64,000 nucleotides of DNA from Paralichthys olivaceus. Taxonomy: Eukaryota; Chordata; Actinopteri; Pleuronectiformes; Paralichthyidae. Location of the stretch: contig NC_091098.1 of NCBI RefSeq assembly GCF_024713975.1, positions 25,601,316-25,665,315 of the forward strand. The letters run 5' to 3'. The notes under the pieces were generated by a model, which did not search any database, had not been told where the DNA came from, and saw only the letters and a list, made by a program, of their open reading frames with translations. The position numbers were made by a program, and so were the translations under genes. This document shows, piece after piece, positions 1 to 64,000 of the stretch (its first letter is position 1; each line of letters opens with the position of its first letter).

Positions 1-48
1 GTCCTATGGTGGATTGATGATTTACTCAGACTCTCTCTCCGTCCTCAC

Positions 49-223
49 CTGCACGAGTACATGTGATTTTTGCGGACGCTGCGTCTGAAGAAGCCCTTGC
101 AGCCGTCACAGCTGGAGGCCCCGTAGTGTTTGCCAGTGGCTCGGTCTCCACATATGGCGCACAGGCTGCCCGCTGCCAGGTGGCCGGTGGCGTTCATGTT
201 GGCGCTTTCTGCCGGTGAAGAGT
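49..223 (-). CDS. hnf4a: hnf4a exon 2 (first DNA-binding zinc finger)
   Basis: 175-bp exon, flanked by an acceptor (GTTGTGACAG before position 223) and a donor (CAG followed by GTGAGG after position 49). It encodes [20 protein letters not shown] and then the first C4 zinc finger with its P-box CDGCKGFF. It starts in phase 1 (one base from exon 1A or 1D plus AC gives Asp). A GTG at 230 is in frame upstream but lies in the intron and acceptor, so it is not a start. Confidence 0.95.
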
Positions 224-3200
224 CTGTCACAACGAGAGACGACAGAAAGACACATGTCCTCAGTTTTAGACAGTGAAAGAAACTTAATTCGGAGTGAGAG
301 GAGGAATATGTTTGATCATGAGGTCGGAGGTTTCAGCCGGTTTGATTTAATAAGGTGTGAACAGCCGCGGTGAAGACAGTGATCAGCTCTCGTACAACAG
401 AGATCCCGCCTGAGTGGCTCAGTCAACAGAGAGCGATTGATGTGGGCTTGATTAGCTCGGAAAAGTCAATCACAGTTTTCTTTTCAGTCACGAGACGGAG
501 TCAATCAATCACGCAGAATCAGTCATGACACATTCTATAGATTAAAAATGTGCTTGTGATGACTCGGAACACTGTCATCCATCTTTGTGGCAGAGCAGAA
601 ACGTGTGAGCAGCGTTTAGTGGTAAAGGTAAAGTTTTCTCTCAGGCTCAGTGGGAATTTAAGAATCAGGATCACAGCCAGGCGTCATGGGAGACTGAATA
701 TATAAATATGTTAGTGTCATCGGGAAAAAAAAACTTCTCTCCAGACTGTGGGAACAGGCCGTTTGTAACAGGAGAACCATGATCATGATACTCAGAGAAT
801 AAATAACAGTCCCCTCTAATCAATCTGACACCACATCGCTGCACAAGCTGAAACAGGCCAAATCGGCGTTGACCATTTGACCTGAGCAGAACTCTCGTAA
901 ATCAGAATCTCTTAATGTTTCACACCCAGAGGTGAAGGACCTCTGCACACCAGGATCTCCCCTGGATGGACAAATGACCCCTTCTCCTTTTTTTTATTAA
1001 TCACTTCACGCCAGAACTCCCTCTGTCCTCTCGTGAACAAAGTTTTAAACCAGCAGAAGTTTCAAAGTTCAGAGCAGCATGTATGTCACTCACCTGTGCC
1101 CAAAGGGAGCACTTGCATGTTTTCGAACTCCAGGGTGGTGTAGGCCGGGTCCAGGGCCTCGCTGTAGTCTGCCATGTCCATGTCTGCTGCTTTGGACAAA
1201 CAAATTCTCAACTACCTGACAGTGTGGCAGAAAGACTCGTCCAAGAAGCTAATGTGCCCCTGACCCTCACCCCCTCCTCCTCCTCCTCCTCCTCCTCCTC
1301 CTCCTCCTTCTCTTCTCACACCTCCACAAACCCCCCCCACACCCCCCACCCCACACCCCCTCTTGCTCTTTTCCAGCCTGGCTCCGCCCAGTAACCAGGT
1401 TGCTCCCTGGGGCCCGGCGGGAGTGTGATGGGACCCGGTGGTGTCACAGAGAGGAGAGCGGTGAGTGACAGGAGAGCTCGCCTCCTTCTCCTCCTTCTCC
1501 TGCCCTCTCGTGCCGCTAACCAGCCAGAGGAGAGGTGGAGTGTCTGTGGTTGATGGTTAACCAGCCTCCTCAGTGGTGAATCACAGGCTTGTTTTTTTTT
1601 CTGTGCAGAGGAGATAGGACAACTTTGATATCTCCCAGCTCCGTCAGTAATATGAAAACCACTTCTCCACCACAGCGCTGTCGGGTCAATCCTGTACCAA
1701 ATCTCTCCAACACCTTTAAAAGTCATTCTATAGACAGTCCTGACGGTAACACGCTGAAATCACATGCACACGAGTTAAGAGCAGCTAAGAACAAACAAAG
1801 GTGCAGTTTGGATTCATGTGTCTGTGCAGTGAGAGGTGACTCAATTCTTTTTCTCAGTCACTTCCCTCGGGCGGGAGGCTGCGGCCCATCAGACCCAACA
1901 CCTCGCAGCCTCATCGATGAGGACAGGGACCCCAGCACTTCATAAATCTGAAAAACCCACTTCTGATGGAGAAATGTGAACGTTCTGTGGTCAAACTGTA
2001 AAAACCCTCAATTGCACAGATCTGTTAGTATTTATTATATTCAGATACTATTCTGTTTTTTCATTTCATAGTTTTGTATTTATGCTCATTACCAACAAAC
2101 AACAGCAAAGGTGGATTTAAAGTAAATACAACTCTGAGGTATTTTTCACTCTACTACCTTTATTTGATAGGATTTATTATTTATTATGAGACTATGGGCC
2201 CTTGGTTAGTACGAGGCCCCCCCCCCCCCCCAGGTGTGAGAAGTACATTTACTTCATGTACATAATTATATTTCCAGGTACTTTCACTCTTACTGCACAA
2301 CATATATCAGCAAAAGTCTGTACTTTCTACTCCACTATAGTTTTACAAAGCATTGACGATCACATTGTTTTCGAGTAATCAACGACGAGAGTCGAATTAG
2401 TCCGATGATCCAATCAGAGTGGGCAGGTATAAAGTTAGGCTCCGCCTCCTGCAGCAGAAGAACAAACGCTCGGGCTGCGGTTGGAAAACAAAAACTATCT
2501 CCTTCCCTTTGACCATTATTCCTCAAAGAAGGATGTTCTAAACTATTTACGAGTTGAGAACATTTGAACAACACATTCCTCCTCCTTCCAATATTTATAT
2601 AATAACGAAGAGCAAAGAAAAGGTTCACGTGTGACACATAGATAAATTTAAAACGTGCACGTTAGAGCACGTCTCTCGTGTTTGTGAAGATGGATATGAA
2701 GTTTGACAAAAGTAAAAGTGAAACATTTGACAAGTTCACACAAGAAGCTTCTATTTAATTTGACTGTAAAAAAGTTCTTCTTGGTTTATAAGCGATGTCG
2801 TCCGAGTTGTTGTTGCAACCTTAGTTCATGTGAGACTCTTTATTCCGATTTGTTAATTTTCTTAAGTTGTGGTACTTTTCCTTCTGCTTAAAGGTTCAGT
2901 GTGTAGAATTTAGTGACATCTGGTGGTGAAGTTACATGTTGCACCTCCCCCTCCCCTTCCAAACAATAATAGAGAACCTGTGGCGGCTTCAGTTCTCATA
3001 AAAACTCAAAAGGTGTTAAGTTTGTCCAGTATAAGCAACTGTAAAAAAACATGGCCGCCCCCACAAGACACACGCCAAAAGACAAAAGAGGGTTCGAACT
3101 TTTTCTGACTGTATTTTTTTGACTCAATCATGACAATAATCCCGACACTGTGAGAGAATCACAACGTGCACAATGTGATATCATTCCTTTTATAACCTGC

Positions 3201-6200
3201 TGTTAATATCTCGCCTCTCCTTGTGAGCGCCGAACAAACACCTGATTCCTCAGGAGGTCAGATAAGACGTCAAACTATTTTTAACGTACCCTGAAACTTC
3301 CGAGCACAGTAAATCTACACTGACTTCCTCTGCACAGATACTAAATATGACAGTCCACTATAAAAGAACAGGTTTTATTTTCTTCTTCATACTCTAAACT
3401 AATTCTGTGATCAAATCTGATTCAGAACACAAACAAGACTGCGTTATTTTCTTTCAACAACTTTAAGTTATAGTTAATTATCAAATCAAGATTGTTTTTG
3501 TCAGTTTGTAACGTCGTGTCCTCAGAAGACTGAATTTACCCTGTGAAAGATTTTTCTCTGATTATTCCCGACTCAGTACAGCAGCTCCAAATGTTGGACT
3601 CTGCATGAATGCATCTATGATAATAAAACCACGACAATATACAAGTAATGATAATAATATAACAGCCTGAAGTTTTTATTTAATTTCTATCGAAGAGTCT
3701 GAACACTGGGCATCAGAGTATATCATGCAGTGTATGTACGCAGTGGTGCTGCGGGAGGCTCACTCGTCACATCATGTTGGATCTTTACTTCCCTCTGTGT
3801 CTAATACATCGGCGGTAAATCTTTAATTAACTATGGAAAATAACTTTCAGTGAAGCAAAGATGCTTTTACGCAAAAAGACTTGAAAATGTAAATAGTCTG
3901 AACTCAGCACTTCTCTAGTCTTGATGAACTTTACTCATTCACACGGCGCACCGTCTCCATCGTGCATCAACCACACACTACTGGACCAGAGGAAATTTGA
4001 GGTTCAGCGTCTTGCCCGAAGACACTTTGGCCAAATGGGGACACTGGGATCAAACCACCAACCCTTCTCGTTAGTGGATGACACGCTCTGCCTCCTGAGC
4101 CACAGCAGCCCACAAGTTAATTCTGACACCAGAGAAGTTTGTGTTTGAAATTCCAGTCGGGAAAAATGAAGTAAAAAGTGAAATGTTTAAGTTTGGAAGC
4201 ATCAGTATAAAGTTGCAGGTTAAGTATTCAATTAAAATACAAGTACTTATTTAAGTACAATCTCTTTTGTGCAGTACTTAAAGTAAATACTTCTTCTCCA
4301 TCAGGGGATTTACTGTATGGATGTAGTGAAGTAAGAAGCATGTGTGATGACGGTGGTCACTTAATGAATTAAAGATTTCACACATGAAGCAAAATGAGAA
4401 GAAGACGCTACAATAAATGTTCACATGTAAAAAAAAAAAAACCCGACATGGTTTGAAAAAGCACATGTGATCTCAGACTCATCCTGAATCCGATTGTTTT
4501 CACAAACTAAATTCTCCGCTTGCGCAAAAGGCGTCCACCTCCTGCATGTAACCCAGCAAACAGTAGTTGTGTATTTGAAGAGAAAGTGCCAGTACATAAC
4601 AATAGGTCAACGATCCCGAGTTCAGCCCGACCTCAGCAGCAGTAAAACCCCACGTAGGTGAACCTGTTAACTATGCACTCAAATTATACTGGGGACTCGT
4701 AAAAATTATTTTTCCCTCAGCGGACAAACACCGTAACATTCCTGGAGGCTCCTGTGCGCGATGCTGGGATGATGTGTTCAGGCGACACACACAGAAGGAA
4801 ATGGACGTGATCAAGCTGTGATTAAAAACCCCACTGAAAACTAATCTTCTCTGAGCGTCAGCCACGTTCACAGATCCAGATTCATTGATCTCTGGCTCTT
4901 GCAGTGAGTGACTTCAGTCAAACTGCCTGATTAACTCAATGGAAACGACGACGCCCTCGATCAAAAAATGATTAGCGGCCTCCTCCGCGCTCCCGACCTG
5001 CTCACGGACGGTTGTTCTGCATCAGGTCGGAGCGTGTTGTTTCACTTGTGTGTACAGGGGTCAGCCATTACAACATTTCTGCGTGTTCGATCTGCAGTCG
5101 GTCATATTTGCTCAAGAAGCGTGCTGATTATTTCAAAGCGAGTGATCAGAGGGGGGAGGATGGGAGGATAACTGCGCGGCCATTGAGTCACCCGCAGCGA
5201 ATCTTATCTCCCCCCGTCATTAAACGTCTTTTATTGCCGTCTCAATGTTAGATTTCTGTGAACTCCTCAAGGAAGGGTCATATACGGGACTGTAAAGTAT
5301 AATCTGTGAGGTTATAGCCGTCTCAATCACAAACTGTTCCGATGAGCTAGATAGCGCTGGTTAGCTCGACGTTATCCTGTTAACTTATCTGCATTTTGAG
5401 GTGGGGGGTTTGTGCTAACACGATGTGCCCACATTCCCACCGTGCACAGGCGGGATGTGACACGTGCAAGAGGCTGTGGAGCAAAGGATAACGTTTCCGC
5501 AGCACATGGTCGTCACCATTATCCCCCGCAAATCTGGACCCTGCTCGAAAAATGACCAAAATTAATAAAGTGTATATTTGTGCAGATCGAAGTTTAGAGT
5601 GAATTTCCCCCATGAGCTCAAGCTGTACTGAAAAATATTCTTATAAAGTGAAGCAGAGCAAAGATAGAGAGGTTTTTACGAGAGATAGTCATGATGGTAA
5701 TCTTCACGTGCAGTTTAAAGTTCTGCTCACAGTAAAACCCTCAACAAGATTATTCCTAAATTTAACTTTCTGCTCCGGACGTTCTGGTTCCAAGTCTGAA
5801 TTTGAATTTGTTGCGTGTTTAAAGTATAAATACGACCTCGTGTTGCGACGACCACCAGAACACGGGACAGGGGCCGAACTGTTTGTTCAAATGTTCGTGT
5901 TTCTGATGAGATTGGTTCAATTAGTTATTTGATGACTCGTGATCGGTCGTGTATCGACTGCGGCTCCAAAAGAGGGCGGAGCTGATATCTGGGATTTCAT
6001 TTCTGGACAGAGGGAGGATGTGGAGATGCGTCACTCATCTTTATTTACAGTCAGTGACTGTTCTGAGTTGAACTACAGTACTGTGTAGTACTTTGTAGTA
6101 CTGTGTAGTACTGTGTAGTACTGTGTAGTACTGTGTAGTAAAACACAAGATGAGATGGTGAACATGGTGCAGCGGAGGTCAATGTGAGCATGTTAGCAAC

Positions 6201-9200
6201 AGCCACACACAGCTGTTAGCATGAAGTTAGCCTTTTTATTTCATTAAATAGAAGAATTTACATATTAAATAAAAAGTTATTAATATTTCATCACAATTAT
6301 GTGGTGAACGTGTTTATGACTTAAGAGTCGGACCATCAGAAAACACATTTGTTGGGTAAAGGCTCTAAAAACTTTGCTTGTTAAAGTCATACATAGAAAT
6401 TCTTTAAGTCAAAAGTCGTTCAAAGAATTGGATTATATTTAAAATAAAGGAAAAAATGTACCTCAATCATTTAATTCTACGTGTCACAAGTTAACTTCAG
6501 TTATTTTGTGATTTGTTTTTTTATAATGTTTATGATTTATAAATTCAAATAAGTCAGCAGAATAAAAAAAATAAAAAATCATGTTTCCACCGATACAGAA
6601 TAAATCAAGCGGCTCAAGCTGAACCAGAGAGTTCTGCACGCCACTGATAATGATCACGCCTGCAGCTACAACAACTGTGTGTTAAACCATCTCCACTGCA
6701 GTGGGAGGCTGCCAGGCGGAAATGTGATGGGCCAGAGAGTGTTGTCTTATAATCAGTCACCCAAACTCCTGCCCTGGGGCTAAAAGTCAAAGGATCGCTG
6801 AGACCTGATGTAATACTTGTGTGATTCTCCCCTTTGAAACTTCAAACTCCAGTTTGTGAACAAAGTCCTGTCTATCTTCTGAATAGGAATCTCCGACCAC
6901 TGACCAAACTCCATTTGCAACCACTGCCTATTTGTACCTTCTCCTCAATGACTACATTTCATTTCCCCAAGTGTGATCTGAAAGGGAAGCGGCAGGGCAG
7001 CAGCGTAGTAAAAATCAAAAGACAGGAGCCAGCATCTGGGAGGAAAGAGACGATCATAGAGGCCTGGAAGAGTTAATAAGATGTGGAATATTCTCTGTCT
7101 GGGGACCGACTTTGTTTCTCTGAAAAACGAGCCACACCACAGGGGAAATGTGAGTGTTTGTGAGGCTCGTCCAGCAGCGAGTTGATGTTGATAAGAGTAA
7201 AAACAGAAGGAGACAATGTGCTGGCTGCAGCAGATTTGAGGCCAGCAGAAAAAAGCAGTTCTCCTGCAGTAGATGGAGGAGATAGGTGAGTAGAGTGTCA
7301 TGGCAAAGACCTTGTCAACAGATAACTATCTGCAAATAACACGGCTTATGCAAGCCCCTGTGGCTGAGCGGGGGGAATATCATATTTTCTGTGCCACAGG
7401 AATAATGTCTTTGATTCTACTTTCATTATCACAGACTTTGTGTGATCAGAGTACCTTCAATTATCAAACGTATTCACCGATATTGTTGTTTCAGGGTGTT
7501 TGGTGTGACAGGTTCTAGTCTCACGACTTAATGCTGGAAACCGCTGTCACACAGCTCGGCTAAAAAAAAAAAATCAAAAAAAAAATCACTTTTGCTTTTT
7601 TCTGGATTTGTAGAAGCTAATTTGTCGTCTAAAAAAAATATACTTCAGCTGCAGAACGCCAGCGTCAAGTGAAGGTTATTTGTAAAGATGATTTCTAAAG
7701 GGGCTGAAATCAGATCTGTTCTCTGAAGCAGCAGTCACATGTCGTCACCTCTGATGAACTAGTGTCTATGTGGCTGAGAGATAAATGTCGAATGTAGTTG
7801 GGAAAAGATGATTTGACACTTGCAGTGAGTTTATTTTCCACGCAATTCTTCTTGTCAGATATATTTATTTCTAAATAAAAATCGATTTTCCTCGACGTTC
7901 CCTCGTGATGTTTCGGTCTCGAGCGTTTTGCAAAAACCAGCTTCATCTTGTTCCACGTCCAGTCAGACTGAAAGAGGAGCCTCTGTGCACCAAATAAGTA
8001 AACAATTGCATCAATAAACACGGAGAGCATTGCGAGACGTAAATCAATCACAGCTCGTGATAAGGGACAGCAATCATTAACTCTGTTTTGCTGAGAATTC
8101 ATTTTGGCCGCCGGCCCGACCACCACTGTCAGCAGCTCGGCTCGGAGCACTTTTATCTCTGTGATTCTCTAAAGGTGCTTCAGTCATCAGCCAATCAATA
8201 GACGTTTGACCTCCATCTCTGCTGCAATAACAAGGCACTAAATATTCAGAAATTCAGCTTCATCTGTGCAACGATGCGCAAATTCTTCTTCTCTATTTGT
8301 GATCACGATGCTTCTCATTGAGACACTTTCAGCTGCTGAGTTTTAAATTCTACATCACAGACACATGGCTGCACATAACATTTACAAACCACCTTTACTT
8401 ATGGAAAAGAAGCGTTGTGAGAGGTAAAAATCATTAAAATCCAAGTTTTACTTCAGTAAAAACACAAAGCATGAGCATCAGAACACATTGTGAGTACTGA
8501 AGGAGCTCAGTTACAACTCTACATTCTGAAACGTGGCTTAATTTAAAATAATGCATTGAAGTTTCTACTTATTTTACTGCGTTTGTTTGTTAGTGAGCAG
8601 GATTTTGCAAAAAACTAGACGGCAGATTATCATGAAACTTGATGAAAGGATGTTTTGTGCGTCAGGAAAGAACAACTTTTACTTTTGGTGCTTTCTTTCT
8701 GCATTTTTCAATTTTCCGTTGATTTCTCAGAGATTGATCTGTGGATCTTAATCTCTAGTTTGCTTGTATGTATATATATATATATATTTATATATATTAA
8801 TCTGAATCTGCAGGGTCTTTAGCTGTGTCACTACCCCTTGAAATTTAGTGAAATATAAGCATAAATATGAAATAATTCAAAAATCTGGTTGAATGCAGCG
8901 ATGGAGTGAATGTTCTTCTTACCACTGAACAAGTTGTTCAGTAAAAAGTAAGTTAGTGAGCTTTATTTCAGACTCGTTGCTCCATATCAGTATAAAACAA
9001 ATAACACAGCACCCAGTTATAGAAATACAATAATCTGACAAGTCCTCAGGGATAAAAAAAAAAAAACACAGACAGACAGACTTCTGTTCCATGAAAACAA
9101 GAAGCTTTTGATATGATCAAGTTTTTTGGGGGTAAATTAATCTAAACTTGAATTCCTGGATGACGTTTCTCAGCAGACAGAAAGGTGGAGACATTTCTGC

Positions 9201-11256
9201 ACAAACATGTGACGCTAGATTCTGAAAGCGTCATTATATCATTGTATCTACGGTCGGCTCGAAAAAGTGATATTTAAACATTGTCTGTACACAGAGTATT
9301 TGTTGGCTTCTGCATAAAAGTACTAATTATGTAGAATGAATCATTATATACAACCTATTATTTATCATGTATATTATATATATGTATAAGTTTGCATCAT
9401 ATTTTTGAGGCTTGTGGAAGCTCAGTAGTGTTTTAGTAGTTTGAGTAAAAAGTGAAGTATAAATTGCAGTTCTTAAGTTCCACACATTAGTATATGTAGT
9501 ATTTGTACTTGATCCTGGTATGTCAGTGTACAGCATGTACTGCGTTACCGTCCCAGGTATCTGAAATCCCTGCTAACTACCACCATCATGTGGACACATC
9601 CCGCAGCACAAGCTCATGATCAATTCCCCGATCAGCTGCTCAGGCTCAAACCACAGACGATGTTTCATCCACAGACAAATCTCTGAATTATTCAGAGTCT
9701 AAACGAGTCGTCACATCAAATTCAATCGTTCCGGTCGTCGGGTTTTTGTTTTAAAAGTCTGATGTTGATTTCCTAAATGTTTCTCGTCGATGAAGCGAAC
9801 GTTCAAACACACGTTCTGTTGAAGAATTAAAGCAGCAGTGAATCAGAAACACGCTTTTTTTTTTTTTTTAAATCTCTATTGTAACAACATCGAGTCTGCG
9901 TTTCCTCTCAGCCTCCGGCAGCTTTACTTTCCTCTGTGGTCTGAGCCGCAGCTTGTCGTTCACCCTCCACTCTGGAATAATCACACTCGTACTTCTCAAA
10001 GTCCTCGGTTTTTTCTTTACCTGCGTGCGTGAAGTGCAGCGTCCCATCCTGGCCGTACATCCCTGCGAAGGCCGAGCCCTGACAGTGAGCCGGCCAGCTG
10101 AGCGAGGAAGGCCCATGAGCCTCGGCGGCTCTCTCAGGCCCGGCCAGGCTGAGAGGAGAAGCAGGGCCACTGTTAGCGGACGGTGCGGTTTGCCGGGGCC
10201 ACTGGGCCGGCGGTAAGGGCCCACATTGTGCAGGGATAATCCACTAATGCCTGTCACAATGAGATTTGATTGGAGGCCTGAACACTGGGATTAATAGTGT
10301 CAAGTGAACCGTGTGTAATACCTATCCTCCACACGGGCGGGCAGCGGACTGGCCTCTGTGCCTGTGTGAGGCACCACGGAGCCACTTTGACGGAATATCA
10401 TGTTTTATTCCAGCGCAGATCAAATGTCACCTCATTAGCTTGAGTGGTTACTTCGCTGTCTGTGTTTTCTACAACACACGACTTTATATTCCTGATCAGA
10501 TTCGCTCACAGATCAATATCTGTGTTGCTGTCAGATCAGATTTGATTGTGACAAGTGGGTCATCAACAGGCTGAAGCAGGAAACACAAGAACATCCTCCC
10601 ACAGACACGACATCGTTTTATATTGTTTATTGTGCTATGTGTTAGTTTATATTGAGTCATGAAACCATAATACAACTAATACTATTATTATTACTCTGGA
10701 CTTTATCTCCATTTGATTGCAAATGTCCTCATTGTGGGACAAATAAGAGACGTCTCATATTATCTTATTTACTTTCGGAGCTGATCTGCTTTTTACTAAA
10801 CAACTCCACAATTTACAGAAAGACAATCTGAAGCTTATAAAATCTTTCCCCATCTCGTCATAATGAAGCCAGGAAACGACGTCATGCATTGTTAAAAAAA
10901 ACACAGTAAAATAAAAAGTATCGTCCTGACGTGGTCCGAAGCTTCACGGATCAGAAAAAACTTCATGATCATGTGAAAGGAATGGCATCATCACCGTGAC
11001 GTGACCTTGACGTCAGAATTCAGATCAACCAATCGTTAATGACGATAAATCACATCACGATCTCATTAGAACAGTCAGCATTGACTGGCCGGGGTACAAT
11101 CGTCATGAGATGCTTCTAGTTAAGTCCAGAAGAAGAAGACAAGTTTTATTTTTACCCTCATTCTGTAAAAACGTGACACAATTTATCTTAAATACTTGAA
11201 ACTTCTTGCTGTTACGTGGCTTTTTGATGAGATGAAGCTGTTTGTCAGTGAGCTGT

Positions 11257-11305
<49 letters not shown>

Positions 11306-13926
11306 AGGGACCAGGCCTCAAGTCATTCAGCTTGGAAGGCAAACACATATCTGCCGTGGAGCTGTTGAACGGCTGTTGTCATGTTGACATTCACCCAGCG
11401 GCTCGGTTTGTCCAGGCAGTGACCGTTGAGCAATTAATCCCATGTGTCTCCCACACGGTTGTGTGTATTGTGTACGAGCAGGGAGAGGAGCTTGTCTGCA
11501 GAGTTTCAGGATCCAGATATACATTTTAAAAAACGGATCTTTTGTAACCGTGCTGACATTGAGAGGGAAGCTGCGATCTGCTCAGCAACACCACAAGAAA
11601 TCTTCCGTCCTTCCGTGAACACGACACAGAGAGTCGTTAAACTCTGAAATTCTGTCGGCTCGACTTTAAACCTCGGTGATTTGCAGTTTGTTTGGACAAA
11701 GAAGCATAGTATAACCCGATAGAGGCCAAAGAGAAGCTTAGAGCCGGCCGCTGCCAAAGAATGTATTTGTGACATTAATGTCCCGGTTTGTGAAGCGTAT
11801 ACTGTAAAAAAACAAATCCTCTCAGAAAATGTTGCTGTTGTACTGATCACGCCTTCCTGGACTCGTGGAGGCTTTTTACATAATCAAACTTTATTCTGTT
11901 TATGATGAATAGAATCAAAAATAATATAAAATGGAGGAGATGTTCTGTGAAAAGACGTTTTTCAGACATCTGGGTAAAATCTGGAGAACTGGTTTCTCCT
12001 GAAATCCTCCTTATTATTCAGGCGAGGAGGAGGAGCAACCGGGTTCAGCAGACAAGAGACAGGAAGTGACGTATTACCTCCGCCGCAGAGATCACGTGAT
12101 CGTTTTTTTTACATCACCTGACGCCGTCGTCAGCTCTGCACCAATTTATGGTCATTAAAGCCCATGAATATACCAGGACGTCCATCAGTCGTCCTCTCAC
12201 ACTGCGACGTCTCTGTGGCAGCGACACCGAGGACAATTAGTTCCAGAGATGCAAAACATTCAAAAAGTCTCACAAAGATACGTTTTCATGTTCATCGACT
12301 GCTCAGTAACTTATTCTACACATCTGCTCATTGAGGGTTTTGGCAAATGTTAATAGTTGGGGACTATTTTCAGCTGTGGATGAATACACGTCTGGTGTTT
12401 CAGTATTTCCAGCAGCAGACTGAGTCACAATAAACTTAAAATAGAAAAGAACTGAAGAAGGAATACACACACAATAGTTGTTCGTCAGATTGTTGAGGTT
12501 TGTTCACGATAAAGGAGAGTCAGACGTCTCGTGAGGAGACCAGGAGGAGAGCATGGATTCTACTGAGAGAAACTATCATGGCCGAATCTTTTTCTGATGA
12601 ACAATGTCGATGTTCTTCTTGTTCGAGCTGAAGCAGAGGAGGAACAACGAGCTGCTGCAACTTAACATTTGAGCTTTCTGTCGGCACTTATTGGCCTCTA
12701 TGGGGTAAAACCAATCAAACAGATTATTTCTTTGTAATTTCTTCATCTTAATTTGGATATTTCGCCTCCATTTTATTCCAGAAATCTCCGTCCACACGAC
12801 TTTCGTCTAACTAAATATTTTTGTCCTGACGAAAACACAAAAACCGACCCTGAGCGCTGAAACGAGCAAGACGTGAGACAAGAATGTGTCAACGACCAGA
12901 GAAGAACACTATGAGGTCATTCTCCTTTGGTGGTTAAACATAAAGCCGCCATCGTTGTTGTTGTTGTTTGACAGAGATCGTAGTGGAATGGTGTCAAAGT
13001 GTCCGAGGGGAAAACGAAAGCACTCTGCAGTCGACACAGTCAAAGTCACACAGATGAGTTTTGCTGTGCTGCTTTTTGAAATGAACCATCGGAGCAGAAT
13101 GAGAAGAAACAAGAAGAAACAAGAACTGAGTAAAAGATGTGAGTGAGTCTAGGAACAGGTTGAACGTGGATCTTGCCGCAGCAGCTGTTCAGACACATGC
13201 TCCCTCTTATTTAATCTTTTTTTTTTTTTTTTTCTCATGTGGTTTGTGAAAATGAATTTGCATCTCCACATCCCATCGTGACATGCAAATCCTTCAGTGA
13301 GTAAAAACAAGAAAACCCAGCTCTCTGTGTGAGAGGTGTAACAGTGAGGCCTTAGCTTGTCGGAAGCAGACGTGACACGATGAACGTCTTTATCCTGCAG
13401 CAGCGAGCGATGCAGATTTCTGTCATCTTAAAGAAATCGACTGTGTTTGTTCTTGTGTGCAAAATACTGAGCTTCAAAAGTGTCATCATTGCTTTTAACG
13501 TTTTCACGGTTAATGTCGCTCCTCAGATCCAGAATAAAAACTGAACTCATCCGACTTCTAGAACGACTCCAGACCTGCTCTGACATCTCGCTGCCACCAT
13601 CACCATCAGGCCCGGCTCCCATGGCCTCGCTGAACAACTCCACGTCCCTGACACACCTCCTGGATTACAGCCGTGAGAAAAAGCCAGACACAAATGGCGA
13701 TGATAGTTCCGCTGGGAATCAGACGTCACCCGGCAGCAGAGCTCCGGAGAGACGAACGGCTGCTGCACAAACCAGCCAGAAAGAAAACAGGAAAACCCAA
13801 GCAGCTGCCTCGCTCGCTCTTCTCTTCCCCCCGGCCGAAACCACAGAGCCAAGTTGATAAAAACAAAGCGTACTCACCAAATGGAAGTTCCATACTTGAA
13901 CTGACGTGCGTGTTTACATTGACCAT
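49..13926 (-). CDS. hnf4a: hnf4a, hepatocyte nuclear factor 4-alpha, 5' part only (two alternative first exons plus exon 2)
   Basis: HNF4-alpha is an orphan nuclear receptor that binds DR1 elements as a homodimer and controls liver, gut, kidney and pancreatic genes. Three coding pieces are seen on the minus strand: exon 1D (13926-13878), exon 1A (1181-1094) and exon 2 (223-49). Both first exons end in phase 1 and can splice to exon 2, which starts in the matching phase. Exon 2 carries the first zinc finger ([20 protein letters not shown], then [17 protein letters not shown]). The 1A peptide [19 protein letters not shown] is HNF4A-specific; HNF4G starts differently. The second finger, the ligand-binding domain and the F domain lie beyond the left edge. 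R3HDML sits immediately upstream, as in mammals. Identity is certain; the entry is partial because of the window edge. Confidence 0.96.
224..1093 (-). other. hnf4a: hnf4a intron between exon 1A and exon 2
   Basis: 870 bp of AT-rich intron with short A and T runs. I see no gene, repeat array or recognisable control element beyond the splice sites. Confidence 0.8.
1094..1181 (-). CDS. hnf4a: hnf4a exon 1A (P1 first coding exon)
   Basis: 88 bp of coding sequence, 29 codons plus one base, giving [19 protein letters not shown] and ending in QVLPLGT; the donor is CACAG then GTGAGTGAC. This is the N-terminal A/B segment (AF-1) of P1-driven HNF4-alpha. The start at 1181 is chosen because the upstream frame has no ATG before an in-frame TAG. 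The codons just upstream still read LSKAAD, resembling the RLSKTLVD that precedes MDMADY in human HNF4A, where an earlier ATG is used. Confidence 0.93.
1273..1309. repeat. (TCC)n microsatellite
   Basis: About twelve TCC units in a pyrimidine-rich stretch that continues as C-rich runs to about 1370. It lies about 90-200 bp upstream of hnf4a exon 1A on the minus strand, where it reads as a purine tract. Confidence 0.9.
1549..1561 (-). promoter_or_regulatory. hnf4a: Candidate HNF1 site upstream of hnf4a exon 1A (P1)
   Basis: The minus strand reads GTTAACCATCAAC, matching ten of the twelve defined positions of GTTAATNATTAAC. It lies about 370 bp upstream of the exon 1A start codon. HNF1 input to P1 is known in mammals; whether this copy is used is inference. 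Confidence 0.45.
2888..3115 (+). mobile_element. Truncated MITE with TTAAAGGTYC-type terminus
   Basis: Starts TTAAAGGTTCAGTGTGTAGA and continues through AATTTAGTGACATCTGGTGG and the AACTCAAAAGG segment that is also found in the complete copy at 16962-17364. The right terminus is not recognisable, so this copy is truncated. Non-coding. Confidence 0.7.
3960..4112 (-). mobile_element. tRNA-derived SINE fragment
   Basis: Read on the minus strand it contains an A-box-like TGGCTCAGGAGGCAGAGC and a B-box-like GGTTTGATCCC at tRNA-like spacing, followed by a tail that includes GGCAAGACGCTGAACC. This is the head of a tRNA-type SINE that I know as common in teleost genomes. It is not a functional tRNA: the acceptor stem and anticodon arm do not fold as one. 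Confidence 0.65.
6079..6140. repeat. 10-bp tandem repeat TACTGTGTAG
   Basis: About six copies of GTAGTACTGT with one TTTGTAG variant near the left end. Simple tandem repeat, non-coding. Confidence 0.85.
8585..8760 (+). repeat. Dispersed teleost repeat (family with copy at 14750-14965)
   Basis: Contains GCAGGATTTTGCAAAAAACT, then a 'GGCAGATTATCATGAAACTT' block and GTCAGGAAAGAA. The same order (GCAGGATTACACAAAAAACT, GGACGGATTTACATGAAACG, GTCGGGAAAGAA) occurs at 14787-14866, with weaker pieces at 28900-29110 and 39718-39775. Degenerate and non-coding. Confidence 0.6.
11261..11303. repeat. (TG)n microsatellite
   Basis: About 21 uninterrupted TG units in the hnf4a upstream region. Confidence 0.95.
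13878..13926 (-). CDS. hnf4a: hnf4a exon 1D (alternative first exon of the P2 promoter)
   Basis: A 49-bp coding piece, [16 protein letters not shown] plus one base, followed by a strong donor (G then GTGAGTACG). The human P2 exon 1D encodes MVSVNAPLGAPVESSY plus one base, so the length (16 codons plus one), the phase and the MVxVN start all agree. Splicing to exon 2 gives ...ELPFDSSPAES, which lacks the AF-1 of exon 1A. In mammals P2 isoforms (alpha-7 to -9) dominate in pancreatic islets and fetal liver. The 200 bp upstream hold HNF1-, Onecut- and GATA-like sites of the kinds known in mammalian P2. Identified from sequence memory; a transcript would confirm it. Confidence 0.85.
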
Positions 13927-14068
13927 GTCGTCCTCTGCCTCCTCTCACCCATATGTTGTAAATCCACTTTCTCCGCCCGCAACACAAGGTGTAAAATGTG
14001 GAAGTTTGGCGCAGGGTGCTGTGGTGTGAGAAGGGTGTTGGTGCAAGGTAAGGCCGGTGTTGCTGCTG

Positions 14069-14090
14069 TTATCTTATTGATTTTCCTAAT
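14069..14090 (-). promoter_or_regulatory. hnf4a: Onecut (HNF6)/GATA-like cluster in the hnf4a P2 promoter
   Basis: On the minus strand this stretch reads ATTAGG, then AAATCAATAAG (a Onecut/HNF6 core, ATCAAT), running into AGATAA (a GATA site). It lies between the HNF1-like site and exon 1D. Mammalian P2 is known to carry HNF6, PDX1 and GATA inputs. The order HNF1 site, ATTAG, ATCAATAAGATAA matches what I recall of human P2. Confidence 0.65.
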
Positions 14091-14112
14091 CTGGGCAAAT
14101 GTGGGTGGGGAG

Positions 14113-14125
14113 GTTAAACAGTAAC
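14113..14125 (-). promoter_or_regulatory. hnf4a: HNF1-type site in the hnf4a P2 promoter
   Basis: On the minus strand this reads GTTACTGTTTAAC, inside TGGTTACTGTTTAACC, close to the HNF1 consensus GTTAATNATTAAC. It lies about 190 bp upstream of the exon 1D start codon. The human P2 HNF1 site, mutated in some MODY families, is very similar as I remember it (GGTTACTCTTTAAC). Confidence 0.75.
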
Positions 14126-14749
14126 CAGGCTCGTATGGACACCAATCTATATAGCAGCTGTAACCATGGCAACATGATGATAGAAACGCAAATAGACATA
14201 GAGTGATTATGTGCTTTTCCCTCTTTCTCATCACCAAACGGTCGTTTCTCCAGATATGGACGGGTGAGGAGTGAATAAGACGCAAGAGTTTATAGAAAAA
14301 GGGAGAGAGAGAGAGAGAGAGAAAGGCAGGAGGGTGGGGGAGCGACATAAAAGACAAGAGGAGTGGAGAATGTACCGAGGGTGGCAGCGAACAAACGGCG
14401 TGTGATGATTGACGTCATTAGTTTGGAGCGAGGAGAAAAGAGCCCAGACACCAGGTGAAGTCCAATTCAAACCATTTACCTGATTTCACTGGGGGAGACA
14501 CGTGTGCACCGTCCACTGAATCCAGACTGAAACACACAGAAGCTGCAGGGAAACTTACACACGACCATTATTACCTCCACGGTTCTGTTGGTTTCTATTC
14601 AGCCGCAAAAAGCACTGGAACAATTTCCAGGAAATGCTGTGGATGCGTGAGACGTGATCCAAGTAAAAACATAAAGTTATTTGAAATACTTTATATGCTG
14701 ATTCATCTGTGATAACGCATGAGATGTACTCTCTCCATCAGGGAGGTTT

Positions 14750-14965
14750 ATGTTGTCGTCTGTGTTTTTGTTTGTCTGTGTGGAAGCAGGATTACACAAA
14801 AAACTACAGGACGGATTTACATGAAACGTAATAATAAGGATTCGGTTTGTGTCGGGAAAGAATCCTTCACGTTGTGAGCTCGGACGTTTTTGTGCAATTT
14901 GATGAAAAATCTGGATTTTGTGACTTTGAGTGTGATTTCATGAGGAGACTGTTCTGCTCTCTGAC
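14750..14965 (+). repeat. Dispersed teleost repeat, second copy
   Basis: Same family as 8585-8760: GTTTGTCTGTGTGGAAGCAG, then CAGGATTACACAAAAAACTA and a methionine-like 'ACATGAAACG' block. Degenerate. Confidence 0.6.
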
Positions 14966-15288
14966 ATTCTAGTTGATGTTTCTTAATGAATCTGCACCAT
15001 CCAGGCAATTTATCACATTTAATCACAAGTGTCTTCAGTCTGGGATTAGTTGAGTTGAGTCTAGAAGAACAAGGAAATCATAAGTGACATTAAAAAGTTA
15101 GAAATATCAGGATACAGCACACTTGCAGCACAAACATCACATTAACAGTGCCTCCTGCTGTGCCGGCGGGCAGAGTCACAAGCTGCCAAGATAAACTGAA
15201 GTCACGTAAATGCTGAACCACAGGCCGCTCCTCTTGTTTCCGACTAATTTTGTTTGTCGAGCAAAAATGTTTGCTGTGGTGACCGTAG

Positions 15289-15291
15289 TGT

Positions 15292-15345
<54 letters not shown>
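15289..15345. repeat. (TG)n microsatellite
   Basis: About 28 TG units with one TTTG interruption near the left end, about 600 bp beyond the R3HDML stop codon. Confidence 0.95.
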
Positions 15346-15347
<2 letters not shown>

Positions 15348-15600
15348 TCATATTCTAAACCATAAACTTTGCATTAGTCTGCAGCTTTATGGCAGAAGAA
15401 GCCTCCCCGGGGTGCGTGGTGAGATGTAATGAGGTGTGATGCAGCACAGAACATTTCCTGCCGCAGCAGCAGAGAATAAACACAAGCAGCGAGCAGCAGA
15501 TTATTTATGGGGAAATTAAGCGTCGGGCCAGTTTGTTAATAATTTAAATTAATGTTCAGTCGTGCAAACAGACAAATTAAACACTGAACAGTAAAATGAT

Positions 15601-15606
15601 TTTATT
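15601..15606 (-). promoter_or_regulatory. r3hdml: Candidate poly(A) signal of R3HDML
   Basis: AATAAA on the minus strand, about 350 bp past the R3HDML stop codon. It is the nearest canonical hexamer I found; use is inferred. Confidence 0.5.
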
Positions 15607-15957
15607 AATCAGGTCACAGTCAGTTTAATCTGTACAGTGAAAGTGCTTCGTATCTGGTCAACGCCTCGGAAAAGTTACTCAAACAACAAACTTCATTAAA
15701 AACAGTGCAAAACAACGACATTTTCACCGAATACCAGGAAACTATTTCTCTCGTGTTCAATGTTATTATCATCAACACAAATGAAAATCTTAACGTTCAT
15801 AGTGCGACACGCCAACAACTCGTGGAAAAAGATTTACTGAACATAGTGGCACTTTGACAGCTGCAGTGTTTTCTTTTCTTTCTTTCTTTCTTTCGTTAGT
15901 TTAAGATCTCCTCGTGATAAATTACTTCTTCTTCCTCCATTTAAACGATGTGTGGCG

Positions 15958-18703
15958 TTAATATCTCGACAGTCTTCTGGTTTTGGTGTTCGACGAGCAC
16001 TGGTTTCTCCAGCAGGAGCCGCCGTAACTGGACGGACAGACAGAGCAAGGCCTGCCGGTCTTATAGGGAGCTTCTCCCACCCAGTTTCCTCTGAAACACA
16101 TGAGCTCAGTGTTGGCTTCGCATTTAAGAAGGTACGAGAACATCTGATTCACACCCTGGGCACGGAACGCATGATGTGAAAGGAGCTGAGCAGAGACACA
16201 CAGACTCGTTTTTCTTTTTAAATGATAAATAAAGGTTAAAAAAAACACTTGTGTGTGTTTTGTCCTGTTTTTGTGCTGATGTGATTTATCTGGGAAACTA
16301 ACTCGAGGCCCGACACCATGATGCAAACGAGTGGTCGGGACTCTGGGGTGTATACAAATACAAGCACCTCATAATTGTACTAAAAGTACTGTACAAGTTG
16401 AATTACTATCTGCAGTATATTTCTATTTAGGGGATTATTCTGTGAAATAAATCTTCACAACAACAGAATCACCTCACTCCTGCCGTCTATATGTTTTTAG
16501 TGTGAGACAGAACCGTAGAATATGGATAAATATAAAGAACATACTTTATAGAGTAGTTGCAGACCAGCAGCGTCGCCTCCCTCCAGCTGCTCCCGAACAC
16601 GTGCATGTTGGAGCATTTCCTGACCGCACATCCCAGCCTGCTGGTGCTCGCCCACACCATCTGACCGGGGCCACAAAACACTGTGTGATGCTCACAAACT
16701 CAAATCTGACCACATCTGAACACAAGACACACATTTTCCATTTTCCATGAAACTCAGCGAAACGATGAGTCACAGAAGAACCCATCAAATTTTTGGTGCA
16801 AATCCATATTGAATTTTTTTTTTATTTTTTTTTATTTCACATTCAGAACAAAAATATACAAAAAAAGATTAAATGTGTATAAACGTGTTTTAAAAAAAGA
16901 ATCTGAAAATGATAATAAAGTGATTTCTAAATAAAAAGATACACCAAATACTAAAAGTGGCTTAAAGGTACAGTGTGTAGAATTTAGTGACATCTAGTGT
17001 TGAAGTGTCATGTTGCAGCTGAACACCCCTCCCCTCCCCCTCTCCTTCCAAACATGTTAAAGAACCTGTGGCAGCTTCAGTTTTCATGAAAACTCAAAAG
17101 GTTTAAGTTTGTTCAGTCTGGACTGATGTAAAAAACATGGTGGCCTCCGTAGAGAGGGTCCCCTCCATGTTAATATAAAGTATTTGAATATAAAGTATTT
17201 AAATATAAAGTATTTAAATATAAAGGGTCTTTTCTGGGGTAAAGAAAACTACAATTCATACAATTTAGATGAAACGAACTCGTGAAAACATCACGAGGAT
17301 TATTCTACATTAAATTTCTGCCACGAGTTCCCTTTCACCTGAATCTCACACACCGGACCTTTAAATCTAAATAAATAAAATTCAATTTAAAGGCAGAATA
17401 AAAAGGAAGGTGTTGGGTTCGACATTCTCTGCTGTTCCCGAGACGTTGATGAAAGTTCTGACTTCAGGTCGAACTAAGAGGCCTCTCCCAGCAGATCTGA
17501 TGGTTCTATAGAACGTTCATACCGCAGCTAAACCTGAAGACATAGAATCCTCTGAATGTACCTGAGTGTAGTGCGAGCACACAGATCCAGTGCATCTGTT
17601 GGGGAAGGAGAAATGATGCCTCTCATTGTACCAGGACCTGACGAGGTCGGTGATCGACTGGAACCTGTCACATCCAACACACATCCAGTCATTCGTCCGC
17701 ATCAGCAGAAAACAGAAAGTGTCAGAACCCATCACTTCATCATTCGGGGGTCGCGCTCGTCTACAGATCTGTACCTTCCTGAAGTGATGGACAGGTTCTG
17801 GCCCATGTATTTCATAGCTGGCGTTGGACCGTGATCCCAGATGCAGAGCGAGGCCCAGGAGTCGGCCGACTGAGCCAGTCCGTCGTCCCACAGCTGTGGA
17901 GGAAGTGAGAGAGGTTTCGGTTTTATTTTGTCAGGTGAGGAAAAACAACATGATTCAGCTTTTTGTCTAAAATATACGTCTGAAGCAAAAAGGTTTGTTT
18001 CTTGCATCAGCTGCCCGTGAAGGTTTACTCACCACAGAACCAGCAGATGTGAGGTTTATGAAAACAATGTTTAAAAAATTAATCAATCAACTGAATTAAG
18101 ACATTTTTATTCCTTAAGAAAAACTTTTTTTTTTCGTCCAGAACAGAAATTGTCATAAAATACTTGATATACCAAATAAGGATTGATGTCAGAGAGTATG
18201 AATAAATATATATACGCAGATAGAAATGTACTTATGTTACTTTAACCTCATAGATACATTACATTTGAATAGGTTACTGGTTTTATTAACTTTCTCCTAA
18301 ATCTCTCTCATTTCTCCTTTTTTAATTTCCTCTTTTATTTGTTATCTTGTTTGTTCTGTTCTTCTGTATTTGAAGACAATAAACCACTTCGCCGGGTCTC
18401 AGGTCCGATTCTCCTCACCATGTACTCCATATTGGCAGCAGGGGGGAAAACCTGAGAGCGGACCCGGTTGTGGTAATCCAGCAGGGCGCTGATCTCTCTG
18501 GAGGAGATGGCTCTCTTCCGTCTGTTGCGAGAAGAAACGCCAGCGGCTGCAGTGAGCGTCCTGGAGTCCGACTGTGTCTCAGCTGCAGCTCTGGTGGCGT
18601 TGAGCAGCTCCGTGGAGCTCGACAGCACAGCGGCAGCAGCTCCCACGTGGGGAGTCGACCACAGGGTGGCAGCGAGCAGGAGCTGAAGGCAAACAGAAGC
18701 CAT
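15958..18703 (-). CDS. r3hdml: R3HDML, secreted CAP-domain peptidase inhibitor-like protein
   Basis: Five coding exons: 18703-18419, 17893-17775, 17664-17562, 16660-16545 and 16090-15958. They join in frame to 251 aa (human about 253). The protein has a signal peptide ([16 protein letters not shown]), a basic stretch RNRRKRAIS before the mature domain, then the CAP domain: [73 protein letters not shown], and a cysteine-rich end [15 protein letters not shown]. Best match is R3HDML, close to PI15 and CRISPLD proteins; its biochemical role is poorly known. It lies directly upstream of hnf4a in the same orientation, as in mammals. Odd point: the family segment with two cysteines (human PRDCNPHCPW) between the LFP and RC positions is missing, so exon 3 reads [17 protein letters not shown]. 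The start is chosen for the signal peptide and single upstream exon. Confidence 0.94.
16091..16544 (-). other. r3hdml: R3HDML intron 4
   Basis: 454-bp intron with short A/T runs and nothing else recognisable. Its acceptor (TGTTTCAG) and donor (AA then GTATGTTC) give frame K|GNWVGEAP. Confidence 0.85.
16962..17364. mobile_element. Complete MITE with TTAAAGGTMCRGTGTGTR inverted termini
   Basis: The left end reads TTAAAGGTACAGTGTGTAGA. The right end, reverse complemented, reads TTAAAGGTCCGGTGTGTGAG. About 400 bp long with no coding capacity, and it contains a threefold 'AATATAAAGTATTT' tandem at about 17172-17224. It sits in R3HDML intron 3 (16661-17561). It is the full-length relative of the fragment at 2888. 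Confidence 0.75.
17894..18418 (-). other. r3hdml: R3HDML intron 1
   Basis: 525-bp AT-rich intron, with donor ATG then GTGAGGAG and acceptor CTCCACAG. No other element seen. Confidence 0.85.
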
Positions 18704-19568
18704 CTGAGGCCTGTGGAGGAGCAGGAGGAGGAGGAGGAGGAGAGAGTGTGTCCCTGCAAGACTGTGCTAAAAAACAAAACAGGTGTTACAGTTAAGATTT
18801 TATGTCTTAAAAAATATTTTAAAGTTAGAGAGGCTCGAAATGTGAAAGTGGAATCTCCAAATTTGGCATCAGCTGTGCCATTTGAGGATTCTCACAATAA
18901 AACTCAAACTTACACGTCCCTAAAAGTTTCAATTCCATCTAAATACAACAGTTTTTCAAAGAACCAGCTGAGAAAGTTGAAAATATGTTTGGTTAAATAA
19001 CTTGATGTCTTTACTTTGCAGTGTTCAAGTGTTTAAAGCACAATATCAGACAATCAGGGGTCGGAGAAAAGTCTGAAGATTGATGCTTAACAGACTCTGA
19101 AATAACCGAAATAACTCATTCAAACTTATATATAAACCACACATGTGAATTGTAAAAGAAAACTATAAACTCTCCCTGCAGATAAACCAGGTAGGATGAA
19201 CACAGTTTTCTAAGAGAACACAACATTACAAACACGAGGGTTTCGACCGAGCGCTGAAAACAAAGTTATAAATATGATCTTAACACGTGCAGTGAATGAA
19301 TCAGAAGCTTCAAACCAGCCTCTGCTCTCGTCCTTTGTTCGGCAGAAGAAGATGAAGAGAGTTTTACCTTCATCAGCGGCTCCTCTCACAGGTCAGAGCC
19401 GGACGAGCCACAGAGAAGAAGCACCGTCGCTCTCCAGCTTCAACTCGAGCCTCTGCAAACAAGCTGCCGTCTCATGTGTGGCAGCGAGTTTTAACTGGGC
19501 CGAGAAACTTTCTGACGCAAAAAGACCCGCCTGTGTTCTTCTTTCTCCCCGAACTGACCGTCTGTCTC

Positions 19569-19570
19569 CT

Positions 19571-19606
<36 letters not shown>

Positions 19607-19609
19607 TCC
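19569..19609. repeat. (TTTC)n microsatellite
   Basis: Ten TTTC units flanked by TCTCC and CCTCC. Confidence 0.95.
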
Positions 19610-22600
19610 CTCCACTGCAGAGAAAATCACAAACACAGGAAATTGCCTTTCATAACAGACGATGCAATCATGAAATATTTTACTGGCCACCTTCTTTTTT
19701 TACGAGGCATTATGAAGTAGTTGAACACAGATGTACATTTTAATTTAGTAAAACTTCTGTGAAAATACATGAATATATTTACAGCTGTGTTACGTCATAC
19801 CAGTGGTGGAATTAGGATTTTTCTATGTCAGGGGCCATAATTTACTTTTGGCTCTAAAGCTTTTAACCAAAACCACATCATTGAATATTTTCTGACAATA
19901 GTTTTGTTTTTGAGCACTTTGTTAAAACTCTTAAATTTATCGTTTTTTTTAAAGTCGTCTGAAAAAGCAGCTGAAGCCGTCAGATAAATGTGGTGAAGTA
20001 AAAAGTATAACATTTCTGTCTGAGATGGACAATGTCTTCCAAGTACCTCAAATGTGTAGTACTCCGAGTAGAGTAAATGTACTTAGTTGCTGTCCACCCC
20101 CTGAATCCAACGTTTGAAATCTTCAGTAGTAGCAGAGCACATGTTTTGGCTGATCTCCTCGAGTCGTTTCAATAAAACACAATGAAATGTTTCAATCAGC
20201 ACGCCTCGGGGACGGCCTGAGAAGATGTGGTGAAGAATGCATATTAAACAAAGGGAAGAGTGGCTGCAGAGTCAGCGCTCATCCGCAGCTGCCGCTCTCA
20301 GGAAAAGCCCCAGACTCCTTCAGTGAGTAATATACGATAAGAAGACGCTGCCAAGATACACTGCACCACCTGGCTCTGCAGCTACAGGGGGTCACAGGGA
20401 TCAGTGAGACCGGGAATCAAACACCGGGGGAACGACCGCTACATGGAATTAAAACCACAGAATACAACATCAAGTGAAATGCAATGAAACTATTGGCAGC
20501 TTTTGAAAAGCCACTAAATTATATGTTCTTACCCAACAAACCTCACGCGCTCCCAAACGACTTGTGCACGATACTATTGGAAACGTCGTGGGCTGGGAGA
20601 CATCTAAATTGATGAAGGGCTCTATGTGCACAGAATGAAATGAACTCTTTAACTCTGGCGCTCACAGGGAGCTTCGGCTCACGGTTTGGGGCCGAGGAAC
20701 CCGGTTCGTGTTTGTTTAATCCAGATTCGACCTCCAGGAGTTCTGCAGCAACTATGATGACTTTATGATTAAAAGTCAGACATGACCGTGAATGCATCAG
20801 GCAGCAAATAACATGGAAGTGACTCAAATCACTCCTCTGTCATGTTGCCACAGAGCTGTTAGACCGAAGCCGCTGCAGGAGGAACGTCAGAATAAAGTAA
20901 GTAGAGAAACTGGAATAGTTAATAAGTTAAGGATGAGAAATCTATCAGGGCCACGTGAAAAAGAGAAGTATGCCGTAATAATATGAGAATAAAGCCCTGA
21001 TTCATTATTTAAAGTATTTTAGTTATGATTTTATTCTGATTAAGTTCTGACTTATTCTCAAAAATAAAATAAAGAGGTTGTTCCCCTCCTTGGTTTACTC
21101 GGTATAAACGTTTGCAGTTTCTCCTAAATTAAGTTGGGACTCATCTACTACTACTGTGAGTGGACACGTATTCATTTATTTTCTATCTAAAAACTTAAAT
21201 TCAAACAATTCAACTAAATCCTGCCTCCTCCGTGTTAGTGGATGGGACATGAATCAAACTAAAAAGTCAGCATTTTCATAGTTTTCCCAGAATTCATGGA
21301 TCTCGGCGAAAAACTAATTAAAACTCAGATATATTTGGAGGTCTGATATTTCTGAGTGCGTACTTTGGTGGAGTGGAATCTATCCAGTTTATTATTTATT
21401 TGAAAAAGGTAAAAACAATAAATAGTAAATGCAGTTGGAGGTCATGAAATAATGCCACAGGTAGTTTAAATTAGTCAGTCAAAAGAAAACCTAGATATAA
21501 TCAAATATCTGCATGTCTGGACTAAATCACTGTTTCTGTTCAATACGGGACAAACAGCAGAGTCAGCCTGAAGGAGCACGGGATGTGTGTGTCACCTGGT
21601 TGCTCAGGTAAGTCGTCTGAAGCGGAGCCTTCAAAAGCTTCGCAGCTTACTTCCACACAGGCTCAGCAGAGCGCTGTCAGAGTTTGCGACTTTGTGTGTA
21701 AAATACCCAGAAGGATCCATCAAAGAGGCGGCCGGGGCCTTCGGCATCAGGAAGGTCAACGGCTCTCAAGGTTCAGTTCAAACCCAGAGTCGCATCTCGT
21801 CGATGATCTTGAAGCTCGGCCGGTTTTCTTTTCCACTCGCCTGAAGGACCACATCAGAGAAACAGAAAGTAAAGAGCTTTGAGGGGAAAAAGGGAAAATA
21901 AATACAGACCATTAAACATTTACTTTAACATTTTAAACGGTCTCCCTGAATGGCTTCAATGTTAGATTTGTTTCTACCCCTTGAAAAGCATCTTAACACA
22001 AACACACATTTTAAATAAATAATTCATGGATATTGACTATTTAGGGGATTAATATTTGTTTGTGTGTAATCTGGTGCAAATCCAAATAAAAACCTCTGGT
22101 GGATTAAAGTGCAGTTGCATGTTGGGTTGAGTTATATACTGATGTATTCTTCACTCAGCATTTATCTCCTCTGTGTGCAGTCGAGCTGTATCTGTTCTGC
22201 AGCGCTGAGAGACTGGATGAGCTGTTTGAACATCGCTCAAAGCAAAGACTTGTACTTACACATCCAGCGTTTAAATTTAGCAAAGCCCACTTGTGTGTCA
22301 GTTCTGTCACATAGTTAATATTTCCATCCCTTCACATCTAAGAGGGGAGAAATGTTGAGCAGCGATATATAAAGCCGATCCCTCAGACTGACGGAGGTGT
22401 GCCGACGGACTGACAGGGAGAGGAGCGACTTTGTATGTTTGACTTCTGGTTTCAAGGATTGTGGAGTTTTTCTGCTGAATGCAAATAAAATAAAAGTTAG
22501 TGATGAGAATAAAAATCATTGTTTTGATGCTCTTGTTGGGGAAAGAGACAAAAAGTCAAAAAGTTTGAGTTTGTTTTTCTTCTTAAACATGCACAGTCAG

Positions 22601-23560
22601 AAGAATTTCTATAATTTATGGTGGTTTCCCATCCCACACTGAGGCCGTGTGTCCAGGTGGTGCTGCTGGATATTTCTGCAGGATTTGGCCTTAAACATTC
22701 AGGAAGTCTGAGCAGAGACAAGTTCTGGAGGACGATTGTCTGTCCAGACGGTTTCACCCAGAGACCGTCCCTCAGCACCTGCAGTATGACATCATCTGTC
22801 TGGTCTGAGGCGCTGTAGGGCGCTCGCACACAAAAGCTCACTGTGACCTTGTCGTGTCTGAAAGGTGAGGAGGAGAACTCAGTAGCCTCTCGCATTTACT
22901 CAAGAAGGAACATAAAACATGGCACCAACTGTGTTTGAGATCCCTGAGCTCCAGCTCGTGTCAGCCGGGTTGAGTAACAGCAGCTCCGTCTCACAGGGAC
23001 GTCCACTTCAATATTGTCTAAAACTTTGTTTAACAGTGGATCAATTGGAATAATCTAGCTTCATCTAACTATGAATGATGTGATCTGCTGCAGAACACAT
23101 AATTTCCGAAACAGCAGGCAGACGTCTTACATTGAGACGATGCAGGAAAAGTCCAGGGAGCATCGTCCAAACCAAACAGGGGAAGTTGAAAAATCACATA
23201 ATACACATGTTCATGGACGACAGGAAGCAAACAGGAAGTGGAGCCACGGAGGGGATAAAGACAATGGCTCTGATTGGGTAACTGAAAACAGGTGAACTGA
23301 AGAAGTGGAGGGAAGGGCCAGCAGGAAGTAAAGCCAACTGCAATACATTGGGACAAGCCAAAATAAAACAGGAAGTCCATTAATAAAAGGTTCACAGGAG
23401 GTGGAACAGAAATTCTCAATAATTTCTTTGGAAGAAACTTAAACTTCCTGAAGGAATTGCTCGAGTTCAAGTAGTTTAACAAAGATGAGTGGGTCAGAGA
23501 TCTACAACTGGTGTGAACACTCAAATACATACAGGAGCCGTTTAACCATGAGTTACAATA

Positions 23561-23613
23561 GGATGATGGAGGATGGATGATGGACGGATGATGGATGATG
23601 GATGGACGGATGG
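23561..23613. repeat. GGATGGATGAT-type microsatellite
   Basis: Imperfect GGAT/GATG tandem repeat. Confidence 0.85.
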
Positions 23614-24710
23614 TCTCAAACAGAAGGAGGCTGGATGCACTCACCCTTAAATAACGTTCCTCTTCAAAACTCTTGACAGATGAATCCTTCCTCCAACCCT
23701 GAGCTCACAGACTCTGCCTTCATCGTGGCCTGGGATCATATCACATCATATAGTGTGACAGTGTTGTGTTTAAAGGTTGTTACTCTGCCCTCGAGTGGCC
23801 ACATACAGAACATTTTCTGATATTTCACTGAGTCTTCAGAAAGAAGAACAGACAGACCTTTGTCTCTGGAAGAAAACTGAAGACGTCCCATCAGACTCGT
23901 GTCTCTGCAGAGTCATCGTGCAGTCGGACACTAAAACAGCAAAGTCAATGAGCGGCTTCTCCTCCTGAGTGCAGGAAGAAAGTCAGAGTTTGTTTTAATA
24001 ATTCACGGTGACATTTTCCATCCTGCACAGGAACGCTTCTGATAAACCAGCCAAGATATCTACAGTCATTTTTTATCTTTCTTTTTTATCATCACATTGA
24101 CAGACAGTTCCCTCAGTGTTTGCATTTAGCATGTTCACATATCTGGAGTCGAAAAGCAATAGATGGAAAATCACGAACCATTTTCCATATTTTTATTTGC
24201 ATCAAATGTTTTTTTCATCGTATAACAACCGTTTGAAACCCTGAAGTCCCTCAAATCAACTCTTTTGTTGACATATCTGAACAGAACGATATAACCTTTT
24301 AATTTAGATACGTTCCCCGGCCGTCAGTTCGGAGTCTGGCATCGCTGCTTCAAGAACAAACAGCCAAACTCTCGCCAGGCCTGGAAGACTGTATTTCTAG
24401 GAGACGCTTGTTTGCCAAGTCAGAGTGCATCAATCCTCCAGGAGAACTGTAATGACTCAGCAAGAGCTGGGCTCAACCTTTCCTGTGTGAGCACAGACCA
24501 GCACGTAAACACACTTTATGATTCATTCCACATGAAAGAAAACAATCACGATTCAATCCATCAAAACATATTCCTTACTGATGGAGTGAATGAGGAATAT
24601 ATTCACTCTCAGGTTCACTTTTCACATGTATAGACCAGGTTAGAATGTCCTGTCACCCGACATTACGATGACTGTGAGAAGCAGAAACAGTTTGACAGTT
24701 CTTCTTGTAG

Positions 24711-24778
24711 AGATTTGTTTAGATTTAGTTTTAGATTTAGATTTAGATTAAGATTAAGGTTTAGATTTAGGTTTAGAA
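24711..24778. repeat. Degenerate (TTTAGA)n hexamer repeat
   Basis: About ten imperfect TTTAGA/TTTAGG/TTAAGA hexamers. Confidence 0.85.
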
Positions 24779-25336
24779 AAAATGTTGGCTATAGAACTAA
24801 AAAACTTGTATTCAGTATCTACTTAAAAAATGTCCCATGGCAGTACACCACTCTGTACAGCAGGTGTCAGCCGAGATACCTCATTGGTTGATCTACTGTG
24901 ACGTCAGAGCAACTTCCGCTCTTAGCATTTTTTGAATATAAATTTGCTATAATAATAATAATAATAATAACAACAATAATATAAATAGTTATGATAATCT
25001 TTATTTATTTAAAACTTCACAGAAATAAAAAGTGAAAGTGCTTGCAGCCCAATTACAGATTTAAAAAAGTTTTAATGTTTTTTAAACAAAAAATCTAAAA
25101 TTTTCTGATAAAAAAAAAGGAAGAAAAGGTGTGTTACTTTTTTATTTCTTTATTATTATATATTCAAAATAAAAACCCAAACTTATTTAGTCCTGTACAT
25201 ACTAATTACACACTTTTACAAAGTATTATAATGTTAAGTATCATACTTTTAGGTAATCATGTGGTTGTAAGTATTATAATTATATTATAATTGTATTATA
25301 AATAGTATTAAAAGCATTATCATTTTAATATAATCG

Positions 25337-25700
25337 TATAATGTGTGTACTGCAGCTGTGACCTGCCTGTGACAGCTGGTGGAATGTTAAGTATTATAAT
25401 GTTTAGTATTATAATGTTTAGTATTATAATGATTAGTATTACAGTAGTAGTATTTAAATATACTGAATAGTATAATGTGTGTACTGCAGCTGTGCCCTGC
25501 CTGTGACAGCTGGTGGAATGTTTAGTATTATAATGTTTAGTATTATAATGATTAGTATTATAATGTTTAGTATTATAATGTTTAGTATTATAATGTTTAG
25601 TATTATAATGATTAGTATTACAGTAGTAGTATTTAAATACACTGAACAGTATAATGTGTGTACTGCAGCTGTGACCTGCCTGTGACAGCTGGTGGATTGT
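25337..25700 (+). repeat. fitm2: Compound tandem repeat ending 41 bp upstream of the FITM2 start, with six CAGCTG E-boxes
   Basis: Three copies (about 25337, 25471 and 25650) of a 45-bp block that includes TACTGCAGCTGTGACCTGCC and TGTGACAGCTGGTGGA. The blocks are separated by variable runs of a 15-bp unit, TTTAGTATTATAATG. Each block holds two CAGCTG E-boxes 20 bp apart, so the six boxes lie at 25353, 25373, 25487, 25507, 25666 and 25686. The third block ends about 41 bp before the FITM2 start codon, so the array is in the proximal promoter or 5' UTR. CAGCTG is a core bound by MyoD-type and TFAP4-type bHLH factors; use here is inference. Confidence 0.85.
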
Positions 25701-25741
25701 TAAGCTGTTGTGTGCTGATAAAGTTTTTTGAACAGTTCAAC

Positions 25742-27654
25742 ATGGCGGCGGTGGTGGATGTGATGGTGGGGAGGCTGCTGTCTCTGTGGAGGACACCGGC
25801 TCTCAGACTCTACTTCCCCGGGATCTTCGTGCTGCTGACGGTGTTGGGCTCGGTGCTGAAGGAGCTGGAGCTCGTCCCGGAGACATATTTCAGCAGCAGG
25901 AGGAACCTCCTGAATCTGTGAGTGCAGCTAACGTGTTGTTAGCCGTTAGCCGTTAGCTTCACACTGCTCGTGAGAGACACCTGTAGCTCAGGGTCAGGTG
26001 ATCTGCTGACGTCACGCAGGTGAGAGGAAGTGCTCCCTGTTTTCATGACTGTAGCCGAGGTTAGTTAGGAAAGGAGAATCTCTGAGGAGTTAGGAAAGGA
26101 GACTCAGTGAGGAGTTAGGAAAGGAGACTCTGTGAGGAGTTATGAAAGGAGACTCTGTGGGGAGTTAGGAAAAGAGACTCAGTGAGGAGTTAGGAAAGGA
26201 GACTCAGCGAGGAGTTAAGAAAAGAAGACTCTGTGAGGAGTTAGGAAAGGAGTCTCAGTGAGGGGTTAGGACAGGAGACTCAGTGAGGAGTTAGGACAGG
26301 AGACTCAGTGAGGAGTTAGGAAAGGAGACTCTGTGGGGAGTTAGGAAAAGAGACTCAGTGAGGAGTTAGGAAAGGAGACTCAGCGAGGAGTTAAGAAAAG
26401 AAGACTCTGTGAGGAGTTAGGAAAGGAGTCTCAGTGAGGGGTTAGGAAAGGAGACTCTGTGAGGAGTTAGGAATGGAAACTCTGTGAGGAGTTAGGAAAG
26501 GAGACTCTGTGAGGGGTTGGGAAAGGAGACTCAGTGAGGAGTTAAGAAAAGGAGACTCAGTGAGGAGTTAGGAAAGGAGACTCAGTGAGGAGTTAGGAAA
26601 AGGAGACTCAGTGAGGAGTTAGGAAAAGGAGACTCAGTGAGGAGTTAGGAAAGGAGAATCTGTTCTGTGACTTTGTATTTTCTCTGCTCTGGAGTTTTTC
26701 TACTTTCAGAAATAAATGAGTTTCACGCTGGGAACAAACATTCAGGGATTTTCTTTCTCTCCTGTTGTTGAAGTGTAGAATTAGTTTAACATAGTTTGAT
26801 TATATGTATTTATTTTTTAGTTATAGTTACTTTATCTAGATTTCTGTAGATGTGATTTGGCAAATAACACAATCTAATTAATTAAATAGTATTGGAGATC
26901 AAAATATTTTCAGAATGTTGAAAGACAAATGTGGGAATATCTTTCCAAGAGAGGACTAGAAGACGAGACGTGAGGACAAGAGCAGAACAACTGATCCTCT
27001 GGAGCCAGAAGACAGAATCATTGTCCTTTTTGTTCCTCTTGCAGGTATTTTGTCAAAGTGTCTTGGGGCTGGACGCTGCTGCTGCTGACGCCCTTCATCC
27101 TCCTCTCCAACTCCTCCTTCAGCAGGAGCGCCTCCTTCCTCGGCCGGCGGCTTCTGTCTCTGGCGGTGGCGACGTCCGTCTGGTACATCTGCACGGAGAC
27201 ATTCTTCTACATCGAGGACGTGACCGGCTCCTGTTTTGAAACGGCTTCCATGGAGGTCATTAACTCGGAGTTCACAACCAAAGCCGCCTGCAGGCGCGCC
27301 GGCTTCCACTGGTGGGGCTACGACATCTCAGGACACTCGTTCATCCTGTCTTACTCCACCCTCTTCATCGTGGAGGAGATGGCTCCCATGGCCTCAGTGA
27401 AGACAGCGGGTCTTTCTCCTCTGCTCAGGTTGGTTCTCAACCTGCTGTACGTGGCGTTGAATCTGATCGTGACCCTCTGGGTGTGGATGTTCGCCTGCAC
27501 CTCTGTTTACTTCCATGACGTGGTACAGAAGTGGCTGGGGACCACGTTCGGTCTGTTGGGCTGGTATCTCACTTATCGGGTTTGGTATCTGAAACCTTTG
27601 TCCCCAGGACTCCCCCCCCAGCGTCACCCAAAGGAAAAGAAGCAACACGCCTAA
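25742..27654 (+). CDS. fitm2: FITM2 (FIT2), ER lipid-droplet-forming membrane protein
   Basis: Two coding exons, 25742-25917 and 27045-27654, joined in frame (CT|G) to 261 aa; human FITM2 is 262 aa. FIT2 is an ER multi-pass membrane protein of the lipid phosphate phosphatase-related class. It cleaves fatty acyl-CoA and is needed for lipid droplet budding and ER homeostasis. Family signatures seen: LKELELVPETYFSSRRNLLN, LYFVKVSWGWT, the first catalytic His in YDISGHSFILSY and the second in SVYFHDVVQKWLGT, then SWYLTY-like WYLTYRVWYLKPLSPGLPP. Several hydrophobic segments fit six membrane spans, and the tail is lysine-rich (KEKKQHA). The ATG at 25742 has a good context (AACATGGCG) and gives the family length. 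It is divergent from R3HDML and convergent with GDAP1L1. The start lies just past the E-box array. Confidence 0.97.
25918..27044 (+). other. fitm2: FITM2 intron 1
   Basis: 1127-bp intron, more than half of it the 25-bp minisatellite at 26057-26661. The donor is CT then GTGAGTGC and the acceptor is TCCTCTTGCAG. Nothing else seen. Confidence 0.9.
26057..26661 (+). repeat. fitm2: 25-bp minisatellite in the FITM2 intron, with internal higher-order duplication
   Basis: About 24 units of GAGGAGTTAGGAAAGGAGAC plus TCAGT, varying at a few positions. A stretch of about 120 bp beginning GACTCTGTGGGGAGTTAGGA occurs twice, at about 26151 and 26326, with the same unit variants in the same order and an offset of about 175 bp (seven units). 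Confidence 0.95.
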
Positions 27655-27913
27655 GCTGCACTCAAACTCTCCCGCACAACATTGTTTCTAACATTTCCGA
27701 CACACTACAGTTGATTTTACGTCTCCAGGTCCAAGGTGGCCGCACTATTTTAAGTTATAGAAAGGTCGTTTTGTAGAGGAGGGCTGGCTCGGAGTTCCTC
27801 CACAGTGTTTGGCAGCTGCTGTTCCCAAAATGACTCTTTGTAATCTGAGATTAAAGCGAGACGCTGCTCCCGTGTCCTGCTTCTCACATTCAGACCTGCA
27901 CTGAACTCCACAT

Positions 27914-27965
27914 ATTCTCCGGAGGATTCATCATCTCGCCCGTGATGATGAATCCTCCGGAGAAT
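27914..27965. repeat. Perfect 22-bp inverted repeat (hairpin) in a MITE-like repeat
   Basis: The arms 27914-27935 and 27944-27965 are exact reverse complements, each starting ATTCTCCGGAGGATTC when read inwards, around an 8-bp loop (TCGCCCGT). The following GTGTTCTCAC and CGGACATTCTC words recur at 49300-49490 and 50640-50830, so it belongs to a dispersed non-autonomous family. Confidence 0.8.
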
Positions 27966-28523
27966 CTCCTGCTGTGTTCTCACACGGGGGGGGAACAAAC
28001 TCCAAAGAAAGTCCGAACCCGGTTGTGCGGACATTCTCCAGAGAGCGTGTGGTTCTCGGGCTGCGTGATTGTCGGTCTGACAGTTTGTTGCCTTGTAATA
28101 TTTTTTTTCCTCACAGATGAGTAATCACAGTTTTTACACATGTGCGTGGAAACTCTAGAGAATGTTTTCTGCTCTCGTTTATTTCTGCAGATCAATGTTC
28201 ATTGTTTATAGGAAACAAAGTGAGATCAGACCAGAGGACATTACTTTTCATCCCACAGATTTTAACGAGCTGTTTTTTTTACACACATGTGGTTTGAGGC
28301 TGCTGTGACTTAACTAGATCGTTTAACTGTAGTTGTAGGCCAGCCCTGCAAGTACAAAAATATTATTCAAATACTTCAGAGGATAAGGCTGGAAATATTC
28401 AGTAAGTATTATAGTATTCAATTATTTAGGGCTGCATCGAACAAGTATTTAAATTAAGAATATGAATACAAAAAATGTCCGTGTTCCAATGGTACAAAAT
28501 CCCAAAAAATGTAGTTTAATTGA

Positions 28524-28529
28524 AATAAA
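28524..28529 (+). promoter_or_regulatory. fitm2: Candidate poly(A) signal of FITM2 (proximal)
   Basis: AATAAA about 870 bp past the stop codon. A second AATAAA at 28987-28992 lies in repeat-derived DNA. Which one is used cannot be told. Confidence 0.4.
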
Positions 28530-28986
28530 AGCAGAAAGTTTCGTCACTGTAAAGATAAAACTTAAGAATATTTGACTTTTTGTCCTTGCTACCAAAAAAA
28601 TGTAAACGATAAATAGATGTTTAAAACATTTGTTATGTTCTTGCTTGTTTCAGCTGAAATGTTTCACCTCTTTAACTATAAAGTAGTAGAAGTATAAATA
28701 AGATAAGCTGAGCTAATTCCTCTCTGCCACAGACCTCCGTTGTTTTCCACACTGATGGTGATGATCCACAGTTGTTGATTTGTAATCTGACATGAACCAT
28801 GATCATCCATCTGTGTTTGAGTGATGGTTATTTAAAAAAAACCACTGTGCCTGGTTGTTTTACAAAGTAGTTCAAACTTTTTAAAGACTTGAACTACATT
28901 TGCCAAATGTGTTTGTTTGATATTCGTTAGCAGAAAAATGCAAAAGGTAACTGAACTGATTTCCATGCAGGGGTGGAGCATGTTCC

Positions 28987-28992
28987 AATAAA
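28987..28992 (+). promoter_or_regulatory. fitm2: Candidate poly(A) signal of FITM2 (distal)
   Basis: AATAAA in CCAATAAAGAATCTG, within a decayed copy of the dispersed repeat also seen at 8585 and 14750. Confidence 0.4.
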
Positions 28993-30420
28993 GAATCTGT
29001 TACGTTTCTTTGCACATCCAGGATTTTCTTTTTCACGTTCTTTTGATCTATAGGCTGAGAATTTCTGTGAACAGATGAGATTTTGTGCAGATCTGGATTA
29101 TTCCGTATTTTCAGTGAAGGGATCTTTATTCAGTAAATGTCTTGTTTTGCGTGTTTGTAGCAAAGTAACAACCGGATTCTTCACATTCCATTTTCATTAT
29201 TTATTTGTCATTGATGGCAACTGAATAAATTAAGGCTTATGAACAAACATCATAAAAAGCACCATAAATAAATGCATATATATAGAAATATAAAAAATAA
29301 AAAGTAAAAAATAAAAAAATACTATAGTGAAATATAATGGCCACAAATCACGACTGGGACTCTCGACTTGAACTCTTTGTGTGATCCAAGAAGTTCAGCT
29401 CCGACCCCTCAGGTTTCAGTCAGAAGAAGCAGTGGAGTCTTAGGAGTGCTTGCAGTCATCAGAATGTACCAAGCTGGTAATGACGTGTCGTTGCCCTCAG
29501 TTAACAAAGTAAGTGAATGTTTTTGCATCATAAAATCAACGTAAATGAGAATCATTCTAATTATTTGATTTAATCAGAGGATACCTTGCACCCGAGTGCC
29601 CTCCTGCTTACTGCTAATACTTTTTAAATCTTCTCCCATGTGCCGTTTACGTGCAAGAAGCCAAACAACCTCCCTGTTTCCTTTAATGCATAATCCTGAT
29701 TGTATATAATGTATATTCTTAACTCCAGTCTGTCCCTGCACCCCAACAACAGTTTCTGCTCTTCTGGAGGAACTCCCCTAATGAATATCAGATTTAATTG
29801 TGGGTTACAACACCGCACGGTGATGCTGCGATTAAAGGAGCACTGATCATCGTCGTCTTTGGTTCAACGTTGTCCTCCGCAGCCGCAGCGTGCTGCTAAC
29901 CACCACCTGTAGCAGGCGAAAAACTCCCATTAATCACCTTCATCGTGCGAGGCTCGAGCCCAGCAGCCACGCCCCTCCTCAGATGACAGAAAGAAAAGCT
30001 GCACCGCAAGAATGTCTGTGTCTCCAGCCGCAAGACCAAAAAGCAGCTTACAAACTCCAGCCGGTGCCTCGCACCATGAGTCAAACCTAAAGAGCCACGG
30101 TTCAGGGGCAGGAGGTCTGACTAAAGAGCAGGAAGGTTCCCGTTAAACAGAAAGAAACACTGCATCGACAAACAACGCCACGGCTGGCCACACGGAGGGA
30201 ATGGCTTTTTTCAGTTTTTTTTTTCCTCCTTTACCCTTCAGATGAGTCAGCTGTTTCCTCCCCGCTCAGTTCCCCTTACTCACCCTTTGAGCTCATTAAA
30301 AATTCAGCACGGTAAAATAAACGAGACGACGCATAATTAAAAATATCTATCTGTAAAAACAATCTTGCATCTGTCAGGGGGAGTTGGCGACAAACGGAGA
30401 AACAGCAGTGAAGTATTGCT

Positions 30421-30442
30421 GGGGGGGTGGGGGGGGGGGGGG
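30421..30442 (+). repeat. Poly-G tract
   Basis: G7 T G14: a long G run able to form quadruplex DNA on the plus strand. Confidence 0.9.
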
Positions 30443-30828
30443 CCTTCTCCAACACGCGGGACAGGGCCGGTGCTTCAAAGGTCACGTTAGGCAGCGGGAA
30501 CATTGAGAAATCTGTGGTTTTAATGTTTCGGAAGTGATCGTAAACTCTGCAGACACCGAATCCTCAGTGCTCACTCGCCTGGACACGCTTACACAACAAG
30601 AAAAGAACCCATGCAATGAACTACACATCCTAAACCTAAACGCAACACAATCGCACCATCGATGCAGAATTTACAATGTGACCACCGAGGTTCAGCCGAG
30701 TGCAACGTCTCAAACACAAAAAAAAAAGATTCCTCCTCCCGTCTGAACTCCAGCTCAGAGACAAAGAGCGTGACAGTGGACCACCGTGTGCTGTGTGACC
30801 TGTGGTGCTCCAAACTAACTGAGCGCAC

Positions 30829-30867
30829 GTGTGTGTCTGTGTGTGTGTCTGTGTGTGTGTGTGTGTC
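30829..30867. repeat. Interrupted (TG)n microsatellite
   Basis: TG units broken by TCTG interruptions, in the 3' flank of GDAP1L1. Confidence 0.9.
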
Positions 30868-31011
30868 ATTGTGTGCAGAGTGTACAGTGATTGAAAGGAA
30901 TCGTTTGACATTTTGGGGAAATACGCTCGTGTTCCGTTTGTTCGTGAGCAAGATGACACCAAAACAACGGATTTCCCAAAACCTGGTTGATGACTCCGGG
31001 AAGAAGAGCAT

Positions 31012-31017
31012 TTTATT
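31012..31017 (-). promoter_or_regulatory. gdap1l1: Candidate poly(A) signal of GDAP1L1
   Basis: AATAAA on the minus strand, about 1.2 kb beyond the GDAP1L1 stop codon. It is the first canonical hexamer found; a variant ATTAAA occurs nearer, at about 32080. Confidence 0.35.
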
Positions 31018-31296
31018 TTTGGTGCACATCTGTATCTGGACGTTCGACAGCAGATGTGATTGGTTGTTTGTCTCTGTATGTGTTGACCCTGTGATACGCA
31101 AACACAAATTCAACTCCGGACAGCCGTTGATAGGACATTGTGCGGAGAGAGGTTTGACTCGAGGGATAAAGTAGTTGGAGTGTAACCGTGTCTCAACATC
31201 CTTTCGGAGGAGGTTGTCTACGCAGCCCACGACGGAGGCGGCCTTCGTAGGTTTTTTTCCAGATCTGCATCCACTGCTCATCTTGCTCTCATTGCT

Positions 31297-31309
31297 GTTG
31301 CCTAGCAAC
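31297..31309. promoter_or_regulatory. RFX-type X-box
   Basis: GTTGCCTAGCAAC, flanked as TGTTGCCTAGCAACA. This is a full match to the RFX-family X-box form with GTTGC and GCAAC arms. It lies 0.9 kb past the GDAP1L1 stop codon. RFX factors act in ciliated, neuronal and islet cells; function here is inference. Confidence 0.55.
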
Positions 31310-32221
31310 AGAACCGAAGTTGGACACGATGAGAAAGTTTTAATGGGTTTTTGAATCACGTGTTCCGTTGTCTCGTCGCCTGACGGCACCGTTAACGATG
31401 ACAGGATGTATCTATGTGTCATTTGGCTGCATTTGAAGGATCCAGGATCAGTTCAGTCGCGGTTCTGTGAAACTTTCTCGGTGTAAAGCAAACAGAAGAC
31501 GGAGTCTTGGTGTCGGATACCCTCTGTCTACACCGGGGGGCCCAAAGCTTTGGCCTCGGGGGGACTGTCGATCCTTGGCGTAGGTTTGAGCTCTGCTAAG
31601 TACCATTCAAATTTCAGATTCAATCAGTCGCATCAATCTTCTCGTCTAAGTTTCAACCACAAACAAAAGGAATTAGCACATTTCCCCAACATGTCAAACT
31701 ATTCCAGAACAGTTTGCCTCCGTTCTTTCAAGGTCTCGTCTGGCAGTTTCTGGCAGCGCAGCTCTTCTCGTCGCGTCCGTTTTCCTGTGGTTTGACTGGT
31801 GAAACCTCAGGCAGCTGGAGGCGTGGTCAGCAGGTATAAGTAACGACTATGGAAGTGGCATGCGAGGGTCAGTTAACCCCGGTTGGTGCGACTGCGTTCG
31901 ACATTTTCGTCTGGGTTTCTACGTTAAGTTTTCAGTGCACGTGGACCTGCCTCCAACTAAAGTCAAACGAGGCCTCCTCGCAGGCGCAGGAGAAGAGCTG
32001 CGAGTTTCCACAAATTAAACTTGATGAAGGTCTTCGTTACCAGAAAATGTGCTGTCGAGAATTTCTTATCATGGAATGTTTTAATATTTCTTTGTTCGCC
32101 CAGGTAAGTAATAGTGTTCTCTATATAGATTCATTATGTTTTCCTGCAGTCATAAAACGTTACAGAAAAATTGAAACATCACACAAATACACAGACATTT
32201 AACACAACAAGAGGGCATTCA

Positions 32222-35200
32222 CTACATGTATTTCTTTTTTAAAAACCAGTAGGCAAAGTAGCCCATCCCCCCCAGCGAGCCCATGAGAAAAGAGGCGCCG
32301 AAGAAGGACGGCGGCTTCTTTTTTACCATCCGAAAAGCGTTGGGTAGGACCGCGGACAGGAGGGTCGTGTGGATGTCGCCCAAGACCTTCCGGAAAGCGT
32401 AGCGTTTTTGCACACGCATAAAAAAGGACTGCAGGTTGGGTCGGCTGCCGTCCTCCCAGTATTTCTTAGAAAGTCCCAAGAACTTGAGCCTGTGCAACAA
32501 GGCTCCGAGGCAGATATCAGCTAGCGTAAATTCAGGTCCACATAGCCACAACTCACATTTCTGACCTGCAGAGGAGGACGGACAGAGGGACAGGGACAGA
32601 GACAAGAGAGAGGGTGAAGTTGGAAATGTGACGACGGTGTTTTTGTGCCACTGTGATAAAAGATAATAATCGTGTGGATGTACCTTGATACTCTAGTTTC
32701 CTTTTCTCCAGTTCAGCCTCCACTTGATCGAGGACCATGGCTAACTCTCCCAGAATTTTCTTCAGGTAGTTCACATTGTCGTGGTCCAAGATCTTCGCCT
32801 GTTGATCGCCACAAAGAAATGACGTAAAACGGCAAAACCAGAAGTTGCAGTTAGTCGTTTGTCCGTCACGCCCTCGGTGCGGAGGTGAGAGAGCGCTACA
32901 CGGACTCGCACGGTGACTCACCATGAGCTTTTTCTGCTTGGACAGGTACGGTTCTGTCAGCTGAGGCTCCTCGTGGTCCAACTTCATCAGCTCCGTCGCA
33001 GCGTTGGCCAAGTGTCCTGAAGTCACACACACACACACACACGTGTTTATAGGTTCTGTCCTGATGTACATGTGTAGTCTGGAGATTCTGTCACTTTAAT
33101 AACATGTCGTTATGAGGTCATGTACATGGACACACGTGCTAAAGCTGCTGTCATGGAGCTAAGTTCATCCATGCTCTCTTTGTGTCTCATGTCGTCGGCT
33201 GTGGTTCAGGTTAATCTCACAGTTACAACACCAGGGTTTTACTGTGTCAGTCGTTCTGCTGCAGGAGTCCGTGTAGTCTGACCGCTGCAGCTGAGACTGG
33301 ACGGATACCTGCTGTGATGTGCAGCACAAACCTGGCATCGCTACACTGTGCTGCATTAAGGCTTTTCAGTATTGAGCAGCAGCATCAATTTATACAGCAT
33401 GCTAATCTTGTCTTGCGCATTTAAAAACAGGGATTGGTTCGTCCGTGCTGTGGGAAATGCTGTGAGGACGATGACCGGCTTTGCGGGCATGACGTTTATT
33501 TTTTGTTTTCTGCTTAGGGAGACGAGCTCGTCCCTGAATTTGAGGCTGATTCACCCCAAGTGCCTGTAAATGTTCAGAATAATGGATTCAAAGCAACAAA
33601 ATCTATTTCCATTATGAGTTATTACGGTGAGCTGGCTTCACTTACTCCGTATTTCTGCGGTGGCGTACTTTGGGATCATAGAGTCGATGGTGAGCTCTGG
33701 ATGGAGGATGCAGCCGTGCGTGTAAGCGTCCATGGGCAGTCCATCCAGAAGCTGGCGGTACTGCTGCACGCGATCGTGGAGGGGCGATTCAGCCTCAGGA
33801 ATCAGCGGAGCCACTGCGTCTGTGGGCAACATGGAGAGAAAACATGTTAACGTGGCTCAGAGCCCTGACGTGGCTAACACTGGTATTATAGTTCCATCAA
33901 CACCTGAGGTTTCCAAGCAACCATCATCCAGTTTGGTGCTGCACAAACCCAAAATAACACACGTCTGCCCACTTCTGCCGTCAGATAGACACACAGCGTG
34001 GTAACCAGGTAACAGACGACTCCGCTCGCGCTCTTTAAAAGCTTGACATTTAAACAACTCTGTGGAGAGAGTTGAAAAACATCTGTAGGAGATCGACAAG
34101 CTTCTCTGAGCGACACCCTGAAAGTAGAATCTCCTCAACGAAGGTAATAAAGTAAAAACCGTAAACATCGAATTTATTTTCTGAATAGAGATTTTAATGA
34201 TCGGCCACAATAATTTAACAATCCGAGGAAGACTCACCTCCAGCCACGAGATCGTGAGACTAAAAAAGTTACAAATCAGAGAATATGACAACGTGACATC
34301 ACCTGAATTTGTTTTATTCACTACCCACAATTCTCAGTTGCAGTGACTTTAACTTTTAATGTTTCTAGGTCACGATTCACCTCGTCGCTGGTCGGCCTGG
34401 TTCACGGATTAGATTCAGATTTTCTTCAACTGAGTAAATTAATGAGAAATGAACTTCTAGTGCCAGAGCTGCTCTCCAAGTGGAAACTCACCGTTTCTCT
34501 CTAATTTCTACTAAAACACAAGACACACACGATATTCTGCTCATGCACGAGTGAACTGTCTCATTTCATCCGGAGAATCTTGAAAAAAACTCATCTTAAA
34601 CCGTTTGATGGCTCCAGAAAGCTGAGTCATCAGTCCTGCGGCCGTCCTGCTGACCCGTGCATGCCAAGCAAGCAGTGGTCCTGTAGGTGGGCCGCTGCAG
34701 CACAGTGGTGGAAATGTCACGTCAGCGGATTAAGGCCAAACCCATCGGAACAACAACCCGGGACTGTGTCGGAGGCAGGGCTGCACGTTCAGTTATAACG
34801 AGACAGTTATAACTGTCATCTGCAGTTTCCAGGCTGCAGCTCTCAATGGCAACACCCAGCAGGGACTTACATGCAGGGAGGGAGAAGCTCGTCTGTGTCT
34901 CAGCCCTCTCACTCCAGCCTGAAAGCACGAGGTCAAACATTGAACAAACAAAAAAACGCTATTACAGAGAACTCTGGGAAGTACTGAACGGTTTTATTTT
35001 CCAGAGCAGCATCACTGGGCTGAAATGAGAAGAAGACGTCAGACACCAGGGACGATCTGGGCCTTCCACACTTTTATTACCGTGAGCAGTGAACCACATC
35101 TTCTCCGACACTTTCAGGCATCGCTGCTCTGAACGACTGAACACTAACTAACCTGAGAGGAGGGAAATCTCCGACACCGTCCAGCGTCCCTCAGGCCATT

Positions 35201-38200
35201 TGTGATGTGAGGCTCCCAGGACGTTATGCAACACTACAATGTCTCACGTGACGTTACGAGAGGACACGACACCCACAGTAAACACTGAAACACACATGAC
35301 GCCACGTTAGCGTCTGTTGTTATTCACTCACTGCCTCTGTGTTCTGTGTCTTAGTACAAAACACTTGGTAAATTCTCTCTCTCTGTCGTGTTTGTGTCTC
35401 ATTTTGCCACAAATTTCACCCGAGGGATCATTTCCAACTTTGTCTGATTTGATCAGAGGAGTTTGTGGCGGTGAGATTGGTGCAGAGACTCCGACACACG
35501 CTGCACAGGAACAACACGTTGCCTTCAATGGTTTCCAGTTGAAGGCAAAACAACCGCGACCGCACCAGGACCTGAAATCCCTCGAGGACCCGATCAGTCC
35601 AGAAAGACCACATTGCTCATAAATATCACGTCAAGTGAAAAACAGGATTTTTTTTTCATCAAGATCCCAAAAGTCCAACTAACAGACATGTCCAACATTC
35701 ACTAAGACACAAGACATCACCTGCATTGTTGTTTGACATAAAGTCAGAACTTCAGCTTGTTCTTGTTCTGCTTGACTTTGTTTACGTGAAGTTGTCGAGA
35801 CGCTAGTTAATCATCAGAAACAGTTCCGGGTGAGTTGATGCATTATGCTTGTTAGCGTCTATGCTGCAGTGAATGCGAAACCTCGTCAGACTCATGGTTC
35901 TTTCTTTCGTCTCCGGCTGCACGTGTACAGCTGTGTGTGTGGCATCAGTAACATTACTACTCAAAAGTAGTAAACTACTCGGAAACATAGCATCTCTACA
36001 ACAACGTCACAAATCAGCTTCAGTAACTTAACGTCACATTTAAAACCCAAGGATAGCGAAAGCAGCGAGAGCAAAGAAAACGCAAACCTTCCCGAGGAAA
36101 GTCCGAAGCAAAGAGGAACTTGACGGAAGCGCGGGAAACCGCCCGCTTCCCTTCTGAAAATAATCCCTTTGAGTATTTTACCCCCTTTAGACATGTTCCC
36201 TTAATATAAAGCCCGACCTGCCTGATTACAGAACTATAGAAGAACACACGAACAAGATTTCAACAGTTGTGATGAAAAAAATAAACATAACAGCCGAAGT
36301 TACGATCTGCATATTTCAAAATAAAGGTCTCTGCGTCAAACCTTGTTATTCCGTCCTGTTCATAACAACAACATCTCACTGCTACATGTGCGAGAAGAGA
36401 ACTCATTTTTACAACGGTGGATAACGCACCCCGCCTGTAGGGGGCGCCGTAGTTTAGCCGAGTGTCGCTTTAATCTTTCTGTGCTTTGAGTGGCGGCGTC
36501 ACAACCGTCACGTTCTCAGGTGAAGAGGACAAAACAGACGCAACATTATCACTGTAACGTTACCTCCCACAAAGTTTTTCTCCAGGTAATCTATGATCTG
36601 GTTGTAGTCGCTGATGATGGTGTCGCCGTGGAGGAAGACGGGCACCTCCTCGCCCAGGTTCAGCCTCATGAACCACGGCTCCTTGTGCTCCTGCAGCGGC
36701 AAGCTCACGTCCCTCTCCTCACAGATCAGGCCCTTCTCACCGATGACGAGACGAACCTGCAACCGTGAGCACATGTTTAGCTTTTTCTTTTTTTCGCAGC
36801 AGTGACGGGGTCGTACGAGCAGGATGACACGTTTGGAAGCTGGAGTTTACTGCTCGCTGCCACTTTGCTCCGGGAAATAAAACTGGGGAGTGATAAAAAG
36901 CAAAAGAAAGGTTTGTGCACACTCAAACTCTAAAGGTTGTTGATCGACAGAGAAGCCGAGGACGGGTCACAGCCAGAATCCTTCTGACGATTACCTGTTC
37001 CCAGTGTACGTTATGTTTTTGAAATGATATTTGTGTTTGGGTCAGGTTGATAAATATTACTTACACTGTACTGACGTAAAGGACAAGATAACAAACTCTG
37101 GTCGAGCTGAGTTAGTTTTCTCTCAGAAGGATTCAGACAAGAATGCAGGCACAGAACAACACATGGGAACAGCCTGAGCCGACTTGTTTGTATGGTCGCG
37201 CAAACTTAAGAGGTTCTTTTTTTAAGTGTGTTAATGTTTGAGCAAAAAAACGAGGATATTCAGGATCCGTTGGATCAACGATAAGCCGAGGTCCATGGAG
37301 AGCTATTACTGGGAACAAGATTAATGAAAGGAGACGACACTTGGGGTATAAAGCTCCACATTTGGCTGCTTAGCCAGAGCAGCAAAATGGGCGTTTAGCA
37401 GAATATGCCCAGACGTGGTGTAATGAATGATTTAGTGACACAGTGATTACAGCAGGACCACGGCGACGGACGGCAGCAACGAGAAAAAATACCTACGGAC
37501 GCAGCAGCGACGTCGGAGAAGACAAAAGCTGTTTATATCTTAATCAGCATCAAAGTTGTTCCACATTAAAGAACGTCTACGTGAAAGTATGTCAGGTTGT
37601 TTCTCTCTCGGGGGGGGGGGGGTGTCCTTCAGGGTCGTCCACAACAGCACAGTCACCGTTTGTTATGTAATGATATTAGTCACTGCTCGGTAATGATGCC
37701 GAGTAAGTTCAGCTGCCCGAGAGAAACAGAAACACTCACTTCATAATGTTCAGTAACTCAGCGCGGATCTGCACGAGAGTAAAATATCGAATCACATTTT
37801 ATTTGCACAGATCACAATCTTCATCTTAAGAAGGTGCGAACTCCTCAGATCTTAAACCTCAACAAGAGGAAAACCACCAGAAAAACATTAACAGGGGAAA
37901 AGAAACAGAGAATATACAAGCAATAGAAAATATACAAGTACTGTCATTAATTATTGAGGTAATTATACTCGAGTATTTCCAATTTATTCAACTTAACTCC
38001 ACTGCATCTGACAGCCGTAGTTCAGACTTCACACAAACTGACAGATCATTGAAATATAATGTATTTTATAGATTTAACTTCACAGCATCTATCTCATAAT
38101 TCCAGAAACACTCGGTGACTCCACCGGTGTGAACTGAATCACCTCCACATCAACGCCATCACCGGGACAACAGAGCGTTCACCTCAACAACAAACTGGAC

Positions 38201-40996
38201 TGATCCACCAACACAGACACGTGTCCCGTAGGGGTCGTCTCCATCTGCTGAGGAGGACTGACGTCCTCAGAGTGCGCAGGACACCATGAAGGACTTTCTT
38301 CTGCAGTGTACTTCACCATTTCCTGCTGGACGCTGAGAGGGACGGGTCCTTCTGATGTCAGAATGAAACATTTCAATACCGACCTGGTTTTTCCTCTTTA
38401 CGTTATAACATTTCTATACAAACCACTTCTGCAGCGGCAGAATCATTACTTTTAATACTTCAAATACAATTAATACTTCTGTACCTGAAGTAATCAAAGT
38501 ACCCGACTCTGCAGTAAATAAATATGATTTATGTACTTGGTTGTTTTGGTACATTTATTAAAGTACATCTTCCTGCTCTGGTTGTTGGTGCAGCCTGACG
38601 TTGAAATCAACGTGAAGATAATTCCTCACACATGTGAGTGTTTCTCTCTCACAGGCGGCAGATTGAAGGTGTAAATCTCCGCAGGCCTCCACGCTGCCAG
38701 TGCTGCATTGATCTGGCGCTGTGGCCTCTACATGTGCCGTCGCCGCGGGCCGTCTGTCCCTGTCTTTATCGCGTCTGTTTACGATGCATCTCTCATGAGC
38801 TAAATGAACGTACGTCCCCATTTCAGCCCACGAGAGCTTCGGTGGCAGGACTGTAAACACGGAGGAGAGGGAGGAAGTGCTGTGCAGGAGAACTTCAATA
38901 TCATCTTTCCTCCTGAAGTTGCTGATGCAAACAAAGACCTGTCAACGATCCCCCGACCGTCTGGCGACCATCGTGTCGCTTTCTGCTTCGCTCAGTGTCT
39001 CACGTTAGAAACGTCTCTTTTCAGAGGAGGAACAAGTGTTTTGCAAGTCACGAACAACCGACTAAATATAACACGAACCCTTCATGGTGCTGCAGAGAGA
39101 TTTTGACCAATCACATCGTGAGCGTTTGAGTTCTGTCAAGTCCCAAAAATATGCAGCAGAGTTCTGGTGCAGTGGACGAAACTAGTGCTTGGCCTCTTTA
39201 ATCTCCTGAAAGCCGCCCCCGCCCAAAACGCCATTTAAAGCACGCATCAGCTCGCATGACAACAAATGTCACACACCATTGTACAAATACACACAAACAG
39301 GATCGCTGTGTGTGTATTGTTGCCCGATGGTCTGTTCACGCGATCGTGGCGGAGATGACCACAGTATCTTCAGCTGAGTGACGGCAGCTCCGACTGCGAG
39401 CCGCCCAACAAGCCTCATCACTGACGCAGCAGCCTGAGACGTCGCTTTAACTAAAGGCTGTTGATGGACGGAGAGAATAATGAGCTTTAAAACACTCCAT
39501 CGCTCCGGATTGACCTTCGTCCTCGGCGTACACTCGAGTTCGGCCTAAACACGTGATGACGCTGACGTGCACAACTGAGGTTATGTCGCTAACATCCTCT
39601 GGTGGCCGCTAACACCTGCTAACACCTGCTAACATCTGCTAGTTTATACTTAAACCTTCAGACATACAAGAGATATTCACCATCTCGCCCTTTATTCTAA
39701 AGAATGTTAAACACATGCTGGTTAACAGGATAATTAAAAAACTACAGGACGGGTTATCACGACACGTGGAGGAAGAACGTGAGGCTTTCTTTAGCAATGT
39801 GAGATTTTTCAACTTGAACTCTAGAGATGAAACTGCTGATGACACAGATGTGATAGAATTAGTTTCTCCACTGAAACAAAACAGGAAACTTAAACTTTTA
39901 GCTCAAAATCGAAGTTGAATCTAAGTTAGCTCCAACGCTAACACCTGAAAAAACATTTCTCTGTTGGGTTTTTTTTCGCTTTTCGTAGCTTCTTATTTCA
40001 CCTTCTCCACAGAGGAGGTTTCCCTGTAATTCAGTGTGAAACAGTTAAATCAACAGTAAGGTGTCAGGATCAGGGTCAGACGAACAGAACGACCTCAGGC
40101 TGCAGGACTCTGCTCTCTTTCTATTGGACTTGGGGGGGGGGGTCTCCCCCATCATACAAAGTCTTTGAGACTCACACAGCTTCAGTTTGGGATGGAGAGA
40201 ATATTGTGTTCACTCCCAGTGAACTGAAGTTTGAGTGTAAAAGCAGTGACTTGATGTTTTTCACATTCAAACACAAGATGTTCGTGATGAAGCTGCATTT
40301 TCAGTGTGAAGAGTTTTAACCGGCCACAGCTGAGCTTCCGTGTTATTTCACAGCAGAGGCATATATAGGTTAGTGTCTGCCAGGTGATTCTGCTGCAGAT
40401 GGGGGGAAGGTGGCCTTTGGTTTGTTTTGCACATCGTTTTTAATCAATTATTTAGGATGTCATGTGTCGGAGGACACGGGCTGAAGGCTCCTCCAGCAGC
40501 AGGGAGAGGACACAGCTTCTCCGTGTCAGGGACACAGAGGATGATTATCAATGCGCTGCCGAATTGGAGAGAAATCCCGGTTTTGTGTCGAGGAAATGAG
40601 CCTCGATGCTGCTGCAGCTCAGATCTGCAGCTCACACAGCTGCAGCTGCAGGATCACGTTCATATTCCGGTGCAGGGATACACATGCACACATGCACACA
40701 TACACACATGCACAAAAACAACAGGGTCTGGACATGATGGAGAAAACAAACATGGAGCTGCACATGCAAAGAGACGCCTCCTCCATTTTCATCCTCTGCC
40801 ATCTGTGTTTTATTACCTTCTGGGAGGCGAACGACTGCGTCCAGTGGTAAAGAACCAGCCTGTCTTTACTGAAGGGTTTGGGCTCTGCCGTCGGTTCCTC
40901 GCTCTCCTCCCCGTCTGTGATTTTACCGTCCTCGTCCATGGCTGAGATGGGCCACCAGCTACAGTTGGTGGGGGTAACATGGTTGGAAGACGCCAT
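32222..40996 (-). CDS. gdap1l1: GDAP1L1, ganglioside-induced differentiation-associated protein 1-like 1
   Basis: Six coding exons: 40996-40817, 36756-36564, 33819-33646, 33016-32922, 32798-32684 and 32565-32222. All have GT/AG boundaries and join in frame to 366 aa (human 367). The start MASSNHVTPTNCSWWPISAM matches human MATPNNLTPTNCSWWPISAL. A GST-like N domain (about 46-125: LVLYHWTQSFASQKVRLVIG, NLGEEVPVFLHGDTIISDYN) is followed by the GDAP-specific linker (MDAYTHGCILHPEL, SDSMIPKYATAEIR-like) and a GST C domain (about 225-325: LKKILGELAMVLDQVEAELE, LWLCGPEFTLADICLGALLH). A hydrophobic C-terminal anchor follows (FLMGSLGGMGYFAYWFLKKK). GDAP1 acts on mitochondrial outer membrane dynamics; GDAP1L1 is neuronal, largely cytosolic and relocates to mitochondria under oxidative stress. 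It is divergent from JPH2, and REST half-sites lie in the upstream flank. Confidence 0.97.
33820..36563 (-). other. gdap1l1: GDAP1L1 intron 2
   Basis: 2.7-kb intron. No coding exon, array or clear mobile element recognised; the ORFs are short and match nothing I know. Intron 3 (33017-33645) holds a short (CA)n at 33024-33042. Confidence 0.75.
36757..40816 (-). other. gdap1l1: GDAP1L1 intron 1
   Basis: 4.1-kb intron. Contains G-tracts at 37610-37622 and 40132-40142, AAGTACTT-type repeat debris at 37930-38080 and 38440-38570, and a piece of the 8585/14750 dispersed repeat at about 39718-39775. No coding exon seen. Confidence 0.75.
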
Positions 40997-41037
40997 GACA
41001 GAGCGTTTTGTGCGTGTGGAGGAGGAGAGGAGCGAGG

Positions 41038-41156
41038 CAGGGAGAGAGAGAGAGTAGAGGGAGGGGGGGAGAGAGAGTGAGAGTAGAGGGAGGGGGGAGA
41101 GAGAGAGTGAGAACGAGAGAGGGGGGAGTAGAGAGAGAGAGAGAGAAGAGGAGGGG

Positions 41157-41188
<32 letters not shown>

Positions 41189-41193
41189 GGGAG
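41038..41193. repeat. gdap1l1: (GA)n / G-rich purine tract in the GDAP1L1 5' flank
   Basis: About 155 bp of GAGAGA and GGGGG mixed with GAGTAGAGGGAGG repeats. It reads as a CT tract in the GDAP1L1 sense and probably overlaps its promoter or 5' UTR. Confidence 0.9.
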
Positions 41194-41195
41194 GT

Positions 41196-41235
41196 CTCAG
41201 CACCCTCTCCTCACGCGGACAGCTCCGGTGCTGAA
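41196..41235. promoter_or_regulatory. gdap1l1: Cluster of REST (NRSF/RE1) half-sites upstream of GDAP1L1
   Basis: CTCAGCACC at 41196-41204 and GGACAGCTCC at 41217-41226 are in the same orientation with a 12-bp spacer (2 bp in the canonical RE1). They are followed at once by GGTGCTGAA, a perfect left half-site TTCAGCACC on the other strand (41227-41235). It lies 200-240 bp upstream of the start codon of a neuronal gene. The spacing is not canonical, so binding is uncertain. Confidence 0.45.
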
Positions 41236-43323
41236 ATCAGATGATTTATTAAAAGGTGAAAAATTAAAAAATAAAATAAAATGTAAATTAAGTTCGTTTC
41301 TTTCTCGATCAGCTGCTGAACTGAACATCACGTGACCTCAGACACACGTCAGAGGTTTATAATATAAAGTTAAATTAAATGAAGAAAGTTAGATAAAGTT
41401 AAAAGCCATACAGTGTCAGGGGTCAATACTGACCACACAATAAAACTAAATAAAGTTATGTGAAGTTTGATAAAATAAACAAGATATAAATAAAGTGACT
41501 ATAGTTTGTGTAGTTTCAGTGTGGGCAGCAGGCAGGGGCTGATCCAAAGGGTGGGGCCAAGGGGGGCACTGGCCCAAGCTTAAATGTGATTGGCCCCTGA
41601 ACTGAGTAATTTAATCATCTTCATTTTGATAAACCGTGTTCTCCTCTTGTATGATAATAGTTTACAAAATATTAACTTCTGTATGAATTAAAACGTACTC
41701 GTCACTGAAAGAAGCAGCGTCTGATCACTTCTCATGTGAGTCGTTAGAGGTTGTACACATCTCACGACCTGTGACCCTTCAGAGGCCTTGACCCGGAGGT
41801 TGGGAACCACTAAACTACCAGATAAAAATAACTGAACAGACTGCAGCAGTTAAATGTTCTTACTCAGTGAGATTTATTTAACAACACTGTGCTGAAGAAA
41901 AAACACGAGTATACGGATAAAAAGATAAAGATGAAGTAAAAACAATAAGACACCAGAGGTAAAAGTAAGTAAGATCATTAGAGCGACATTAACAGAATCA
42001 AAAGACAAAATAAAAGTGAGATTAAAAAGGAAGATTTTAAATTGTCAATTATAGCACAAGAACTAAAACAGCTCAGGAAACTGATCCAGAGTTTAAATCA
42101 GACAAAAGAAGGTTCATTTAAAGACTTTTTCCATATCTTTAAATATTCACTTCATTTTATAAATTTGAATAAAACTCTTTATATGTATAAGAAAACATTT
42201 TTATGCTAAAGTAAAAGGAACTTTTATTGAATAAATTAATAAAACTTAATGTTTCCATCCATTATTTGAACTGGGATTAGAGGAAGAGGAAACAATATAA
42301 TATTAAACAATATAAATCCATCCTCTTATGAAGAAAAACAGCCTTAATACCAACTTCAATATTGTCAAACCTACGACCACAATAGTAATATTTTTACTTG
42401 TGTAGTATTTCTCAGTGAATGTAACACAGCGCTTCACAGATAAAAGACACACAAGTAAAAATACATGAAAAATAACCATCAAACACAATCATATTAGAAT
42501 AAAAACTCTTACAAAAGTCAAAACTAGAATTAGTTAAAATCAAGGAATTAACAGAACATTAACATTCAATTCTACAACGTAGAGGAAGCCAGAAAAAAAC
42601 CAACTCCGGCTAAAGTAAAAAGACTTGAAACAACTTTAACATCGACACAAGCATCAAAAACACAAATGAATTCTGTTCACAAACGAGGAAAACTCACATC
42701 GCTCACAGACACTGTCCAAACTTTGAGGGGATGAGGCCTCCGGCACGAGGGCGGCCATGTCTGTCTGTTCAGGAAGGAAGAACCAGGTGAGCTTCCTGTA
42801 GGACTTCTGCAGGCGGAGCCACAGGAGGAAGTAGTCGGCCAGGTAAGGAAAGGAAAGGAAGTGGGAGGGGATTTTCCAGAGCAACATAAGAAATTATATT
42901 TGTACTTTTATTGAGATAAATTGGAAAGTGAAATACATTTGGTTGCAGTTCCCAGTTTTGTCCAGCAGAGGGACAAACAAACAAGCTCCTACATTCAAAT
43001 CTTTTATCTCAACTTTTTGTAAACTTCAAGAAATCGCTTGAGATTTTAATTTTTCAGCGACAGCGAGCGGATCTCCTGGCAGCAAATGATGGATACTGCA
43101 AGAATTCATTGTCCTGTGGTTAAGTTCAACTCATTAAACGTATGTTAGACGCTGGGTTTTAATATTGTTATTTTGTTGACGTGCTCTGTTTCACTTCTGT
43201 TTTTACCTTTTTAAAGTTTTTGGTTAATTTTTCTTCACTTTATATTCGAGCGTTAAGAGCAGAGGATGTCCCGCCTTCAGTCCTATGAGACAAATTGTGA
43301 TTGGTCAATATGGGCTACACACA

Positions 43324-43324
<1 letters not shown>

Positions 43325-43363
<39 letters not shown>
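43325..43363. repeat. (GATT)n microsatellite
   Basis: Nine to ten perfect GATT units. Confidence 0.95.
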
Positions 43364-43364
<1 letters not shown>

Positions 43365-43731
43365 AGGGTCATTTACCGAGGAACAATTGAGATCACATAA
43401 CGAGCTTCATATACTGTTCAATAAAACTGTTAAAACATCCACCACCGACACAGGAGCTGTGGTTTTCTGTCTTTTTTTTTTCTTGGGGAAGTGTAAAAAT
43501 ATCATCCTCCTGTTCCATAAGATCTGTGGAGAATCAGGCAGCCGGGCCACAGAGGAACCTGAGAGGGAAATTCTTTATCAAATGTCTCTTTTCCACCCAG
43601 ACACTGTGAGAACGAGCAGGTCTGTGTGTGCAGGGTGAAGAGAGTCCAGAGTCTCCAGTCCCCAAGTGGCAAGACTCCTCTGGCATGGTTCCTTACAGGC
43701 AGCAGGGTTAAGGATTGGGCTGTATTTTTGG

Positions 43732-43733
<2 letters not shown>

Positions 43734-43796
<63 letters not shown>
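43734..43796. repeat. (TG)n microsatellite
   Basis: About 31 uninterrupted GT/TG units, followed by G-rich DNA. About 500 bp upstream of the JPH2 start codon. Confidence 0.95.
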
Positions 43797-43797
<1 letters not shown>

Positions 43798-44280
43798 TGG
43801 GGGGGAGGGGGGGTTAGCCTTGTTAGGTCTGCTAAAATATTTCCAACAGCAGCGACTGTCAGGAGATAGCTGGTGGCAGCAGGGACAGGACAGGGGGAGA
43901 GAGAGGGGCTTTTTCTCTGTGGCCATGGAGGATCTCCGGCTCCTCATCCAGACTCACACACAGAAATAATTCCATTTCACTGCATCAACAAGTAATTGGC
44001 TCCACGTGAACGCAACAGGGTTTAATCTATTCTAGAGACGAGCTGTGTTTAGAGTCGACAGTCCATGAAGAATCCAACGCTGGAAGAATCTGGATAAAAA
44101 TAAATTGCGCCTTCATGGACACAAACCCCAGCCCAGAGGAAGACACCGCCACAGCCTGAGCCCCGAGGACACCTCCGGTCCGTGTTCATGTCAGGTGGAG
44201 GTGAGGTCACACCGACGGAGCTCCAATCTTCATCCAGGTAACACAGCGGGACGCAGCTTTACTTTCTGACCCGTGCGTAA

Positions 44281-55893
<11,613 letters not shown>

Positions 55894-56238
55894 GACGTTT
55901 TCCTCCACCTCAGGTGATCTAACAGCTCGCCGTGTTGAGGAAGTGATTTATTTATTCACGTTTTCACAATCTGCTCAAGTTCATGAAACACAAACTGAAG
56001 ACCAACCTTTTTTATACGGCTTCAGTTGATTTGAATTTATTTGATTGTCCATTTGTTTATATTTTAGCCTGATTTATCATTTGGGGTTTTTTCAGATTCA
56101 CTTACTTTATTATTTTCAGATTATTTGCCTTTTAAACCACAATATATTTTAGGTTTATATATATATTTGTTTGTGTGTGGAGGTATTCATGTGAAGTATA
56201 TGTGTATATACATGTGTTTATATGTAAAGTGTTGTATA

Positions 56239-56244
56239 AATAAA
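56239..56244 (+). promoter_or_regulatory. jph2: Candidate poly(A) signal of JPH2 (proximal)
   Basis: AATAAA in TATAAATAAAGTC, about 345 bp past the stop codon, in AT-rich 3' UTR-like sequence. Confidence 0.5.
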
Positions 56245-56780
56245 GTCTAAGCTGGTTTGCTGCAGGTCGCCTGCGGTGTTGGAGAGAGATGGCGTCCCTC
56301 CTCCTCAGGAAGGAGCAGAGATGGAAAAGGGGTGCTGATGGGAGAAGGAGGAAGAGGAGGAGAAAGAGGAAGAGGAGGGGGAGGAGCAGAGCCTCATCTC
56401 TTCTCAAGGTTTTTCTCGGTGTGACTGTGTGAGGCTCTTTCCTCTTTCCGGAGCTCAGAGGAAGTGAAGGACATTGACTGACATGATTCATCTGGATCTG
56501 GTGATGTGTGTTAAAGTGCGGAGGGGGCGGGGCTGCAGAGGGGGGAGAGGGGGAGGGGGGGGGGGGACACAAAGAAAGAGAAAAACAGGTTTTTAAAAGA
56601 ACCGGCTTCTCACTAATGAAGTTAACTGGTTAGTTAACTAGTGAACCCAGGTTCAGTATCAGGGCCGCGCTTCAACCTCCGATCACCCGTCAACATTTAC
56701 CTGCTCAACACATCACACTCCTCTTCATCCCATCCTCTTCTTACCCTCCCTGGAGAAAGAGAAAAGAAGAGAGCCCACCC

Positions 56781-57188
56781 TCATCCCTTCATCCTCCTTC
56801 CCCATCCCTATACACACATCCTTTCATCCCTTCATCCCCCTTCCTTCATCCGTCATCCCTTCAATCCTTCATCCTCCTTCCTTCATCCCTTCAATCCCTC
56901 ATCCTTCTTCCCTCAACCCTACACACATCCCTTCATCCCCTTTCCTTCATCCTCACCCTCATCAGTACATCCTCTTCCCTCATCCATCATCCTCCTTCCC
57001 TTATCCCTATACACCCATCCCTTCAATCCTTCATCCTTCAATCCTTCATCCTCCTCCCTCATCCTTTAATCCTTCATCCTCCATCCTTCATCCTCCTTCC
57101 CTCATCCTCCTTCCCTCATCCTCCTTCCTTTATCCCTATACACCCATCCCTTCATCCCTCATCTCTTCATCCTCTCTTCCCTCCCTCA
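56781..57188. repeat. Imperfect (TCATCC/TTCATCC) minisatellite
   Basis: About 400 bp of TTCATCC, TCATCCCTTCA and CATCCTCCTTCC units in varied order. Low complexity; it explains the long open frame at 56641-57069. Confidence 0.9.
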
Positions 57189-58718
57189 TCCCTTCTCATG
57201 TCTCATTTTATCTGGGGGATCTGTAATTATCTCGGGTGGAATGATACCCCCCCCCCCCACAAAGTGCCTCCTTCCAAATGCATCTTCTCCTCCACATCCA
57301 ATATATCGACTTCCCTTCAGACCTTTAACTCACTTCCTGTTGGGGCGTGGTCCTGGTGAATGATAATTGTTTTGTCACAGGTGTGCAGAATGTTGATCAC
57401 ATATACAGACGTAATATTCTCTCCACCTGCAGCAGACGTGTGAAGGATCCAAAGGGGATAATGTTGTTTCGATCGCCTGCTTTGTCCAAGGTTTGGTTAA
57501 AAAGCTGAAGAGGATTCATTGAGTAGGAGGCTGAAACGTGTTTAAGAAACCTGTGTGTGTCAAGATAAGATCCAATCACTGCTGGATGCTCGATGTTCTG
57601 TAAAGCTGTTGTTTTTTCGCCCTGTTGCTCTTGAATGTCTTAAGAAAGACTCCAAAGCATCATGAGTTTTATTTGCAAAAATCTGTATTTGAGTCCGTGT
57701 GTGTTCGACACTGTGAAATATTCTGTTGTCGCTGCTGCTTCGGTTCAGGAGCTGAGCAGCGGTTAAGAGGAGGAGACAGGAAGGTAAAGGAGCTTCACTG
57801 CTTCTGCGTACATGCTGTATGTCCCTGCAGTGTTTGTTGTGCACTGCTGCTCTGCACCCAGGAGGTTTTAAATGAGTGGTGACTGTTCTGCAATAGGATA
57901 AGAAAGCAGAACGTGGAGGCTGTATGTTGTAGCGTGTTAGCTCTAGTCGACAGAATCATATTCACACAGACGCAGCAGCAGGGTCGGGTGGGGACGGCGT
58001 GTTTGCCTGTAAGTGTTTTCACGTATGTTCCAGTGTAGAAAACTTCCACCGCTTCACATCCAGGGCCTGTTGTGCTTCTAGAGCCAAACAGGACTTCAAC
58101 TTTTGTACGCATGAGGGCACTTTGTGTGTATGGGTCTGTGTTTTTTGTATCATTTTGAAGTGCACGTCTTTTCAACGTTCAAAATATTCTGATAATATGC
58201 AACCCTGAATTTATTTATTTCCCAAAGGAGTTAGTCCGATTACCTCGGAACGAACAAAGACGGATTCTTAACGCCGTGTCTTACACTGAGAGGAACACTC
58301 TTCAGATGTGCCGTTTAATATTGTCCCCATGTTCGTTTAGCCGTGAATACGTGGGTTTTTCCAAAAGTGAGGTTCTTAGCTGAAATCCTTTTTTCCCTCT
58401 GAGTTTTCAAATGAGCACAGACCACTGGTTATGCACCGTTGTCATGGAATTAAGAAAAATCTGCAATCTGCACCTTTTATAAATCTGCTATATTGTTATA
58501 TTTGGAAATCAGTTTCAACTGGCAATTCCGCATCTGTTCATTCACCAAACTGATTGACTCAACAGCAAGTGCAATAAGACTAGTCTTCACACGGGTCAGT
58601 GTAATGCAGAAGGCCTTTCTGTCAGTTTTAGTGCATTTAATAAATCTAAATATCATCATTGAATTTGACAACAGTGTTTGTGTGGCTGACCCTGTCCAAA
58701 ACTACAAACCTCAGATTA

Positions 58719-58724
58719 AATAAA
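58719..58724 (+). promoter_or_regulatory. jph2: Candidate distal poly(A) signal of JPH2
   Basis: AATAAA in GATTAAATAAAAAC at the end of about 1.3 kb of non-repetitive DNA that could be a long JPH2 3' UTR. Speculative. Confidence 0.3.
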
Positions 58725-59153
58725 AACTTTTACAACATTTTTGAACGTGTAATGTTTTATGAATGAGTCAGAAGTGTCAGATCCAGGATAGCAACAGCAG
58801 AACTAAGTATTTTCTAAACACCGCCCGTCCGCCAGCAGGAGACGTCACCGTCCACACCCTCTGTTGTCTAACCGGGACACTGTCTGTTTTGTTCTCAGGA
58901 GGAAACACAATCACTTAAATAAATACAAATGAAACCTGAAGGTGGTGAAGTAAAGAGAGAAAATGCTGCACAGTCACAGTGAATCAGGTTTATCTGACCT
59001 GCAACAATTAATGTTTGAAACGTGGAGTCATCCGCTGCTGAACACCACTGCCCTCAAGTGGCTAAACCGAGCGGCCTGGTTTCATTTCCAAACTTTTTTC
59101 CACACACACACTTCAAAAAGTGGTCAGTAGACTGGGTTTAATACTTCCTTATA

Positions 59154-59411
59154 TTTATTCAATGTTGCAAACAGTTCTCTTCTACATTTTATAACGTGTA
59201 GAGCGAAGTAACAGTGGTTGTAACAGTTTACAAACCCTTAAATTTATTCAATCAACAGTTCTCTACATTTTATAACGTGTAGAGCGAAGTAACAGTGGTT
59301 GTAACAGTTCACGAACCCTTTAATTTATTCAATGTTGCAAACAGTTCTCTTCTACATTTTTGAACGTGTAGAGCAAAGTAACAGTGGTTGTAACAGTTTA
59401 CAAACCCTTAA
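59154..59411 (-). repeat. Triplicated 3' region of the alpha-tubulin gene with three poly(A) signals
   Basis: Three tandem copies (about 89, 81 and 88 bp, starting at 59154, 59243 and 59324) of a unit that includes TTTATTCAATGTTGCAAACA, TCTACATTTT, AACGTGTAGAG and AGTAACAGTGGTTGTAACAG. The copy next to the gene ends about 20 bp from the stop codon. Each unit carries AATAAA on the minus strand, at 59154-59159, 59243-59248 and 59324-59329. Confidence 0.85.
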
Positions 59412-59431
59412 AAACAATGGAATGCATGTGT

Positions 59432-61888
<2,457 letters not shown>

Positions 61889-62004
61889 GTTTCCTGGAAC
61901 ACTGAAGAGTTAGAGAACGACGCGACGTTGATTTGCTTCTGGCAACAAGACTCAATCTGTCCTGTGTCTGGAGCGAAGTGAAGGGTGCAGCCGTTAGCCC
62001 GAAC

Positions 62005-62012
62005 TATTTATA
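62005..62012 (-). promoter_or_regulatory. TATA box of the alpha-tubulin gene
   Basis: TATAAATA on the minus strand, in GGAGTATAAATAGTTCGG, 117 bp upstream of the start codon. That places transcription start near 61975-61980. Confidence 0.8.
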
Positions 62013-62047
62013 CTCCCGGAGCCCCGAGGAACAAAAGGACAACTGTG

Positions 62048-62084
62048 ATTGGTCCACGGCTCACACGTGACCTCCTCCTATTGG
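62048..62084 (-). promoter_or_regulatory. Two CCAAT boxes of the alpha-tubulin promoter
   Basis: GGACCAAT on the minus strand at 62048-62055 and again at 62080-62087 (cores 62048-62052 and 62080-62084), 32 bp apart and 40-75 bp upstream of the TATA box. This fits NF-Y binding at a housekeeping-type promoter. Confidence 0.75.
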
Positions 62085-62099
62085 TCCAGACGAAACAGA

Positions 62100-62990
62100 C
62101 AACGCCCCGTCAAACTTTCTGAACTCCACACGGAAGTAAAACCAAAAAATAAAAGATTAAATTAAATTAAATATTTTACTCAAACAACAAAAAATGAAAT
62201 GCAAATAACTATTTAACTCAAACAGAAGAAGATACATGTTAGGAGATTACATTTAAAATAAATCATAACAATCTATTTAACTTAAATATACGAGGACTAT
62301 TTCCATTTTATTTTCAATTAGATTGAAAGAAAATAATGGCTAAGTGGGGGAGGGGTCAAAGAACTATAAAGTCATCAATAAAGTTCAGCAGTTTTTAGGC
62401 AGTTTTTGTTTTTCGTGTAGAAAACTACAAAATGTTGAAAACTATACAACTTAAATACTGACAAAATAAATTGAATGAGAATAAAATTAAGTAGAATAAA
62501 ATCAAATTAAACTCATGGGGCTTCTACAAGTCACTAGTAGTGAATGTTGTGTACCTGACCTGCAATGATTTGATTTCATGTTTGCAAAATGGTCGAGTCA
62601 TCTGCTGAACACCACATCCCCAAAGAGGCTCAGCTGAGTCATTAATGTTCTAACATGTTTAAGATGAAATAAAAATGTTCTTTACTGCTTTTTTACATCT
62701 TCCTCTTATATAGGTCGAATGAGGTTTACATTTTCCTCATTTCAGGTCATTTCAGATTTGCTGTATGTTTTGCTGTGTCATGGGTAGAGGGGCTGAGCTG
62801 CTCTGGGCTACAGAGCTGTTCATGACTCTGGGTGAATTCTTGTGCTATGCCCCTCTTTACATTGTGTTTGTCCGGCTGTTGATTTTTAATCTGTTAAACC
62901 AAGAGTTTCAGTGTTTTTGGGCCGTTGACATCTGTTTGGTAAATATATCAAAAACCTTTTAACTCTCTCAGTAAGCAAGTTATCTAAAGC
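62100..62990. other. AT-rich flank upstream of the alpha-tubulin gene
   Basis: Past the promoter, AT-rich DNA with no array or gene recognised. The segment 62570-62640 resembles 58980-59070 (CCTGCAA, then TGTTTG, GAGTCATC, GCTGAACACCAC), so the two ends of the tubulin gene carry related sequence. Confidence 0.6.
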
Positions 62991-62994
62991 TCTG

Positions 62995-63420
62995 TGTGTT
63001 TAAGTCCTTTCAGAATAGCTGAGTCCTTTGTTTATGTTTTCTTTCCATTATTGTAGTTTTGATTTTCAATTCTATCATTTCCTTTTCACAGGTCTTCTTT
63101 TTAAGGACCTCTGATAACTGCTTTTGTTCCATCCCAGAGGGTTAAAGGATCAATCTCACTCATTTCATTTATTTCTAGATAGTTCTTCATAACTTGTTGG
63201 AATTTATTTTTCAAAATACTCTCATTTAACAGTTTAATTCGTTCTCCAGTCTGATCTTCCCTTTTCCAAATCAACCTCTATCATTAGTATTATAGGTTCA
63301 TGACCAGATAATGTGATGTTATCAGTTTCACTGTTTAGACAGCCCCATGTTGTCCATTACTTTGTGTATCTATCTTTGGGCACAAACTGAGATTTTAATT
63401 CACCGTCTAGAATTACAAAG
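62995..63420 (-). mobile_element. Decayed L1-like LINE fragment (end of endonuclease, linker)
   Basis: Translation of the minus strand with a few frameshifts gives LSGHEPIILMIEVDLEKG, then RIKLLNESILKNKFQQ, then INEMSEIDPLTLWDGTKAV, IRGPLKR and KEMIELKIKTTIMERKHKQ. The pattern (S-x-H-x-P, a Leu-rich helix, SxxxPxxLWDxxKAxIRG, then a KE-rich coiled helix) is that of the endonuclease-to-RT linker of fish L1/Tx1-type LINEs. No RT domain is seen; the copy is broken by stops and frameshifts. Confidence 0.6.
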
Positions 63421-64000
63421 CCTTTACTTTACAAGTCTATTATTTTAAAATGTTCTATTAAAATAAAAGACAAGTGTTGGTTTGCTGCAGTTTATCAGTC
63501 CACAGTTATTTTTCCTCAGATAGTTTCTAGAACATTAATTCCTCTTAAATGAGGTCAACTTTCTTTCATTTAAAATGCTGGGTAATCACATTTAAATATT
63601 TTAAAAGAGACAAAAGTCTTTAAACTTAAGTGCTTTTAGATTTACAGACTTAATTTTGTTTAATTTACAATTCTTACAGCTCTATGTAATAGATTAGGGT
63701 TTGTTGTGCATTTCCTTAGGTATGTGGAAACTGTTTAAGTTTAGATGCATCATCTCATCAGAGCATATTACTTTTTAAACAGTGATATTATTATTATAGA
63801 TGATAAGATGAGTAAATCAAAGTATCCGTGATTGTTACCGTTTACAACTACAAACCACTTTGATATTAGCATGGACAGATAGTGGTCACAACTCCATTCA
63901 AAATGCTTCAAGTGCAACAGACCCTCTGCTCTGTGAGAAAATATACATATATAGAGAGAGAAAAAATTAAAGAGGAAACAATACTGCAGTCAACAAATAC

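Follow-up and report, generated by a model that had tools for sequence, protein, structure and literature searches.

A probable HNF4A-type P2 promoter and exon 1D in Paralichthys olivaceus, with a core that recurs upstream of hnf4g

Upstream of hnf4a in Paralichthys olivaceus we describe a sequence that is very probably orthologous to the P2 promoter of HNF4A and its exon 1D, and a core of which would have been kept at hnf4g from before the two genes split. The locus lies in a stretch of 64,000 nucleotides (NC_091098.1, positions 25,601,316 to 25,665,315), referred to here as the window, and all positions without a contig name count from its first base. We further consider it probable, if with less assurance, that the ancestral vertebrate HNF4 gene already had an HNF1-driven P2 with a phase-1 first exon of its own, that both HNF4A and HNF4G kept it after the genome duplications and that the loop between HNF1 and HNF4 predates their separation. 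This suggests that a P2 switch linked to diabetes is older than the duplication behind hnf4a and hnf4g.

Joined together, the exons of the gene give the Pfam domains zf-C4 and Hormone_recep, and its ligand-binding domain (LBD) exons match solved chains of HNF4A at 406-408 bits compared with 381 for HNF4G. By their open reading frames, hnf4a is preceded in the window by jph2, gdap1l1, fitm2 and r3hdml and followed by ttpal, with r3hdml adjoining the exon 1D side of the gene; the r3hdml exon had no Pfam match and its name comes from this reading and from r3hdml-family matches. Gene identity and synteny both fit HNF4A, in agreement with a preliminary description that had placed the exon beside R3HDML at this gene.

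The coding part of exon 1D is found on the minus strand at 13926-13878, where an ATG opens 49 nt (16 codons plus one base) that are followed by the donor GTGAGT at 13877-13872. Also on the minus strand are exon 1A, the first coding exon of P1, at 1181-1094 (29 codons plus one base) and exon 2, the start of the DNA-binding domain, at 223-49, with an acceptor common to 1A and 1D; the sequence just before its start at 223 is ...TGTGACAG. Exons 1D and 1A both end in phase 1 and each joins exon 2 without a stop, and P2/exon 1D lies 5' of exon 1A on the same strand with 12,745 bp between the two ATGs. The exon length, donor and phase given in the preliminary description, its distance of about 12.7 kb and the coordinates of the exon and its upstream elements were all confirmed, the exon agreeing to the base. 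In the 17.2 kb from exon 1A to the first exon of r3hdml (window 1182-18334) two minus-strand stretches have the form ATG, 8-40 open codons, one further base and GT[AG]AG, and exon 1D is one of them.

Ahead of exon 1D the elements run in the order GTTACTGTTTAAC, CACCC box, GATTAG, AAAATCAATAA and AGATAA, all on the minus strand. The first of these is a 13 nt HNF1-type site at 14125-14113 (-199 to -187 relative to the ATG of exon 1D), which together with the CACCC box makes up a 24-bp core, GGTTACTGTTTAACCTCCCCACCC (14103..14126). By resemblance, GATTAG (14091-14086) is assigned as a PDX1-type homeodomain core, AAAATCAATAA (14084-14074) as an HNF6/ONECUT-type site and AGATAA (14074-14069) as a GATA-type site. 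The elements that the preliminary description had listed, beginning some 190 bp before the exon start, are indeed present. ATTAG and AGATAA are singly common, with 27 and 24 minus-strand occurrences in the window, and either carries little weight by itself. GTTANTNNTTAAC occurs once in the window, counting both strands. GTTACTNTTTAAC has 130 occurrences in the 588-Mb genome versus 174 for its reversed control, and as the HNF1-like site alone shows no genome-wide enrichment it is its placement that counts. An HNF1 site followed after 10-45 nt by ATCAATA was found nine times genome-wide versus five for the control, one of the nine being at hnf4a P2. Separately, an HNF1-like sequence near P1, GTTAACCATCAAC at window position 1561, has two mismatches to the consensus.

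When the HNF1 site is taken with 4 nt and CCACCC (GTTANTNNTTAACNNNNCCACCC), the 588-Mb genome holds two places, hnf4a P2 and hnf4g, and the reversed control none. The core upstream of hnf4g is 23/24 identical to GGTTACTGTTTAACCTCCCCACCC and is located at C17:7214459-7214482, in sense orientation with exon 2 of hnf4g 6.9 kb downstream, the match taking in nine bases (TCCCCACCC) outside the HNF1 site. Allowing three mismatches to the core pattern gave four places genome-wide versus three for the reversed control; hnf4a and hnf4g had no mismatches, the two others had three each and none had one or two. No further place in the genome beyond hnf4a and hnf4g was found within two mismatches, and in 50 kb on both strands at a third gene, on C1, labelled hnf4b-like solely for its divergence, the core was not found, the best match having seven mismatches. 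With two places within two mismatches, and two for the looser pattern against none for its control, a repeat or mobile element can be dismissed as the source of the core. At hnf4g the core is followed by an exon-like segment running from ATG to GTGAGT in the same phase (1) as exon 1D, the distance from HNF1 site to donor is 268 bp compared with 248 bp at hnf4a, and the order P2-1A-2, strand and phase agree between the two loci.

The C17 gene was also considered as a teleost-specific duplicate of hnf4a, which we reject as its LBD exons fit human HNF4G better (346 bits versus 320-326) and those of the gene in the window, on C6, fit HNF4A. It possesses an exon 1A of its own (60% identity, E 4e-9), and the exon 1A-like and P2-like exons are both in phase with hnf4g exon 2, within which there is an internal ATG. 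C17 also carries a junctophilin, the sole other gdap1-like exon and a pair of exons of the r3hdml family at 5.47-5.53 Mb; hnf4g is 1.7 Mb away from the other paralogous genes there, and a junctophilin and an r3hdml-family match are present on C16 too.

The occurrence of the HNF1-CACCC core upstream of hnf4g means that P2 most likely predates the separation of HNF4A and HNF4G. An unlikely alternative is that hnf4a P2 is real and orthologous and that the core at hnf4g was gained later and independently, by convergence or by the copying of a short insert, in which case it holds no information on age. As such a gain would have it, the flanks beyond the 24-bp core align weakly between the two loci, with 86 of 2000 shuffles equally good, and the hnf4g P2-like peptide MHIPDRERNT is unlike the exon 1D peptide. 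In blastn between the loci the core (E 0.002) is outscored by four other non-coding matches, two of them simple repeats and two dispersed-looking. An independent gain would however also have to account for the extension of the match through the nine bases past the HNF1 site, for its confinement to two places in the genome and for the agreement of exon order, strand, phase and donor distance.

It is more doubtful still that the cluster is an enhancer of P1 and no promoter, a reading that finds room in the cluster being known from its sequence, but that sits poorly with an in-phase exon ATG with donor GTGAGT 187 bp downstream of the hnf4a HNF1 site and a similar layout at hnf4g. A chance open stretch beside a chance site cluster, in a fish without P2, is highly improbable: exon 1D is known from sequence, motifs as short as ATTAG and AGATAA abound and GTTACTNTTTAAC does not exceed its reversed control in the genome, yet the scarcity of phase-compatible candidates, a peptide start presumably like the human one, a position near that of the human site and the core common to hnf4g lead us to reject a chance exon.

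On the reading of an orthologous P2, the cluster at 14126-14069 is most likely a binding site for HNF1, joined there by CACCC-binding, PDX1-type and ONECUT factors and perhaps by GATA factors, and transcription would start between the cluster and the ATG at 13926. Exon 1D would then splice past exon 1A to exon 2, giving an Hnf4a form in which 16 exon 1D residues replace the N-terminus of the P1 form. Sequence, phase, gene identity, synteny and the rare core common to both loci are established directly, and we infer these steps, the tissue of use and the age of the promoter. If P2 is ancestral, a P2-like core is predicted upstream of human HNF4G, and the HNF1-HNF4 loop disrupted in MODY would have been wired before the genes separated. 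Should the core at hnf4g hold in other species, it would date P2 before that split, would hint at a reason for a possible dependence of both genes on HNF1 and would make the region upstream of human HNF4G a place to check for regulatory variants. Being compact, the fish P2 offers a locus of small size on which tests can be made.

According to the available text of PMC10438950, exon 1D shows high conservation in most vertebrates, with chicken named, and a P2 is therefore to be expected in fish; the novelty of the exon is weaker than the preliminary description implied. For human P2, the available text of PMC11382887 lists HNF-1, PDX1 and HNF-6 sites, gives the HNF-1A site as 13 nt from c.-181G to c.-169C and reports that variants in the HNF1 site co-segregate with MODY. 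Of the inputs that the preliminary description proposed for human P2, these three are listed there, and no mention of a GATA input was found in the literature passages checked. The order of the elements in human is presumably the same. Text searches of the literature returned no relevant match for the exon 1D peptide and P2 site letters, among the strings tried, or for the human -146/-136 variants, and the letters of human P2 were not found in the available text of PMC2646130, PMC3042965, PMC5495071, PMC6969024, PMC7600215, PMC8949677 and PMC9586874. A P2-like promoter of HNF4G was not among the matches listed, where the paper on an 'HNF4G promoter' deals with a WNT-responsive element.

In human and mouse, P2 and exon 1D give rise to the isoforms HNF4alpha7-12. 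We take human exon 1D to have the same length as that of the fish, 16 codons plus one base, and presumably the same MVxVN start. Compared with the presumed human peptide, 6/17 residues of the fish peptide are identical (BLOSUM62 score 31), a score that none of 20000 shuffles matched with M fixed and 20 of 20000 matched when the last residue, D, was kept in place as well. Identity, synteny, phase, exon length and element layout together support the earlier reading of the region as a putative HNF4A P2 with exon 1D. It has in common with human and mouse P2 the gene, the r3hdml neighbour, the splice phase and presumably the nearby PDX1-type and HNF6-type sites, those of the fish being assigned by resemblance. 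As in human HNF4A P2, the fish HNF1 site is 13 nt long with G first and C last, and its position of -199..-187 compares with c.-181..-169, both approximately 170-200 bp before the ATG. Of the HNF4G splice forms, HNF4gamma1 is described in kidney, intestine, colon and pancreas and HNF4gamma2 as intestine-restricted in the available text of PMC10438950, and fish hnf4g appears to have two in-phase first-exon candidates, one 1A-like and one P2-like. The distance between P2 and P1, which is given as ~40-50 kb in mammals in the available text of PMC10438950, PMC10450339 and PMC12425335, is 12.7 kb in the fish.

Within the 588 Mb genome (25 contigs), the window corresponds to C6:25601316-25665315 and contains hnf4a exon 2 (223-49, minus strand), exon 1A (1181-1094, minus) and a candidate exon 1D (13926-13878, minus) with donor GTGAGT. 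In each of the two first exons the last codon is split behind its first base, and each reads into exon 2 stop-free. The remainder of the gene lies below window position 1 as exons 3-8 and the last exon (the model leaves out exon 9), followed by a ttpal-like CRAL_TRIO gene. The joined exons contain the Pfam domains zf-C4 and Hormone_recep, and the ligand-binding exons score 406-408 bits against solved HNF4A chains versus 381 against the HNF4G chain. The ORFs 5' of hnf4a are assigned to r3hdml and gdap1l1 on the minus strand, the latter with GST_C domains, and to fitm2 (Pfam FIT) and jph2 (MORN repeats) on the plus strand. Human 20q has this order too, JPH2-GDAP1L1-FITM2-R3HDML-HNF4A-TTPAL. The name r3hdml comes from our own reading and from r3hdml-family matches elsewhere in the genome, its 40-residue exon having no Pfam match. 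An alpha-tubulin-like gene, named by eye from ORFs, adjoins jph2 (59432-61059, minus).

Counted from the exon 1D ATG on the minus strand, the putative P2 promoter carries an HNF1-type site GTTACTGTTTAAC (-199 to -187), a CACCC box TCCCCACCC (-185 to -177), GATTAG (-165 to -160), AAAATCAATAA (-158 to -148) and AGATAA (-148 to -143). The exon, donor, phase and upstream elements claimed in the preliminary description were all borne out, and its interpretation of them as a fish hnf4a P2 with exon 1D is most likely right given the gene identity, neighbours, phase and elements. Between exon 1A and the first exon of r3hdml (1182-18334, minus), exon 1D is one of only two stretches in which an ATG is followed by 8-40 stop-free codons, a single base and GT[AG]AG. 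Its peptide shares 6 of 17 residues with a provisional human exon 1D peptide (BLOSUM62 31). In 20000 shuffles each, none equalled this score when only M was kept in place, and 20 did when the final D was kept as well. PMC10438950 describes exon 1D as highly conserved across most vertebrates, naming chicken, and PMC12425335 lists seven zebrafish hnf4a transcript variants (tv1-tv7), whose isoforms are 427-468 residues long. A further ATG lies 26 bp 5' of the exon 1D ATG; its 12-codon frame (13952-13914, minus; ATGGGTGAGAGG...TAA) is out of frame and overlaps the main start, and ATGG|GTGAGA there could be an earlier donor.

The HNF1-like site taken alone is no proof of anything: GTTACTNTTTAAC occurs at 130 places genome-wide (174 for the reversed pattern used as control), and an HNF1 site with ATCAATA 10-45 nt away occurs at nine (control 5). 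Another HNF1-like sequence, GTTAACCATCAAC, with two mismatches to the consensus, lies at window 1561 (minus), about 380 bp 5' of the exon 1A ATG (P1).

A DNA-binding exon query gave 55 matches genome-wide, most being other nuclear receptors as judged by their lower scores, with three HNF4-type loci clearly above the others: hnf4a on C6, C17:7221344 (+) and C1:17660577 (-). By its ligand-binding exons the C17 gene is hnf4g (346 bits to HNF4G, 320-326 to HNF4A), and it has an exon 1A of its own at C17:7219386 (60% identity, E 4e-9). The C1 gene, hnf4b-like by its divergence, is more distant (252 bits to HNF4G, 229-231 to HNF4A); no P2 core was found in the 50 kb examined there, and neither a P2 core nor a convincing exon 1A match in the 34 kb examined upstream.

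One of the 130 HNF1-like sites lies 6.9 kb 5' of the hnf4g DNA-binding exon on the same strand, within a 24-bp match to the hnf4a P2 core of which 23 bases are identical (GGTTACTGTTTAACCTCCCCACCC in hnf4a, GGTTACTGTTTAACATCCCCACCC at C17:7214459-7214482). Allowing up to three mismatches, the core pattern occurs at four places in the whole genome (reversed control 3), hnf4a and hnf4g with none and two elsewhere with three, so that no third place was found genome-wide within two mismatches. The two genes also account for two of the five places of GTTANTNNTTAACNTCCCC (control 3) and for both places of GTTANTNNTTAACNNNNCCACCC (control 0), a pattern with bases left open wherever a provisional human P2 sequence differs. 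The hnf4g core and a phase-1 exon span C17:7214459-7214728 (+), upstream of hnf4g; 3' of the core are an ATG, 10 codons and one base before a GTGAGT donor, whose phase fits exon 2 (7221315), and the distance from HNF1-site start to donor is 268 bp versus 248 bp in hnf4a. The reading frame has a stop immediately before the ATG, and the exon is not necessarily coding, because hnf4g exon 2 also has an ATG.

Sense-strand blastn between the two loci returned 15 matches, eight coding exons and seven others including the core (E 0.002). Four of the six remaining non-coding matches outscore the core; two of the six are simple repeats (window 11303 and 1325), and four, all out of order between the loci, look like dispersed repeats. 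Beyond the core 45 bp align, and GTTTA-GTAAATCGAT at hnf4g occupies the position of GATTAGGAAAATCAAT in hnf4a. The score of this flank was reached by 86 of 2000 shuffles, so what the two promoters firmly have in common is the HNF1-CACCC core, with the likeness outside it suggestive.

The only other gdap1-like match in the genome, one of the four junctophilin-type matches outside the window and two of the three further r3hdml-family matches are on C17, all at 5.47-5.53 Mb and 1.7 Mb from hnf4g, so that C6 and C17 look like paralogous blocks. C16 has one junctophilin match and the third r3hdml-family match, 3.6 Mb apart. As the blocks appear paralogous, and the C6 gene has its best score with human HNF4A and the C17 gene with human HNF4G, the separation of the two genes most likely predates that of fish and human. 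The plainest reading is that P2 was already present before hnf4a and hnf4g split, and the GTTANTNNTTAACNNNNCCACCC count strengthens it.

HNF4G in islets is reportedly HNF1-dependent. A published report of an HNF4G P2 was not found among the matches listed, in a search that most subscription literature lay outside; PMC10438950 states that HNF4gamma1 and gamma2 differ in tissues. The preliminary description had likened the fish elements to the inputs of human P2 and suggested the same order; HNF-1, PDX1 and HNF-6 sites are confirmed for human P2 in PMC11382887. The same paper places c.-181G and c.-169C within the human HNF-1A site, 13 nt end to end, with variants at both either co-segregating with MODY or found in MODY registries, and notes that T replaces A at sense position 12 relative to the rat albumin site. 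The fish site would likewise have T there, if the oligonucleotide starts 4 bases before the site. A provisional human P2 sequence aligns over about 60 bp with fish hnf4a P2 (one 2-bp gap, score 72.5) and scores lower, 60.5, with the hnf4g stretch, 0 of 2000 shuffles being as good in either case; with provisional human letters, these alignments are a lead. A fish P2 as such is of a kind already known, and the added interest lies in the near-identical core at hnf4g.
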